Positions 1 to 64,000 of a stretch of 64,000 nt of DNA are shown piece after piece. Each line of letters opens with the position of its first letter. The first letter of the stretch is position 1. The DNA is from Urbifossiella limnaea (GTDB lineage: Bacteria; Planctomycetota; Planctomycetia; Gemmatales; Gemmataceae): contig NZ_CP036273.1 of NCBI RefSeq assembly GCF_007747215.1, positions 4,758,322 to 4,822,321 of the forward strand, written 5' to 3'. A program made the translations under genes and the position numbers. Below the pieces are notes generated by a model. The model was not told the DNA's origin. It saw nothing but the letters and a program-made list of their open reading frames with translations, and searched no databases.

Positions 1-1
1 C

Positions 2-94
2 GTGGACTTGAACGGCTTCGCACAGCCGGAGCCGCGCCCACTCCAGAAAACGGGCAAGAACGGCATTCAGGTACGGCGCTTCGAAGTGGGGTGA
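2..94 (+). CDS. C-terminal end of an unidentified protein (cut by window start)
   Basis: An open frame enters from the left edge and stops at a TGA at 92-94. The 30 visible residues (ending RRFEVG) are hydrophilic and carry no motif I recognise. The start, the length and the function lie outside the window. The following 111 bases up to the next gene contain no evident signal. Confidence 0.45.
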   Translation: MDLNGFAQPEPRPLQKTGKNGIQVRRFEVG

Positions 95-205
95 ACCGGC
101 GGCGACACTCCAACAAACTTTCTTGTCATTGACTCATTGCTTCTCCTGACCCCCCGGGGGGAGGGCGGAGAAACAATGCCAACGGGCAGAGGGACGGGCG
201 TCAGA

Positions 206-1168
206 TTACGGCCCGGCGACGCGGAATTCGGCCGCCTGACTGCGGGCCGCGCGGCCGGTCAGCGGGTCGCGCACTTCGACCGTGACCGTGTACACGCCGA
301 CCTGCGGCGGTATGCGAATCTGGTACGGCTGGAAATAGTCGCGGACAGGCGACTGCGAGCGCTCGTCGTGCTGGAACCGTACCACCTGCACCCGCTGACG
401 GTAGTCGGCGGGATCGACCTGCTCCACCAGTTGCCCCTTCGCGTCGCGCACCTCCAGGAGCGTGACCGCACGAGTGACGTACCCGTCGGCCGCGGCCTGG
501 CAGCCGAGGTTCCGCACCTCGACGTACAGCCGGGCCAGGTCGCCCGGGCGGTACGGCTGGGCCTGCGGCCACGGCTCGAATTTGCCGAAGCCGCCGATCT
601 TCCGGCAAAACGCTACCTTCTCCACCCGCAGCGCCGCCTTCGCCTCCAGCTTCGCCGCCGCCCCGCTGAGTTGGTCGGCGAGGTGGCCGGCCTCCTGCGG
701 GTCGGGGGCACTCAGGTTCATCGCCGCGCCGCGGGCCAGGACCGGCATCACTGCCAGGGCGAAGTCCTGGTTCGGCTTGTCGAGCTTTTCGAGGTGTCGG
801 ATGGCGTCCTCGGGCCGGTTTTCGACGTACGCCCGCATCGCGGCCAGCAGCGGCGGTTCCGGCAGCGGTGCAACGCCGGGCAGCGGGAACGGGCCGGGTT
901 CTGCCTTCACCGTCAGCACGCTCTCCGGCGGCGGCACGAGCGGGTCGGGTTCGACCGTGGCCAACTTCGGCGCTGCCGGCGTGTCGGCGATCGGCTTCGG
1001 CTCGCTCGCCGGCCGGGCCACGATCGACTCACCCGGCTTCAGGCTGGCGAACCCGTCGGCCCTTGCAGGCGGCTTGTGGTCGGGGTGCGCAACGTCGCCG
1101 TGGACGTGGAGGCAGCCGGGGGCGAACCCGATCGCCAGCGCCGCGAGGAGCCGGGGGGAGACGGCCAT
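206..1168 (-). CDS. Probable exported lipoprotein, function unknown
   Basis: 320 residues from the ATG at 1168. This start was chosen because it begins a typical signal sequence (MAVSPRLLAALAIGFAPGC) whose Cys19 could be lipidated, although the residues before it (APG) are a weak lipobox. The longer frame upstream would add basic, non-coding-looking sequence. Residues 30-110 are Pro/Ala-rich and probably disordered. The middle is helical, and the C-terminal 120 residues (around YRPGDLARLYVEVRNLG and PPQVGVYTVTVEVRDPLTG) look like a beta-sandwich. No catalytic motif is visible. It is divergent from the esterase gene at 1309. Export is inferred; the function is unknown. Confidence 0.7.
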   Translation of the reverse strand: MAVSPRLLAALAIGFAPGCLHVHGDVAHPDHKPPARADGFASLKPGESIVARPASEPKPIADTPAAPKLATVEPDPLVPPPESVLTVKAEPGPFPLPGVAPLPEPPLLAAMRAYVENRPEDAIRHLEKLDKPNQDFALAVMPVLARGAAMNLSAPDPQEAGHLADQLSGAAAKLEAKAALRVEKVAFCRKIGGFGKFEPWPQAQPYRPGDLARLYVEVRNLGCQAAADGYVTRAVTLLEVRDAKGQLVEQVDPADYRQRVQVVRFQHDERSQSPVRDYFQPYQIRIPPQVGVYTVTVEVRDPLTGRAARSQAAEFRVAGP

Positions 1169-1308
1169 CCGTGACCTCGAAACCCTATTCGGCCGCAACC
1201 CGGCCCCCTGCCGTATAAGCGGGTCGCGGCGCGGCGCCAAGCCGACCCGTTGCCGATTGCGACCGCTGCGGGCAGGATAAGCCCGCCCCCCTCTCCCGGA
1301 GCTCGCCA

Positions 1309-2178
1309 ATGCCCCGCCTCCTCGCGGCCGCCGCACTCGTCGCCGCCCTCGCACTCCCCGCCGTCAGCCAGCCGACGCCCGACGCCGTGACCGTCGAGCG
1401 CGGCGTCGAGTACGGCAAGGCCGGCGGCGTGAGCCTGCAACTGAACCTGGCCCGGCCGAAGGGCGACGGCCCGTTCCCGGCGGTGGTATGCATCCACGGC
1501 GGTGGCTTCCGCGCCGGCAAGCGCGAGAGCTACGACCCGCTCACGGTGAAGCTCGCGCAGCGCGGCTACGTCGCCGTCACGGTCAGCTACCGGCTGGCGC
1601 CAGCGCACCCGTTCCCGGCCGCGGTCCACGACGTGAAGGCGGCGGTGCGGTGGGTGCGCACCAACGCCGCGAAGCTGAAGATCGACCCCGACCGTATCGG
1701 CGTCACCGGCGGGTCGGCCGGCGGGCACCTGGCGCAGTTCCTAGGAGTCACCGGTGACGTAGAGGAGTTCGAGGGCGACGGCGGCAATCCCGGCGTGTCG
1801 AGCAGGGTGAAGTGCGTGGTGAACGTTTACGGCCCGAGCGACTTCACCAAGAGCTACGGCAAGAGCGTGGACGCGGCCGAAGTGTTGCCGCTGTTCCTCG
1901 GCGGCAACCTGGAAACGGCCCGCGCCGCGCACGTCCGCAGCAGCCCGCTGAACTGGGTGACGCCGAACGCCGCCCCGACGCTGTGCATCCACGGCACCGA
2001 GGACAAGTACGTGGCCCACGAACAGGCGGTGTGGATGATCGACCGGCTGAAGGCGTGCGGCGTGGAGGCTGAGTTGCTGACGCTGCCAGGGGCGGGGCAC
2101 GGCTTCCGCGGCGCGGACGCGGAGAAGGCCGACGCGGCACTGTTCGCGTTCTTCGACCGGCAGCTGAAGGCCAAGTAA
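1309..2178 (+). CDS. Secreted alpha/beta-hydrolase, acetyl-esterase/lipase type (BD-FAE/HSL-like)
   Basis: 289 residues with an N-terminal signal peptide (MPRLLAAAALVAALALPAVS), so the protein is predicted to act outside the cytoplasm. The HGGGF oxyanion-hole motif (about residue 63), the nucleophile elbow GGSAGG (about 138), an acid in GTEDKY (about 228) and the catalytic His in GAGHGF (about 263) are all present and in order. This is the family that removes acetyl or acyl groups from small esters and sugar polymers; the natural substrate cannot be told from sequence. An SD-like GGAG (GAGCTC region, 1298-1303) precedes the ATG. It is convergent with the glycosylase gene, with only three bases between their ends. 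Confidence 0.88.
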   Translation: MPRLLAAAALVAALALPAVSQPTPDAVTVERGVEYGKAGGVSLQLNLARPKGDGPFPAVVCIHGGGFRAGKRESYDPLTVKLAQRGYVAVTVSYRLAPAHPFPAAVHDVKAAVRWVRTNAAKLKIDPDRIGVTGGSAGGHLAQFLGVTGDVEEFEGDGGNPGVSSRVKCVVNVYGPSDFTKSYGKSVDAAEVLPLFLGGNLETARAAHVRSSPLNWVTPNAAPTLCIHGTEDKYVAHEQAVWMIDRLKACGVEAELLTLPGAGHGFRGADAEKADAALFAFFDRQLKAK

Positions 2179-2181
2179 GGA

Positions 2182-2967
2182 CTACTTCCCCGGGACGGGC
2201 CGCCCCATCTCGCGGAGGAGGAGCTTCATGTCCTCCCAGGTGTCCTTCCGCATCGCATTGCCGCCCGCCGACTCCTCACGCAGCAGGGCCGACGGGTGGT
2301 AGGTACACACCACCGGGATGTCGCGGTAGTAGTGGACGCGGCCGCGCATACGGCCGATGCCGAGCGACGTGTTCAGCACGTTTTTCGCGGCCGTCGCCCC
2401 GAGGCAGACGATGTACTTCGGCCGCACCAGCGCCAGCTGGCTGTCGAAGTAGTCGCGGCAGTTGTCGCGCTCGTCGGAGGTCGGGGTGCGGTTGTTCGGC
2501 GGGCGGCACTTCAGAGTGTTGCAGATGTACACCTCCGCGCGCTGGAAGCCGCACGCGGCAATGATTCGGTTCAGCAACTGACCCGCCCGACCGACGAACG
2601 GCTCGCCCTTCGCGTCCTCGTCGGCGCCGGGTGCTTCGCCGATGAAGCACACGTCCGGGTCGATCGGGCCGACGCCGAACACCGTCTGTGTGCGGGTGCC
2701 GAACAGCTCGGGGCAGCGGTCGCATGCCGCGACCCGCTCGGCGAGCACCACTAGCTCATGTCGTCGCTCCGTCGGCCCGTCGGGAACAACGGCCGGGGCG
2801 GCGAACGGCTCGGGTTGGGTTGGGGGCGGTGAGGCGGGGATGCCCTGCTTCACCGTGTCAGAGACCGGCAACGCGACCGTCGGCGCGCGGGGGACGAACT
2901 GCACCCCCGCGGCCCTCAGCGCTTCAAGGTGAATCACGAGCTGGCGGCGCAGGTCGTCCGGCGACAT
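2182..2967 (-). CDS. udg: Uracil-DNA glycosylase, family 4 (4Fe-4S)
   Basis: 261 residues. It removes uracil from DNA as the first step of base-excision repair. After a Pro-rich N-terminal extension of about 75 residues come the CDRC cysteine pair, the active-site motif [20 protein letters not shown], the KCRPPNNR cysteine, a further Cys in DNCRDYF, and the C-terminal motif YHPSALLR. The four cysteines match the iron-sulfur ligands of thermostable family-4 enzymes. The extension makes it longer than the usual 200 residues or so. It lies downstream of the sulfite reductase gene on the same strand, separated by a large perfect palindrome at 2988-3063. Confidence 0.92.
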
Positions 2968-2987
2968 GTGGGCGCCCCAATAGACCC

Positions 2988-3063
2988 GGCGAGCCGGGGG
3001 CGTCAGCCCCCGGATACCCCCGCACTCCGCATGGCATCCGGGGGCTGACGCCCCCGGCTCGCC
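2988..3063. repeat. REP-like palindrome A: two inverted 28-bp units
   Basis: Unit 2988-3015 and its perfect inverse complement 3036-3063 (28 of 28) surround a 20-bp spacer. Each unit starts with GGCGAGC and contains its own small hairpin of 8 bp with loop GTCA. The same head and loop recur at 22861-22945, 36808-36837 and 38670-38739. It lies between two co-directional minus-strand genes, so it would be transcribed in any readthrough message from the reductase into udg. Confidence 0.9.
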
Positions 3064-3069
3064 ATGTGC

Positions 3070-4794
3070 TTACTTCGCCCCCGCCAGCGCCTTGAGCTTC
3101 TCCAGACCCACACGCTCGCAATAATCGCCGAACAGCTCGCCCGGCATGCGCTCGTCACGGAACGCGGCGAAGATCGGCTTCAGCTTCGGGGCGATCTGCT
3201 CGATCGGCACCGAGTCCTGCAACTCGACGTTCATCCGCCGGCCGTACGAGTCGCCGCCGATGTACAGCGTGTACTTCGTGCCACCGCGGCCCACCAGCCC
3301 CACCTCGCTCTGGTACGGTCGGGCACAACCGTTCGGGCAGCCCGTCATGCGGACGCTGATCGGCTCCTGTTCCAGCCCCAACTCGGAAAGGATCGGTTCG
3401 AGCTGGTCCACCACGGCCGGCATCGACCGCTCGCTCTCGGTGATCGCCAGGGGGCACGTCGGAGTCGCCGGACAGGCCATGCTCCACTTCTGCACCTGGC
3501 TCAGCCCCTCCGGCCGCGGGATGCCGTACTCGCTCAGCAGCGAATCGACCGTCGGCCGGTCGGCGGTGGCGATGTCGCACAGGAGCACATCCTGCTGCGT
3601 CGAGACGCGGACGCTGCACCCGACGCGCGTCACGATCTCTCGGAGGCCGGCGCGGAGGCGGAAGTTCCCCTCGTCCTTCACCCGGCCGTTTTCGACGCTC
3701 AGGCCCAGGAACCACTTGCCGTCGCCCTGCGACTGCCAGCCGAGGTGCAGGTCGAGCCCGGTGATGGGGGCGTCCACGACCGGCCGGAACGGCGTCTTAA
3801 GGTAGTCGCGGGCGAACACCTCGCGGAACTTCTCCAGACCCCAGTCCTTCATCACGTACTTGAGCCGGGCGCGCTTGCGGTCGGCGCGGTTGCCGTGGTC
3901 GCGGAACAGCTTGATGATGGCCTCGGAGGCCGCCACCACCTCTTCCGGGTGGACGAAACACACCGGCTGTGCGAGCAGCGGGTACGTGTCCGGCTTGCTG
4001 TTCGTCTGCCCCTGCCCACCGCCGGCGTAAAGGTTGTACCCGACCGGCTGGCCGTCCGCGCCGCGGACGCAGAGGAAGCCGAGGCACTGGGCCAGGATGT
4101 CGGTGCAGTTGTCGTCCGGGAGGGCGAAGCCGACTTTGAACTTCCGCGGCAGGTAAGTCGGGCCGTAGATGGGCTCGGCGTCCTTCGGACCGGCCGGGGC
4201 CGCCTGCTTCTCGCCGTTCACCCACATCTCGTGGTACGCGTGCCCGCCGGCCCGCGGGGCCAGGTGCGCCGCCACGGCCAGGGCCAACTCCTGCATTTGC
4301 TTCCGGGCCGGGTCCTTCAGCGGCGCCGGGCAGGCGACGACGTTGCGGTTCACGTCGCCGCAAGCCCCGAGCGTGGACACGAGCGCGTCGTTGATGCCGC
4401 CGATGATCGTCTTGAAGTCGCCCTTCAGGATGCCGTGGAACTGGATGCTCTGCCGCGTCGTGAAGCGCAGAGTGCCGTTCGCGTACTGCCCGCAGAGGCG
4501 GTCCATTTCGAGGTACTGGTGCGGCGTCAGCACCCCGCCCGGGAGCTTGAGCCGGATCATGAACATGTACGCCTTGCCGACGCCCGGCTTGTCGCGCTTC
4601 TTGCGGGCGTCGCGGTCCTCCTGCTGGTAGCTGCCGTGGAACTTGATGATGTTCTTGGCTTCGTCCGACAGGTGGTCGAGTGCCGGGTCGGCCAGCTCGG
4701 CGAGGATGCGGCCGCGGAGGAAGTTGCTGCTTTCCTTCATCGCCTCGACCGGCGACACCTTCGGCTCGGTCGCGGGGGCCGTCTCGGTTGACAT
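3070..4794 (-). CDS. cysI: Assimilatory sulfite reductase, siroheme/4Fe-4S hemoprotein subunit (CysI-like)
   Basis: 574 residues, the usual CysI length. The family reduces sulfite to sulfide with six electrons on a siroheme coupled to a 4Fe-4S cluster. The substrate-binding segment TLRFTTRQSIQFHG and the four cluster cysteines (CPATPTC at about 441-447 and CPNGC at about 483-487) are intact. Two ferredoxin-like half domains surround each half of the siroheme domain. No flavoprotein partner gene is adjacent. A nitrite reductase reading cannot be excluded, but NirB is encoded elsewhere in the window, which favours sulfite. The ATG has an AGGAC Shine-Dalgarno 12 bases upstream. Confidence 0.87.
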   Translation of the reverse strand: MSTETAPATEPKVSPVEAMKESSNFLRGRILAELADPALDHLSDEAKNIIKFHGSYQQEDRDARKKRDKPGVGKAYMFMIRLKLPGGVLTPHQYLEMDRLCGQYANGTLRFTTRQSIQFHGILKGDFKTIIGGINDALVSTLGACGDVNRNVVACPAPLKDPARKQMQELALAVAAHLAPRAGGHAYHEMWVNGEKQAAPAGPKDAEPIYGPTYLPRKFKVGFALPDDNCTDILAQCLGFLCVRGADGQPVGYNLYAGGGQGQTNSKPDTYPLLAQPVCFVHPEEVVAASEAIIKLFRDHGNRADRKRARLKYVMKDWGLEKFREVFARDYLKTPFRPVVDAPITGLDLHLGWQSQGDGKWFLGLSVENGRVKDEGNFRLRAGLREIVTRVGCSVRVSTQQDVLLCDIATADRPTVDSLLSEYGIPRPEGLSQVQKWSMACPATPTCPLAITESERSMPAVVDQLEPILSELGLEQEPISVRMTGCPNGCARPYQSEVGLVGRGGTKYTLYIGGDSYGRRMNVELQDSVPIEQIAPKLKPIFAAFRDERMPGELFGDYCERVGLEKLKALAGAK

Positions 4795-5047
4795 GATCCG
4801 TCCAGTCCTCAGTGCCGTGATGCCAGTGCATCGGCGAGCGTAATAACTGTGTTGTAGCGGAACCGTCCGGAATCGGAAGCCCAGTCGGCACGTATAGTTG
4901 ATCAGAGAAGTCGGGTATCACGGGCGGAACAACCCACCCGTTGACCCGAGTTGCGGTTAGAGCGACACCGAAGGCGGTGAAGCAACCCGCAGGCGGGGTC
5001 CGATGATGGGGTGCGATCGACGCACACCTGGGCTTCGGGGACACCGC

Positions 5048-5581
5048 GTGAGTGACCGCACCGCCGCGCCGCCAACGCTCGGCTTTCTGACCGTACAGCA
5101 GGAGCCGGCGGGCTGGGCGGGGTATTACCTCGTGACGAACGCCTGGGGCCGCCCGCTCGAATTCCGCATGTCTTCGGCCGTGCAGCCGAACCGCGTGCAA
5201 ACCGCGCTGTACGGCCCGACGCTGCTCGACTACCTCCACGCTGACGTGATCGGAAAGGCGCTGTTCGAGAAGACCTCTCTGAAGCCCGACCTGATCGTGA
5301 CGGACTCGCCGCCCGCGCTGGCGCTGCGAAGTCGGGTGGACGTGCCGGTCGTGGCGCTGCGGCCGGACGCGGCGGTGCTGCCGGCCGAAACGCGCACGCT
5401 AACCCACCCACGCAGCTCGCTGGCGTTGCTCCTGCCGGCCGCATTCGGGGACGACGAATCCACGGTGGCGGCTCGGCTCGACGCCGTGGACCCGGCGGTT
5501 GATTTGGCAGAGCCGTTCGCGCGCATTCGCGAGGCAGTGGCCGAGGCCCGCAAGCTGGGGGTGAGCGGCCGTGTCGCGTGA
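5048..5581 (+). CDS. Conserved-looking protein of unknown function, coupled to SNF2 helicase
   Basis: 177 residues from the GTG at 5048, chosen because a GGGGA Shine-Dalgarno lies seven bases upstream; an ATG at 5003 lacks one. The protein is acidic and soluble, with no signal peptide, membrane segment or cysteine pattern, and no motif I recognise. Its last 11 bases overlap the GTG start of the SNF2 helicase gene, so the two are probably translationally coupled and may act together. The 253 bases between this gene and cysI hold divergent, locally AT-richer promoter space (about 4840-4925). Confidence 0.7.
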   Translation: MSDRTAAPPTLGFLTVQQEPAGWAGYYLVTNAWGRPLEFRMSSAVQPNRVQTALYGPTLLDYLHADVIGKALFEKTSLKPDLIVTDSPPALALRSRVDVPVVALRPDAAVLPAETRTLTHPRSSLALLLPAAFGDDESTVAARLDAVDPAVDLAEPFARIREAVAEARKLGVSGRVA

Positions 5582-7370
5582 CGATCATCCGGTGGTCGAG
5601 GAACTACGCGAAGCACTGGGCGAACAGCCGGTTGATGCCGGCCGCTCGTCCGGCGACGCCATGCCCGTCGAGGTGCTGCCGTTCCCGCGCTTCGACCGAC
5701 CACTCGACACGGGCGTGCGAGAAGCCCGGCTACTGACCGATTCGCCGTGGGTGCGGTCGGCGGGCCAACTCACGCTGAGCGTCACCACCGAGGGCTGGAA
5801 GTTCCCCGCCCCGCCGCCCGAGTACACGCCCCCGCCGCGGCTGCCGAGCGAACCCGCTGTTGGCCGCCACGCCGTCGATCTTCCGAGGCTCCCCGACGAC
5901 CCGAACTCGCCCCCGAAGGCCCGCATCCGCACGATGCCGACGGCTGACACGGTGCTGTTCAAAGACCGGTTGTTGATGCTGTTGCAGCCACCGCTTGACG
6001 GCCTGTTCGACGGCAAGTCGCTCTCGGTGCCGTTCGAGCCGTTCCCGTACCAGCTGGAGGGGATCGCGTTCCTGATGCCGCGCCACGCGGCGCTACTCGC
6101 CGACGAGATGGGGCTCGGCAAAACCGCACAAGCCATATTGAGCTTAAGATTATTGTTCCACCAGGGCCAGATTCGGCAGGCGTTGCTGATCTGCCCGAAG
6201 CCGCTGATGCACAACTGGGCGCGCGAGCTAAAGCTCTGGGCGCCCGACCTGCCGTTCGAGCCGTTCGACGGCGACGCCGAGCAGCGCCGCACGACGTGGT
6301 TCGTCTCGAACTGCCCGCTCAAGCTCATCAACTACGAGACGCTCACCCGCGATGCCGACCTCGCCGCCGACCCGCGCGTGTACTTCGACGCCGTCGTGCT
6401 CGACGAAGCGCAGCGGATCAAGAACCGCGACTCGAAGACGGCGCAGACGGTCCGCTCCATCCGCCGCGGCCGCAGCTGGGCCATCTCGGGCACGCCGATC
6501 GAGAACAGCCACGAAGACCTCGTGAACCTGTTCGCGTTCATCGACCCGGACCGCATCCCGCCGGACTGCCCGCCGAAGCACCTGCCGCGCTACACCGCGG
6601 ACTGCATCCTCCGTCGCACGAAAGACCTCGTGCAGTCGGACATGCCGCCAAAGATTTACCGCGACCTGGAGGTGGACCTCACCCCCGCCCAGCGGCAGGC
6701 GTACAGCCTCGCCGAAGAGGAAGGGGTGATTCACCTCAACGAGCTCGGCGAGACGATCAGCGTCCAGCACGTCTTCCAGCTGGTGATGCGGCTGAAGCAG
6801 ATTTGCAACTTCGACCCGCTCACCGGCGAGAGTGCGAAGCTCGAACGGCTCGTTACCGACATGGAGGAGGTGGCGGCGAGTGGGCGGAAGGCGATCGTGT
6901 TCAGCCAGTGGGTGGAGCCGCTGGAGATTCTGGCAAAGGCGCTGGAGCCGTTCGGGCCGCTCCAGTACCACGGCCGCATCCCGCAGCACGAGCGCACGCC
7001 GATTCTCGACCGGTTCAAGAGCGACCCCGACAAGCACGTCATCCTGATGAGCTACGGCACCGGCAGCGTCGGGCTGAACCTCCAGTTCACGAACTACGTG
7101 TTCCTGTTCGACCGGTGGTGGAACCCGGCCATCGAAGACCAGGCGATCAACCGCGCCCACCGCGTCGGCCAGCGGCACCCGGTCACGGTGACGCGGTTCA
7201 CCGGGCAGGACACGATCGAGCAGCGCATCGCCCTGCTGCTGGACGCGAAGCGGAAAGTGTTCCTGGATCTGATGGAGGCGGCCGACAAGCCGACGACGAT
7301 GGGGCTGACCGAGGACGAAATCTTCGGGCTGTTCGACCTGAAGGCGCGGCCGAAGCGCGGGGCGGCCTAG
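5571..7370 (+). CDS. SNF2/SWI2-family DEAD/DEAH-box helicase
   Basis: 599 residues. It is an ATP-dependent DNA translocase of superfamily 2. Walker A (DEMGLGKTAQ, about 178-187), the DEAQ box (about 277), motif III (SGTPIENS) and motifs V-VI (SYGTGSVGLNLQ and DQAINRAHRVGQ) are all present, so the motor should be active. The N-terminal 150 residues are Pro-rich and unique. There is no SWIM zinc finger, bromodomain or nuclease domain, so its role in repair, transcription recycling or defence cannot be decided. The TAG stop lies inside a 10-bp target duplication of the IS4-type element that follows. Confidence 0.9.
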   Translation: MSRDDHPVVEELREALGEQPVDAGRSSGDAMPVEVLPFPRFDRPLDTGVREARLLTDSPWVRSAGQLTLSVTTEGWKFPAPPPEYTPPPRLPSEPAVGRHAVDLPRLPDDPNSPPKARIRTMPTADTVLFKDRLLMLLQPPLDGLFDGKSLSVPFEPFPYQLEGIAFLMPRHAALLADEMGLGKTAQAILSLRLLFHQGQIRQALLICPKPLMHNWARELKLWAPDLPFEPFDGDAEQRRTTWFVSNCPLKLINYETLTRDADLAADPRVYFDAVVLDEAQRIKNRDSKTAQTVRSIRRGRSWAISGTPIENSHEDLVNLFAFIDPDRIPPDCPPKHLPRYTADCILRRTKDLVQSDMPPKIYRDLEVDLTPAQRQAYSLAEEEGVIHLNELGETISVQHVFQLVMRLKQICNFDPLTGESAKLERLVTDMEEVAASGRKAIVFSQWVEPLEILAKALEPFGPLQYHGRIPQHERTPILDRFKSDPDKHVILMSYGTGSVGLNLQFTNYVFLFDRWWNPAIEDQAINRAHRVGQRHPVTVTRFTGQDTIEQRIALLLDAKRKVFLDLMEAADKPTTMGLTEDEIFGLFDLKARPKRGAA

Positions 7371-7373
7371 AGG
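7364..7373. repeat. Target-site duplication (left) of IS4-type element
   Basis: GGCCTAGAGG, identical to 12588-12597. It includes the TAG stop codon of the SNF2 gene. Ten bases is within the range of IS4-family duplications. Confidence 0.93.
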
Positions 7374-7382
7374 CAATGCCGC

Positions 7383-7802
7383 TCAGATAAGCACGCGGGC
7401 AGCCTCGCGGAAGGGTTTGGTTGGCTGCGGCGGGTGGAGGTGTTCCGCCCGCTTCTTCCCCCAGTTGGACATCTTCCGCTTGATGACCCTCGGGTACCAC
7501 CGGTCCCGCCGCGCTCCCAGCCGCTGCCTCCGGACCTCCCGGAGCAAGTCTTGGTACCAGTCCGCCGGGGGACGCCCCGGGGCCTCCGGCAGCCGGCACC
7601 ACAGGACCCGCAGGGTGCCGGCGAACGACACCCGGTCGGGGTCCACCGAAGCCGTCGCCGCGGCGTCGCGGATCACCCGCCGGACCAGGTAGTACGCCAG
7701 CACCAGCCCGTACACCTCCTGGACCACCCCGGCCGGGGTCTTGCTCCGGACCGGCACGTCCCGCCCGCTCAGGTGCGTCTTCAACTCGTCGAACGCCAGC
7801 TC
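7383..7802 (-). pseudogene. IS4-family transposase, C-terminal fragment
   Basis: Reading begins at the codon GAG (7800-7802) and continues ELAFDELKTHLSGR to a TGA at 7383-7385. The fragment carries the C-terminal catalytic Glu region (the Y-R-E-K signature region) and a basic tail (KRKMSNWGKKRAEH). Joined in frame to the fragment ending at 11587, it restores the continuous motif RWEQELAFDELKTH, typical of this family. The serine-recombinase element sits exactly between the two halves. Confidence 0.9.
7800..7802. other. Left junction triplet of serine-recombinase element
   Basis: CTC (GAG on the minus strand) is repeated at 11587-11589. The triplet contains a possible GA or AG two-base crossover core, as expected for a serine recombinase, which leaves no long target duplication. 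Confidence 0.6.
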
Positions 7803-7843
7803 GATGGCACAGCCTGGAGTTCCCCACGGAAAGTGGACAGCGT

Positions 7844-8722
7844 TTAGCGGTGGGTCGGGTTGTGCGCCCGCTCGTACTCGGCGGGGGCGACGTACCCCAG
7901 TGACGAGTGCCGCCGGACGCGGTTGTAGAACGCCTCGATGTACTCGAAGATGCTCGCCCGCGCCTCCTCGCGCGTGGCGTAGTCCTCGTGATGGACCAGC
8001 TCCTTCTTGAGGCTGGCGAAGAACGACTCCATCGGCGCGTTGTCCCAGCAGTTCCCACGCCGGCTCATGCTGCACGTGATCCCCTCCTCCGCGAGACGAC
8101 GCCGGTAGTGCTCGCTGGCGTACTGACTCCCGCGGTCCGAGTGGGCCACCAGGGCCGGGACCGAAGACCCCCCGAGACGGTCGGCCACCGCCATCTCCAG
8201 GGCATCCACGACCAACCGACTGGTCATCGTCGCGGCCATCGCCCAGCCCACCACCATCCGGCTGAACAGGTCCTCCACGACGGCCAGGTACAGCCACCCC
8301 TCGCGGGTCGGGATGTACGTCACGTCCGCGACCCACGACGTGTTCGGCTCCTCCGGATCGAACTGCCGATCCAGGACGTTCTCGGCCACCGGGTGCGGGT
8401 GGTTCGAGTCCGTCGTCTGCCGGAACTTCCGCGTCGTCTTCGCGGCAATCCCGGCCTCCCGCATGACCTCGGCCACGACGTTCACGCAGCACTCGTGGCC
8501 CCGGCTCACCAGCTCGGCGTGGACGCGCGGGCTGCCGTACCGCCCCTTCACCTCGGCGTGAATCGTCGCGACCTGTTCGGTCAGCTCCTCCCGCCGGACC
8601 TCGGCGTGGCTGGGCTCGCGGGACCGCCAGGCGTAGAACCCCGAGCGGGACACCTCCAGGACACGGCACAACTGCGTCACCGGCCACTCGCCCTTGCGCT
8701 CCTCGATCCAGCCGAAGGTCAC
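7844..8722 (-). CDS. IS3-family transposase OrfB (DDE integrase domain)
   Basis: 292 residues from the GTG at 8722, which overlaps the TGA of OrfA (GTGA). It contains an N-terminal HTH_21-like segment and the integrase core. The catalytic acidic residues appear in WVADVTYI, AHSDRGSQY and APMESFFASLKKE, followed by the expected K. It lies in the -1 frame relative to OrfA, and the frame stays open back to the A7 run, so an OrfAB fusion is the likely active transposase. It is translated alone only if the GTG is used. Confidence 0.94.
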   Translation of the reverse strand: MTFGWIEERKGEWPVTQLCRVLEVSRSGFYAWRSREPSHAEVRREELTEQVATIHAEVKGRYGSPRVHAELVSRGHECCVNVVAEVMREAGIAAKTTRKFRQTTDSNHPHPVAENVLDRQFDPEEPNTSWVADVTYIPTREGWLYLAVVEDLFSRMVVGWAMAATMTSRLVVDALEMAVADRLGGSSVPALVAHSDRGSQYASEHYRRRLAEEGITCSMSRRGNCWDNAPMESFFASLKKELVHHEDYATREEARASIFEYIEAFYNRVRRHSSLGYVAPAEYERAHNPTHR

Positions 8723-9015
8723 TTCGACTGGGTGGCGAAGAACGCCGTGGCTTTTTTTAGGATGTCGCGCTCCATCTCCAGCCGCTTCACGTCGGCCCGG
8801 AGGCGGCGCAGTTCTTCCTCGACGGGGGTGAGGTGCCCCGATCCCGGGAAGGCGTCGGCCCCCTTCTTGAGGACCGCCTTCTTCCAGTCGTGGAGCCGGT
8901 TCTCGGTGACCCCGAGGCGGCGGGCGACCTCGGCCACGGACAGCTTCTGCTCGGTGATCATCCTCACGGCCTGGAGCTTGAACTCCGGCGTGTAGACCTT
9001 GCGGGAACCGGCCAT
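8719..9015 (-). CDS. IS3-family transposase OrfA (helix-turn-helix)
   Basis: 98 residues. The N-terminal helix-turn-helix (KLSVAEVARRLGVTENRLHD) binds the element ends, and a leucine-zipper-like coiled coil follows (LTPVEEELRRLRADVKRLEM). It ends KKATAFFATQSK just after the slippery run that allows -1 frameshifting into OrfB. It is followed without a gap by OrfB. Confidence 0.94.
   Translation of the reverse strand: MAGSRKVYTPEFKLQAVRMITEQKLSVAEVARRLGVTENRLHDWKKAVLKKGADAFPGSGHLTPVEEELRRLRADVKRLEMERDILKKATAFFATQSK
8752..8758 (-). other. A7 slippery run for -1 frameshift between OrfA and OrfB
   Basis: On the minus strand the OrfA frame reads CTA AAA AAA GCC. The heptamer A AAA AAA allows P- and A-site tRNAs to slip by -1. 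The new frame is open through to OrfB (KSHGVLRHPVEVTFGW). This layout is standard for IS3-family elements. Confidence 0.85.
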
Positions 9016-9147
9016 CGGTGTGTCTCCTCGTGATTAGAGCTTACACCGCTTTCCCGCTGTCCACGATCCGTGGGGAACTTCAGCCACGATGCCTCCAAAC
9101 CTGTGGGTGGGGTGGCCCGGTCGGCCGGCAACCGGGCCATCGGGAGA

Positions 9148-11271
9148 CTACCGCACCGGCCGCGGCTTCGGCTTGGTCAATTCCGCCAGCCGGTCCTTGT
9201 TCGCCCACGTTCGCGGGAGTTGGTGCAGTTCCCGCAGCCGGCGGAGTTCGCTCGCGTCGGCCCAGATCACGTGGTGCCGGTCGGCGTCCCGGCGGACATG
9301 CACCCACCCGACCCGGACCCACCGCCGGACCGTGTCCCGGTTGATCCCGAGCCGCCCCGCCAGCCCGGCCGGCCGGTACTCGTCCGGACCCAGCCCGGTC
9401 GGGCTGCCGTGCGGCGGGCGGCACCCGAGCCCGAGCTGGCCGACCAGCCGCAGCACCATGTCCCGGGTGAACCGCGCCGTCCGCTTCGGCGGGTGGAACC
9501 CCTCGGCGTTCAGCCGGTCGGCGATCGCGCCCGCCGTTCGCCGCCCCCCGCAGAGCTCCCGCAGTCGGGCCGTCAGCCGCGGGTAGTCCGAGTGCTGGTC
9601 GTACCGGCGAACCGCCCGCGTCAGCGTGTGCGACCGCACCGCACCGCCGACCCAGTGCACCGCCACGCCGACCCGCTCGCTGCCCTTGTCCACCGTCACC
9701 ACCACCCGGTCGAGGAGCCACCGGGCGATCCGCTGGCGGTCGGCCGGGGTCGTGGTGGCCGCCGCCCACACCGCCGGCAGGTCGGCGGCGAGGGCGCGGA
9801 TCGCTGACACCGCGGTGTCACTCAGCCGGGCCGGGGCCGCCCGCTGCCACCGCTCGTACTCGTCGTCGAGCTGCCGCTGCTGCTTCAGGGCGTCCTCCCA
9901 CCGCCGCTCCAGCTCCCGGGCGACCAGCCGGTTCTCCGGCTCGCACGCCCGGTGCTGTCGGGCCGCCCGGTCCGCCTCGTACGCCGCCCGCTCCCGCCGG
10001 AGGTGCCACTGGCGGGCCAGCTCGCCCCGCTCCCGCTCGACCCCGGCCACCGCCGCCAGGCTCGCCTCCAGGGCGGCCGGCTGTACCGCGGCGAGCAGCT
10101 GGTCGGCGACCAGGGCGTCCAGAGCGGCCCCGTCCGACAGGCCCTGGCAGAGCGGGTCGGCGTAGTCGGACGACCCGCGGGTGCAGGTGTACGACGGCCG
10201 CCCCTTCGGCCCCAGGTAGCGGACCACCATCCGCCGGTTGCACCGCCCGCACCGGACCAGCCCGGCCAGCAGCGCCGGCCCGTTCCGTGGCGCCCCGCAG
10301 GTGGTCGCGGTGTTCCGGTTCGCGGTCAGCCGGTCCTGGTTGGCCTGGAACCGGTCCCACGTGATGTACGCCGGCAGCCGGTCCCGGATGAGCACCAGGC
10401 ACTCCTCGGGGCGGCGGATCTGCTTGCCGGTGCCCGGCCGCCCCGGCTGCTTCTTCCGCGGGTCGACCGGGCGGTGGCCGAACCGGTACGCCCCGGCGTA
10501 CCCCGGGTGCCGGAGCAGGTTCTGCAGCGTCGCCCGGTTCGGCCGCCGCCACTCCAGCTGCCCCCGGGCCGGGCCGCCGCGGACCCGCACCGGGATGCGG
10601 ACCTGGTGGTGGACCAGGTAACGGAGCAGGCCGTGCAGGGTCGCCTCCCGGTCGAACCGGTCGAAGATCAGGCGGACGACGGCCTGCACCTGCTCGTCCG
10701 GGTCGATCGCCCACCCGCCCGGGTCGGCCCGGACGTACCCGATCGGCGGGATGGCGAACAGCTCCCCGCGGCGGGCCTTGTTCAACTTGCCCTGGTACAT
10801 CCGCTGCTTCAGGACGTGAAGCTCCGCCTCGTTCATCATGCCGTGCAGGCCGAGCAGCAGCCGGTCCGAGTGGTCGGTCGGGTCGAACACCGCGTCGGCG
10901 TCGGCGAGCAGGACGCGGAACCGGGCGCACAGCTCCAGCAGCTGGTGCCAGTCCTTGCACGACCGGGCCAGCCGACTCATCTCCAGCCCGAGGATCAGCC
11001 CGACGCGGTCGAGGGCGACCTCGGCGAGCAGCCGCTGGAACCCGGGCCGGCCCTCGATCGACTGGCCGCTCTTGCCGAGGTCGTCGTCGATGGTGGTGAC
11101 CCGGTCGCGGGGCCAGCCGAGGGCGACCGCGCGGTCGGCCAGGGCGTACTGCCGGGCGGTCGACTCGCGGTGGTCGAGGACCTGCTGCGGGGTCGACTGG
11201 CGGACGTACACGACGGCCGCCCGGTCGAGGTGCCACGGCCGGAGCTTCGGGGAGCGGAGGGGGTCAGTCAT
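9148..11271 (-). CDS. Large serine recombinase (site-specific DNA recombinase)
   Basis: 707 residues. The N-terminal resolvase domain has the catalytic serine in VYVRQSTPQQV (Ser26) and the partner arginine in LEMSRLARS. Next come the recombinase domain, a zinc beta-ribbon with CGRCNRR and further cysteines (about 335-375), a charged coiled coil (about 400-475), and a C-terminal HTH-containing domain. This architecture belongs to integrases that move elements by a two-base staggered cut with no long target duplication, matching the junctions seen here. The ATG at 11271 overlaps the end of a small frame. Confidence 0.92.
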   Translation of the reverse strand: MTDPLRSPKLRPWHLDRAAVVYVRQSTPQQVLDHRESTARQYALADRAVALGWPRDRVTTIDDDLGKSGQSIEGRPGFQRLLAEVALDRVGLILGLEMSRLARSCKDWHQLLELCARFRVLLADADAVFDPTDHSDRLLLGLHGMMNEAELHVLKQRMYQGKLNKARRGELFAIPPIGYVRADPGGWAIDPDEQVQAVVRLIFDRFDREATLHGLLRYLVHHQVRIPVRVRGGPARGQLEWRRPNRATLQNLLRHPGYAGAYRFGHRPVDPRKKQPGRPGTGKQIRRPEECLVLIRDRLPAYITWDRFQANQDRLTANRNTATTCGAPRNGPALLAGLVRCGRCNRRMVVRYLGPKGRPSYTCTRGSSDYADPLCQGLSDGAALDALVADQLLAAVQPAALEASLAAVAGVERERGELARQWHLRRERAAYEADRAARQHRACEPENRLVARELERRWEDALKQQRQLDDEYERWQRAAPARLSDTAVSAIRALAADLPAVWAAATTTPADRQRIARWLLDRVVVTVDKGSERVGVAVHWVGGAVRSHTLTRAVRRYDQHSDYPRLTARLRELCGGRRTAGAIADRLNAEGFHPPKRTARFTRDMVLRLVGQLGLGCRPPHGSPTGLGPDEYRPAGLAGRLGINRDTVRRWVRVGWVHVRRDADRHHVIWADASELRRLRELHQLPRTWANKDRLAELTKPKPRPVR

Positions 11272-11413
11272 GACCGGCCTCCTCGCGGGCGCGGGCCGCG
11301 TGCATCCGGACGAGGAGTTGGCCGAGCAGGTCGCGGAGTTGCCTCTGGCGATCGGCCGGGAGGTGCGCCCAGACCGGCGGCGGGTTGGTCGCCGGCGGCG
11401 GTGGGGGCGTCAG
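11264..11413 (-). CDS. Possible small recombinase-associated protein (non-ATG start)
   Basis: An open frame ends with a TGA at 11264-11266, overlapping the recombinase ATG (ATGACTGA). It encodes PPVWAHLPADRQRQLRDLLG and then an amphipathic helix rich in L/R. No ATG or GTG lies in frame after the previous stop near 11519. The CTG at 11413 is the only plausible start seen. The protein-like composition and the coupling to the recombinase are the support; the absence of a normal start and RBS is the weakness. Confidence 0.4.
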   Translation of the reverse strand: MTPPPPPATNPPPVWAHLPADRQRQLRDLLGQLLVRMHAARAREEAGHD

Positions 11414-11586
11414 GCGCGGGGGGGCGCGAGGCGTCGTGCGGGGGCTGACATGCGGGTCCTCCGGGTGCGACGGCGAGCCGGTCTCGACACCACGCGGCCA
11501 GTTCCAGCAGCGCCATCACCCCGATGGTAACCGGTCCGCCGGGCGGAGACCCACCCCCGGCTTGAGGGGCAGTCTGCTTGGTTCTT

Positions 11587-11589
11587 CTC
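11587..11589. other. Right junction triplet of serine-recombinase element
   Basis: CTC, the second copy of the triplet at 7800-7802. Removing everything between the two copies restores the transposase frame. Confidence 0.6.
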
Positions 11590-12498
11590 CTGCTCCCACC
11601 GCTCGTGGTACACGACCGGGGCGTCGGCGGCCGGCAGGTCGTCCGGGCTCAGGAGGTCGGTCAGGAGCCGGGTCCGCGCCCCGCACCCGGGCCGCCCCGG
11701 GTCGTCGTGGGTGTACTCGATCACCCGCACCTCCAGCCCGCGGCGGCCCGCCGCCCGGTCCGCGGGCGACGGGTAGAGGGCGGCCAGGTACGACCCGTCG
11801 GGCAGCCGCCGGGTCGGGGTCAGGATGGCGTGGGCCGGGACCCGGGCGAGCAGGTGGGCGCCGGTCCGCAGCACCCGCTCGGCCAGCGGGTACCCGAAGA
11901 ACCCGCGGTCCCACAGCAGGAGCATCCCCGGCCCGAGCCGGTCGACCAGCGGCCCGGCCATGACCTGCTCGCCCCGCCGCCCGGGCTTGATCGACAGCCC
12001 GCAGATGGCTCGCGTCCCCAACTCGCACAGGGCGAGGAGCCGCAGCTGGGGGAACGCCCCGGCCGCCCGGGCGGTCCCGGGCCGGCCGAACACCCGGGCG
12101 TTGTCCGGGGTGTCGGGCAGGTCGAGGGTGGTCCCGTCGAGCCCCATCAGCCGCCACCCGCGGTAGCCCGCCCCGACCGTCTGGTGGGTGCCCATCGGGC
12201 GGGCCACCTCCTCGAACAGCCGCCGGAGGGGCGGCACCCCGAGCCGGTCGCGGGCCTGGCAGAAGGCCGAGGAGACCGGGTCCGGGTCGTCCGTCCCCGG
12301 GTGGAGCCGCCGCCAGACCTGGGGGACCGGGAGGTCGGCGAACAGCCCGAGGGCGACCACCAGCCGGGCGGTCGCGTCGGCCGGGATGCGGCGGACCCGA
12401 CGGGACTGCCGGCCGGTCACGTCCAGGATGTGGGCGATACGATCGGGCGGGATCAGGTGGTACAATCCCCGCAGGAACGGGGTCGGGTCAGTGGCCAT
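11587..12498 (-). pseudogene. IS4-family transposase, N-terminal fragment
   Basis: It begins at the ATG at 12498, preceded by AAGGAGG, and runs to GAG at 11587-11589 (…VVYHERWEQE), where the serine-recombinase element starts. The first two catalytic Asp regions are present (GLDGTTLDLPDTPDN and LLLWDRGFFGYP). The frame continues past the junction into foreign sequence for about 60 residues before stopping near 11410. It is the partner of 7383-7802. Confidence 0.92.
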
Positions 12499-12587
12499 GC
12501 ACACCGGTGCCTCCTTGCGTCGTGGGATCGGTAGCAACCCCACAGTACCAAGGAGGCACTGGCTTTACGCCTATCTGAGCGGCATTG

Positions 12588-12597
12588 GGCCTAGAGG
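12588..12597. repeat. Target-site duplication (right) of IS4-type element
   Basis: GGCCTAGAGG, identical to 7364-7373. It contains the TAG stop of the acetyltransferase gene on the minus strand. Confidence 0.93.
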
Positions 12598-13523
12598 GTC
12601 AGTTCCATCACCGGAAACCGCCCCTGCTCCTTGAAGTACCTCGTGTAGAATCCGACAAGGTGCGGCGCGTCCGTCGGGCACTGCGCCGCCAACGACGTGA
12701 CCGACCCCTCAGTCAGTTCCTGGCTGACCTCCGCGAGCAGTGCGAGCCCAGCTGGCAGGGCGTGTTCCGGCTTCGTCACGACGTAGCTGAACAGGCCGTT
12801 TACCCGCTTCGCGTTCAGCCCCTCGGCGCCGAACGCCCCGAGTCGGAAGCACGGCGCGAGCGGGTCCACCTTCTTCACGTCCGGCCAGTTCGGGTTGTCG
12901 AGCCCGACCCCGACCGCCACCGGTCCGCCGCCACCCTCCACGACCCAGAACGCCTCCGCCGGGAAGTGGGGGCTGTTGAACACGTGCTGCTCCAGTTCCG
13001 CGTCCGACACCCGTACCACGCCGCGGCCCATCGCCGCCAGCGCCGGGATGTCGGCCCGCGTCAGCCGGCGCACGGGGTTGCCGCCGCGGCTGGCGATGGT
13101 CGGCAGGTCCACCGGGTCGGCGGCGTAGTTCACCATGTCGCGCGCCTTATGGAACCCGCGGTCGGCGAAAAACCCGAGCACGCCGTCCCAGTCACGGCGG
13201 TACGCGGTGAACAGTGACCGCACGCCACGATCGCGGGCACTCCGTACGGCCGCAGCATACAGCGCCGCGGCGACCGCTTCGTAGCCCTTGCGGCACCACG
13301 GGTAGCCCAGCCGCCCCTGGTCCGGCTCCAGTACGCAGTAGCCGACCGCCATGTCGTTCTCGACGGCGTAGAACCGGCTCGTCGGGTCGAACCCGCGCGC
13401 GCGCGTCCGCCGACGGACATCGTCCTCGGTGGCCGGCTTGAAGCCCGGGAGCGCGAACGCGGCGCCGTTGAAGAGGACGGCTTGCGTGCGCTCGTCGCCG
13501 GGTTGGTAGGTGCGAATGGTCAC
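12591..13523 (-). CDS. GNAT-family acetyltransferase
   Basis: 310 residues from the GTG at 13523, chosen because VTIRTYQPGDE is the usual first strand of the fold. An ATG at 13577 would add 18 unlikely residues. The first GNAT-like half runs to about residue 140 (ENDMAVGYCVLEPDQGR, then the RDRGVRSLF region). A second beta-rich half follows (EAFWVVEGGGGPVAVGVG). It would transfer an acyl group from acyl-CoA to an unknown amine. It is now bracketed by mobile elements, with the IS4 nest touching its stop codon and the ISAs1-type element 88 bases above its start. Confidence 0.78.
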   Translation of the reverse strand: MTIRTYQPGDERTQAVLFNGAAFALPGFKPATEDDVRRRTRARGFDPTSRFYAVENDMAVGYCVLEPDQGRLGYPWCRKGYEAVAAALYAAAVRSARDRGVRSLFTAYRRDWDGVLGFFADRGFHKARDMVNYAADPVDLPTIASRGGNPVRRLTRADIPALAAMGRGVVRVSDAELEQHVFNSPHFPAEAFWVVEGGGGPVAVGVGLDNPNWPDVKKVDPLAPCFRLGAFGAEGLNAKRVNGLFSYVVTKPEHALPAGLALLAEVSQELTEGSVTSLAAQCPTDAPHLVGFYTRYFKEQGRFPVMELTL

Positions 13524-13600
13524 TGGGCGGGAACCCGCGGGCGAGTCGAGGGTGATGAAGTTGATGCTACAACGCATTCGCGCTGGGGACAACTCGCCGG

Positions 13601-13610
13601 GGCCGCCCGG
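13601..13610. repeat. Target-site duplication (left) of ISAs1-type element
   Basis: GGCCGCCCGG, identical to 14846-14855. Confidence 0.93.
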
Positions 13611-13687
13611 CAGGACGATTGCAAAGTCCAGAATTCCGGTTAACGTGTTGACGGGTTGCGAGTTACTCACCTCGGGATGGAGCCCCG

Positions 13688-14820
13688 ATGTCACCCACTT
13701 CCGACTCACTGGTCGCCGCGTTCCGCCAACTCACGGACCCTCGCCACCGCCGTGGTGTCCGCCACCCGTTCGCGGGGTTACTGTCCGTCGTCTTCCTGGG
13801 GCTGCTGAGCCGGCACCCCGACTTCGCCTCCCTCGCCCGGTGGGCCAAGCGGCACTGGCCGGCCCTCCGGGAGGCGTTCGGGCTGACCCGCCCGTACGCC
13901 CCGCACGCGACGACCTACAGCCGCGCGGCCGCCGCCTTCTCGATCGACGAGTTCCGCGGCGCCCTGGCCGGGTGGCTCGCCCGGGTGATGGCCGACGCCC
14001 CGACCGCGGCCGCGGTGGACGGGAAGACGAGCAAGCAGGCCCACGACGCCGACGGCGACCCGATCCACGTCCTCAACGTGTTCGCCCACGACGCCCGGGT
14101 GTGCCTGGCCGACTGGCCGATCGGGGACGGGAAGGAGACCGAGCCCGAGGTCCTCAAGGCCCACCTGGACGAGTTGTTCGCCGCCTGGCCGTCGCTCCGG
14201 GTGCTGACCGGGGACGCCCTGTTCTGCCAGCGCCCGCTGGCCCGGGCGATCGTCGAGGCCGGGCGGGACTACGTGCTGGCGGTCAAGGACAACCAGCCCG
14301 ACCTGCACGAGACGATCCGGGCCGCGTTCGCCGACGCCACCCCGGCGTCGGCGAGCGCGACGGCGCGGGGAAAAAACGCGGGGCGGTCGAGACCCGGCGG
14401 GTCTGGTGCGACGCGGCGACGGCGGACTACGCCCGCGAGGCGCTGAACGTCCCCGGCCTGCGGGCGGTCGTGCGGGTGGACCGGGAGACCCGAGGGGCCG
14501 ACGGCGCCCGGACGTGCGAGACGCGGTACTTCGCCACCAGTCTCGACCCGGCCGTGGTGACCGCCGCCGCGTTGCTCCGGCTCGTTCGCGGGCACTGGTC
14601 GGTGGAGAACAGCCTGCACTTCGAGAAGGACCGGTGGTGGGACGAGGACCGGCACGTGTGCCGCCGGCCGGGGTTGGCCGAGCGCTTCACGACCCTGCTG
14701 AGCGCGGCCGTGAGCGTGTTGCGGGTACTCAACCCCGGGGGTAAGGGCGAGCCGCTCAAGGCGCAAGCCGACGCCCTCAACTGGGACATCGAACGCGCCA
14801 TCAACCTCATGACCCGCTGA
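13688..14820 (+). CDS. ISAs1-family transposase, needs -1 frameshift
   Basis: Frame 0 runs from the ATG at 13688 to a stop at 14446 and carries the N-terminal domain (LTDPRHRRGVRHPFAGLLSV) and the first catalytic regions (AAVDGKTSKQ and LTGDALFCQR). The C-terminal third (RRVWCDAATADY, RGHWSVENSLHFEKDRWWDE, IERAINLMTR) is in the -1 frame and ends at 14820. The switch falls at the heptamer A AAA AAC. The joined product is about 377 residues, the usual size for the family. It is either programmed frameshifting, transcriptional slippage, or a simple mutation in an A6 run. Confidence 0.9.
14371..14377 (+). other. A AAA AAC slippery heptamer in ISAs1-type transposase
   Basis: In frame 0 the codons are GGA AAA AAC GCG. 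Slipping back one base gives the frame CGC GGG GCG GTC, which encodes the rest of the transposase. The spacing and phase match the canonical X XXY YYZ rule. GC-rich sequence follows and could fold, but no defined stimulatory structure was worked out. Confidence 0.7.
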
Positions 14821-14845
14821 TACCTGCGACTTTGCAATCGTCCTG

Positions 14846-14855
14846 GGCCGCCCGG
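14846..14855. repeat. Target-site duplication (right) of ISAs1-type element
   Basis: GGCCGCCCGG, the second copy of 13601-13610. Confidence 0.93.
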
Positions 14856-14875
14856 CCGCTGGCCGCTCGTTGGGG

Positions 14876-14905
14876 TTGACCGGCTGCTCCGGGCCGCCGT
14901 AGCAT
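14876..14905 (+). promoter_or_regulatory. Candidate sigma-70-type promoter of the TPR gene
   Basis: TTGACC (14876-14881) and TAGCAT (14900-14905) are separated by 18 bases, 55 bases above the ATG at 14961. It lies just outside the right target duplication of the ISAs1-type element and so is native sequence. Judged by eye only. Confidence 0.45.
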
Positions 14906-14960
14906 CCGCGTCCGGCCGCGCCGCCCCACCGTCGCGCGGCCGCCGCACGGACGCCGCGAC

Positions 14961-17900
14961 ATGCCGACGATCAATAGGCGGTTCCTCCTGAAGCTGGTTC
15001 TGGTTGTACTCGGGCTCGGCGGGTCCCTCGCCGCCGCTCACGCCCTCCAGGCTCGCCGCATCCCGGACGCCCTCCGCCGTCAGGCCGACCGCTCGGCCGA
15101 CGCCGGAAAGACCGACGCCGCGGTCCATTACCTGCGCCAGTACCTCGAATTCGAGCCGACAGACGTAGAGGCGCACGTCCGCCTAATCGACCTGATCCGT
15201 ACCCGGGCGACCACCGGCCGCGGGCAGAACGAACTCGTTTTCCTCTACGACAAAGTCCTCCGACTCGACCCCGAGCGCGACGCCACCCGCCGCGAGGCGT
15301 TGACCCACTGCCTGAAGGCCGGCCGTTTCTCCGACGCGCTCGCCCACGCCGACGCTCTACTCAAGAAGTTCCCCGACGAGGGAGCGCTGTGGCAGCAACT
15401 CGGCGGCGCGCAACTCGGCCTGAACCAGGTCGCCGACGCCCGAAAGTCGTTCGAGTCGGCCGTCGCCAAGTCGCCCGACCAGATGCTCAACTACCAACGG
15501 CTGGCCCAACTCCTGTGGAAGAACCAGTCCGACGCGGCCGGCGCCCGCGCCGTGCTCGGCCAGATGGTCGCCGCCCTGCCGCTTGAGCCGCAGGCGTATC
15601 TCATTCGAGCACGCTTCGAGAGCTACGTCGCCGAGGAGGACGAGCGTGCGAACCGAACCGTGAACCTGGACCCGGCCTGCCGCGACCTGCGGCGCGCGCT
15701 CGAACTCGATCCCGAGAACGCAGACGCCTCGCTGTTGCTGGCCGAGATACTCCAGAAGGGCCGCGACATCCCCGCGGCGCACGCCATCCTCCGCGACGCC
15801 GCCGCGCTCTACCCCCGCGAGTTGAAGCTGGTTCGGGCGCTGGCGTGGCTCGAACTCATCCGCGGCAACGTCCCGGCGGCGCTCGCGGCCCTGGAAGATG
15901 GGCTGAAATTCACGCCGGACGGCTACGACCTGTTGGTGCCACTCGCCGACCTGCTCGTGCAGCAAGGCGATACCGCGCGGACCGCCGACATCCTCCGCCG
16001 GCTGGAGGCCCGGCGGCTACCGCCGTCGCAGGTCACGTACCTGAGAGCTCGGCTAGCGATGAAGCAGGAGAAGTGGGCCGAGGCGATCGAGCACCTGGAG
16101 AAACTCCGCACCAGCGCCGGCACCCTGCCCGGCCTCGAAGCCCAGGCGAATTTGTTGCTGTCCACGTGCTTCGAGCGCGTCGGCAACGCCGAGAACCAGG
16201 AGCGGGCGCTGAAGCGGGTCCTGGCCGCCGACCCGAGCCACGTCCCGGCGCGCGTCGGCGTAGCCGTGCTGTACCAAAACCTGGGCCGGTTCGACGACGC
16301 CCTCCGCGAACTGGAGGTCGCAGTGGGTTCTCCCCTCGCCCCCGGAATGGTCGTGGCGCAGTGGGTGAAGTTCAAAGCCCACCGACTCCGGCAGTCGAAC
16401 GGGAGCCCCGACGACTGGCGGAAACTGGAGGCGGCGGTCACGACTCTGGCACCGCGATTCGGCCCCGCGTCGAGCGAACCGACCGTCCTGCGGGCCGACG
16501 TTCTGGCCGCGCAAGGGAAGTACGCCGAGGCCGCACAACTGCTCCGCCGCGAGGCGTCGCGGCGGCCCGGCGATACACGCCTGTGGGCAGCACTGGCCCA
16601 CGCAGCGGCCGACGCCGGCGGCACCGCAGCGGGCCTGACGGTGATCGACGAGGCACAGGCATCCGCCGGTGACGGACCCGACGTACGCATCGCCCGCGCC
16701 CGGCTCTACGGCCGCGAGCCGGGTCGCATCCGCCCGCTCGCCCCACTCGCCGACCGGACCGACGGCTGGGCCGAGGCAGATCAGCTGCGGCTGCTCTACG
16801 GGCTCGCCGACGTGGCCGACGAGGTCGGCGACCGAGCGCGGGCGGTGGAACTCGTTCGCGCCGTCTGCGCCCGCCGCCCCACCGACATCGCCGGTTGGGT
16901 CCGCCTCGCCGAGCGCGCGGCCGACGCCGGCAGGGCGGAAGTCGCCGCGGAAGCACGGGCCGCACTTGTCAAACTCGAAGGCGACGCCGGTGTCTCGGTC
17001 CTGGTCTGTGACGCCCGGCTGTCACCGGCCGCGGCCGAGAAGTTGGCCGCGGCCGTGGGGCCGTCGCCGAACCGCGGCGACGCCTGCCTTGCGCTCGCCC
17101 GCGTCAAGGCCGACGCCACCGAGTCCGCGCGGCTCGTTGAGCGCGCCTTTCAACTGGAGCCGACGAACGTCGAGGCGGCACGGGCGTGGGTGGTGGCGTT
17201 GGTGAAGTCCGGCCCCGACGACCGCGTGACGAAGGCCGTGGCCCGGCTCGCGGCCGACCCTCGGTGGGCCGGTGAGCCGTTCCGCCGGCTCATGGCCGGT
17301 GTCGTTGAGCGGGTCCCACCAGCGGCCGCGACGCAGGTGCTCGCGCTGTGCAGACCGGTCGTCGAGCGCGACCCCGGTGGCCCGGCGTGGCTCGCTGCCC
17401 GGTCCCCTACAGTTGCCGAGTCGATTCTCACTGCGGCGACCAGCGCACCGGGTGCGACTGCCGACGACTGGCTCCGGCTCGCCCTGTACCAGACTGGTGG
17501 GAAGGGTTCGCCGGACCGCGCGGCTCCAACGTTCGAGGCCGCCCGCGCGAAGCTCCCGCCGTCGGCGTTCTTCGCCGCCGTCGCCGTCTTCGCCGAGACC
17601 CCCGACGGGTACGGGTGGACCCCGCCCGTGGCCGACCCCGCGGAGAAACGTGCCTTCACCCAGGCCCGGCTCGCCGTCGCACTTTCGCGGGCCGACAGCG
17701 ACGGCGCCGTGAAGGTGCTGGAAGCGTTCGTCGCCGACCCCGCCGCTCGCCCGGCGGACGCCGGCTGGGCGAAGCGGAATCTCGCGATGTTGCTGGCGTC
17801 TCGCGGCACGCCCGAGGGCCGCACCCGCTCAGCAGCTCTGCTCGCGGAAGCGAACGAGGGCGGGGCGACGGTCGAGGACCTCCGCGCCACCGCCGGCGTG

Positions 17901-19136
17901 CTGACTACGCTCGCCCGCTTCCTGGAAGGCGCCGACCGGCGCGCCGCCCTCGCCCGCGCGGCGGCGGCGCTGGAGAGCGTCCACCAGACGACACAGTCGC
18001 CGCGCGACCTGTACAACCTGTCGCAGCTGCACCGCGTCGCCGGCGACAAGAAGGCGGCCCGAGACGGGCTCAACGCCCTGATGAAAGCCGACCCGCGAAA
18101 CCTCTACTACCTCGTCGCCGCGCTCGACGAACTGACCGAGGATCGCAACTTCGCCGCCGCCGATGCCTTCGCCGGCCGGCTGCGGTCACTGTACCCCGGC
18201 GAGTTCCGGGCGGTCGCGTCGGTAGCCCGGTACGAGGCGAAGGCCGGCAAGGCGGACCGGGCACTCGCGCTGGCGGAGGCGTACGCCGGCGCCGCCGACG
18301 CGGGTGCCGGCGACTACCTCGCCCGTTCCGCTCGTGTGGCCGAGTTGCTGGACGAGCTGTGCCGCCTCCCCGGCGTGAAGGGCTCGCCCGCCGGCCGGGC
18401 GATGGCCGCGGCCGCAGCGCAGCGGTACGCGGCGCTCGTGCCGTCACGTCCAGAAGCTGCCGTCGGAGTTGCCGGCGTGCTTGCCGACGACGGTCAACCC
18501 GCTGAAGCGCTCGCAAAGGTGGAACAATTCGGCCGCTACCTGCCGGACCGCGTTCGCGCCCAAGCCGGCCTTGCGGTCCTACGGACCGGCGGCGCCACCG
18601 ACCGGCAGTTCGAACTCGTCCGCGGCTGGCTCGACGCGGCCCTCGCGGCCGCCCCCGCCGACGTGCCGATGAAGCTCGCCGAGGCCGAGTTCCTGACACT
18701 GAAGCAGCAGCCCGAGCGGGCCGCGGAGGTGTACGCCAAGCTGCTCGAACGCGACCCGCGGAACGTCGTCGCGCTCAACAACCTGGCGTGGCTGCTCGCC
18801 GCGGACGCGACCACCGCCCCCCGAGCGCTGGAACTGCTCGACCGCGCGGCCCGCGAAGCCGGCATTTCCGCCGACCTGCTCGACACCCGCGGCCGGGTGC
18901 GGATCACCCTGCGGGAGTTCGAGGCGGCCGAGCGCGACCTGATGGAGGCGATCGGCCGGGACGCCAGCGCCCTCCGCTGGTTCCACGTCGCGGTGCTGCG
19001 GACGACCCAGTCGCCGCCGCGGCCGGACGCCGTCGCCCTGGCGTTCCGCGAGGCCAAGAGCCGCGGCCTGGACGCCCGCACGGTCCACCCCGCCGACCTG
19101 GCGACGTTCCGGCTGCTGGAGGCAGCAAACCCGTAG
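14961..19136 (+). CDS. Large membrane-anchored TPR-repeat protein
   Basis: 1391 residues. One hydrophobic segment (about 8-27, LLKLVLVVLGLGGSLAAAHA) would anchor it with the bulk outside the cytoplasm. The rest is Ala/Leu/Asp-rich helices with many tetratricopeptide units, for example ADAGKTDAAVHYLRQYLEFE near 45 and RDPRNVVALNNLAWLLA near 1270. Such proteins are interaction scaffolds, often for cell-envelope or exopolysaccharide assembly. No enzyme domain is seen. It is a single-gene unit with a candidate promoter at 14876 and a hairpin terminator 100 bases downstream. Confidence 0.85.
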   Translation: MPTINRRFLLKLVLVVLGLGGSLAAAHALQARRIPDALRRQADRSADAGKTDAAVHYLRQYLEFEPTDVEAHVRLIDLIRTRATTGRGQNELVFLYDKVLRLDPERDATRREALTHCLKAGRFSDALAHADALLKKFPDEGALWQQLGGAQLGLNQVADARKSFESAVAKSPDQMLNYQRLAQLLWKNQSDAAGARAVLGQMVAALPLEPQAYLIRARFESYVAEEDERANRTVNLDPACRDLRRALELDPENADASLLLAEILQKGRDIPAAHAILRDAAALYPRELKLVRALAWLELIRGNVPAALAALEDGLKFTPDGYDLLVPLADLLVQQGDTARTADILRRLEARRLPPSQVTYLRARLAMKQEKWAEAIEHLEKLRTSAGTLPGLEAQANLLLSTCFERVGNAENQERALKRVLAADPSHVPARVGVAVLYQNLGRFDDALRELEVAVGSPLAPGMVVAQWVKFKAHRLRQSNGSPDDWRKLEAAVTTLAPRFGPASSEPTVLRADVLAAQGKYAEAAQLLRREASRRPGDTRLWAALAHAAADAGGTAAGLTVIDEAQASAGDGPDVRIARARLYGREPGRIRPLAPLADRTDGWAEADQLRLLYGLADVADEVGDRARAVELVRAVCARRPTDIAGWVRLAERAADAGRAEVAAEARAALVKLEGDAGVSVLVCDARLSPAAAEKLAAAVGPSPNRGDACLALARVKADATESARLVERAFQLEPTNVEAARAWVVALVKSGPDDRVTKAVARLAADPRWAGEPFRRLMAGVVERVPPAAATQVLALCRPVVERDPGGPAWLAARSPTVAESILTAATSAPGATADDWLRLALYQTGGKGSPDRAAPTFEAARAKLPPSAFFAAVAVFAETPDGYGWTPPVADPAEKRAFTQARLAVALSRADSDGAVKVLEAFVADPAARPADAGWAKRNLAMLLASRGTPEGRTRSAALLAEANEGGATVEDLRATAGVLTTLARFLEGADRRAALARAAAALESVHQTTQSPRDLYNLSQLHRVAGDKKAARDGLNALMKADPRNLYYLVAALDELTEDRNFAAADAFAGRLRSLYPGEFRAVASVARYEAKAGKADRALALAEAYAGAADAGAGDYLARSARVAELLDELCRLPGVKGSPAGRAMAAAAAQRYAALVPSRPEAAVGVAGVLADDGQPAEALAKVEQFGRYLPDRVRAQAGLAVLRTGGATDRQFELVRGWLDAALAAAPADVPMKLAEAEFLTLKQQPERAAEVYAKLLERDPRNVVALNNLAWLLAADATTAPRALELLDRAAREAGISADLLDTRGRVRITLREFEAAERDLMEAIGRDASALRWFHVAVLRTTQSPPRPDAVALAFREAKSRGLDARTVHPADLATFRLLEAANP

Positions 19137-19641
19137 CAGTACGGCCGTCTTCATTGTTTCCGCGGCGCCCCCACCCCCCCCTTCCGTGGAAGCAATGAGT
19201 CGGCTGGACGAATGATCGTGAGAGTGACGCCCGCCTGCCGGTGGCTCCGAAGGGAGCCACCGGTTTGCGTTTATGGCGACTCGCCGGTCCGCATCCGTTT
19301 CCTGCCTATATCGCGGGCGGGGTTCACCGCCCGGTCGCACGCTCCGCGGGCATCGATCTCGCCTGATGCTCACGCCACGGGAAAAATCTCCGCTCCCCGA
19401 CCAGCGCGTTCTTGCCACGAAATGACGTGGTTTTCCACGCATACCGCTCCGTCTCACAATCCTGATGTGGGACGAATCGCAGGTCCGGTCCGCGGGTTGC
19501 TATCCCCACTGCCAAACCGCTCTGCCGCTGCACACGGCCCGCCCAACACCCCGGGCGGCTCGCGGGTCTTGTTGTTTGCCTGAATCGACTTCCTGACATT
19601 CGCCGCAACGTTCGCGTCGCGGCCGCGGAGATCGTGCGCCC
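19137..19641. other. 505-bp intergenic region between TPR gene and nitrate operon
   Basis: The only clear structure is the hairpin at 19238-19263. The remainder is less GC-rich than the genes around it and must hold the promoter of the nitrate operon, but I could not pick a convincing -35/-10 or sigma-54 pair. Short frames here (for example 19212-19583) have irregular, Arg/Pro/Ser-heavy composition and no RBS. Confidence 0.6.
19238..19266 (+). terminator. Hairpin terminator after TPR gene
   Basis: A perfect 11-bp stem (19238-19248 with 19253-19263, beginning CCGGTGGCTCC) with loop GAAG, followed by TTT. The short T tract makes it a plausible rather than certain Rho-independent terminator. 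Confidence 0.6.
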
Positions 19642-20427
19642 GTGACGCCGACCGAACCCACACACGCCGGCACGGTCTACCTCGTCGGCGCCGGCCCCGG
19701 CGCCCCGGACCTGGTCACCGTCCGCGGGCTGAACGCCATCCGCCGGGCCGACGTGGTCGTTTACGACGCCCTCGTTCACCCCGAACTGATTGCCCACGCC
19801 CCCGCCGACGCCGAGCGCGTGTACGCCGGCAAGCGCGGCTACTGCGTCGGTTCGACGCTCCAGGAAACGATCCACGAGGTGATGGCGAACCGCGCCCGCG
19901 CCGGCCTCACGGTCGTGCGGCTCAAGGGCGGCGACCCGTGCGTGTTCGGCCGCGGCGGCGAGGAGGCCGAGTACCTTGCCGAACGCGGCATCCCGGTCGA
20001 GATCGTGCCGGGCGTCACGACCGCGGTCGGGGCGTGTGCGGCGGCCGGCATCCCGCTGACGCACCGAGACGAGACGCAGGCCGTCACGCTCGTCACCGGC
20101 CACTTCGACCCGGACTCGCCCGAGTGCAAACTTGACTGGAAGGCCCTCGCCTGCGCCGGCACGCTGGTCGTGTACATGGGCCTGCGTCACCTCGACGCCA
20201 TCGCCGCTCGCCTAATCGGCGCCGGGCTCGACCCCGAGACGCCGGCCGCGGTGGTCTGCCGCGGCACGCTCCCGGACCAGCAGGTGATTGACAGCCCGCT
20301 GACCCAACTCGCCACCGCCGCCCGCGCGGCCGGCGCCGCGGCCCCCGCCGTGATCGTGGTCGGCCAGGTTGTCGCCCACCGCACCCGCATGATGTCCCTG
20401 GTTGCCGCCCAAGGAGCCGTCGCGTGA
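19642..20427 (+). CDS. cobA: Uroporphyrinogen-III C-methyltransferase (SUMT)
   Basis: 261 residues from a GTG. It methylates uroporphyrinogen III at C2 and C7 with S-adenosylmethionine to give precorrin-2, the first step to siroheme. The signature motifs VYLVGAGPGAPDLVTVRG and LKGGDPCVFGRGGEE are intact, as is the VVYMGLRHL segment. There is no HemD or CysG fusion. Its stop overlaps the next start (GTGA), so it is translationally coupled to nirB, whose product needs siroheme. It heads the nitrate assimilation operon. Confidence 0.95.
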   Translation: MTPTEPTHAGTVYLVGAGPGAPDLVTVRGLNAIRRADVVVYDALVHPELIAHAPADAERVYAGKRGYCVGSTLQETIHEVMANRARAGLTVVRLKGGDPCVFGRGGEEAEYLAERGIPVEIVPGVTTAVGACAAAGIPLTHRDETQAVTLVTGHFDPDSPECKLDWKALACAGTLVVYMGLRHLDAIAARLIGAGLDPETPAAVVCRGTLPDQQVIDSPLTQLATAARAAGAAAPAVIVVGQVVAHRTRMMSLVAAQGAVA

Positions 20428-22850
20428 CTACCCGCCAGAAGCTCGTCGTCATCGGCAACGGCATGGCTGGTGCCAGGCTCGTCGAGGACGTACTCGCCCT
20501 CGACTGCGACCGGTTCGAGGTCGTGATGTTCGGCGACGAGCCGTACGGCAATTACAACCGCATCCTGCTCTCAAACGTGCTCAACGGCACTCAGGATCCC
20601 AAGGAAATCTTCCTCAACCCGCTCGCGTGGTACGAGGAGAACAACGTCACCCTCCACGCCGGAAAGAAGGTCACGCGGATCGACCGCGAACAACGCGTCG
20701 TTTACGCCGACGGCGTCGAGCAGCCTTACGACGTGCTCGTGCTCGCCACCGGGTCGAAGCCGTTCGTGCCGCCGGTGCCGGGGACCACGCTCCACGGCGT
20801 GTTCGTGTTCCGCACCCTGGACGACTGCCGGAACATCGCCGACTACGCGAAGGGGAAGTCGAACGCCGTCGTGATCGGCGGCGGGCTCCTCGGCCTGGAG
20901 GCGGCGAAGGGGCTGATGACGCACGACCTGGCGAGCGTGACCGTCGTCGAGATGGCGCCGTGGCTGATGAGCGTTCAGCTGGACGAGGCCGGCGGAAAAG
21001 TGCTCGGGCAGACGATCGAGAAGCTCGGGCTGAAGGCGCTGACGAAGACCAGCACCGCCGAGATTCAGGGGCACACGCACGTCACCGGCGTCAAGTTCGC
21101 GGACGGCAGTACGGTCCCCGCGGACATCGTGGTCATCTCCGCGGGTATCCGCCCGAACATCGACCTGGCGAAGGAGTGCGGGCTGGCCTGCGAGCGCGCG
21201 ATCGTCGTTGACGACCAGATGCGAACGAGCGACGGACACGTCTTTGGGGTCGGCGAGTGCGTGCAGCACCGCGGCATGGTGTACGGCCTCGTCGCCCCGC
21301 TCTGGGAACAGACAAAGGTGCTCGCCGAGGTGCTGACCGGGACGGCGCCGGAGAAGGTGTACACGGGGTCGAAGATCGCCACGAAGCTGAAGGTGATGGG
21401 CGTCGAGCTGGCGAGCATGGGGCGGATCGGCGACCTGAAGGACACCGACGAGGTGGTGCAGTACAGCGAGCCGGCGCGGCAGGTGTACTGGAAGGCGATC
21501 GTCCGCGACGGCAAGCTCTCGGCCGCGTGCCTCCTCGGCGACCTGGGACCGGCCGACAACCTCATGGAGTTGTTCAAGAACGACGCGCCCGTGCCCGAGC
21601 GGCGGCTCGAAATCTTCTTCACCGCCGGGTCCGCGAAGAAGGACGTGTCGCTCGCCGACCTGCCGGATTCGCACCAAATCTGCGACTGCAACGGCGTCAG
21701 CAAGGGGACCATCTGCACGGCCATCAAGGCGGGCAAGTGTACGGTCCCGTCCGTCGGCAAGGCCACCCGTGCGGGCACCGGTTGCGGCAGCTGCAAGGGA
21801 CTGGTGAAGGGGCTGATCGAGGCCGTGGCGGGCGCCGTGAAGGCTGACCCGAGCGAGGGGTGGTACGTCCCCGCGGTGCCGATGGACAAGCCGACGCTGG
21901 TCGCGGAGGTGCGGAAGCGCGGCCTCAAGAGCGTGTCGGAGGTGTTCCGCGAGTTGGGCACCGGCGTGGACGAGAAGAGCAAGATGGGCCTCGCGTCGCT
22001 GCTCAAGAGCCTGTGGAACGACGAGTACGTCGACGAGCGCGACGCCCGGTACGTGAACGACCGCGTCCACGCCAACATTCAGAAGGACGGCACGTTCTCG
22101 GTCATCCCGCGCATGTACGGCGGCGTCACGAGTGCCGACGACCTCATCAAGATCGGCGTGGTGGCGAAGAAGTACGACGTGCCGATGGTGAAGGTGACCG
22201 GCGGCCAGCGGATCGACCTGCTCGGGGTGAAGAAGGACGACCTGCCGAAGATGTGGGCCGACCTGGGGATGCCGAGCGGGTACGCGTACACGAAGGCGCT
22301 GCGCACGGTGAAGACGTGCGTCGGCAGCGAGTTCTGCCGCTACGGCACGAACGACAGTACCGCGCTCGGCATCGCCCTGGAGAAGCGCTACCAGGGGTTC
22401 GAGTTCCCGGCGAAGGTGAAGCTAGGCGTCAGCGGCTGCCCCCGCAACTGCGCCGAGGCGACGGTGAAGGACGTGGGCGTGATCGCCACCGAGGGCGGCG
22501 AGTGGGAGGTGTCGGTCGGCGGCGCCGCCGGCGCGAGCGTCCGCAAGACGGACGTGCTGTGCCGGGTGAAGACGCAGGCCGAGGCACTCACGGTGATCGG
22601 CCGGTTCCTCATCTACTACCGCGACAACGCCAAGTGGCTGGAGCGGACGTACGACTTCGTGCCCCGCGTTGGCCTCGACACGATCAAGCGGGTGATCCTG
22701 GAGAACGCGACGGGTCTGTGGGAGTACTTCGACCGCGAGGTCGAGGCGACCATCGCCGCGTACCGCGACCCGTGGCTGGAGCGCGAGCGGCCGGTGTACG
22801 CGGGCCAGTTCGAAGACGCGAAGACGGTGGCGCTGCCGATGCTGTCGTGA
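20424..22850 (+). CDS. nirB: Nitrite reductase (NADH), large subunit
   Basis: 808 residues. It reduces nitrite to ammonium in the cytoplasm. The order is an FAD/NAD(P) oxidoreductase (VVIGNGMAGARLVEDVL at the N-terminus, NAD site VIGGGLLGLEAAKGL), a BFD-like 2Fe-2S site (CDC at 420-422 and CGSC at 454-457), then the siroheme/4Fe-4S domain with CVGSEFC (632-638) and CPRNC (672-676). It is a normal-length NirB. It is followed by palindrome B and then nirD. Confidence 0.96.
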   Translation: MTTRQKLVVIGNGMAGARLVEDVLALDCDRFEVVMFGDEPYGNYNRILLSNVLNGTQDPKEIFLNPLAWYEENNVTLHAGKKVTRIDREQRVVYADGVEQPYDVLVLATGSKPFVPPVPGTTLHGVFVFRTLDDCRNIADYAKGKSNAVVIGGGLLGLEAAKGLMTHDLASVTVVEMAPWLMSVQLDEAGGKVLGQTIEKLGLKALTKTSTAEIQGHTHVTGVKFADGSTVPADIVVISAGIRPNIDLAKECGLACERAIVVDDQMRTSDGHVFGVGECVQHRGMVYGLVAPLWEQTKVLAEVLTGTAPEKVYTGSKIATKLKVMGVELASMGRIGDLKDTDEVVQYSEPARQVYWKAIVRDGKLSAACLLGDLGPADNLMELFKNDAPVPERRLEIFFTAGSAKKDVSLADLPDSHQICDCNGVSKGTICTAIKAGKCTVPSVGKATRAGTGCGSCKGLVKGLIEAVAGAVKADPSEGWYVPAVPMDKPTLVAEVRKRGLKSVSEVFRELGTGVDEKSKMGLASLLKSLWNDEYVDERDARYVNDRVHANIQKDGTFSVIPRMYGGVTSADDLIKIGVVAKKYDVPMVKVTGGQRIDLLGVKKDDLPKMWADLGMPSGYAYTKALRTVKTCVGSEFCRYGTNDSTALGIALEKRYQGFEFPAKVKLGVSGCPRNCAEATVKDVGVIATEGGEWEVSVGGAAGASVRKTDVLCRVKTQAEALTVIGRFLIYYRDNAKWLERTYDFVPRVGLDTIKRVILENATGLWEYFDREVEATIAAYRDPWLERERPVYAGQFEDAKTVALPMLS

Positions 22851-22860
22851 CCCGCTCGCC

Positions 22861-22945
22861 CTGGCGAGCGGCCCGCGTCAGCGGGCTGTTCCCTTGGGTT
22901 TCAGTGGCGCAAGAGAACAGCCCGCTGACGCGGGCCGCTCGCCAG
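22861..22945. repeat. REP-like palindrome B between nirB and nirD
   Basis: Unit 22861-22891 and its perfect inverse complement 22915-22945 (31 of 31) flank a 23-bp spacer. Each has the GGCGAGC head and a 6-bp hairpin GCCCGC-GTCA-GCGGGC. A partial extra head, GCTCGCC, lies at 22854-22860. It is intercistronic within one operon, like enteric BIMEs. Confidence 0.92.
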
Positions 22946-22948
22946 GAG
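22944..22948 (+). promoter_or_regulatory. Shine-Dalgarno of nirD at the foot of palindrome B
   Basis: AGGAG lies five bases before the nirD ATG. Its first two bases belong to the right arm of palindrome B, so folding of the palindrome in mRNA could restrict ribosome access. Confidence 0.6.
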
Positions 22949-22953
22949 TTCTG

Positions 22954-23310
22954 ATGCAAACCCTCGCGCTGAAGTCCCCGGGCCGCAATGCCCGCGCCGC
23001 CCGTGTCCGCCTGTGCGACCTCGACGAACTGCCCGTCGGCCTCGGCCGCGCGTTCGTCGTCGCGGGGCGCACCGTCGCCGTGTTCCGCACCCGCGACGGC
23101 AACGTCTTCGCCACCGCCAACGCCTGCCCGCACAAGGCCGGCCCCCTCGCCGACGGGATGCTCGTCGGGCACCAGGTCGTTTGCCCGATGCACGCCTTCC
23201 GGTTCACCGCGGACTCGGGCGAGTGCGACCAGCCGAACGTCTGCGCCGTGACGACGTACCTGGTCGAGGTCGAAGGCACCGCCGTGTTCCTCACCCTCCC
23301 GGCGGCGTGA
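22954..23310 (+). CDS. nirD: Nitrite reductase small subunit, Rieske 2Fe-2S protein
   Basis: 118 residues from the ATG at 22954, chosen for its AGGAG; the frame extends upstream only into the palindrome. The Rieske motif is complete (CPHKAGPLADG and CPMHAF, about 58-82). It is the small partner of NirB in NADH-dependent nitrite reduction. The stop is five bases before the nitrate reductase start. Confidence 0.93.
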   Translation: MQTLALKSPGRNARAARVRLCDLDELPVGLGRAFVVAGRTVAVFRTRDGNVFATANACPHKAGPLADGMLVGHQVVCPMHAFRFTADSGECDQPNVCAVTTYLVEVEGTAVFLTLPAA

Positions 23311-23314
23311 CCCG

Positions 23315-25417
23315 ATGACCGCCCTGCCCCTCGCCCCGCCGCTGTCGATCCGCACGCACTGCCCGTACTGCGCGTACCAGTGCGGGATGCTGGTCGGCGA
23401 CGGCAGCTCGGACGCGCCCGCCGGCGTGCAGGGCGACCCGCACTTCCCCGTGAACAACGGCCAGCTTTGCATCAAAGGCTGGACCGCGACGACGCTGTTG
23501 CGCCACCCCGAGCGCGTGACGACGCCGCTGGTGAAGCACCGCGGCGAATTGCGGAGCGCGAGCTGGGACGCGGCGCTGGACGATGTCGCGGACGCCATCC
23601 GCCGCACGAAGGCCGAGTACGGCGCCGACGCGGTCGGCTTCTTCGGCTCCGGGGCGCTGACGAACGAGACGGCGTACCTACTCGGCAAGTTCGCCCGTGT
23701 CGCCGTGGGCACCGCGAACATCGACTACAACGGCCGCTACTGCATGTCGAGCGCCGCGGCCGGCGGCAACCGGGCGTTCGGCATCGACCGCGGTCTCCCC
23801 TTTCCGATCGACGACCTGGAACGGGCCGACGTGATCCTGTTGGTTGGGGCGAACCCGGCCGACACGCTGCCGCCCATCACGCAGTGGTTCGAGCGGCAGA
23901 AGAAGGCCGGCGGCCGCCTCGCGGTGATAGACCCGCGCAAGACAGCCACCGCCAAGCTCGCCGACCTGTTCCTGCAAACCACCCCCGGCACCGACCTGAC
24001 GCTCGCCAACGGGCTCCTCTACCTCGCCATTGAGGAAGGGCTCGTCAACGAGGAGTACGTCGCCGCACGCACGAACGGGTTCGACGCCGTTCGGCGCGTG
24101 GCGTTGCAGTACCACCCGGCGCACGTCGAGCGGCTGACCGGCGTGGGCGAGCCGACGCTGCGAAAGCTGGTGCGATGGCTCGGTACGGCGCGGTCGGCGA
24201 TGATCCTGAGCGGACGCGGGGCGGAGCAGCACACCAAGGGTGTGGACACGGTTCACGCTTTCATCAACCTGGCGCTGGCGCTCGGGCTGCCGGGGAAGCC
24301 CTCGAGCGGGTGGGGCTGCCTCACCGGCCAGGGGAACGGCCAGGGCGGCCGCGAGCACGGCCAAAAGGCCGACCAACTCCCCGGCTACCGACTAATCGAG
24401 GTCGAGGCGCATCGCCAACACATCGCCGACGTATGGGGCGTCGAGCCAGACTCGCTACCGCGCAAGGGGAAAAGCGCGTTCGAGCTACTGGACGCCTGCG
24501 GCCCGTCAGGCGGCATCCGCTCCTTGTTCGTGATGGGCTCGAACGTCGCCGTCGCGTCGCCGGACCTGAACCGCATTGACAGCCGGCTGTCATCGCTCGA
24601 TCACCTCACGGTCTGCGACAGCTTCCTGAACGATACGACCGCTCATGCTCACGTCGTCCTCCCGGTCTACCAGTGGGCCGAAGAGGAAGGCACGATGACG
24701 AACCTGGAAGGTCGCGTCATCCGCCGCCGACGGGTAGCCCGGCCGCCGACCGGCGTCCGCGGCGACCTGGACGTGCTGCGCGAACTGGCCGAGCGGCTCG
24801 GGCACAAGGACAAGTTCGACTTCGCCGCGCCGGCCGACGTGTTCGAGGAGTTCCGCCGCGCCACCGCCGGCGGCACCGCCGACTACGCCGGTATCACCTA
24901 CGAGCGGATCGACCGCGAGGACGGCGTGTTCTGGCCGTGCCCGTCGGAGGAACATCCGGGTACGCCGCGGCTTTTCACGGAGCGGTTCCACCACACCGAC
25001 GGGCGGGCGAAGTTCTTCCCGGTCGAGCACCGCGCCGCGGGCGAGGAGCCGGACGCCGGGTACCCGTTCTTCTTCACCACGGGTCGCTACCGCGAGCACT
25101 ACAACTCGGGCGCACAGACGCGGCTCGTAGGAGTGCTGGCGAAGGCCAAGCCGCGGCCGGTGCTACAAATCCACCCCGCCGCGGCCGGCCGGCATCGCAT
25201 CGGCGCCGGCTCGAAGGTGACGCTGGAGAGCCGCCGCGGGCGGGCCGAGTTCGCCGCGGACGTGACGCCGGAGATCCGGCCGGACACGCTGTTCGCGCCG
25301 TTCCACTGGGGCGGCCGCGAGGCGGCGAACCGCCTGGTCGGTGGGTTTCTCGACCCGGTGAGTCGGATGCCGGAGTTCAAGCTGGCGGCGGTGCGAATCG
25401 TGGGGGCGGCGGGATGA
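23315..25417 (+). CDS. nasC: Assimilatory nitrate reductase, molybdopterin catalytic subunit
   Basis: 700 residues. It reduces nitrate to nitrite on a bis-MGD molybdenum centre. The N-terminal 4Fe-4S site is C16-x2-C19-x3-C23 and C52 (HCPYCAYQCGM and QLCIKGW). The molybdopterin oxidoreductase core (LVGANPADTLPPITQWFE, GWGCLTGQGNGQGGREHGQK) and the C-terminal molydopterin-binding domain (TGRYREHYNSGAQT) follow. There is no Tat signal, so it is cytoplasmic and assimilatory. It has no C-terminal BFD domain; that lies in the next gene. The symbol follows Bacillus usage. Confidence 0.94.
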   Translation: MTALPLAPPLSIRTHCPYCAYQCGMLVGDGSSDAPAGVQGDPHFPVNNGQLCIKGWTATTLLRHPERVTTPLVKHRGELRSASWDAALDDVADAIRRTKAEYGADAVGFFGSGALTNETAYLLGKFARVAVGTANIDYNGRYCMSSAAAGGNRAFGIDRGLPFPIDDLERADVILLVGANPADTLPPITQWFERQKKAGGRLAVIDPRKTATAKLADLFLQTTPGTDLTLANGLLYLAIEEGLVNEEYVAARTNGFDAVRRVALQYHPAHVERLTGVGEPTLRKLVRWLGTARSAMILSGRGAEQHTKGVDTVHAFINLALALGLPGKPSSGWGCLTGQGNGQGGREHGQKADQLPGYRLIEVEAHRQHIADVWGVEPDSLPRKGKSAFELLDACGPSGGIRSLFVMGSNVAVASPDLNRIDSRLSSLDHLTVCDSFLNDTTAHAHVVLPVYQWAEEEGTMTNLEGRVIRRRRVARPPTGVRGDLDVLRELAERLGHKDKFDFAAPADVFEEFRRATAGGTADYAGITYERIDREDGVFWPCPSEEHPGTPRLFTERFHHTDGRAKFFPVEHRAAGEEPDAGYPFFFTTGRYREHYNSGAQTRLVGVLAKAKPRPVLQIHPAAAGRHRIGAGSKVTLESRRGRAEFAADVTPEIRPDTLFAPFHWGGREAANRLVGGFLDPVSRMPEFKLAAVRIVGAAG

Positions 25418-26850
25418 AGAAGCGGCTGGTGATCATCGGCAACGGCATGGCGGCCGGCCGGCTCCTCGACGAACTTCTGCGCCGCGGCGCGCCGGAGCGG
25501 TTCGACATCGCCGTGTTCGGCGACGAGCCGCACGGCTGCTACAACCGCATCCTTCTGGGCCGTGTCCTGGGCGGCGGTAGTGCCGACGACATCACCCTGA
25601 AGACGACCGCGTGGTACGCCGAGAAGGGGATTGACTTCCACGTCGGGGTGCGCGTGTGCCGGCTGGACACGACGGCACGGGTGATTCACGCTGCGGGCGG
25701 CAAGACGTACCAGTTCGACGTGGCCGTGTTCGCCACCGGCAGCCGCGCCGTCGTGCCGCCGATTGAGAACCTGCTCGGGCCGGACGGCGCGCCGAAGGCC
25801 GGGGCGTTCGTGTACCGAACGGTCGCCGACTGCGAGCGCATCCGCGCCGAGGCGAAGCCGGCGAGCTCGGCCGTGGTGCTCGGCGGCGGGTTGCTCGGGC
25901 TCGAAGCGGCGAAGGGGCTGTGCGACCTCGGCCTGCACGTAACAGTCGCGCACCGGGCCGACACGCTGATGAACCTCCAGGTGGACCGCACCGGCGGGAT
26001 GTTTTTGCGGCAGGCCGTGGAGCAGGCCGGCGTATTCGTTCGCACTGGCGCCGAGGCTGCGGCTGTGCGCGGGACCGATCGAATCACGGGCGTCGCGCTA
26101 AAGAGCGGCGAGATCCTTCCCGCCGACATCCTCGTGCTGGCGTGTGGCGTGCGGCCGCGCGTAGACGCGGCTGAGGCGTCGAACGTGCCGGTGAAGACGG
26201 GCATCGTCGTGAACGACTTGCTGGCGACGGCCGTGCCCGGGGTGTTTGCCGTCGGCGAGTGTGCCGAGCACGCCGGAAAGGTGTACGGCGTGGTGCCGCC
26301 GATCTGGGAGCAGTGCGGCGTGCTGGCCGACATCCTGACCGGCGCGAACCCGATGGCCCGCTACCGCGGGTCGAAGCTGTACACGCGGCTGAAGGTCGCT
26401 GGCGTCGAGGTCGCCAGCATGGGAGCGGTCGACGCGACCAACGACAGCGACGAGGTGATTCAGGTCATCGAGGACCGGCGCGGCATTTACCGCAAGCTCG
26501 TCATCCGTGACGGCAAACTGGCGGGCGCGGTCGTGGTCGGCGAATCGGATTCGGCCCCGGCACTGGCCCGGTGGTTCGACCGCGCCGACCCGCTGCCGCC
26601 GAACCGGCTCGACGTGTTCTGCTCGCCGGACGTGTCGGCCGCGGCCGGCGACCCCGAAATCTGCAACTGCCATCACGTCACCGAGTCGGCGATTGTGGGG
26701 GCGGTGCGCGACGGGTGTACGAGCCTCCCCCAACTCTCCGCCGCCACCCGGGCCGGGACCGGGTGCGGCACCTGCCGCGGCGCTCTAGCACGGCTGATCC
26801 TGAAGAACTCTCCCAAGGCCGTGGTCAACGGGACCGCGGCACACGCTTAA
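25414..26850 (+). CDS. nasB: FAD/NAD(P) oxidoreductase with BFD domain, nitrate reductase electron-transfer subunit
   Basis: 478 residues from the ATG at 25414 (ATGA overlap with the nitrate reductase stop). It resembles the first half of NirB (VIIGNGMAAGRLLDELL, FGDEPHGCYNRILLGRV, LGGGLLGLEAAKGL). A BFD-like 2Fe-2S site follows (CNCHHVTESAIV, then GTGCGTCRGAL). The siroheme half is absent. It probably passes electrons from NAD(P)H to the nitrate reductase, as NasB does in Bacillus. It likely arose by duplication of nirB or from a common ancestor. Confidence 0.88.
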   Translation: MKKRLVIIGNGMAAGRLLDELLRRGAPERFDIAVFGDEPHGCYNRILLGRVLGGGSADDITLKTTAWYAEKGIDFHVGVRVCRLDTTARVIHAAGGKTYQFDVAVFATGSRAVVPPIENLLGPDGAPKAGAFVYRTVADCERIRAEAKPASSAVVLGGGLLGLEAAKGLCDLGLHVTVAHRADTLMNLQVDRTGGMFLRQAVEQAGVFVRTGAEAAAVRGTDRITGVALKSGEILPADILVLACGVRPRVDAAEASNVPVKTGIVVNDLLATAVPGVFAVGECAEHAGKVYGVVPPIWEQCGVLADILTGANPMARYRGSKLYTRLKVAGVEVASMGAVDATNDSDEVIQVIEDRRGIYRKLVIRDGKLAGAVVVGESDSAPALARWFDRADPLPPNRLDVFCSPDVSAAAGDPEICNCHHVTESAIVGAVRDGCTSLPQLSAATRAGTGCGTCRGALARLILKNSPKAVVNGTAAHA

Positions 26851-26873
26851 TCGTTGTTCCTGGGAGCCCGCCC

Positions 26874-28223
26874 GTGACGCCCGACGACACCGAACCGACC
26901 GGCCCGCGGCTGCGGGTCATGTGGATGTCCACGTTCGCGTTCACCGTCCTGTTCGCCGTCTGGCTGATGCTCGGCGTTCTCGGCCTGGAAATCAAGAAGG
27001 ACACCGCCCTCATGCTCGGGGCCGACGACGCCGCGTCGATGACCCCGGATCAGATCAAGGCCGCCGTCGAGAGCCGGTTCGAGTGGCTGTTGGCCGCCGC
27101 CATCCTGGCCGGATCGCTGCCGCGGCTCAACTTCGGCATCTGGGCCGACAAACACGGCGGCCGCAACATGATGGTCGGCCTCCTCCTGTTCTGCGCCATC
27201 CCTGCCTACGGGCTCGCGTTCGCGTCCAGCTACGCCGAGTTGCTCACCGCGGCCACGCTGTTCGGGCTCGCCGGGAACTCGTTCACCGTCGGCATCGCCT
27301 GGAACTCGGCGTGGTTCCCGACCCGGCAGAAGGGGACGGCCCTCGGCGTGTTCGGCGCCGGCAACGTCGGGGCGTCCGGCACCAAGCTGCTGGTGGTACT
27401 TGTCCCCACCGTGCTGACGCTCATCCCCGTCGGCGGCTACCTCGGCGGCCTCATCCCCGGCGGCTGGCGGTTCGTGCCGGTGCTGTACGCGGCGCTGCTG
27501 GTTCTCACCGCGGTCGGCGTGTGGTTCGTGTGCCCGAAGGTGGACCACTGCCCCGGCCGCGGCCGTCCGCTCGGCGAGATGCTGGCCCCGCTCAAGCACG
27601 TCCGCGTGTGGCGACTCAGCCTGTACTACGTCGTCGTGTTCGGGGCGTACGTCGCGCTCTCGTCGTGGCTCCCGAACTACTACCGCAACACGTTTGGCGT
27701 CGACCTGCGGACCGCGGCGCTCCTCACGGCTATGTACATTTTTCCGGCCAGCCTGCTGCGGCCGCTCGGCGGCTACCTGTCGGACAAGTTCGGCCCGCGC
27801 GTCGTCACCTACGCGGTGTTCGTCGGCATGACCGTGGCGCTGATTCCGCTGTGCCTGCCGACGCACGTCCTCGACCTGGGCGTGACGCTGTTCACGGGGC
27901 TGATGGTCGTGGTGGGCGTCGGGATGGGGATCGGGAAGGCGTCGGTGTACAAGTACGTGCCGAACTACTTTCCGAAGGACGTGGGGGCCGTGGGCGGGCT
28001 GGTGGGGATGCTCGGGGCGCTGGGCGGGTTCGTGCTGCCGCCGGTGTTCGGCATGGTCGGCCGAGCGACCGGCAGCCCGCAGGCCGCGTTCGTGGCGCTG
28101 CTCGCGCTGACGGTGGGCTCGCTGGCGTGGCTGCACCTGGTGGTGGTGGCGATGAAGCGGGCCGAGGCGCGGATGATGGCCGAACCGGAGCCGGCGCTAG
28201 CGCTGGCTTCGGCTGAGTCGTGA
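26874..28223 (+). CDS. narK: Nitrate/nitrite transporter, MFS (NarK/NrtP type)
   Basis: 449 residues from the GTG at 26874, with GGGAG eight bases upstream. There are about 12 membrane segments. The nitrate-signature glycine motifs are visible: GLAGNSFTVGIAWNSAWFP and the later GVGMGIGKASVYKYVPNYFP. An extra loop of about 50 residues (KKDTALMLGADDAASMTPDQ) follows the first helix. As the last gene of the operon it would import nitrate. A 24-base gap separates it from nasB. Confidence 0.92.
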   Translation: MTPDDTEPTGPRLRVMWMSTFAFTVLFAVWLMLGVLGLEIKKDTALMLGADDAASMTPDQIKAAVESRFEWLLAAAILAGSLPRLNFGIWADKHGGRNMMVGLLLFCAIPAYGLAFASSYAELLTAATLFGLAGNSFTVGIAWNSAWFPTRQKGTALGVFGAGNVGASGTKLLVVLVPTVLTLIPVGGYLGGLIPGGWRFVPVLYAALLVLTAVGVWFVCPKVDHCPGRGRPLGEMLAPLKHVRVWRLSLYYVVVFGAYVALSSWLPNYYRNTFGVDLRTAALLTAMYIFPASLLRPLGGYLSDKFGPRVVTYAVFVGMTVALIPLCLPTHVLDLGVTLFTGLMVVVGVGMGIGKASVYKYVPNYFPKDVGAVGGLVGMLGALGGFVLPPVFGMVGRATGSPQAAFVALLALTVGSLAWLHLVVVAMKRAEARMMAEPEPALALASAES

Positions 28224-28238
28224 TTTGTCGGACGGTTC

Positions 28239-28292
28239 AGCCCGGAGGGCGTCGGCGTGCCACCCGGCGTGTCACGCCGACGCCCCCGGGCT
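28239..28292. terminator. Strong hairpin after the nitrate operon
   Basis: A 20-bp stem with one bulged A (28239-28259 with 28273-28292; inner stem GGGCGTCGGCGTG) and a 13-base loop. There is no T tract, so it may be a transcript-end stabiliser or another dispersed palindrome rather than a true terminator. It ends 15 bases before the truncated DUF1801 frame. Confidence 0.6.
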
Positions 28293-28307
28293 CAAATCCA
28301 CTGTAGA

Positions 28308-28592
28308 ATGGTGCTTGCCTTCGCCCCAGACATCGTCGGGTTCGGCCGTTACCACTACGAGTACCAGTCGGGCCACTCCGGCGACACGTGCGTGGTCGGC
28401 CTATCGCCGCGGAAGGCGAGCCTGTCGCTGTACGTCACCAACGACGTGACGGAGGTCGCCGACCTGCTGGGGCAACTCGGCGAACACACGACCGGCAAGG
28501 CGTGTGCCTACGTCAAGTCCCTCGACCGCATCGACCTCGCTGTGCTGCGGAAGCTCGTCAAGCGGGCGGTGGCGAGGGCGGAGCGGAAATGA
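28308..28592 (+). CDS. DUF1801-domain protein, probably 5'-truncated
   Basis: 94 residues from the ATG at 28308. The sequence PDIVGFGRYHYEYQSGHSGD, then the SPRKASLSLYV and GKACAYVKSLDRID segments, are the core of DUF1801 proteins. Family members are usually about 130-140 residues, and roughly 40 N-terminal residues are missing here. The lost part coincides with the palindrome at 28239-28292, suggesting a rearrangement scar. TAGAAT directly overlaps the ATG. It may be a decaying gene. Confidence 0.7.
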   Translation: MVLAFAPDIVGFGRYHYEYQSGHSGDTCVVGLSPRKASLSLYVTNDVTEVADLLGQLGEHTTGKACAYVKSLDRIDLAVLRKLVKRAVARAERK

Positions 28593-28751
28593 GCGGCCGC
28601 CGGGCCGGCACTCATCTTGCCGTCCGCCGGGTGTCCCGTACAGAAAACACTTCAACTGCCGTCCGGTGGTGTGCCGGCGAACCCGTAGGCCGTTCGACCC
28701 GTCCGACCCCGGCCCGACCGGGGCCGACCGCGTAGTCCCAGGGACGTTCCG

Positions 28752-31700
28752 ATGAACCCGTCCGACCCGACTCCTTCCCCGGACACCCCGGAAACGCCCC
28801 CTACGGCCGCGACCGCCGACGCCCCGCCGGTCGCGGACCCCACACCACCGACGGACGCGCCCGCGCCGGAAGTTGTGGTCGAGGCCGCGCCTACGGCCCC
28901 CGCGATGCCGAGCCAACCGGTGCCCGTCGTCCCGCCGGCGCCGCAGCCGCACGACCTGAGCCGTATCGCCCAGGACCTGCAGATTCGCAAGCAGCAGGTC
29001 GAGGCCGTCGTCGGGTTGCTCGACGAGGACAACACCGTCCCGTTCATCACCCGCTACCGGAAGGAACGCACCGGCGGGCTGAACGAGGACATGATTCGTC
29101 GGATTCAGGACCGGGTCCACTCCCTCCGCAGCCTCGCCGACCGCAAGCAGACCATCCTCAAGAGCATCGCCTACCAGGGTCGGCTCACCGACGGCCTGGT
29201 CGAGGCCGTGCTCGCCGCCGAGACGCCGAAGCGGCTCGAGGACCTGTACCTGCCGTACAAGCCGAAGAAGAAGTCGAAGGCCACCGAGGCCCGCGAGAAG
29301 GGGCTCGGCCCGGTGTCGGAGGCCATCTTCTTCCGCGACCCGGCCGTGAACGACCTCGACGCCGTCGTCGCCGGGCTGGTCGATCCGGACAAGTGGCTGC
29401 TGAACGCCGACGACGTGATGAGCGGAATCCGGGACATCCTCGCCGACATCGTCGCCGACCAGGCCGACGTGCGCGGCCCGCTGCGGAACTTCATTTGGGA
29501 CGTGGGCCAGATCGCCGCCACGAAGATCGAGACGCTTCCCGAAGGGAAAGGGAAGGAGTTCGAGCCATACTTCGCGTTCAAGGAGTTGGTCCGCGACATC
29601 CCGCCGCACCGGGTGCTGGCCATCAACCGCGGCGAAAAGGCGAACGTACTTCGCGTCCACCTCGACATCAACCGCGACACCGCCCGCGAGATCGCCGCGT
29701 ACCACCTGAACGTGGCTGATCACCCGCACCGCGACCTGATTCTCACCGTGATGGTGGACGCCCTCGACCGGCTGGTGCTCCCGAGCCTCGAGCGCGAGGT
29801 GCGGCGCGAGCTCACCGAGCGTGCGCAGGATCACGCGGTGCTGGTGTTCGCCAAGAATCTCCGCAGCCTGCTGCTGCAGCCGCCGTTGCGCGGCAAGCGC
29901 GTGCTGGCTGTGGACCCCGGTATCCGCACCGGCTGCAAGCTGGCCGTTCTCGACGAGACGGGCAAGCTGCTGGAGGACGCCGTCGTCTACCCGCACGGCC
30001 AGAAGAAGAACCAGGCCGAGGCCCGCCGCAAGCTCGAACAGCTCGTCCGCAAGTACGAGCTCTCCGTGGTGGCAATCGGCAACGGCACCGGCTGCCGCGA
30101 GACGGAGCAACTCGTCGCCGACCTGATCGCCGATCTGGAGAACCGCCGCCTCAACCCGACGCCGACCATGGTCGCACCAGCGCCCGCGGAGCCGGCGCCG
30201 ACCGGCCCGGCGGCGGTGGTCGAGTCGCACACCGCCGCCCCCGCCCCGGCATCGGCCGAGGCGGTCGTCCAGACGCACACGCACACCCCGACGCACTCCG
30301 AGAGCAGCGGCACTTTTACGTCCGATCCGATCCCGACCACCTCGTCGCTTACGCTGACGACGGACGTGCTGTCCGGTCCGGCCACGGTCGAGACGACCGG
30401 CGCTGCCGCGCCCGACGCCGCTACCGTCACTACCGCCGAGGTCGCGGCTGCCGCCCCGCCCGTGCCGAAGGCGCCCGAGATCATCCTCGACGGGCTTCCG
30501 GAGGCTCCAGCGGACTTGGCATACGTCATCGTCATCGAAGCCGGTGCGAGCGACTACTCGGCCAGCCCGGTCGCCCGCGAGGAGTTCCCAAACCTCGACG
30601 CTACCACCCGCGGCACCATCAGCATCGGCCGCCGCCTGCAAGACCCGCTCGCCGAGTTGGTGAAGATCGACCCGCAGCACATCGGCGTCGGTCTGTACCA
30701 GCACGACGTGAAACCGAAACACCTGAAGGAATCTCTCGAAGGCGTGATCGGTTCGTGCGTCAACGCCGTCGGCGTGGACCTGAACACGGCGAGCGTCCCG
30801 CTGCTGCGGCACGTGTCGGGCATGAACCAGCTCGTGGCCCGCGGGGTGATTGAGCACCGCGAGCGGCACGGGGCGTTCACCAGCCGCGAGCAGTTGCTCC
30901 AGGTCGCCGGCCTTGGCGACAAGAGGTTCACGCAGGCGGCCGGGTTCCTGAAGCTGAACGACTCGCCCGAGCCGCTCGACGCGACGTGGATTCACCCCGA
31001 AAGCTACCCGCTCGCCCGCCAAATCCTGACCGAGCTCGGCCTCACACCCGCTGACCTCAAGGACAAGGCAAAGCTAGACGAACTGCGCGGCAAGCTGAAC
31101 GACCTGAACCCGGCCGAGGTCGCGGCCCGGCTCAACGCCGGTGAGCCAACCGTCCGCGACATTTTCGACGCGCTGGCCCGCCCCGGCCGCGACCCGCGCG
31201 AGGACCTGCCGCCGCCGATCTTCAAGACCGGCGTCCTCAAGCTGGAGGACATCACGCCCGGGATGGAGTTGAAGGGCACCGTCCTGAACGTCGTGCCGTT
31301 CGGGGCGTTCGTGGACATCGGCCTCAAGGAGAGTGGCCTCGTTCACATCAGCCAGATGGCCAACCGGTACATCAAGAGCCCCTACGACGTGGTGGCCGTC
31401 GGCGACGTGGTGACCGTGTGGGTGATCGAGGTGAAGCCCGGCGAGAAGAAAATCTCGCTGACGATGATCGCCCCGGGTCAGGAGCGGCGGATGCCGCCGC
31501 CGGGTGGCGGCGGCGGACGCGGCAACTTCCAGGGCGGTCCGCCGCGCGGCGACCGTCCGCCGCAGCAGCAGGGCGATCGCCAGGGTGAGCGCGAGCGGCC
31601 GCCACAGGGGGACCGTCCGCCACATAACCCGCGCGGCGACCGCCCGCCGCAACCGCCTCGCGGCGACCGGCCCGGGTTCACGCCTCGGCCGCAGGGGCCG

Positions 31701-31991
31701 GGTGGCCCGCGCCCCGGCGGCCCCCGCCCCGGCTTCCAGCCCCGTCCGCAGCAGCAGTCCGCTGGCGACGCTCAGGGCGAGGCGCCGAAGCCGGCTGCGC
31801 CGCCCCCGCCGCCGAGGAAGCCGATGCCGCCGAAGCCGCTGCCGAAGCTGACGACGGCGAAGAAGTCCGGGAAGGCGCCGCTGAACACGTTCGGTGAACT
31901 GGCAGCGTTCTTCAAGCCGGAGGAAGCACCGAAGCCGCCCGAGCCGCCGGCCGCGGAGGAGCCCAAGCCGGACACCCCGCCGGCGTCGTAA
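28752..31991 (+). CDS. tex: Tex-type S1 RNA-binding transcription accessory protein with large insertions
   Basis: 1079 residues, against about 720-780 for usual Tex. A Pro/Ala-rich N-terminus (1-70) is followed by the Tex core (TVPFITRYRKERTGGL), the YqgF/RuvC-like domain (RVLAVDPGIRTGCKLAV), HhH repeats (AVGVDLNTASVPLLRHVSG) and an S1 domain (about 830-905, VPFGAFVDIGLKESGLVHIS). A low-complexity Pro/Ala/Thr insert of about 115 residues (about 465-580) splits the YqgF domain. The C-terminus has about 170 residues of GDRPP-type repeats, then a conserved-looking NTFGELAAFFKP. Tex acts on RNA and transcription elongation. Confidence 0.9.
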   Translation: MNPSDPTPSPDTPETPPTAATADAPPVADPTPPTDAPAPEVVVEAAPTAPAMPSQPVPVVPPAPQPHDLSRIAQDLQIRKQQVEAVVGLLDEDNTVPFITRYRKERTGGLNEDMIRRIQDRVHSLRSLADRKQTILKSIAYQGRLTDGLVEAVLAAETPKRLEDLYLPYKPKKKSKATEAREKGLGPVSEAIFFRDPAVNDLDAVVAGLVDPDKWLLNADDVMSGIRDILADIVADQADVRGPLRNFIWDVGQIAATKIETLPEGKGKEFEPYFAFKELVRDIPPHRVLAINRGEKANVLRVHLDINRDTAREIAAYHLNVADHPHRDLILTVMVDALDRLVLPSLEREVRRELTERAQDHAVLVFAKNLRSLLLQPPLRGKRVLAVDPGIRTGCKLAVLDETGKLLEDAVVYPHGQKKNQAEARRKLEQLVRKYELSVVAIGNGTGCRETEQLVADLIADLENRRLNPTPTMVAPAPAEPAPTGPAAVVESHTAAPAPASAEAVVQTHTHTPTHSESSGTFTSDPIPTTSSLTLTTDVLSGPATVETTGAAAPDAATVTTAEVAAAAPPVPKAPEIILDGLPEAPADLAYVIVIEAGASDYSASPVAREEFPNLDATTRGTISIGRRLQDPLAELVKIDPQHIGVGLYQHDVKPKHLKESLEGVIGSCVNAVGVDLNTASVPLLRHVSGMNQLVARGVIEHRERHGAFTSREQLLQVAGLGDKRFTQAAGFLKLNDSPEPLDATWIHPESYPLARQILTELGLTPADLKDKAKLDELRGKLNDLNPAEVAARLNAGEPTVRDIFDALARPGRDPREDLPPPIFKTGVLKLEDITPGMELKGTVLNVVPFGAFVDIGLKESGLVHISQMANRYIKSPYDVVAVGDVVTVWVIEVKPGEKKISLTMIAPGQERRMPPPGGGGGRGNFQGGPPRGDRPPQQQGDRQGERERPPQGDRPPHNPRGDRPPQPPRGDRPGFTPRPQGPGGPRPGGPRPGFQPRPQQQSAGDAQGEAPKPAAPPPPPRKPMPPKPLPKLTTAKKSGKAPLNTFGELAAFFKPEEAPKPPEPPAAEEPKPDTPPAS

Positions 31992-32126
31992 GTTGTTATC
32001 TACCAGAGCCTCGGGACGGTCGTCACGGGGCTTTCTTGTCGGCACCTTTTTCGCACCACTCGCCCGCTAGAATAGGGTCACCCGACCCCGCCCTCACCGC
32101 GGGGCCGCCACGGTACGAGGGATCGG

Positions 32127-34151
<2,025 letters not shown>

Positions 34152-34175
34152 GCCGATTCCGCAAACACGCGCGGA

Positions 34176-34204
34176 AGCCCACCCGTTGCGACGGGTGGGC
34201 TTTG
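34176..34204 (+). terminator. Rho-independent terminator of ftsH
   Basis: An 11-bp stem AGCCCACCCGT/ACGGGTGGGCT with loop TGCG (34176-34201), followed by TTTGTT. A nearly identical stem and loop occurs on the other strand at 43334-43357. Confidence 0.85.
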
Positions 34205-34208
34205 TTCG

Positions 34209-34240
34209 TTGATTCGCGCCGCGCGGCGCCGCGGTACAAT
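34209..34240 (+). promoter_or_regulatory. Weak promoter candidate for DUF4159 gene
   Basis: A good TACAAT -10 (34235-34240) lies 31 bases before the ATG at 34272. The best -35, TTGATT (34209-34214), is 20 bases away, longer than ideal. Confidence 0.35.
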
Positions 34241-34271
34241 ACCCCACACCCGCCCCGGGGAGGCGTTCGGC

Positions 34272-36797
34272 ATGACGCGGTTGCTCCTGTCCACCGCCCT
34301 CTTCGCCGGGCTCGGCGTCCTCGTCATGCTTCCCGCACCAGCCCCGGCGAAGCAGCCGCTGCCCGGCCCGCCCCCGGCCCCGGGCAAGGCCGACGAAGAG
34401 TTGGTCGAGCGCGTCCGGAAGGGGATCGACGGCGGCGTCCGCTACCTCAAGTCGAAGCAGAACCGCGCCACCGGCAACTGGGAGGGCGAGCAGTTCGTCC
34501 TCAACTTCGTCGTCAACATGGAGGGCGGCACCACCGCCCTCGTGACGCTGGCGCTGCTCAACGCCGGGCTCACCGAGAAGGACGAGTCCGTCCGCAAGGC
34601 GCTCGACTACCTCCGCACGCTGCCGCCGCGCAAGACCTACGTCGTCGGGCTCCAGAACCTGGCGCTGGCCGAGGCACGCCAGCCGAAGGACTTGCCCATT
34701 ATCCAGCGGAACGCCGACTGGCTCGTCGAGCGGGCCATCGGCCTGCGCAACGGCGACCTGAAGGGGTGGACCTACGAGGGCGGCAACTCGCTCGGCGACG
34801 GGTCGAACACGCAGTACGCCCTGCTCGGGCTGTACGCCGCCAAGCAGGCCGGGGCGAAGGTGGACGACAACGTCTGGCGGGCCATCCAGAAGCACTACAC
34901 CGGCTACCAGATTCCGGTGACCGCAACCTCCGGGGGGTGGAGCTACCACAACCCACCGCTGGACCCCGCGGTGAGCTTCACGATGACCGTGGCCGGCGTG
35001 TGCGGGCTGCTCATCGCCGGGCTCGGGCTCGAAGAGAGCACGCAGGGGCTCGACCCCGCCACCGGCGTCGCCGCCAACTGCGGCGTGTACGCCGAGACGA
35101 GCGCGGTCGCGCGCGGGATGAACTGGATCGCCGCGAACTTCAATTTCGATTCGGGCAAGTCGATCTTTTACAACGTGTACGGCATCGAGCGGCTGGGCCG
35201 CCTCTCGGGCGAGCGGTTCATCGGCCGCTACGACTGGTACCGCGAGGGGTGCGAGTACCTGCTGAAGGCACAGGAGCCGGGCACCGGCGCGTTCTCGAAG
35301 CCGCGCGGCATCGACGGCGCCGAAGTATTGTCCACGTCGTTCGCGCTGCTGTTCCTGTCGAAGGGGCGGACGCCGGTGCTGGTCAGCAAGTACGCCTGGG
35401 GCGAGTTCCGCCACCCGGCCGGCGGGCAATTCCAGGAGGTGAGTACCGGCGCCCGAGGCGAGGTAAGCTGGAACCGCAAGCACAACGACACGCGTCACCT
35501 GGTCGAGTTCGCCAGCAAGGAGCTCTTCAAAGGCGCGCCACTGGCGTGGCAGGTCTACGACCCGCGCCGGCAGAACCTCGAAACCGACGACGCCGTCCTG
35601 CGGGAGGTGGGCACGCTGGTGCAGTCGCCGGTGCTGTACCTGAACGGCCACGGCCGCATCCCGTTCGTGGGCTTGCAGGGCGAGGGGCTGACGACGAACG
35701 AGAAGGTGTTGCAGAGGTACGTCGAGGAAGGCGGGTTCCTGTTCGCGGAGGCGTGCTGCGGCGACAAGGAATTCGCCGACTCGTTCCGGGCGCTGATGAA
35801 TCGCATCTTCCCGAACAACGAGCTGCGGCCGATCCCGGAGGCGCACCCCATCTGGACGGCGTACTTCCGCGACCCGGGGATGGCGCACTTCGCCGGCCTG
35901 GAGGGGCTCGAAAAGGGCTGCCGCACGGTGGTAGCGTTCAGCCCGCGGCCGATGGCGGGGTACTGGGAAGAACACCGGTTCATGCCGAGCGGCCGGCCGC
36001 CGAGCCCGGTCGGGAGCCCACTCCACCGCGGCGAGATGGCCTACAAACTGGCCGGGAACGTGATTGCCTACGCCACGGGGCTGGAGTTGCCGAAGCCGCG
36101 GCTGACGCGAACCGTGCTGGTGGACCCGAACGCCGGCGACCGCGGCCCGCGCCGCGGGATGTTCCAGCCGGCGCAGCTGAAGACCGGCGACGCCGAGCCG
36201 GCCCCGGCCGCGCTGCGGAACCTGATGGGGCACCTGAAGGAGAAGTACCAGCTGCAGGTGAGCACGAAGTCGGAGTCGCTGTTCCCCGGCGACGACGCCG
36301 TGTTCAAGTACAAGTTCCTGTACCTGCACGGCCGCCGGCCGGTGGAGCTGTCCGACTTCGACGCCGAAAACGTGAAGGGCGTGTTGCAGACCGGCGGCCT
36401 CTTGTTAGCCGACGCCAGCTGCAACGGCACAGACGCCTGGAAGCGGTTCGACGCCTCGTTCCGGTCCGCGTGCAAGAAGCTGTTTCCCGACGCGCCGCTG
36501 CAAGTGATCCCGGCCGACGACCCAATCTTCTCGGCGAAGCTGAACGGCGGGCAGGCGATTTCGCAGGTGCGCTGCCGGCGCGAGAAGCCGGACGGCAGCG
36601 GCCCCGAGGCGGAGCTGCGGAACTACGCCCCGTTCCTGGAGGGCGTGAAGGTGGATGGCCGGTGGGTGGTGGTCTACAGCAAGTACGACATCGGCTGTGC
36701 GCTGGAGGGACACAAGTCGGCCGACTGCCTCGGCCACGACCGCGAGAGCGCGATGCGGCTGGCGAGTGCGGTCGTGCTGTATTCGCTACGACGATGA
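34272..36797 (+). CDS. Exported protein: terpenoid-cyclase-like toroid plus two DUF4159 domains
   Basis: 841 residues from the ATG at 34272, preceded by GGGGAGG. A signal peptide (LLLSTALFAGLGVLVMLPAPAPA) is followed by an alpha/alpha-toroid with repeats such as GGTTALVTLALLNAGL and SNTQYALLGLYAAKQAG (about 50-390). Two DUF4159 domains follow (about 425-600 and 670-840), each with a Gly-rich strand (EEGGFLFAEACCGD and QTGGLLLADASCNG). DUF4159 has an inferred glutamine-amidotransferase-like fold; its role is unknown. The substrate is not known. It is monocistronic by the terminators around it. Confidence 0.8.
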   Translation: MTRLLLSTALFAGLGVLVMLPAPAPAKQPLPGPPPAPGKADEELVERVRKGIDGGVRYLKSKQNRATGNWEGEQFVLNFVVNMEGGTTALVTLALLNAGLTEKDESVRKALDYLRTLPPRKTYVVGLQNLALAEARQPKDLPIIQRNADWLVERAIGLRNGDLKGWTYEGGNSLGDGSNTQYALLGLYAAKQAGAKVDDNVWRAIQKHYTGYQIPVTATSGGWSYHNPPLDPAVSFTMTVAGVCGLLIAGLGLEESTQGLDPATGVAANCGVYAETSAVARGMNWIAANFNFDSGKSIFYNVYGIERLGRLSGERFIGRYDWYREGCEYLLKAQEPGTGAFSKPRGIDGAEVLSTSFALLFLSKGRTPVLVSKYAWGEFRHPAGGQFQEVSTGARGEVSWNRKHNDTRHLVEFASKELFKGAPLAWQVYDPRRQNLETDDAVLREVGTLVQSPVLYLNGHGRIPFVGLQGEGLTTNEKVLQRYVEEGGFLFAEACCGDKEFADSFRALMNRIFPNNELRPIPEAHPIWTAYFRDPGMAHFAGLEGLEKGCRTVVAFSPRPMAGYWEEHRFMPSGRPPSPVGSPLHRGEMAYKLAGNVIAYATGLELPKPRLTRTVLVDPNAGDRGPRRGMFQPAQLKTGDAEPAPAALRNLMGHLKEKYQLQVSTKSESLFPGDDAVFKYKFLYLHGRRPVELSDFDAENVKGVLQTGGLLLADASCNGTDAWKRFDASFRSACKKLFPDAPLQVIPADDPIFSAKLNGGQAISQVRCRREKPDGSGPEAELRNYAPFLEGVKVDGRWVVVYSKYDIGCALEGHKSADCLGHDRESAMRLASAVVLYSLRR

Positions 36798-36807
36798 GCA
36801 ACTCGCC

Positions 36808-36837
36808 GGCGAGCCGACCGCCGTCAGGCGGCGGGTG
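36808..36837 (+). repeat. REP-like unit D (single)
   Basis: GGCGAGC head, 5-bp hairpin CCGCC-GTCA-GGCGG, then CGGGTG. It ends immediately before the ATG of the small membrane protein. Confidence 0.85.
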
Positions 36838-37185
36838 ATGAACGTGGACCAGGACGATCACCTACGTCGGCGACCCGTGAGGCCCGCTGCGAGCATCGGC
36901 TGGGTCGGGCTCGGTCTTGCGCTTCTCGACTGGTGTCTCCTCGCAAACGCCTCCTCGGTTGGACGCCTGACCTGGGAGTGGACGGAGGCCCGGCTTCAAG
37001 AAGCGGTGATCTTCGGGGCGATCGCCGCAGTGGCGCTGGGAATGGGGTCATGGTCCGCACGACGGGAGCGCCCCAGATGGGTCGGATTCGCTGCTGTCGG
37101 GATCAGCAGCGTACTCGCGGCTCGCTGCGTCTGGGCGTTGGGACGCTGGCTCCAGGCCATTCACGGTGACGCATCCCGGTCGTAA
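36838..37185 (+). CDS. Small membrane protein, C-terminus replaced by IS insertion
   Basis: 115 residues, with a charged N-terminus (NVDQDDHLRRR) and three membrane helices (about 20-42, 54-75, 82-105). No family was recognised. The last native codons GGA CGC TGG CTC end at 37152, where an IS4-type element begins. Ten foreign residues (QAIHGDASRS) now precede the stop. In the uninterrupted site the next codon is TGA (38661-38663), so the native protein was 105 residues. A start at 36838 rather than upstream is supported by the unit D boundary only; the RBS is poor. Confidence 0.6.
   Translation: MNVDQDDHLRRRPVRPAASIGWVGLGLALLDWCLLANASSVGRLTWEWTEARLQEAVIFGAIAAVALGMGSWSARRERPRWVGFAAVGISSVLAARCVWALGRWLQAIHGDASRS
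37142..37152. repeat. Target-site duplication (left) of second IS4-type element
   Basis: GACGCTGGCTC, identical to 38650-38660. It is inside the last codons of the small membrane protein. Confidence 0.92.
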
Positions 37186-38649
37186 GCCGTCCGCTGGCAG
37201 GGACTTGGCCAAGCCAGGGAGAGGGCGCGCCCATGCTGTTCGGTGGGGTCTTCGAGCGGTTCCTAGAGGAGAGCCCGCTCAGCGTGATGTCCCGGGCGAC
37301 CATCGAGCACGCCCTCTCGGCCTCGGCCCTCGACGCGCTGTTCGACCGGACCGCCGAGCGCGGGTACACCCGGGAGTTGCTGTTCTCCACGACGGTCGAT
37401 CTGATGACCCTGGTGGTCGGCGGCAAGGCCCTCCACGTCCAGGCCGCCTACCGGCACCTGCGGGACCGCGTCCCGGTCACCCTCAAGTGCGTCTACGACA
37501 AGCTCCGGAACATCGAGACGGGCGTGTCCGCGGGGCTGGTCGCGCACGTGTCGGGCCGGTGCGAGGGGCTGATCACCGCGCTGGGCGGGGGGTGCAAGAG
37601 CCTGCTGCCGGGCTACCGGGTGCGGGTCCTCGACGGCAACCACCTGGCCGCCACCCAGCGGCGGCTGGGCGTCACCCGGGGGCACACCGCCGGCCCCTTG
37701 CCCGGGCAGAGTTTGGTCGTGCTCGACCCGGCCCTGATGCTGGTCACCGACATCGTCCCGTGCGAGGACGCCCACACCCAGGAGCGGGCGCTGATCGACC
37801 AGATTGTGCCGCTGGTGCGGGAGCGGGACGTGTGGGTCGCGGACCGCAACTTCTGCACGGCGGAGTTCCTGTGTGAGGTGGCCGCCCGGCGGGCCTACGT
37901 CGTCATCCGACGCCACGGGAACCTGAGCGTCGAGGCCGAAGCCGGGTACGGGGCCGAGGTCGCGACGGACCGGGGCTGGGTGGGCGAGCGGCGGGTCTGG
38001 GTCTGCTGGGGTGGGGCGCGGTTGGTGCGCCTGCGGCAGGTGCGGGTGCGGCTGCGGGCGCCGACCGCGGACGGGGACGCGGAGGTGGAGATCCTGACCA
38101 ACCTGCCGGCGAAGGTGCCGGCCAAGAAGGTGGCCGAGATCTACCTCAAGCGGTGGAAGATCGAGGGGGCCTTCCACGAGTTGACAGTCGCCTTGAACTG
38201 TGAGGTGAACACCCTGGGGTACCCCAGGGCCGCGCTGTTCGGGTTCTGCGTGGCGGTGGCCGCGTACAACGTGCTGGCCGTACTGAAGGCGGCCCTGCGG
38301 GCGGTGCATGGTGAGAAGAAGGTGCAGGAGGAGGTGTCGGGGTATTACCTGGCGCTGGAGTGGGCGATGGTGTACGCGGGGATGATGATCGCCCTGCCCG
38401 CGTCGGAATGGGAGGCGTTCGGTCCGATGCCCAGCCCGGAGTTGGCCGGCCACCTCCGCGAGTGGGCGGGCAAGGTCGACCTTGGGAGGATCAAGAAAGC
38501 GCCGCCCCGGAAGCCGACGAGGACGGCGACCCGACGGATCAAGGACAAGAGCCCACATGTTTCCACGGCCCGGTTGCTCGACGAGGGGAAGAAGACCCGT
38601 CAGGCGAAAGTCAGCCGGAATCCGTGAGTCTCACACCGTGAATGGCCTG
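37153..38649 (+). mobile_element. IS4-family insertion sequence (second, intact)
   Basis: 1497 bp with inverted repeats CAGGCCATTCACGGTG (37153-37168 and 38634-38649, perfect) and an 11-bp target duplication. One intact transposase gene is present. It is unrelated in its ends to the element at 7374-12587. Its right end falls one base before a TGA that was the native stop of the interrupted gene's reading frame after the duplication. Confidence 0.94.
37233..38627 (+). CDS. IS4-family transposase (DDE)
   Basis: 464 residues. The catalytic regions are RVRVLDGNHLAAT (first Asp), VWVADRNFCTAEF (second Asp) and YLKRWKIEGAFHELT (the Y-R-E region with the final Glu). A basic tail (KAPPRKPTRTATRRIKDK) is typical. 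A purine-rich GGGAGAGGG lies upstream of the ATG. Nothing suggests inactivation. Confidence 0.93.
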   Translation: MLFGGVFERFLEESPLSVMSRATIEHALSASALDALFDRTAERGYTRELLFSTTVDLMTLVVGGKALHVQAAYRHLRDRVPVTLKCVYDKLRNIETGVSAGLVAHVSGRCEGLITALGGGCKSLLPGYRVRVLDGNHLAATQRRLGVTRGHTAGPLPGQSLVVLDPALMLVTDIVPCEDAHTQERALIDQIVPLVRERDVWVADRNFCTAEFLCEVAARRAYVVIRRHGNLSVEAEAGYGAEVATDRGWVGERRVWVCWGGARLVRLRQVRVRLRAPTADGDAEVEILTNLPAKVPAKKVAEIYLKRWKIEGAFHELTVALNCEVNTLGYPRAALFGFCVAVAAYNVLAVLKAALRAVHGEKKVQEEVSGYYLALEWAMVYAGMMIALPASEWEAFGPMPSPELAGHLREWAGKVDLGRIKKAPPRKPTRTATRRIKDKSPHVSTARLLDEGKKTRQAKVSRNP

Positions 38650-38660
38650 GACGCTGGCTC
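38650..38660. repeat. Target-site duplication (right) of second IS4-type element
   Basis: GACGCTGGCTC, followed directly by TGA, the former stop codon of the small membrane protein. Confidence 0.92.
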
Positions 38661-38669
38661 TGAAGCCCG

Positions 38670-38739
38670 GGCGAGCCGGCCGCCGTCAGGCGGTGCGAAA
38701 TGGGTAGGTCACCCGCCGCCTGACAGCGGGCGGCTCGCC
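38670..38739. repeat. REP-like palindrome E (two inverted units)
   Basis: Unit 38670-38695 (hairpin CCGCC-GTCA-GGCGG) and an inverted unit 38710-38739 (CCGCT-GTCA-GGCGG, with one T·G wobble) both carry the GGCGAGC head. The arms are not identical to each other. The inverted unit forms the 3' end of the next minus-strand gene. Confidence 0.88.
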
Positions 38740-39227
38740 TTGTGACTGTGGTCGAACATCAACTCCCACTCGAGCCGCTGAACCCGCCGTGCGGTAGTCT
38801 CTGCATCGATCTCCCAATCACGCACCCGTTCGCACTCGTCCACGAACGCTTCCGGTGTGGTGTAGGCGTACCCTAGCGCCGGGGCATGTTCACGCAGCTG
38901 CTTCACTACCGGGTGCGGGCCTACGCGGCGCCACCAATACTTGCTGTTGACCGCGTCCGGCTCACGCCGGTGCATGACGGCGTGCCAGAAGTCGCGGTCG
39001 GGGTTCCCCTCGTCCGCCTGACAAATCTGGTGGCACTCGTCCAAGAAATCGAAACGCAGCCACAGCCCCGCGGCATAGGCCGGTGGTAGCTCATTCGCAG
39101 CCGTGGCGATGGCGGCGCGACGTGCCTCGTCAGGCGTTCCGGGTCCAAGGTCGGGGAGCCGATCGACGGCCAGGAGCGCGGCCACGGCCGGGCCGTACGC
39201 GGAGGGGTCGAACACGAACGGCGTCAC
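38709..39227 (-). CDS. Hypothetical protein coupled to the DUF1501 gene
   Basis: 172 residues from the GTG at 39227, which overlaps the TGA of the DUF1501 gene (GTGA). It is soluble, acidic and rich in Trp and aromatic residues (GLWLRFDFLDECHQIC, DRDFWHAVMHRREPDAVN). No known motif. The last nine or ten residues (ASRPLSGGG and the stop) are written by REP-like palindrome E, so the original C-terminus may have been replaced. It is the third gene of the DUF1549/DUF1501 operon. Confidence 0.7.
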   Translation of the reverse strand: MTPFVFDPSAYGPAVAALLAVDRLPDLGPGTPDEARRAAIATAANELPPAYAAGLWLRFDFLDECHQICQADEGNPDRDFWHAVMHRREPDAVNSKYWWRRVGPHPVVKQLREHAPALGYAYTTPEAFVDECERVRDWEIDAETTARRVQRLEWELMFDHSHKASRPLSGGG

Positions 39228-40636
39228 GCGACCACCTCGCGCACCACGCGGCCGGCTTGGCCGGTCAGGCGGTCGTCCAGACCGTTGTGGCGGAACGTCA
39301 GTTTGGTGTGATCGAGGCCCATCAGGTGCAGAATCGTCGCGTGAAAGTCGGCTACGTGTGCCCGCCCCTCGACGCCGCGGAGGCCGAACTCGTCGGTCGT
39401 GCCGTGGATCGTGCCGGCTTTTACGCCACCGCCGGCCATTAGCATCGAGAAGCCGAACGGGTTGTGGTCCCGGCCGCTCACGCCCTCGGTCTGCGGGGTG
39501 CGGCCGAACTCGCCGCCCCAGATCACTAACGTGCTGTCCAGCAGGCCGCGCTGCTTCAGGTCCTTGATGAGTGCCGCGCTCGGCTGGTCGGCGCGGCGGC
39601 ACATGCGGCCGTGGTTCCCCTCGATGTCGGCGTGCGAGTCCCACTGGCTGCCGGCCCCGCAGTACACCTGCACGAACCGAACGCCGCGCTCGACCAGCCG
39701 GCGGGCCAGCAGGCAGCGGTGGCCGTACTCGGCGGTCTCGGGGCGGTTCAGGCCGTATGCGTCCTTCGTGCGCTGGTCCTCGCGCGACAGGTCCACCGCC
39801 TCGGGGGCAGTCGCCTGCATCCGGAACGCCAGTTCGTACGCGGACTGGCGGGCGTCGAGCGACGTGTCGCCGGGGCGCTCGCGGCGGTGGATGTCGTTCA
39901 TCTGCGCGATCAGGTCAAGCTTCGCCCGGTGCCGCGCGGCACTGACGCTGTCGGGCGTGGACAGGTTCAGGATGGGGCTGCTGCCGTTGCGGAACTGCGT
40001 CCCCTGGTAGGTGGCGGGGAGGAAGCCGGTGCCCCAGTTGCGTGCGCCGCCGGCGACCTCGTTCGGCGTGTCGGTGAGGACGACGAAGCCGGGGAGGTTC
40101 TGGTTCACGGTGCCGAGTCCGTACACCGCCCAGCTGCCGAGCGCGGGCTTGCCGGCGAGGACGGTCCCGGTGTTCATCTGGCAGACGCTGCCGACGTGGT
40201 TGAGGCCGTCGGCGTAGCAGGCCCGCAGCTGCGCGAAGTCGTCGGCGCAGGTGGCGAGGTTCGGCACCCAGTCGCTGAAGTCCATGCCGCTCTGGCCGTA
40301 CTTGCGGAAGGTGCGCTTGCTGGCGAGGAGGTTGTTGCCGCCCGCCCCCATCGGGGTGATGACGCGGCCGAAGCTCGCCGGCAGCGGCTTGCCGTTCATG
40401 CGCGTCAGTTCAGGCTTCGGGTCGCAGATGTCGATGTGGCTCGGCCCGCCCTCCATGAACAGGAAGATGACCGCCTTCGCCATCGCGGCGAAGTGCGTCG
40501 GCCGCGGCGCGAACGGGGCCGCGACCGACGGCCCGTCGGCCGCCTGGAGGGCGGAGTACGCGAGGGCGCCGAACCCGCCGCCGGCAAGGCGTAGGAAGTC
40601 GCGGCGGTTGCGGAACAGGGGGACGTGCGGAGTCAT
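39224..40636 (-). CDS. DUF1501 protein with Tat signal
   Basis: 470 residues. The N-terminal RNRRDFLRLAGGGFGALAYS is a twin-arginine signal, so folded export is expected. DUF1501 belongs to the alkaline-phosphatase/sulfatase-like superfamily. Recognisable segments are FLFMEGGPSHIDICDPKPEL, HGRMCRRADQPSAALI and VIWGGEFGRTPQTEG. The GRDHNPFGF segment is also typical. In planctomycetes these genes pair with DUF1549/DUF1553 genes, as here. The biochemical role is not established. Confidence 0.9.
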   Translation of the reverse strand: MTPHVPLFRNRRDFLRLAGGGFGALAYSALQAADGPSVAAPFAPRPTHFAAMAKAVIFLFMEGGPSHIDICDPKPELTRMNGKPLPASFGRVITPMGAGGNNLLASKRTFRKYGQSGMDFSDWVPNLATCADDFAQLRACYADGLNHVGSVCQMNTGTVLAGKPALGSWAVYGLGTVNQNLPGFVVLTDTPNEVAGGARNWGTGFLPATYQGTQFRNGSSPILNLSTPDSVSAARHRAKLDLIAQMNDIHRRERPGDTSLDARQSAYELAFRMQATAPEAVDLSREDQRTKDAYGLNRPETAEYGHRCLLARRLVERGVRFVQVYCGAGSQWDSHADIEGNHGRMCRRADQPSAALIKDLKQRGLLDSTLVIWGGEFGRTPQTEGVSGRDHNPFGFSMLMAGGGVKAGTIHGTTDEFGLRGVEGRAHVADFHATILHLMGLDHTKLTFRHNGLDDRLTGQAGRVVREVVA

Positions 40637-40654
40637 GGCGGCTCGCTGGGAGCA

Positions 40655-42766
40655 TCAATCGATGTACAGGAACTCGTTCAGGTTCAGGAGCGCATGACAC
40701 AGGTCTGTCACCGCGTCCGCGCCGCCGTTACGGAGGAACGCCACTAGCGCCGCCTTCTCCTCCGAACTCGGCGGGCGGCCCAACGCCAACTCCACGGCCC
40801 GCGTCACCACCTTGTCGCCGTCATTCCCCACGTCGCGGGTCACGCGCGTGGCGAACGTCTTGGCGTGGCCGAGGATCATCGCGTCGTTCAGGAGCGTCAG
40901 CGCCTGCGGGGCGGTCGTGGTGACGAACCGGCGGCTGCACGCCTCCACGCGCTCCGGGCTGTCGAACAGGCTGAAGAACGGGTAGCGGAGGTTCCGCTTG
41001 ACCCCAACGTACACGCTGCGGCGGTTACGCTCCGCGGGGTCGGCCGACACCTTCCAGCCGCCGGTCTTCACCTCCGCCGGAAGCTCGGGGTACACGCTCG
41101 GCCCGCCGGCCTTCGTGTTCAACACACCGGCTGTCATCAACACCGCGTCGCGGAGCGCCTCGCCGTCGAGACGGCGGCGCGGGTACTGCCACAGTAGGGC
41201 GTTGTCCGGGTCGGCGTCGTTGGCGGCGCCGCGGGCACTCTGGCGGTACACGGCCGACGTGACGATCTGGCGGTGCAGTTTCTTCAGCGACCAGCCGTGC
41301 GAAGTGACGAACTCGCTTGCGAGCCAGTCGAGCAGTTCGGGGTGGCTCGGCCGGTCACCGCCGACGCCGAAGTCGCTGCTGCTCGGGACGATGCCGACGC
41401 CGAAGTGGTGCTGCCAGACGCGGTTCACGATCACGCGGGCGGTCAGCGGGTTCTTCGCGTCGGCGATCCATGATGCAAGCGCCGCGCGCCGGCCGCTCGT
41501 CGTCGCCGTCGGCGTGATGGTCGGGTCCGCGGGCGTGATCGACGCGATGAAGCCGGGTTCGAGATTCTCGCCCTTGCTGCGCCAGTTGCCCCGCTTCAGC
41601 AGGAATGTGGCCGGCGGCGTGGGCCCCGTGTCGGTCATGGCGGGCACGCGCGGCGGGTCGGCGGGCTTGTCCTTCGCCACCGCCGCGAGCTTCGCCGCTA
41701 GCGCGTCCCACTTCTCCTTGTCGGCCCCCTTCATCGTCTTGCCGACATCCTTGCCGTCGGCCGACACCTGCTTCGCGACCATCGCCGCCATCTGCTTCTG
41801 GAGTGGTGTGCGGTTCGCCTCGGGCATGTCCACCAGCGCAAGGAGTTCCGGCGCGAACCGCATCCGCTCGCGCTTCACCATCTTCTCGCGGTACGGCCCC
41901 TCGAGTGCCGCCAACTCGGCCCTGTCGGCGGCGGTCTTCGCCTCCCAGGCGGCGCGCTTCGTGTCGTAGTCCTTCCGCGCGACCGCATCGAGCAGTGGCC
42001 CGTCGACGGGCCAGTAGCCGGCGAAGAAGGCCTGGACGCGGTAATAGTCCTCCTGCGTCACCGGGTCCGTCTTGTGGTCGTGGCACTTCGCGCACCCCAG
42101 CGTCAGTCCGAGGAACGCGCCGGCCGTCGTGTCTGTCAGGTCGTTCAGAATGTCCTGCCGCTTAAGCTCCACGTCGACGGCGTTGTACTCGTACGGGTAG
42201 TGCCGCAAGAACCCGGTAGCGGTAAGGGCGTCGGGGTCGCCGGGAAAGAGTTCGTCGCCGGCGAGTTGTTCGCGCACGAAGCGGTCGAACGGCTTGTCGG
42301 CGTTGAACGAGCGGATGACATAGTCGCGGTAGCGCCAGGCGTTCGGGCGGGCGTCGTCGGCCTTGAACCCGTCGCTCTCCGCGTAGCGTGCGAGGTCCAG
42401 CCAGAAGAGCGCCATCCGCTCGCCGTACCGCGGCGACGCCAGCAGCCGATCGACAAGCTTCTCATACGCGTCGGGGGCCGCGTCGTTCAAGAACGCGGCA
42501 ACTTCCTCAGGCGTCGGCGGCAGGCCGTGCAGGTCGAAGGAGAGCCGGCGGACGAGCGTGCGGCGGTCGGCGGCCGGGGCGAAGGTGAGCCTCTTCGCTT
42601 CGAGGCGGGCGAGGAGAAAGGCATCGACCGGCGTGCGGGTCGTCCCCTTGACCGTCGGGACGCCGGGCCGGAGGACGGGCTTGAACGCCCAGTCGGCGGG
42701 GATGTCGGCGGCAGTGGCGGGGCCGGCGCCGAGCGCGACGACCAAAAGGGAAGCGAACCGTCGCAT
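40655..42766 (-). CDS. DUF1549/DUF1553 exported protein with CxxCH motif
   Basis: 703 residues from the ATG at 42766, which starts a signal peptide (MRRFASLLVVALGAGPATA). DUF1549 (about 25-240; FDLHGLPPTPEEVAAFLND) ends with LGCAKCHDHKTDP, a CxxCH site that could bind haem. The central linker is Lys/Asp-rich (about 270-390), and DUF1553 follows (about 420-690; NRVWQHHFGVGIVPSSSDFG and RRLDGEALRDAVL). It has no PSCyt1 cytochrome domain. It is upstream of the DUF1501 gene with an 18-base gap. These pairs are a planctomycete hallmark of unknown function. Confidence 0.92.
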   Translation of the reverse strand: MRRFASLLVVALGAGPATAADIPADWAFKPVLRPGVPTVKGTTRTPVDAFLLARLEAKRLTFAPAADRRTLVRRLSFDLHGLPPTPEEVAAFLNDAAPDAYEKLVDRLLASPRYGERMALFWLDLARYAESDGFKADDARPNAWRYRDYVIRSFNADKPFDRFVREQLAGDELFPGDPDALTATGFLRHYPYEYNAVDVELKRQDILNDLTDTTAGAFLGLTLGCAKCHDHKTDPVTQEDYYRVQAFFAGYWPVDGPLLDAVARKDYDTKRAAWEAKTAADRAELAALEGPYREKMVKRERMRFAPELLALVDMPEANRTPLQKQMAAMVAKQVSADGKDVGKTMKGADKEKWDALAAKLAAVAKDKPADPPRVPAMTDTGPTPPATFLLKRGNWRSKGENLEPGFIASITPADPTITPTATTSGRRAALASWIADAKNPLTARVIVNRVWQHHFGVGIVPSSSDFGVGGDRPSHPELLDWLASEFVTSHGWSLKKLHRQIVTSAVYRQSARGAANDADPDNALLWQYPRRRLDGEALRDAVLMTAGVLNTKAGGPSVYPELPAEVKTGGWKVSADPAERNRRSVYVGVKRNLRYPFFSLFDSPERVEACSRRFVTTTAPQALTLLNDAMILGHAKTFATRVTRDVGNDGDKVVTRAVELALGRPPSSEEKAALVAFLRNGGADAVTDLCHALLNLNEFLYID

Positions 42767-42867
42767 CGGACGCGGTCCTGGGTGGCGGGAGCGGGGCGGC
42801 CGCTTCTGCCGATTGTACCCGCTCCGACGCGACGAGCAAACCGAAACCGTCGCATGCGGCGACACGC

Positions 42868-43215
42868 CTACCGCCGCATCACCGTGGGCGCGACCGGCCT
42901 GTTGTAGTTCGGGTAGCGCGTGGACGGGAACCGCAGCGGGTTCGGCAGCGCGCTCGGGCCGGGCTGGATCGGATTCATGCTCGGGCGGGTGTAGCCGAAC
43001 AGGTTGTTGAAGGTCTTGATGAACCCGTCGTTCTGCACCTGCCCGGCGGCGGCGTCGCCGGCGAGGTTGATTGTCCCGGCGGCGACGTTGGCGATCGCCC
43101 GGCTCGGGCGGACCACCAACTTGTTCGTGTCAATCGGCACGAACCGACCGTTGTCGGCCGCGATCGGGCCGGCGGCCAGCGCCACCAGCGCGGCGGCGGT
43201 GAACCAGCGCGTCAT
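42868..43215 (-). CDS. Small secreted protein of unknown function
   Basis: 115 residues from the ATG at 43215, which begins a signal peptide (MTRWFTAAALVALAAGPIAA). The mature part has no cysteines and is rich in Asn, Pro and Arg (GYTRPSMNPIQPGPSALPNP). No family was recognised. It is 101 bases upstream of the DUF1549 gene on the same strand but separated by non-coding sequence. Confidence 0.65.
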   Translation of the reverse strand: MTRWFTAAALVALAAGPIAADNGRFVPIDTNKLVVRPSRAIANVAAGTINLAGDAAAGQVQNDGFIKTFNNLFGYTRPSMNPIQPGPSALPNPLRFPSTRYPNYNRPVAPTVMRR

Positions 43216-43329
43216 GTTTTCCCCCTGTGCCGGGCGGCGCCCCCACCCGCGGCCGCGGAGCCGCTGTCCCCCGGGTGTGGTCGCATGAAACAGGCGGGAG
43301 ATACCACGGGTGGCAGAAGTGTCAAGCGA

Positions 43330-43357
43330 AAAAGCCCACCCGTCGTAACGGGTGGGC
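43330..43357 (-). terminator. Rho-independent terminator on the minus strand
   Basis: GCCCACCCGT/ACGGGTGGGC stem with a four-base loop (43334-43357) and AAAAA on the plus strand at 43329-43333, i.e. TTTTT after the hairpin on the minus strand. It ends the coiled-coil gene above it. The stem equals that of the ftsH terminator. Confidence 0.85.
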
Positions 43358-43369
43358 CTCCTGTGGTGG

Positions 43370-44134
43370 TCAATCACCCGTCTTCGGCTCCGGCGGCCGC
43401 GCCGGCCGCGGCTGCGGGCCAGCACCTTCCAGGCGGGCCAACTTCTCGCGGCAGTCCTGCACGGCCCGCTGCAGTTCCCGTAGCGACTCCTCGAAGCTGC
43501 GGTACTGCGCGTCGCGGGCCAGCTTCCGCTCCATGTCGCCGGCCTTGTTCTTCTCGATCTCGCCCTGCACCCGCAGGGCCGCCTCCGTCGACAGCTTCAC
43601 CTCTCCGGAGAGCACCGCGAACCGCTCCCGCAGCACTTCCACTCCCGCCGTGTCACGCTTGAAGGCGTCCACCGACGTATTCAAGTCCTTCTTCAACGAA
43701 TCGACCGCGAGCGTCGCCGCGCTGGTCCGCTCCTTCACCGCCTCGATGTCGCCCTTGTACCCCTCGATGACGCGGATGCGCTCGTACAGCGTCTTCACGC
43801 GCGCATCCACATCCTCTTTTTTTGCGAGCGCGCCACGGGCCTCGCGCTCGCGGTCGAAGTCCTCGCGCTTCACCGCCGCCCCGAGCGCCTCCCGGGTGCG
43901 GGCGACTTCCGCCCGCAACTCGCTGATCGACGACTGGATGCTGTTGAACAGCGTGATCGACACCAGCGCCACGATGCTGAGGATCGTGCCGCCGAAGACT
44001 CGCCAGAAGACCGAAATCTTGTGTTCGTCGCCGCTCCCGGCGGCCGGCGGGGTGGCCCCGGACCTCACGCTCTCGACCAGAACCGGGGTGTCGTCGGTCG
44101 TTTGTTCGTCGTCCTGGAATCGCTTCGGGTTCAC
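43370..44134 (-). CDS. Membrane-anchored coiled-coil protein
   Basis: 254 residues from the GTG at 44134, preceded by GAGGACGG; the longer frame upstream is Pro/Arg-rich and unlikely. The hydrophilic N-terminus is about 45 residues. One transmembrane helix follows (VFWRVFGGTILSIVALVSIT). About 170 residues of long coiled coil come next (SSISELRAEVARTREALGAA to EESLRELQRAVQDCREKLAR). There is a Pro-rich tail. It is probably a structural or scaffold protein; no family was assigned. A terminator follows at once. Confidence 0.75.
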   Translation of the reverse strand: MNPKRFQDDEQTTDDTPVLVESVRSGATPPAAGSGDEHKISVFWRVFGGTILSIVALVSITLFNSIQSSISELRAEVARTREALGAAVKREDFDREREARGALAKKEDVDARVKTLYERIRVIEGYKGDIEAVKERTSAATLAVDSLKKDLNTSVDAFKRDTAGVEVLRERFAVLSGEVKLSTEAALRVQGEIEKNKAGDMERKLARDAQYRSFEESLRELQRAVQDCREKLARLEGAGPQPRPARPPEPKTGD

Positions 44135-44335
44135 GAGGGTCCGTCCTCGGGGGTCGTGCCGGCGGCGGGGGCCGGGGGAACTTGGGTCGCGGCGTATACC
44201 GGCTCCGTTCCTGGGAGGCAAGCTCACCCGGATTGGTCGTCTCGGCAGGCCGCGAACGCTGGTCAGCCGTGGGAACGCGGGGGTGGGGCGGGACTTGCGC
44301 CCGCCGCCCGCGAAGTCACACCCCCACGGTTCGTG

Positions 44336-46570
44336 TCAGGGCGCTTCAACCAGTACGACGGGGCGCAGGATACCACCGAGGAACAGTTCGCTGATGCGTC
44401 GGTTGTCCACCCGCACCGCGACGACGGCGTCGCCGGGCGGCACGCGGAACGGCGCCCGACGGGGAACGTCCGCCACCGCCTTCGGGTTCGGCAGAATCGG
44501 CTCCGCTTCAACCGCCTTGCCGTTCACGTACACCGTCGCGGGGCCGTCCACCTCGGGGAATACGAGCGCGAGACTCCCCTTCCCCACCGGCACTCTCACA
44601 GTCGTGCGGTACCACAGGACCGTGTTCTCTTCCAGCCCCTGACCGCTCAGCGTGTTCGAGTACGTCGCCACCTGGCGCCACCTGGTGTCGTCGTGCGTGG
44701 GGCTGGCGAAGCCCTTAGCCTCGCCATCGTCCTTGTCGTCCGGGGCGAACTTCCAGCGGTCAGGGAGCACGGCTACCACCCGGGTCGGCGCCGCGGTCGC
44801 CGTGAGGCCGCCGTCGATCGCCTTCGACAGGAAGCGTCGAAGGTACGCAGTGCCGTACTCCGGGTTCGCGTGCCGCTTCGCCGAGAGGACGTCGATGCGG
44901 GCGGTCATGCGGTCGTAGGAGGTCTTCGCGGCGCGGAAGTCGCCGCGGGCCATCGCCTCGTTGATGGAGCGGTAATCGATGACGTTTTGGAAGCCCGCCG
45001 CATGAAGCGCGACGCGTTCGGCGTACACGCCGGTCGCCGCGTCTGAGGCCTGCTTCAGGCGGGACTCGCACGCGCGGACGAACTCGTCGGTGTAGACGCC
45101 GCTCATGCCGTAGAAACCGCCAGCGTGATTCGGCAGGACCGCCGTGGCGCCGTCGATCCCCATCCAATACGCCTTCATCGGCGCGGCGGCGGGGCCGTAA
45201 AACTTCGTGAAGTAGTCGTCCATGAGCGCCACGGGGTCGAGCCGCGGGTCGTACGCCATGCGGAGGCTGAGGTAGATTTGCGGTCCGTACAGGTGCCAGT
45301 TCGACAGCACCTCGATGGTCATGAAGGCCAGCCCGCGGTCGGCCAGCAGCGGGAATTCGAGCCGGCACGGCGTGAACTTGAACGTCGGCAGCGTGGCGTC
45401 GGCGAGATTGTACATGTAGTTGTAGTACCCGAGTCGGGGCGCCACCCTCGCCCACCCGTCGATCATGTCCACGGCCTGCTTGCGGCTCGGACAGTTCGGG
45501 TCGCCGAGTGCGTGCAGGCGGCAATAGCGGATAGGGGCGATCACCGCGCATAAGTTCGGCGCCAGCTTCGTAGTTCGCGTCGGCGGCTGCGTGTAGTCGG
45601 CGTAGACGTAAAAGTTGAGGATCACGTCCGGCGCCTCCTTCGCCACGCGGCGGGCCACGTCGTCGAAGAAGTCGGCGTAGCGGGTCGAGACGGCCACGCT
45701 GCCGCTCGACGGCTCGATGACCTTGGGGTCGTCCTGGGCCTTGCACGCCGGGCACTGGCAGTAGCCGCGGCCGTCCGGCGGTGAGATCGACGGGTTCCTC
45801 GCACCCGCCTTGATCGCCGCGACGACGTTTTTGGCGAACACGCCCCGCACCCCGGGGTTGGACGTGCAGAGCCAGTCGCCGTCTTTCCGCTTGCCGTCGG
45901 CCCCCATCGCGAAGTACTCGGGGTGTTCGGCGAACAGCCCCTTCGGGATGTATCGGCCCCACGAGTGGGCGTGCGCGAAGTCCTCGCCGCCGGCTCCGTT
46001 CCACGACTTCCACGAGCCGCCGGGCCACGTCGGCCCTTTGGGGTTGCGGTACAGGAGACCCGGCTTCTCGGTGATCGTCACCGCGGCGACCGTCAGGTCG
46101 GGCGTGTGCGGGAACACCTCGCCGAGTGGCGTGTCCATGAAATAGCGGCAGCCGAGGTGTTCGAGGAAGCGGCAGACGGCCTTCAGCGTCGCGGCGTCGG
46201 ACTGGCCCGCGATCAGGACGCGGTTCGCCTCAACGACGATCCGTACCCCCTCCTTCGTGCGGCTGTCGATGTCGTCGAGCTTCAACCCGGCCGCGACTGC
46301 GGCGCGGCCGACGTAGATGGGCGTGCCGGCTGCGGGGGCTGAGTTCTGAACGGGTGTGGGGGCACCGACCATCTTGCCGAGCCAGTCGGCGAGCAGTTGC
46401 GCGGCTACGGCGTCGCCGGTGGCGAGAGCCTTCACCTTGCTCTTGGCCTTCGGCGTGTCGCCCGGGTTGATGACGATCGTGGCCAGGGACTTGCCGCCCT
46501 TCGCCAGGTCGGCAGCGAACGCCGGGGAGGTGAGCAGGAGGAACCCGACAGCGACGACGAGGCGGGACAT
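44336..46570 (-). CDS. DUF4838 protein, glycoside-hydrolase-family-67-like
   Basis: 744 residues with a signal peptide (MSRLVVAVGFLLLTSPAFAA). An N-terminal alpha-glucuronidase-like domain (about 25-130; ADWLGKMVGAPTPVQNS) and a DUF4838 barrel (about 180-560; LFAEHPEYFAMGADGKRK, SPPDGRGYCQCPAC, VILNFYVYADY) are followed by a C-terminal beta-sandwich (about 610-740; WYRTTVRVPVGKGSLALVF). It probably acts on a polysaccharide outside the cytoplasm; activity is unproven. It is downstream of a sugar isomerase-like gene across a strong hairpin. Confidence 0.8.
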   Translation of the reverse strand: MSRLVVAVGFLLLTSPAFAADLAKGGKSLATIVINPGDTPKAKSKVKALATGDAVAAQLLADWLGKMVGAPTPVQNSAPAAGTPIYVGRAAVAAGLKLDDIDSRTKEGVRIVVEANRVLIAGQSDAATLKAVCRFLEHLGCRYFMDTPLGEVFPHTPDLTVAAVTITEKPGLLYRNPKGPTWPGGSWKSWNGAGGEDFAHAHSWGRYIPKGLFAEHPEYFAMGADGKRKDGDWLCTSNPGVRGVFAKNVVAAIKAGARNPSISPPDGRGYCQCPACKAQDDPKVIEPSSGSVAVSTRYADFFDDVARRVAKEAPDVILNFYVYADYTQPPTRTTKLAPNLCAVIAPIRYCRLHALGDPNCPSRKQAVDMIDGWARVAPRLGYYNYMYNLADATLPTFKFTPCRLEFPLLADRGLAFMTIEVLSNWHLYGPQIYLSLRMAYDPRLDPVALMDDYFTKFYGPAAAPMKAYWMGIDGATAVLPNHAGGFYGMSGVYTDEFVRACESRLKQASDAATGVYAERVALHAAGFQNVIDYRSINEAMARGDFRAAKTSYDRMTARIDVLSAKRHANPEYGTAYLRRFLSKAIDGGLTATAAPTRVVAVLPDRWKFAPDDKDDGEAKGFASPTHDDTRWRQVATYSNTLSGQGLEENTVLWYRTTVRVPVGKGSLALVFPEVDGPATVYVNGKAVEAEPILPNPKAVADVPRRAPFRVPPGDAVVAVRVDNRRISELFLGGILRPVVLVEAP

Positions 46571-46592
46571 GGGGGCGCCTCAAGGTGATGAA

Positions 46593-46636
46593 GCCGCGTG
46601 CGGCTTCGCGTTGGGCAACGCGAAGCCGCACGCGGC
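46593..46636. terminator. Perfect 21-bp hairpin with 2-base loop
   Basis: The left arm 46593-46613 (beginning GCCGCGTGCGGCTTCGCGTT) and the right arm 46616-46636 are exact complements with only GG between. There is no T tract on either side. It is intercistronic between two minus-strand genes and could terminate or process the transcript. Confidence 0.7.
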
Positions 46637-46645
46637 AAGCTGGCT

Positions 46646-47590
46646 TTACGCCGCGGCGTACTTCTCGCGGAGCTTGTCGAGGTACTTCTTGCTCTGCGCC
46701 GTGACCTCCCATGCGTGCGGCCAGAAGCACAGGTCCACCGTCCACCAGTCGTGCGGCACGCCGCTGGCCTGCATCGCCGGCACGAGCTTGTCGAAGTCGA
46801 GCTTTCCGGTGCCGAACGGGTTGTGCGTCGAGGTGTTGTGCTCGTTCAGGCTGCCGTCCGAGTCGATGAGGTGGATGTGGGTCACCTTCCCCTTAAGCTT
46901 CTCCAGCAACTCCAACTCGCCGCCCGGGAGCGTTTCCTTCGCGCCCGTCTGGTTCGCCCCCACGACCGCGCACATGTGGGCGTGGCAGGTGTCGTACAGG
47001 ACGCCGAAGTTCGGGTTCCCCTTCGCCCGCACGCCGTCCACCAGCTTCACGATCTCCGACGGCTTGTTGAACGCGAACCCGGGCTCGAACTCCCAGCACA
47101 CGTTCAACCCGTAGTCGGCCGCGATCTTACTGCTCTTGTCCCAGACGTTGATGAACCGCTCCATCCCCTTCTCGGCGCCGATCTTCTGCCCCTCGGCGTC
47201 GGCATCGAAGAAGTTCGGGGCCACGACCGTGTCCACGCGGATGGTCTTGGCATCGAGCTCGGACGCGAACGCGCACCAGCCGAGGAACGCCGTGAGATAA
47301 GCGGCCGGGATCTCGTCCATGATGGAGGTGCCGGGCGTCTTGAACGCCCACAGGTCCACGGCGATGCCCGACAGAGCCAGGCCGTGGTCGGCGATCTCCT
47401 TGCGGAGCTTGGCCCGGCTTGCCTTCGTGGGGTGCGTCGCGGGGCTGGGGTGCGGGCCGAAGCTGCCAAGCTCGACGCCGTCGTACCCGAGGTCTTGCAG
47501 CTTGTGGAGGATCTGGTGGAAGTCGGTGGTGGGGACTTCCTGGTTGAACAGGTACGCCCAGGTGCCGATCGAGATGCGGGCCTTGGCCAT
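46646..47590 (-). CDS. Sugar phosphate isomerase/epimerase (xylose-isomerase-like TIM barrel)
   Basis: 314 residues from the ATG at 47590. It is a TIM-barrel of the AP-endonuclease-2/xylose-isomerase-like group. The N-terminal strand is RISIGTWAYLF and the metal/substrate positions include GYDGVELGSFG (first Glu), CWEFEPGF (Glu), LYDTCHAHM (Asp/His) and THIHLIDSDG (His). It would isomerise or epimerise a sugar or sugar phosphate in the cytoplasm. No signal peptide. It is followed by the hairpin and the DUF4838 gene, which hints at a carbohydrate pathway. Confidence 0.85.
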   Translation of the reverse strand: MAKARISIGTWAYLFNQEVPTTDFHQILHKLQDLGYDGVELGSFGPHPSPATHPTKASRAKLRKEIADHGLALSGIAVDLWAFKTPGTSIMDEIPAAYLTAFLGWCAFASELDAKTIRVDTVVAPNFFDADAEGQKIGAEKGMERFINVWDKSSKIAADYGLNVCWEFEPGFAFNKPSEIVKLVDGVRAKGNPNFGVLYDTCHAHMCAVVGANQTGAKETLPGGELELLEKLKGKVTHIHLIDSDGSLNEHNTSTHNPFGTGKLDFDKLVPAMQASGVPHDWWTVDLCFWPHAWEVTAQSKKYLDKLREKYAAA

Positions 47591-47872
47591 GTACGCGCTC
47601 CGGGAAAGGTGGCCGGGACGGGCGAACCACGGGCCACCGGCAACCGACCTCGACTGGTGGGTTGAGGGTCCGTATGTTACCCCATTCGCCCCGTGCCGTA
47701 AGACCTCTCGGCAGGGGCGGTATCTCACCGGAAGGTCGGTTCTAGCCGGCACTTCCGGCAGAGGCAAGGAGAAATCCGGCGGCCGGCGCGCAAGTTCCGG
47801 TTGCTGGGAGCGAACATCTTCGTGAACGGCGTGTCTGCAACAGGTCGGCAGACTTTTGGTTGGGAGGCGATC

Positions 47873-48265
47873 GTGAGTAGCAACGTGTTTGGCAGTCCCG
47901 GCGGGTGTGGGTTGGCGTCCCCGAAGAAGCGGGCGGCCCGGGTGGTCGTCGGCGGCGGGGCCGGGTTCGCAGCCCGGACGGCCGAGCGGTTCCTGGCCCG
48001 CGGTGTGGACGTGTGCACCGCCATCGCCCTGGACGAGCTGCACGCCATCGCCACCCGCAAGAACCCGACGGCCGTGATCCTTCCGGTCGAGGCCGCGGGC
48101 GAGAGTGGCTACCTGACGTGTGCCAAGCTCCGGCTGATGCGGCCGAGGATGCGGGTGATCTTGGTCGGCGAGGCGAGTGCGCGGGCGGAGAACCTGGCCC
48201 GGTTCGTCGGGGCCCGATTCGCCACCGAGACTACCGCTGCGGATGTTGTGTTGAAGCTGATCTAG
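47873..48265 (+). CDS. Degenerate receiver-domain (CheY-like) protein
   Basis: 130 residues from the GTG at 47873, which has GGGAGG six bases upstream. The fold is CheY-like, with strands RVVVGGG, DVCTAI, AVILPVE, RVILVGEA and GARFATET. However, the acidic pocket (normally DD) is GG, and the phospho-accepting Asp at the end of strand 3 is replaced by Pro (AVILP). It therefore cannot be phosphorylated in the usual way and may act as a dimerisation or decoy domain. It is divergent from the isomerase gene and convergent with ridA. Confidence 0.7.
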   Translation: MSSNVFGSPGGCGLASPKKRAARVVVGGGAGFAARTAERFLARGVDVCTAIALDELHAIATRKNPTAVILPVEAAGESGYLTCAKLRLMRPRMRVILVGEASARAENLARFVGARFATETTAADVVLKLI

Positions 48266-48301
48266 CCGGGGTTCCGGGTTCGGGAGTTTGTAAAGACAAG
48301 A

Positions 48302-48341
48302 ACGGGTCCGGCACTTGGGGAGCACCCGGTGCCGGACCCGT
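48302..48341. terminator. Bidirectional hairpin between convergent genes
   Basis: A 13-bp perfect stem ACGGGTCCGGCAC/GTGCCGGACCCGT (48302-48314, 48329-48341) with a 14-base loop, then CGCGTTTC. It lies between the convergent receiver-like and ridA genes and can serve both. Confidence 0.7.
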
Positions 48342-48374
48342 CGCGTTTCTCGGCCTTCGTTTCCCGGAATCCTG

Positions 48375-48839
48375 CTACTCCACCTCGAAGATGCACTCGA
48401 CTTCCACCGCGATGCCGCCCGGCAGTGTGTGCGCGGACACCGCACTCCGTGCCCCAATGCCGGCGTCGTCGCCGAACACGTCCTTCATCAACTCCGAAAA
48501 ACCGTTGATGACCGCCGGCTGACCGGTGAACTCGGCCGTGCAGTTGACCCATCCCAGCGTCTTGACGATTCGCTTGACCTTGTCGAGCGAGCCGAGCGCG
48601 TCGCGGATTGTGGCCAGGACTGCAAGCCCGACCTGGCGGGCGGCATCCTTCCCCTGCTCCGGCGTGAGCGTGTCGCCGACGCGGCCGGTGATGAGGGAGC
48701 GGTCGGCCTTCAGGGGGCCGTGGCCGGAGACGTACAGCAGGTTGCCGTGGCGTACAGCAGTCTTGTACACCGCGACCGGCTTCGGGGCAGGCGGCAGGGT
48801 GAGGTGCAATTCCTGGACGCGCGTCTCGGGGCTGGGCAT
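48375..48839 (-). CDS. ridA: RidA-family protein (enamine/imine deaminase type)
   Basis: 154 residues. It has the YjgF/YER057c/UK114 trimeric fold, with YKTAVRHGNLLYVSGHGPL, the ITGRVGDTLTPEQGKDAARQ segment and the C-terminal AHTLPGGIAVEVECIFEVE. RidA enzymes hydrolyse reactive enamines and imines formed by PLP enzymes. The usual catalytic Arg of archetypal RidA is replaced by the IGARSAVS region, where an Arg is present. It is slightly longer than E. coli RidA (128) owing to an N-terminal extension. 36 bases separate it from the gene upstream. Confidence 0.88.
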   Translation of the reverse strand: MPSPETRVQELHLTLPPAPKPVAVYKTAVRHGNLLYVSGHGPLKADRSLITGRVGDTLTPEQGKDAARQVGLAVLATIRDALGSLDKVKRIVKTLGWVNCTAEFTGQPAVINGFSELMKDVFGDDAGIGARSAVSAHTLPGGIAVEVECIFEVE

Positions 48840-48875
48840 CGCAAGGCTCCGTGGGTCAGATTGGTATAGGGCCGG

Positions 48876-51341
48876 TCACTCCCCCGTCTCGTCGTCGAAC
48901 CGGAACACCGCCGCCGACTTGCTCCGCGTACGCGATTCGAGCTGCGCCCCGACGTACACCGACCGCCGCCGCCCGTCCTGCACCACGGCAGGCGTCGAGT
49001 ACAGTTCGGTGACACGCCGGCCACCTACCTCCGCCAGCTCACGCACCCAGTAGGCCTTGCCCGTGTATGGATTCAGGCACGCGACCCGGCCCTCCGGAGT
49101 GGCGGCGTACACGGCCGTCGGGCGGCCTTGATCGTCCGCAGCGACCGCCGGACCGGCGGTAAACGTGCTGCCGAGTGATACCGACCACCACACGGCGCCG
49201 GTGGCGCGGTTGAAGCAGTACACCGAGCCGTCGCGACAGGCGACGTACACGAAGAGCGCGTCCGCCGCGAGCGGCGTGTGGACCGAGCGTGGCAGCTTTG
49301 CCTCCCACACGGTTTTGCCGTCGGTAACGCTCGCGCACACGACTGCGCCACCGGGCGCCGCCTCCGACGGAGTGCCCTCCTCGGCGTAGGCGAATGTGTC
49401 GTTCGTCATGTTCCCGGTGCCGATGCCGTACAAGACGTGTTCGCCCGTCGCAAGCGGCGGCCCGAACGATCGGTACGCCTGCGGCTGCCGCCACAATTCG
49501 TTGCCGGTGTCGGCATCGACCGCGACGCGGGCCAGCGTGTACAGCCCGCTGCCGAGGAAAACGCGCTTGCCGCTCACGGCCGGGGCGCCGTCGATGTGCA
49601 GCTTCTGCTCCTTACCCGCGAACTGCCACACCTTCGTGCCTTTGGCGGCGTCCGCACAGATTAGCCCGTCGTCGCCGGCGGCGAAGTACAGTCTGCCGTT
49701 CGCCACCCTCGGCTGACCCTCGGTGTGGCTCGTCGTCGGGAACGGGTTCGGCCACGCGGTCTTGCCGGTCGCCGCGTCGAGGGCGAACAGCCGACTTCCC
49801 TTGTCGGTGTGGAGCCCCTCGCCGACGAACACTTTGCCGCCGCTCACGGTCGGCGTGCTGAACACGGGCATCAGGTCGCCGTCGGCGGCGAACTTCCACG
49901 CCACCTGTTTACTGTCGCGGTCGAGGGCGAAGACAAACCCGTCGGAGCCGAACCCGCCCGACTTCGCGGCCCCGACGTAGAGACGGTCACCGTTCACGGT
50001 AACGGAGGACATCACCTGATTGGCGTCGGGCAGCTCGTAGACCTGCACGTCGAGCAGCCTCACGCCGCCACCCGCACTCTCGGGAGGCGGCGTAGTCGTG
50101 GACGCAGGAAGGCCGCCTACGAGTGCCGCTGCCAGCGTGACGGTGAACAGCGCGGACAGCCCGGCAAGCTCGCCCGAGATGCTCACCCGCAGCGGCGGCT
50201 CGGTGCCGTCGGCGCGCAGGTCGTGGGCCGCGGTAAGCCGGCGGTAGCCGACGTAGCCTGCCGAAGCGAGGAGCGACACGCCGATGAGCGCGAACTCGCG
50301 CATCGGGAAATCGACCGCCGCGCTCCACGGCCCGAAGAACCGCGCCGACGCGACCAGCAGCCCGATCACGGCCACGACGCCCAGGAGGATGCGGAGTTCC
50401 TTGCGCGTCGGGGTCGTGGTCGCGGTCGGGTCTTCACCCACGAGCCGCCGGTATCGCCGGTCGGCCCACACCATGCCGCCGAACGTGAACCCGACCAGCA
50501 GCAGCGTGAACCCCTGGTACGTGAATAACCACCAGTCTGGTAGCCCCCAGTATTCGCGGACCAACCAGTAGACCAGGGCGGCGGTACTGTTCACGCTGGC
50601 GACTACGAGGAAGGCCCGCCACCGCTTCATGGCGACTGCCATGCTCGCGGCAGCGCCGGGGAATAGCGCCGCGATGATAGCCAACGGGCCTACCAGCGCC
50701 AGCGACGGGATGACACCGAACAACGCGGCGCCACCCACAACCGAGCCGCGTCTCCCACCCCCCTCACTCCCCCCTCCCTCCTTCTTCGGGGCAGGTCCGA
50801 ATCCCGGCGCCTCTTTCTCGTTCGGCGCCGGCGGCGGGGCCTTCTTCGCCAGCCCGTCCACGCATATCTGCCGAAGCTCAGCCGTCGTCCCCTTGAAAGT
50901 CCGCCGCAGGTACGGCTCGCCGTGCAGGAACGCCCAGCGGACCGTCTTGCCGTCGTCGTCCACAACCCCTTGCAGGGAAAACCACGTTCCCTCGGTGAAG
51001 GCCATCGCGTTGTAGCGCTTCCCCTTCTTGCTGGCGAACACCACCACCTTGCGGCCCCCGTCCAGGCGGTCGAGTATCAGCTTGGTGTGCTCGCCCTTCT
51101 TGGCCTCGTCGTCGCCCGTCATGTTGACCGGCAGCCGGTCGAACGGCGGGTCGCCTTTCAGCTTCTCGTCCAGCTTCAGCACGAGCGCTGGCCTCTCGGG
51201 CAGCACCGAATCGACTGCCGCGACGAAGATGAGCTGCTCGCCGTCGAGCACTTCCTGAAGCGAGACGAGGCGGAGGATGACGGCCTGGGCGGGAACCGCC
51301 AGCAGAAGCAGCGCGAGGAGGGGCAGGCGGACGCGGGCCAC
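48876..51341 (-). CDS. Membrane protein with C-terminal PQQ-like beta-propeller
   Basis: 821 residues from the GTG at 51341, chosen because GGAGG lies upstream and a signal peptide begins there (RVRLPLLALLLLAVPAQAV). The lumenal N-terminal domain covers about 25-190. Five to seven membrane helices follow (about 200-400; for example LVGPLAIIAALFPGAAASMAV). The C-terminal outer domain of about 370 residues has PQQ-like beta-propeller repeats (VFALDRDSKQVAWKFA, LFALDAATGKTAWPNP, LICADAAKGTKVWQFAG). No alcohol dehydrogenase residues are visible, so binding rather than PQQ catalysis is likely. Confidence 0.8.
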   Translation of the reverse strand: MARVRLPLLALLLLAVPAQAVILRLVSLQEVLDGEQLIFVAAVDSVLPERPALVLKLDEKLKGDPPFDRLPVNMTGDDEAKKGEHTKLILDRLDGGRKVVVFASKKGKRYNAMAFTEGTWFSLQGVVDDDGKTVRWAFLHGEPYLRRTFKGTTAELRQICVDGLAKKAPPPAPNEKEAPGFGPAPKKEGGGSEGGGRRGSVVGGAALFGVIPSLALVGPLAIIAALFPGAAASMAVAMKRWRAFLVVASVNSTAALVYWLVREYWGLPDWWLFTYQGFTLLLVGFTFGGMVWADRRYRRLVGEDPTATTTPTRKELRILLGVVAVIGLLVASARFFGPWSAAVDFPMREFALIGVSLLASAGYVGYRRLTAAHDLRADGTEPPLRVSISGELAGLSALFTVTLAAALVGGLPASTTTPPPESAGGGVRLLDVQVYELPDANQVMSSVTVNGDRLYVGAAKSGGFGSDGFVFALDRDSKQVAWKFAADGDLMPVFSTPTVSGGKVFVGEGLHTDKGSRLFALDAATGKTAWPNPFPTTSHTEGQPRVANGRLYFAAGDDGLICADAAKGTKVWQFAGKEQKLHIDGAPAVSGKRVFLGSGLYTLARVAVDADTGNELWRQPQAYRSFGPPLATGEHVLYGIGTGNMTNDTFAYAEEGTPSEAAPGGAVVCASVTDGKTVWEAKLPRSVHTPLAADALFVYVACRDGSVYCFNRATGAVWWSVSLGSTFTAGPAVAADDQGRPTAVYAATPEGRVACLNPYTGKAYWVRELAEVGGRRVTELYSTPAVVQDGRRRSVYVGAQLESRTRSKSAAVFRFDDETGE

Positions 51342-51600
51342 AGGACGGCCTCCGGGCGGTGGGTGGGAACATGATAGCCCCCACCCGCCCCCGCGCCTTC
51401 GAGGAACTTTTCGCTTGAAGCAGCACCAGCGTTCTGCCACAGTGAATTCATTCGGCATTCATCATCGTTCCCGGGCGCTCTCCGCCCCGATCCGGTGTGG
51501 GTCTCGTCATCGTCGCCCGACACCGACCAGCACCGCCCTCGTTCCCCCGGCCCCGCTCGCCGCGCCGACTCTCGGTGCGACCACCCCTGTAGGAGCAGCC

Positions 51601-53322
51601 ATGGCCAAGGCCCGCGGCGATTTCACCGACGTGCTCATCAAGCGGAAGCTCATCAGCCCCGACCAACTGGCCGAGGCCGAGAGCCTCGCCGCCAGCACCG
51701 GCATCAAGCTGCAGGACGCCTTCATCAAGCTCCAGACGCTCAACACCAACGAGGTGATGAACGCCGTCGCCGAGCACTACGGCGTCCAGTTCATCGACCT
51801 GAACGAGGCCGAGATCAGCAAGGCCGTCACCGAACTCGTCCCCGAGTCGGTGGCCCGCGAGAACGTCGTCCTGCCGCTGTCGCTGGAAGGGAACGTCCTC
51901 AAGATCATCACCGCAGACCCGTCCAACTACGAAACCATTCAGAAGCTCCAGTTCATTCTGAACAAGGACGTGGTGCCGGTGCTCGCCCTCCAGGAGCAGA
52001 TTCAGGAGGCCATCAACAAGAACTACGGTCAGACGGAAACCGAGTCGGTCGACTCGATGCTCGTCGAGTTCACCGACACCGCCATCGAGTTCACCCAGAC
52101 GGAGTCGATCGCCAGCCTGGCCAACGCCGAGGAGTCGGACGCCCCGGTCGTGAAGCTCTGTAACCTCGTCATTCAAGAGGCCGTCAATCTCCGGGCGTCC
52201 GACATCCACATCGAACCGTTTGCCGACCGGGTGAGGGTCCGCTACCGGATCGACGGCGTTCTCGTCGAGCGCGACGCCGCTCCCCGGCGGTTGCTCGCCC
52301 CCTTTCTCTCGCGTTTGAAGATCATGGGGAGCATCGACATCTCGGAGAAGCGCCGCCCGCAGGACGGCCGCATCAAGATGTCGATTCAGGGGAAGCACTT
52401 CGACCTGCGTGTGAGTATGCTCCCGTCGGTTCACGGACAGTCGGCTGTGATGCGCATCCTGGACCGCGGCAACATCCAGGTGAACATTCGAGACCTCGGC
52501 TTCTCCGAGGAGGACTACATCCGCTTCCAACAGATCATCAAGCGGCCGAACGGCATCTTCCTGGTCACCGGCCCGACCGGGTCCGGGAAGACGACGACGC
52601 TCTACTCGGCGCTCAACGAACTGAACCGGCCGGACCGCAAGATCATCACCGCGGAAGACCCCGTCGAGTACTACCTTCCCGGCATCAACCAGGTTGAGGT
52701 GAAGCACGGCATCGGGCTCGACTTCGCGCGCATCATCCGGGCGATGCTGCGGCAGGCGCCCAACATTATCCTCGTCGGAGAAATCCGCGACAAAGAGACC
52801 GCGGAAATCGCCGTTCAAGCCTCGCTGACCGGACACTTGGTTTTCAGTACACTCCACACGAACGATGCGCCCAGCGCCGTGACCCGCCTCGCGGACATCG
52901 GGGTACCGCCATTCCTGATCGCCAGCTCCGTGATCGCCATCATGGGGCAGCGGCTCGTGCGTGTGAACTGCGTCAAGTGCAAGGAACCCTACATGCCTCC
53001 TGCCAACGAGTTGCGAGCCGCCGGCATCTCGCAGGAACAGATAGCCAAGGCCACGCCGATGAAGGGCCGCGGCTGTAACCACTGTCGTCAGACGGGTTAC
53101 CGCGGCCGGCAGGGCATCTTCGAGATGCTGAAGATGAGTTCCATCATCCGCGAACTGACGTTCGCGCAGGCTCCGACTCAGGAGATTCGCCGCAAGGCTC
53201 GCGCCGGCGGCATGCGGACGTTGCTGGAAGACGGTTGCCTGAAAATCCTTAAGGGGACGACGACCGCGGACGAGGTGCTCAGCACCTGCCACGCCGAGCA
53301 ACTGACGGTAGACGCCCACTGA
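51601..53322 (+). CDS. GspE/PilB secretion-type ATPase 1
   Basis: 573 residues from the ATG at 51601, with AGGAG eight bases before it. The N-terminal MshEN/GspEN domain (about 1-160; KRKLISPDQLAEAESLAAST) is followed by the ATPase core with Walker A GPTGSGKTTT (324-333), Asp box IITAEDPVEYYL, Walker B ILVGEIRDKETAEIA and His box LTGHLVFSTLHTNDAPSA. The zinc four-cysteine motif CVKC (457-460) and CNHC (492-495) belongs to assembly ATPases. It powers pseudopilus or pilus extension. It starts the large secretion/pilus operon. Confidence 0.94.
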   Translation: MAKARGDFTDVLIKRKLISPDQLAEAESLAASTGIKLQDAFIKLQTLNTNEVMNAVAEHYGVQFIDLNEAEISKAVTELVPESVARENVVLPLSLEGNVLKIITADPSNYETIQKLQFILNKDVVPVLALQEQIQEAINKNYGQTETESVDSMLVEFTDTAIEFTQTESIASLANAEESDAPVVKLCNLVIQEAVNLRASDIHIEPFADRVRVRYRIDGVLVERDAAPRRLLAPFLSRLKIMGSIDISEKRRPQDGRIKMSIQGKHFDLRVSMLPSVHGQSAVMRILDRGNIQVNIRDLGFSEEDYIRFQQIIKRPNGIFLVTGPTGSGKTTTLYSALNELNRPDRKIITAEDPVEYYLPGINQVEVKHGIGLDFARIIRAMLRQAPNIILVGEIRDKETAEIAVQASLTGHLVFSTLHTNDAPSAVTRLADIGVPPFLIASSVIAIMGQRLVRVNCVKCKEPYMPPANELRAAGISQEQIAKATPMKGRGCNHCRQTGYRGRQGIFEMLKMSSIIRELTFAQAPTQEIRRKARAGGMRTLLEDGCLKILKGTTTADEVLSTCHAEQLTVDAH

Positions 53323-53574
53323 AAGCCCAGGGGACTGCCGCCCCCAGGCCTCGGATACGTACAGGTAGTATACAATTGTTCCGTATGCTCCGCAAGGACG
53401 CGGGGCACATTTGGCACGACGCCGTCCCTTTTTTGGTGCGCCGACGACGCCCCCGGATAATGCGGCAGCCCGACGCGGAGGTCGGGAGCCCGTCTGACAG
53501 ATGCCGGTCGGAAGCCGCACGTCTGAGTTTCGCGTCGTCGTCCGCTCGTTGGCCAGAATCTGGCCGAGGGTTCC

Positions 53575-54765
53575 GTGGCTTCGGTCTCCATGGAGAAGTT
53601 GCTGGCGACGGTCATCCAGATCAAGGCCAGCGACCTCCACATCAGCGTCGGTCAGCCTCCCGTCGTCCGGCACCAGGGCCGGATGCGGAAGCTCGACGCC
53701 AAAGTATTGGACAACGACGACACCACCGGCCTGATGAAGAGCATCACGCCGGACCGCTGCCAGCAGGAGCTCCAGCAAAAGGGCGGAGCCGACTTCGCCA
53801 TCGAGTACGTCGACGGGTACCGGTTCCGGGTGGCGGTGTTCAAGCAGAAGGGGACCATCGGCATGGTCCTCCGCCGCATCCCGAGTCAGTTCTTGACGTT
53901 CGAGCAGTTGCGGACGCCGGAAGTTATCCGCCAGTTGATCGTGCGGCCCCGCGGGCTGATCCTCGTCACCGGCCCCACTGGGTCCGGCAAGACGACCAGC
54001 TTGGCGAGCATGATCAACTTCCTCAACGACAACTACGACCGGCACATCATCACGCTGGAAGACCCGATCGAGTACTACCACAAGCACAAGAAGAGCACCG
54101 TCAACCAGCGCGAGATCGGCATCGACGTGCCGGACTTCAAGGAGGGCATCCGCCGCGCCCTCCGGATGGACCCCGACACCATCCTCGTCGGCGAAATGCG
54201 CGACCTCGAAACCATCCGCGCCGCCCTCGAAGCCGCCGAGACGGGACACCTGGTGTTCGGCACGCTGCACACCTCGGGGGCCGCCTCGACCGTGGACCGC
54301 GTCGTGACGGTGTTCCCCGAGAACGAGCAGGACCAGATTCGCACGCAGCTGGCCGGGTCGCTCATCGGCGTCCTGTCGCAGGCGCTGATGCCGAAGAAGC
54401 CGGAGGGGCTGATCGCGGCCTACGAGATGATGGTGGTGACGCCCGCCATCCGCAACTTGATCCGCGAGAACAAGACGTACCGCATCAACTCGTCGGTGCA
54501 GACCGGCCGCAAGCACGGCATGTTCCTGCTGGACGACTGCCTGTTCCGCATGTGGCGGGAGGACCTGATCGAGAAGGAAGAGGCGCTCCTGAAGGCCTCC
54601 AACCCTGCTGAGTTGGCCGCGAAGATCGCGCAAGCCGAGCGTGGCCTGATGGACGACGACGAGGAGGGCGGCGACGACGAGGAGGATGAGGACGACGACG
54701 ATGACGACGAGGATGAGGACGACGACGATGACGACGACGACGGCCCCAAGCGTCGGCGGCGGTAG
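53575..54765 (+). CDS. pilT: PilT-type retraction ATPase with polyacidic tail
   Basis: 396 residues from the GTG at 53575 (GAGGG upstream); an ATG at 53590 is an alternative. The PAS-like N-domain (KASDLHISVGQPPVVRHQGR) and the ATPase core (Walker A GPTGSGKTTS at 133-142, ITLEDPIEYYH, DTILVGEMRDLETI, GHLVFGTLHTSGAASTVDR) match PilT. About 360-391 is almost only Asp and Glu (GDDEEDEDDDDDDEDEDDDD), then PKRRRR. This tail is not in model PilT proteins. The 252-base gap upstream holds TATACAAT (53369-53376) but no good -35. Confidence 0.9.
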   Translation: MASVSMEKLLATVIQIKASDLHISVGQPPVVRHQGRMRKLDAKVLDNDDTTGLMKSITPDRCQQELQQKGGADFAIEYVDGYRFRVAVFKQKGTIGMVLRRIPSQFLTFEQLRTPEVIRQLIVRPRGLILVTGPTGSGKTTSLASMINFLNDNYDRHIITLEDPIEYYHKHKKSTVNQREIGIDVPDFKEGIRRALRMDPDTILVGEMRDLETIRAALEAAETGHLVFGTLHTSGAASTVDRVVTVFPENEQDQIRTQLAGSLIGVLSQALMPKKPEGLIAAYEMMVVTPAIRNLIRENKTYRINSSVQTGRKHGMFLLDDCLFRMWREDLIEKEEALLKASNPAELAAKIAQAERGLMDDDEEGGDDEEDEDDDDDDEDEDDDDDDDDGPKRRRR

Positions 54766-54816
54766 TCGTTGAATCGGCCACGAACCCGATCCCTCATCCC
54801 GAACGCGAGACGCACG

Positions 54817-56814
54817 ATGCCCCCGACGCCGAACGACCCGAAGAAGCCGATGCCGCCCGCCACGCCCGGCCAGAAGCCGCCGGCGGCAGGGAACGGCCCG
54901 CCCGTGCCGAAGCCCGCTCAGCCGGGCCAGCCTGCGCCGAAGCCCGTCGTCGGCCCGGCCAAGCCCGGCATCCCTGTACCGGGCTCCGCCAAGCCCGGCC
55001 AGCCGGCCAGGCCGGGCATCCCGGCGAAGCCGCCCGCCGCGGCCCAACCGCCCGCCAAGAAGCCGGCCGCGCCGAAGCCGAAGTTCACGCACATCGACGC
55101 CAACACCAAGCTCCTCGGGCAGAAGCTCGTGGACCTCGGGGCCCTCGACGAGGCGCAGCTCGAGTCGATCTTCGAGGAGATGCGCGTCACCGAGGGGACG
55201 CTCACCGACATCCTCAAGGAGCGCGGCCTCGCCAACGACGACCAGCTGCTACAGGCCACGGCCGAGGCGCACGGCATGCGCGTCGCCAACGTCGAGGAGA
55301 CGAAGCCGACGCCCGAGGCCGTCAAGTTGGTCACCCGGCAGATGGCCGAGCTGTACCGGCTGTGCCCGGTGTCGTTCGAGCAGAACGTCCTCACCGTGGC
55401 GATGTCCGACCCCAACAACCTTCAGGCCATGGACGACCTGAAGAACCTGCTGGGCATCCCCACCGTCACGCCGCTGCTGGCGCCGGCGAAGCAGATCGAG
55501 GGGCTGATCGAGCGGGCGTACTCCACCTCGAAGGAGGAGTCGATGACGACGCTCCTCGCCGAGCTGGAGAGCGACCCGACCATCGGCGCGGCGTCGATGC
55601 GGCGCGAGACGAGCATCGACCTCGACGACGCCATCGAACTGGCGAACTCGTCCCCGGTCCGGAAGCTCATCAACATGGTGCTGTTGATGGCCATCCGCGA
55701 CAAGGCGTCCGACATCCACTTCGAGCCGTTCGAAGAGGAGTACAAGATGCGCTACAAGTGCGACGGGGTGCTGTACGAGATGGTGCCGCCGCCGCGCCAC
55801 CTCGCCACCGCAATCGCCAGCCGCATCAAGGTCATGGCCAACCTCGACATCGCCGAGCGGCGGCTGCCGCAGGACGGCAAGATCGAGCTAAACCTCGGCG
55901 GCAACCGCATCGACATGCGCGTGTCGGTGCTGCCGACGCTGTTCGGCGAGAGCACCGTCATCCGGGTGCTGGACAAGTCGGCCGTCGGCTTGAGCCTGGA
56001 CCGCATCGGCATGCCGCAAGTGATCCTCACCCAGTTCCGCCAGGTCATCAAGAAGCCGAACGGCATCGTGCTGGTGACAGGCCCGACCGGCTCGGGCAAG
56101 ACGACGACGCTGTACTCGGCCCTGTCCGAGCTGAACGACCTGGAAACCAAGATCATCACGACCGAAGACCCGGTCGAGTACGAGATCGACGGCATCATCC
56201 AGTGCCCGATCAACCACGAGATCGACCTGACGTTCGCGGCCGCGCTGCGGGCCATCCTGCGGCAAGACCCCGACGTGATCCTCGTCGGCGAGATCCGCGA
56301 CCTAGAGACGGCCCAGATCGCCATCCAGGCGTCGCTGACCGGGCACCTGGTGTTCAGCACGCTCCACACGAACGACGCCCCGAGCTCGGTGACCCGGCTG
56401 CGCGACATGGGCGTCGAGCCGTTCCTCATCACCGCGTGCGTGGAGGCAATCCAGGCCCAGCGGCTGGTGCGGAAGATTTGCCAGGCGTGCAAGACGCCGT
56501 ACACGCCGACGCGCGAGCAGGTCATGGAGCTGGCGGTCGCCCCCGACACGATGGCCGGGAAGGAGTTCTTCTACGGCGAGGGGTGCGCCAAGTGCAATAA
56601 CCTCGGCTTCAAGGGCCGCACCGGCCTCTACGAGCTGATGATGATCGACGACAACATCCGCGACATGATCAGCCGCGGCGGCAGCACCGACCAGATGAAG
56701 GTGTACCTCCGCAAACTCGGCGTGCAGACGTTGCGCGAGTCGGGCATCGAGGCGCTGCTCAACGGCGTCACCACGCTCGACGAGGTGGTGCGCGAGACGG
56801 TGATGGAAGACTAG
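54817..56814 (+). CDS. GspE/PilB secretion-type ATPase 2
   Basis: 665 residues from the ATG at 54817. The first 85 residues are Pro/Ala/Lys/Gly repeats (PAQPGQPAPKPVVGPAKPGI), probably disordered. The MshEN/GspEN domain follows (about 90-240; KLVDLGALDEAQLESIFEEM), then the ATPase core with Walker A GPTGSGKTTT (422-431), ITTEDPVEYEID, VILVGEIRDLETAQIAI and LVFSTLHTNDAPSSVTRL. The zinc motif CQAC...CAKC is present. It is a second assembly ATPase in the same operon, similar to the one at 51601 but clearly distinct. Confidence 0.93.
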   Translation: MPPTPNDPKKPMPPATPGQKPPAAGNGPPVPKPAQPGQPAPKPVVGPAKPGIPVPGSAKPGQPARPGIPAKPPAAAQPPAKKPAAPKPKFTHIDANTKLLGQKLVDLGALDEAQLESIFEEMRVTEGTLTDILKERGLANDDQLLQATAEAHGMRVANVEETKPTPEAVKLVTRQMAELYRLCPVSFEQNVLTVAMSDPNNLQAMDDLKNLLGIPTVTPLLAPAKQIEGLIERAYSTSKEESMTTLLAELESDPTIGAASMRRETSIDLDDAIELANSSPVRKLINMVLLMAIRDKASDIHFEPFEEEYKMRYKCDGVLYEMVPPPRHLATAIASRIKVMANLDIAERRLPQDGKIELNLGGNRIDMRVSVLPTLFGESTVIRVLDKSAVGLSLDRIGMPQVILTQFRQVIKKPNGIVLVTGPTGSGKTTTLYSALSELNDLETKIITTEDPVEYEIDGIIQCPINHEIDLTFAAALRAILRQDPDVILVGEIRDLETAQIAIQASLTGHLVFSTLHTNDAPSSVTRLRDMGVEPFLITACVEAIQAQRLVRKICQACKTPYTPTREQVMELAVAPDTMAGKEFFYGEGCAKCNNLGFKGRTGLYELMMIDDNIRDMISRGGSTDQMKVYLRKLGVQTLRESGIEALLNGVTTLDEVVRETVMED

Positions 56815-56907
56815 CCCGAAGCTGAAATCGACACGACCGCCGGGGCGTCATTCCGTGACCGCCCGGCACCACGGACCGACGCGGCGGACTCGCACCCGGA
56901 GGCGGCA

Positions 56908-58146
56908 ATGCCGACTTTCAAGTACGAAGCGATGGACACCTCCGGGGCGGAGGTGAAGGACTCGATCGAGGCGACGAACGAGGAGGAGGCGTCGCAGAAG
57001 ATCAAGGCCAAGGGCTACTTCGTCACCAAGCTCACGGCCACCGACAAGGGGAAGAAGGGGAAGAAGAAAGCCAAGACCGGCAAGAGCCGCAAGACGTTCA
57101 CCATCGGCGGCGTCTCGTCGAAGGCGCTCGTCACCTTCACCCGCCAGCTCTCGACGCTCCAGGACGCCGGCCTCCCGGTCCTCCGGTCGCTCCGCATCCT
57201 CGAGCGGCAGATGAAGCCGTCGGTGCTGAAGAACGCGCTCATCGACGTGGTCGAGGACGTGGAGAGCGGCTCCAGCCTGTCCGAGGCGCTCGGCCGGCAC
57301 CCGAAGGTGTTCAGCCGGCTGTACGTCAACATGGTCCGCGCCGGTGAGGCCGGCGGTGCGCTCGAAGTGATTCTGCAGCGCCTGGCCGAGTTCCTCGAAA
57401 AGGGGCAGACGCTCAAGCGGAAAGTCGTCGGGGCGATGGTGTACCCCGCGGTCGTGATCTTCGTCGCGGTGGCGATCCTCACCTTCATCATGGTGGCGAT
57501 CATCCCCAAGTTTAAGAAGATTTTCGACGAGTTCGGGCTGACCCTGCCGTGGGCCACCCAGACGCTCATCAAGGTGAGCACCTGGATGAGCGACTACTGG
57601 TGGACGATCCCGATGTTCCCCCTGAGCGTGTACCTGCTCATCAAGCTGATCCGCCTCAGCCGGGCCGGGACCTACGCCCTCGACCGAGCCTTACTCTGGG
57701 TGCCCATCCTCGGCGACCTGATCGAGAAGACGATCGTGTCGCGCACCATGCGCACGCTCGGCACGCTCATCAGCTCGGGCGTGCCGATCCTGGAGGCCAT
57801 CAACATCGTGAAGGAGACGGCCAACAACGCCGTCTTCGAGCGGATGTTCCAGCGGGTGCTGGAGAGCATCCGCGAGGGCGAGACGATCGCCGACCCGCTC
57901 CGCGAGAGCCGCCTCGTGGACGACATGGTGACGAACATGGTCGAGGTCGGCGAGGAGACCGGCGACCTGGACACGATGCTGTACAAGGTGGCGGACTTCT
58001 ACGACGAGCTCGTGGACACGCTGGTGAAGTCGCTGATCTCGCTGCTGGAGCCGATCATGATCGTGTTCCTCGGCTTCACCATCGGGGCCATCGTGATCTC
58101 GCTGTTCCTGCCGCTGATCAAGCTGCTCGAGGGGTTGAGCAAGTAA
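56908..58146 (+). CDS. Type II secretion/pilus platform protein (GspF/PilC)
   Basis: 412 residues. The N-terminal MPTFKYEAMDTSGAEV and a Lys-rich stretch (KGKKGKKKAKTGKSRK) precede two GspF domains (LVTFTRQLSTLQDAGLPVLR and TMRTLGTLISSGVPILEAIN). There are three membrane helices (VVIFVAVAILTFIMVAIIP, the region around 235-250, and IMIVFLGFTIGAIVISLFLP). It is the inner-membrane platform that couples the ATPases to pilin assembly. It follows ATPase 2 by 93 bases. Confidence 0.94.
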   Translation: MPTFKYEAMDTSGAEVKDSIEATNEEEASQKIKAKGYFVTKLTATDKGKKGKKKAKTGKSRKTFTIGGVSSKALVTFTRQLSTLQDAGLPVLRSLRILERQMKPSVLKNALIDVVEDVESGSSLSEALGRHPKVFSRLYVNMVRAGEAGGALEVILQRLAEFLEKGQTLKRKVVGAMVYPAVVIFVAVAILTFIMVAIIPKFKKIFDEFGLTLPWATQTLIKVSTWMSDYWWTIPMFPLSVYLLIKLIRLSRAGTYALDRALLWVPILGDLIEKTIVSRTMRTLGTLISSGVPILEAINIVKETANNAVFERMFQRVLESIREGETIADPLRESRLVDDMVTNMVEVGEETGDLDTMLYKVADFYDELVDTLVKSLISLLEPIMIVFLGFTIGAIVISLFLPLIKLLEGLSK

Positions 58147-58214
58147 CGGGGCCGCGCCGGCGGGGGTGAGCTACAGTTCGGCTCCCCCCCGCCCCATCCG
58201 CACAAGGAGATGCC

Positions 58215-59138
58215 ATGATCCGGCACGCCGCCCCCCGCCGGGGCTTCACGATGATCGAACTACTGGTCGTGATCGCAATCATCGCGATTCTGGCCGGCCT
58301 ACTCGTCGTCGTCATCGGGAAAGTCAGTCGCACGGCCAAGACCGCCGAGACGGCTGCCGACATCGGCCAGATCGCCAGTGCGATCAGCACGTACAAGTCG
58401 AAGATGAACGTCGGCTACATCCCGTCGTGTGGGGCCGGCGGCACCGGTGGCGGCCTGTTCCGGCTGCGGAGCCTGTACGCCGGGAACGAGCCCGAGGCGG
58501 TGTACCTGAAGCAGGTGTGGCCGCAGTTGCCGGGTTGCACGGGGGTGAAAGGCGAGAGCACCGGTCTGCCTGACGCCGACCTCGATTGTAATCAGACGCT
58601 TGTTTTCTTCCTGACCGGCGGCGACGTGACCGAGTTCCAGGGTTTCTCGACGAACAGGACGAATCCGTTCACCAAGGTGGCCGTCGGCTCCACCGAGAGC
58701 CGCATCGGGCCGTTCTTGACGTTCAAGGCGAACCGCTACGCCCCGGGCACCGCTGTGACTGGAGCGGACAAGAGATTCTCCTCGCTGCTCGACACGTTCG
58801 GCTCGCCGTTCGCGTACTTCGCGTTCAACCCGTACGTGAATACGTACAAGGCGCCGCACCCCACGACCGGGGCGTACACCGTTGACCAGGGGTTCGCGTT
58901 CAACGGCACGACGGTCATGCCGTACATCCTGAACAACAAATACCTGGAGCCGAAGGGCTTCCAGATCATTTCGGCCGGCGACAACGGCAAGGACGACCAG
59001 ACCACGCCGGGCACCTTCGGCTTCGGGTCTGGCGGTACGGCGTGGACGCCTGGTGCCGGTGAGTATGCCGAGGGGATGCGTGGTGCCGACGACATCGCCA
59101 ACTTCAACGGCAACGGCAAGCTGATCACCCAGAACTGA
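58215..59138 (+). CDS. Large GspG-like pseudopilin
   Basis: 307 residues, about twice the size of usual pseudopilins. The prepilin signal is APRRG|FTMIELLVVIAIIAIL, with cleavage after Gly10 and Glu at +5. The rest is a beta-rich extracytoplasmic domain (GGLFRLRSLYAGNEPEAVYL) with paired cysteines at C-x12-C type spacing near 73-110. AAGGAG precedes the ATG. It is probably processed by a prepilin peptidase not present in this window. It begins the pseudopilin run. Confidence 0.85.
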   Translation: MIRHAAPRRGFTMIELLVVIAIIAILAGLLVVVIGKVSRTAKTAETAADIGQIASAISTYKSKMNVGYIPSCGAGGTGGGLFRLRSLYAGNEPEAVYLKQVWPQLPGCTGVKGESTGLPDADLDCNQTLVFFLTGGDVTEFQGFSTNRTNPFTKVAVGSTESRIGPFLTFKANRYAPGTAVTGADKRFSSLLDTFGSPFAYFAFNPYVNTYKAPHPTTGAYTVDQGFAFNGTTVMPYILNNKYLEPKGFQIISAGDNGKDDQTTPGTFGFGSGGTAWTPGAGEYAEGMRGADDIANFNGNGKLITQN

Positions 59139-59158
59139 CCCGGACCGGAGGAACACCC

Positions 59159-60130
59159 ATGCGCCGCGGACAGCGCCGGGCCGGCCGGGCCGGCTTCACC
59201 CTGGTCGAACTGCTGGTCGTCATCGCCATCCTGGCGCTGCTGGCCGCGCTCGTCGCGGCCGGCATCGGCAAGGTGCGCGAGGGCGCCCAGAGCAGCGTGA
59301 CCACGCAGACGCTCGTGAAGCTGCAGAAGGCCATCGACAACCAGTGGCGGGTGACCTGCGACAAGTGCCGCGACGACCGGCGGACCTTCGCCACGCCGAA
59401 CAAGCAGCCGGACTTCGTGAAGATGGTGACGATCTGCGACAACGACGTGGACCGGGCCGAGGCGCTGTGGATGTTCCTGAACCTCCGCCGCGAGATGCCC
59501 GAGAGCTTCGCCGAGGCCCGGTCCGACGTGACGCTCACCGGCAACGGCGTGACGGTCACAATTCCGAGGTCGTCGGCGTTCAAGGAGATCCAGAACAACC
59601 TCACGGCCGGCGGACAGCCTGAAGAGGAGTCGGCGGCACTGCTGTACATCATCCTCGGCAAGGGCGCCCGAGGGGCGAACTTCTCCATCGACGACGCCAT
59701 GCAGGGGGCGCAGACCTCGCTCAACTTCAGCAACGGGCTGTCGCTGCCGGCGTTCAAGGACGGGTTCAGTAACTACGTCGCGTTCAAGCGATTCTACCAG
59801 AGCCCCGAGTTGAACTCGCCCGAGTACAGCCGCGGCCGCAACACCGCGATGCTCCAGAAGGGCGTGGACCCGATGGACGACCCGCTCGACGACCGCGGCA
59901 AACTCAAGCTCTGGGCTAACACGACGGTCAAGACGGCGGCCGTGGCGGCAGTCTTTAATCCCGTCAACCTTCAGACGTTCGACGGCCGGAACCGCATCGC
60001 CACGCCGATCTCGGCCGGGCCGGACAGTCGGGATCAGACGGACGGCCAGAAGCACCTGGCGTTCCGCCCGCCGAACGACAACGACAACACGTACGGCTAC
60101 CGGGTCCTCCGCGACGGGAACAAGGAGTAG
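59159..60130 (+). CDS. Large pseudopilin with CDKC site
   Basis: 323 residues. The prepilin signal is AGRAG|FTLVELLVVIAILALL (cleavage after Gly12, Glu +5). An unusual segment, RVTCDKCRDDRRTF, has a CxxC pair near 65 and a further Cys about 25 residues later. The rest is hydrophilic with no recognised domain. It is 20 bases from the previous gene, with GGAGG upstream, so co-translated or at least co-transcribed. Confidence 0.8.
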   Translation: MRRGQRRAGRAGFTLVELLVVIAILALLAALVAAGIGKVREGAQSSVTTQTLVKLQKAIDNQWRVTCDKCRDDRRTFATPNKQPDFVKMVTICDNDVDRAEALWMFLNLRREMPESFAEARSDVTLTGNGVTVTIPRSSAFKEIQNNLTAGGQPEEESAALLYIILGKGARGANFSIDDAMQGAQTSLNFSNGLSLPAFKDGFSNYVAFKRFYQSPELNSPEYSRGRNTAMLQKGVDPMDDPLDDRGKLKLWANTTVKTAAVAAVFNPVNLQTFDGRNRIATPISAGPDSRDQTDGQKHLAFRPPNDNDNTYGYRVLRDGNKE

Positions 60131-60135
60131 CGACC

Positions 60136-61266
60136 ATGACGCGGCACCGCTCCGGCCGCCGGGCCGGCTTCACGCTCGTCGAGCTGCTGGTGGCAATCGC
60201 CATCATCGTCGTGCTGGCCGCGATCAGCGCCGCCGTCCTCCCGTCGATCGTGGAGCAGGACCGCACGACGGACGCGGCGGCGACGATCCGCCAGCACCTG
60301 ATGATCGCCAAGGCTCGCGCCACCCGCGAGAGCAACGGCCGCGGCGTCCGGTTCATCCTGGACAGCGGCCTGAGCGACCCGTCCCGGCTGTCGGGCGTGG
60401 ACGCCAGCGGGTTCGTGTACGGCGCGCTGCTGAGCACCGAGATGCAGTACATCGAGGCCGCCCCGACCATCGTGCCCAACCCGCTCGGGTTGACGACACG
60501 AGACCCGGTCACGGGGTTGGATCCGGCTTACGTCGAGTTCGACCCGACCACGAGCGCCTGCACGCTGTTCAACCTCGACCCGCTGTCCGAGGCGATCCTG
60601 GTGATGCAGAACGACCTGGCCGCCCGGTGGTTCCCGAAGCTGTACTGCCCGGTACTCGGGCCGGACGCCTTCGGCCGCACCCAGCGCTTCGAGATCCACC
60701 GGCTGACGCAGCAGGGCAGTTCGAGGAACTGGACGGTGGTGCTGGACCGCCAGCCGCACAGCCTGATCGGGGCCGGCACCACGGAGCGCGTGTACCGGTT
60801 CGCCATTGAGCCGCGGTCGCGGGCGCTGCTCGGCGAGCCGAACATCCCGCTCCCGAAGAACGTGTGCGTGGACCTGAACCAGTTCGTGAGCCTCCCCGGG
60901 GCGCGGGTGGTGAACGGCCAGCCGATCGACTTCGAGGTCATGTTCGCGCCGAGCGGGCAGGTCGTGGACCCGGTCTCGGCCGGGCAGATCTACCTCTGGG
61001 TGCGCGACTATACGAAGACGAACCCCACGACCGGCAAGCCGCTGGACATGCGGCCGGCGTTGCCGAACGCGGGCAACCTCGCCGCGGCGTTCGACTACGG
61101 GAACCAGTTCCAGTTCGAGATCGGCGGCGACCAGCAGCTGGTGGCGATCAAGGCCAAGACCGGGGCCATGGGCGTGTTTCCGGTGAACTGGCCGAACGCC
61201 ACCGGCATCTACGCCACCACACCCGGGCCGTACACGCTGGCGGCCAAGGACTCGAGCTCCCCGTGA
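60136..61266 (+). CDS. Large GspH/FimT-like pseudopilin
   Basis: 376 residues. The prepilin signal is GRRAG|FTLVELLVAIAIIVVL (cleavage after Gly11, Glu +5). The next segment (AAATIRQHLMIAKARATRES) is typical of GspH/FimT, with the body (GRGVRFIL) following. The long C-terminal domain has no recognised family. It starts five bases after the previous stop. Confidence 0.82.
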   Translation: MTRHRSGRRAGFTLVELLVAIAIIVVLAAISAAVLPSIVEQDRTTDAAATIRQHLMIAKARATRESNGRGVRFILDSGLSDPSRLSGVDASGFVYGALLSTEMQYIEAAPTIVPNPLGLTTRDPVTGLDPAYVEFDPTTSACTLFNLDPLSEAILVMQNDLAARWFPKLYCPVLGPDAFGRTQRFEIHRLTQQGSSRNWTVVLDRQPHSLIGAGTTERVYRFAIEPRSRALLGEPNIPLPKNVCVDLNQFVSLPGARVVNGQPIDFEVMFAPSGQVVDPVSAGQIYLWVRDYTKTNPTTGKPLDMRPALPNAGNLAAAFDYGNQFQFEIGGDQQLVAIKAKTGAMGVFPVNWPNATGIYATTPGPYTLAAKDSSSP

Positions 61267-61298
61267 CCCTCGCCCCGACCGTGCGACCGGAGACATCC

Positions 61299-62462
61299 AT
61301 GAGCCGCCGACCCGGGCTGTCGCTGACCGAGGTACTGGTCGCCCTGTTCATCATGGGCATCGGCACGATCGCCGTGCTCACGCTGTTCCCGCTGGGCGCG
61401 TTGAACATGGCGCAGGCCTTCCGGGACGACCGCTGCACGCAGGGCGCGGCGCAGGCCGACGCATTCCTCCGCAGTTACGTCCGCGAGCGGATCGACACCG
61501 GCCGACTGACGCCCGCGCCGCCGGGTGGCGAGGGCTTCTACGAGGCGCTGACCAGCCCCGACCAGAAGAAGACGTTCAGCAACTACTTCGTGGGCGACGA
61601 CAGTGGCGGCAGCATCAGCTACCCGGTGCTGATCGACCCGATCGGGTTCAAAGCCCGTGGCGGCACCACTGACGCAGGCGGCGTGCAAGCGACCAACACC
61701 TGGTTCGGCGCCGACAACGGCTTCGGCGACGGAATCACAACTCCCCATACGACCGCCCTGAGCCGTCGCACGCTCCGGTCGGTCCTCGCCCAACCGGTCG
61801 GCAACCAGCAGGCGCTGGCCATCCGCATCTGCTCCCTGCTCGACGGCCTCGGGTACGAAACGACCGGCCTGCCGGCGACCGTGGGCGGCACGATTGACCG
61901 CGACGGGCGCTACAACTGGATGTGGCTCGTACAGCGGCACTCCGGTACCGCGACCTCACCGGTGACGGTGACGGTGGTGGTGTTCGACAAGCGCGCCCCC
62001 GGCTACGCCCCGACCGGCGTGCCGCTGGAGACGGTGTGGAATCCGACCTACGCCGTGCCGGAGGTGCCGAGCTTGCTGCAGCGCGGCGAGACCAAGTTGC
62101 AGTTCGCCGGCTCCTACGCGACCAACACGCTGCCGAACGTGCAGCGAGGCGGCTGGCTACTGGACTCCAGCATCGCCCTCATCAACCGGCCGCCCACGGG
62201 CGCCCCGGTGGTAGTGCCGTTCCGCTCGACGGGCAACCCGCCGGCCGGTGCGCAGATGTGGATTCGGAACGCGAACTTCTACCGCGTCGTGAGCGTGACC
62301 GAGACCCCGACGGGGATCGACGTGGAGTTGGAGACGCCCCTGAAGACCGACACGGGCTGGAAGACGAACGACCCGCAGTTGCCCCTGTCGGAACGCCGCT
62401 TCACGTACTTCAGCGGCGTGGCCGAGGTGTTCGTGCGCGACCGCCCGCTCGACCTGAACTGA
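61299..62462 (+). CDS. Large GspI/PilV-like pseudopilin
   Basis: 387 residues from the ATG at 61299. The signal is SRRPG|LSLTEVLVALFIMGIG (cleavage after Gly6, Glu +5), the LSLTEVLVAL form being typical of GspI/PilV. The body is beta-rich and Thr/Gly-rich (VQRHSGTATSPVTVTVVVFD). The ATG has GGAG upstream, and the gene lies 32 bases after the previous stop. An upstream in-frame extension exists but overlaps the previous gene and has no initiator context. Confidence 0.85.
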   Translation: MSRRPGLSLTEVLVALFIMGIGTIAVLTLFPLGALNMAQAFRDDRCTQGAAQADAFLRSYVRERIDTGRLTPAPPGGEGFYEALTSPDQKKTFSNYFVGDDSGGSISYPVLIDPIGFKARGGTTDAGGVQATNTWFGADNGFGDGITTPHTTALSRRTLRSVLAQPVGNQQALAIRICSLLDGLGYETTGLPATVGGTIDRDGRYNWMWLVQRHSGTATSPVTVTVVVFDKRAPGYAPTGVPLETVWNPTYAVPEVPSLLQRGETKLQFAGSYATNTLPNVQRGGWLLDSSIALINRPPTGAPVVVPFRSTGNPPAGAQMWIRNANFYRVVSVTETPTGIDVELETPLKTDTGWKTNDPQLPLSERRFTYFSGVAEVFVRDRPLDLN

Positions 62463-62512
62463 CCCGCACCCCGACCCCGGCCGCCGCCCCGGCCCCGACC
62501 CGCGAGGGGATC

Positions 62513-63832
62513 ATGCTGACCACCGCCGCCCGCCGTGCCCGCCCCGGCTTCACCCTGGTGGAGTTGCTGGTCGCCGCCGCCGTGTGCGTGCTCATCATGG
62601 CCGTGATGGCGACCGCCTTTTCGCTCGGCATCGACACCGTCCGGCACATGAAGAGTTCCGGCGACATGATGGACCAACTCCGCGGCGCCGGCGTGGCCCT
62701 GAAGACCGACCTGGCCGCCAACCACCTGCTCGACGCAGACGGTACGCCGAAGAAGCTCAGTAGCATCCGGGCCGACCAGACGAAGATTAAGGACAACGGC
62801 ACCGGCGTGACGCCGCGCTACACCTTCGAGAACGGATACGAGTGGAAGTGCCCGACGAACGGCTTCTTCCGCATCTGCAGCACGCCGATCACGTACCAGA
62901 CAGACGCCTCGGGGAACCCGCTGCCCGACGCGGATCAGCTCAGTGCCGGCACGGGCGTGGCCACCACGCACTACCTGCACTTCACGAGCATCCTGAGCGG
63001 CAACTCGGACGACGAGTACTTCCGCGCGGCGGTGCCGGCGAACGGCCAGACGTACCACTCGATCGCGGCCGAGGTGGCGTGGTTCCTGGAGCCTATGGGC
63101 GCGAGCGTCGGCGGCGGCCCGACCCTCCACCGCCTGATCCGGCGGCAGCGGCTGGCCGCACTCAGCGACACCGACCGCCGCGACCGCCCGTGGCCGAACA
63201 TCCCCGACGAGGCGGTCCTGAGCCTCCGCCGCCCGAACCAGACGACGACGTACCTCAGCACGCTGGCCGAGCTGACGAACCCGTCGAACCGGCTCGGCGG
63301 TACCAAGTGGACGTCGGCGACGAACCAGGTCGGCCCGGGGTACGCGTTCCAGGGCACGCCGCCACAGGATGACATCCTGGCGCCAATGGCGTCGCGGCCC
63401 GGCGAGGACACGGTGCTGTCGAACGTCATCTCGTTCGAGGTGCAGGTTCACTGGACGCCGTCGAGCTTCACCAAGGCGGACAACGACCTGCTGCCGTACG
63501 GGCCGACCGACCCGACCGTGAAGCCGAACCGCTACCCGGACGACTTCAACCCGACGCCCGCGAAGGGCGAGACGCGGAAGACCGACCACCCGTTCGACAC
63601 GCTGCCGCGAGTGCTGCCGACGTGGACGAACGGCGGGCTGGCCGGGACTCACACCTACGACAGCTGGACCAACGACCCCAGCCTGGACTGGACAACGAAT
63701 TACGACCCGGCCACGCCGGACGCGAAGCGGCCGCCGCTGGTCATCACCGTGCGGGCCGTACAGGTCCGCATCCGGGTGTGGGACCAGAAAATGCAGGCCG
63801 GCCGTCAGATCACGTTCGTCCAGGACCTGTAA
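62513..63832 (+). CDS. Large GspJ/PilW-like pseudopilin
   Basis: 439 residues. The signal is RARPG|FTLVELLVAAAVCVLI (cleavage after Gly12, Glu +5), followed by RGAGVALKTDLAANHLLDA. This matches the GspJ/PilW pattern of a long soluble domain with an internal fragment such as YLHFTSILSGNSDDEYFRAA. GAGGGG lies upstream of the ATG. It is the fifth in the pseudopilin run. Confidence 0.82.
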   Translation: MLTTAARRARPGFTLVELLVAAAVCVLIMAVMATAFSLGIDTVRHMKSSGDMMDQLRGAGVALKTDLAANHLLDADGTPKKLSSIRADQTKIKDNGTGVTPRYTFENGYEWKCPTNGFFRICSTPITYQTDASGNPLPDADQLSAGTGVATTHYLHFTSILSGNSDDEYFRAAVPANGQTYHSIAAEVAWFLEPMGASVGGGPTLHRLIRRQRLAALSDTDRRDRPWPNIPDEAVLSLRRPNQTTTYLSTLAELTNPSNRLGGTKWTSATNQVGPGYAFQGTPPQDDILAPMASRPGEDTVLSNVISFEVQVHWTPSSFTKADNDLLPYGPTDPTVKPNRYPDDFNPTPAKGETRKTDHPFDTLPRVLPTWTNGGLAGTHTYDSWTNDPSLDWTTNYDPATPDAKRPPLVITVRAVQVRIRVWDQKMQAGRQITFVQDL

Positions 63833-63902
63833 CCGCCCCGGGCCGCGCCCGGCCCGCCACCCGTACCGTCGCCCGACCGCCCAGGCCACCGGAGCCGCCG
63901 CC

Positions 63903-64000
63903 ATGTATCGGCCGACCACCGCTCGCCGCCGGCCCGCCGCCCGCCGCGGCGCCATCCTCGTCGTCGTGCTCGCCCTTCTGACGATCTTCGCCGTGGTGGG
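63903..64000 (+). CDS. GspK-like minor pseudopilin, cut by window end
   Basis: The first 32 residues are visible: ARRRPAARRG|AILVVVLALLTIFAVVG. The Gly is followed by Ala and the +5 position is Val rather than Glu, which is the known signature of GspK-type proteins. It follows the pseudopilin at 62513 by 70 bases. The rest lies beyond the window. Confidence 0.7.
   Translation, partial: MYRPTTARRRPAARRGAILVVVLALLTIFAVV

Follow-up and report, generated by a model that had tools for sequence, protein, structure and literature searches.

In the window analysed here, the whole stretch of 64,000 nucleotides from Urbifossiella limnaea, one transposase gene is divided between two reading frames. Is this gene broken, or does the element that carries it depend on a change of frame to make its transposase? 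A reading based on the letters alone (the sequence-only reading) had proposed a programmed -1 frameshift in an ISAs1-type transposase and had placed it at 13688–14820. This range does span both open reading frames, but the element itself is longer; the perfect ends and the duplication described in that reading were confirmed, the ends bounding the element at 13611–14845 and the duplication flanking it. The features are as follows.

13601–13610, no strand: target-site duplication, left copy GGCCGCCCGG, 10 bp
13611–14845, forward strand: complete ISAs1-family insertion sequence, 1,235 bp, recognised by its inverted repeats, four genome copies with different duplications and the ISAs1 profile
13611–13628, forward strand: left inverted repeat CAGGACGATTGCAAAGTC, 18 bp, perfect; the ends are the same or nearly the same in relatives
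13688–14446, forward strand: ORF A, 252 aa, N-terminal domain and first part of the DDE domain, frame 0, stop TGA at 14444–14446
14018–14020, forward strand: codon of the first catalytic Asp (AVDGKT), in ORF A, invariant in alignment A1
14213–14215, forward strand: codon of the second catalytic Asp (TGDALF), in ORF A, invariant in alignment A1
14371–14377, forward strand: slip site A_AAA_AAC, in phase with frame 0
14377–14820, forward strand: -1 frame portion (ORF B), contributing 147 aa downstream of the slip; the joined protein has 377 aa
14605–14607, forward strand: codon of the catalytic Glu (HWSVEN), in the -1 frame only, invariant in alignment A1
14828–14845, forward strand: right inverted repeat, 18 bp, perfect
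14846–14855, no strand: target-site duplication, right copy GGCCGCCCGG, 10 bp

Members of the ISAs1 family are about 1.2–1.5 kb long, carry inverted repeats and produce a duplication of 8–10 bp, and the element agrees with them in all three respects, with 1,235 bp, 18-bp repeats and 10-bp duplications. Elsewhere in the window, an IS4-family transposase ORF lies on the reverse strand at 11410–12543. Its profile is matched only up to position 289 of 332, and the ORF then continues into unrelated-looking sequence, so that its C-terminus may be frame-shifted or truncated.

The NCBIfam ISAs1 profile (314 positions) is shared between the two frames, with ORF A matching positions 2–195 and the -1 frame matching 202–313. 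The joined protein matches 2–313 of 314 (NF033564) with a score of 166.4 bits against a cut-off of 70 and contains the DDE triad with the DDE_Tnp_1_assoc and DDE_Tnp_1 domains; the profile is also matched by all six members of alignment A1. The -1 frame is open from 13510 to 14820, across the ORF A stop at 14446, and the GC content at third codon positions switches from frame 0 to the -1 frame at the heptamer AAAAAAC, which frame 0 reads as GGA AAA AAC, in the canonical X_XXY_YYZ phase. The open reading frames, the profile match and the GC shift thus agree with the sequence-only reading that the transposase is split exactly at A AAA AAC. That reading was also right that the catalytic C-terminal part is reached only by slipping: because both aspartates precede the slip site and the glutamate follows it, the full DDE triad exists only in the fusion. 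On the forward strand of the 64 kb, a run of six A occurs a single time, at the slip site, and about 0.01 such runs would be expected in the element from base composition. The other nine lysine codons of the gene are all AAG, and AAA is used solely at the slip site.

Homopolymers are commonly mis-sequenced, and an error of sequencing or assembly could in principle create such a split. We found four full copies of the element in the genome (7.8 Mb, one contig), each of 1,235 bp, three of them identical and one with a single substitution. The A6C run and the split are retained in all four, at four insertion sites, and the 10-bp duplications differ among them (GGCCGCCCGG, GGCCGGCGAG, CTGGAATAGA and GGAGCCCATC). 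Four split copies with different duplications indicate that the element was already split when it moved, either several times or very recently. The equal run length in the four copies and an identical frame relation in relatives from independent genomes exclude a sequencing error, to which we assign practically no probability. Sister copies with A5 or A7 and one continuous frame, which had been named as the mark of a simple indel or error, were not seen; the A7C run of relatives reflects a G>A substitution, and these genes are still split. A second explanation is that a single-frame transposase was recently broken by an indel in the A run, leaving copies that are dead or mobilised in trans. 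The same genome does hold single-frame ISAs1 transposases (L005 and L007–L009), but all four insertions of this element are split.

Genome searches revealed the same split at the same codon in ten further loci of other planctomycetes, both within the family of the host and in other families of the class. Protein identity to the element, where measured, ranged from 46 to 83% (L047/L076, 83%; L138, 68%; L140/L078, 49%; L141, with a second copy L148, 48%; L150, 46%). Seven of these relatives (L047, L138, L140, L150, L141, L174 and L175) are preserved as whole or almost whole elements whose ends match, and flanking duplications were found at L138, L141, L174 and L175. Among the others, L143 is a fragment and L048, which has acquired a second indel, is decayed; L142, whose slip site is degenerate, was excluded from the counts. 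L139 (G335:C193), with an ORF of 419 aa, was considered as a single-frame relative and rejected. It is treated as derived or decaying because it retains the same A run and an internal insertion brings back frame 0. When 392 genomes of the phylum were searched with a profile at an E-value of 1e-45, no further split members emerged, and no relatives were found on plasmid records at 1e-30. The -1 clade is rare and so far found in one class.

Including that of the element itself, there are 11 distinct split sites, all of which align on one in-phase AAA codon and have the general form X_AAA_NNN. The slip codons are GGA or GAA AAA AAC (A_AAA_AAC) in the element, L047 and L138; GAA AAA AAG (A_AAA_AAG) in L174 and L175; GAA AAA AGG (A_AAA_AGG) in L150, L139 and L143; GAA AAA AGC (A_AAA_AGC) in L048; GAT AAA AAA (T_AAA_AAA) in L140; and AGT AAA AGG (T_AAA_AGG) in L141. 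A canonical in-phase heptamer (A_AAA_AAC or A_AAA_AAG) is therefore present in five elements. The run is A6 in the element and A7C, A7G4, A6G4 or A4G6 among relatives; the 11 sites differ by substitutions alone, and no frame-restoring indel in the A run was found across them. The middle slip codon is AAA in 11/11, compared with 27/94 of the other lysine codons in these genes.

Selective constraint was found on both sides of the slip site. The dN/dS values upstream of it and in the -1 frame were 0.24 and 0.27 for the element vs. L047, 0.35 and 0.42 for the element vs. L138, and 0.09 and 0.18 for L150 vs. L141; purifying selection acts on each half in its own frame. Within the 22-codon overlap, the comparison with L047 showed that the -1 frame is constrained (dN 0.10, dS 0.43) while frame 0 is unconstrained (dN 0.21, dS 0.15). 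In a tree of 59 proteins, built without L174 and L175, which were found later, the six -1 elements formed one clade (100/100). A larger group, also at 100/100, unites them with elements that carry a +1 split and with four transposases read in a single frame, and excludes the remaining 39 single-frame transposases; of the four, L022 is nested, and three are Arenicellales copies on long branches, of tentative placement. A recent indel is contradicted by this clade, by selection in both frames and by the seven other whole or almost whole elements that are split in the same way. The four concordant copies and the conserved split in relatives exclude a local indel, which we consider extremely improbable.

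Conservation of both halves would also be expected if they were made as separate proteins that associate. By inspection, however, no start codon occurs in the -1 frame from the slip site up to the conserved ETRRVW block, and GTG codons first appear deep within the catalytic domain. The join also falls within the DDE domain, and this explanation has very little chance of being correct. Programmed recoding of this ISAs1 transposase is close to certain. Since moving relatives keep the same split, we regard the split as a built-in brake on jumping and not as an error.

How the frame is changed is a separate question, as ribosomal slippage and transcriptional slippage leave the same sequence footprint. 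The sequences suggest that -1 ribosomal frameshifting, as in IS1, is the most likely mechanism. It is favoured because five elements hold in-phase canonical heptamers and because A_AAA_AAC is a proven slip motif of insertion sequences that has no known stimulator (PMC4066793). Under this mechanism, a mobile ISAs1-family element would limit its own transposase through programmed -1 recoding. The majority of ribosomes would translate ORF A to its stop and yield the 252-aa protein, with both aspartates and no glutamate; this product is presumed inactive because the catalytic glutamate is missing, and by analogy with other insertion sequences it may bind the ends as a repressor. A minority would slip back by one base on A_AAA_AAC, with tRNAs at AAA (Lys) and AAC (Asn), and produce the transposase of 377 aa, which has a complete DDE triad; this tandem slip predicts the junction peptide ...ARGKNRGAVETR. 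At the six non-tandem sites (L150, L139, L143, L048, L140 and L141), a ribosomal mechanism would need single-tRNA slippage.

The main competitor, which we judge rather unlikely, is programmed transcriptional slippage, in which RNA polymerase would insert one A on the A6-7 run (or A6G4 or A4G6) in some of the transcripts, from which the full transposase, with the junction ...ARGKKRGAVETR, would be made by ordinary translation. A one-base insertion fits every site of the clade, including those of L150, L140 and L141, which have no tandem heptamer; A6-7 and A6G4 runs suit slippage by RNA polymerase; and the authors of GeneTack prefer this mechanism for transposase families showing both shift directions (PMC3711429). 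On the other hand, bacterial slippage is efficient at about nine A or T, for which A6-7 is short, and the in-phase canonical heptamer is found in the three closest and two distant elements. Transcriptional slippage would also accord with a very strong hairpin just upstream of the run:

14323–14359, forward strand: predicted near-perfect 16-bp RNA hairpin that ends 11 nt upstream of the A run

At -34.7 kcal/mol, this hairpin exceeds all 62 background positions and is the strongest in the gene; L047 has a weaker hairpin at equal spacing from the run. A role as a pause or slippage modulator is possible. Downstream of the slip site, no conserved 3' structure was found: the AGACCC-GGC-GGGTCT stem of the element was considered as a stimulatory hairpin and rejected, being absent from L047 and unremarkable in rank. 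No conserved Shine-Dalgarno-like stimulator was apparent by eye. Stimulators of either type often accompany -1 ribosomal frameshifting in insertion sequences but are not obligatory. Of the regulated frameshift originally proposed, recoding is supported by copies and relatives, and the ribosomal part is likely, short of proof.

Relatives in the Gemmataceae at about 30–38% identity have a split in the same linker as the -1 elements, here in the +1 direction and located at T2-5C5-6 or C8 runs that frequently take the form TCC CCC TGA:

Loci of the +1 clade: L049/L185–L194, L051/L195–L199, L066, L031, L050, L054, L060, L023, L021, L071, L074 and L061

The +1 site is retained in ten copies of one genome and five of another, at different insertion sites. 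Each of the 12 members examined has a hairpin whose end is no more than about 3 nt from the run. For most members its strength ranks in the top tenth to top quarter within the gene, but it is weak in L071, and the case for a hairpin role at +1 sites is therefore suggestive only. These T2-5C5-6 runs with a hairpin just upstream resemble those of a Roseiflexus IS630 element, in which T5C5 and a hairpin direct transcriptional slippage (PMC5009743), and this likeness of the sister clade also speaks for transcriptional slippage at the A run. We tentatively propose, at somewhat less than even confidence, that a whole ISAs1 clade of planctomycetes is recoding-dependent, with opposite shifts in one DDE linker: the -1 shift would occur at A_AAA_AAN, and the +1 shift at a hairpin-flanked T/C run that ends in TCC CCC TGA or a similar sequence. 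A 2016 review knew of no insertion sequence with +1 ribosomal frameshifting (PMC5009743); if the proposal is true, the +1 clade would be the first, or else a second family with hairpin-driven transcriptional slippage. Outside the planctomycetes, some ISAs1 relatives (Akkermansiaceae, Luteolibacter and others) show a frame change in the tblastn match, which may be decay or recoding:

Frame-changing loci outside the planctomycetes: L096; L093, L100, L101, L104, L108–L110, L112 and L113

Frameshifting has been described in IS1, IS3, IS5 and IS630 (PMC5009743). With IS1, the element shares A_AAA_AAC in the same phase (the insA/insB -1 ribosomal frameshift), a short ORF A product, a full transposase made solely after the slip and the lack of an evident stimulator. 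However, the transposases are unrelated, and IS1 is split between a DNA-binding protein and the catalytic domain, whereas the present gene is divided within its DDE domain, after the second Asp and before the Glu. IS3 and the IS427 group of IS5 also have two overlapping ORFs and a complete DDE only in the fusion (PMC3281130), but differ in family, split position and stimulators. The Roseiflexus element resembles only the sister +1 clade, in its T/C run beside a 5' hairpin; it is unlike the -1 clade, and its transposase family is also different. The single-frame ISAs1 family (NF033564) agrees in transposase profile, DDE triad, size, terminal inverted repeats and 10-bp duplication, but the present transposase occupies two frames and groups with the +1 elements, apart from 39 sampled single-frame transposases. 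In the open-access literature searched, no paper was found that describes programmed frameshifting for ISAs1. GeneTack contains +1 and -1 clusters among DDE_Tnp_1 transposases (PMC3711429), and ISAs1 members could sit unseen in them because this Pfam domain is common to several families of insertion sequences.

These findings extend transposase recoding to ISAs1. The split is placed inside the catalytic domain, and therefore the short product retains two of the three catalytic residues. Annotation pipelines are likely to label such active elements as pseudogenes or as two separate genes. The related -1 and +1 clades, which have their splits in a common linker, form a natural test case for the origin of opposite recoding signals in homologous genes and for comparing ribosomal with transcriptional mechanisms.
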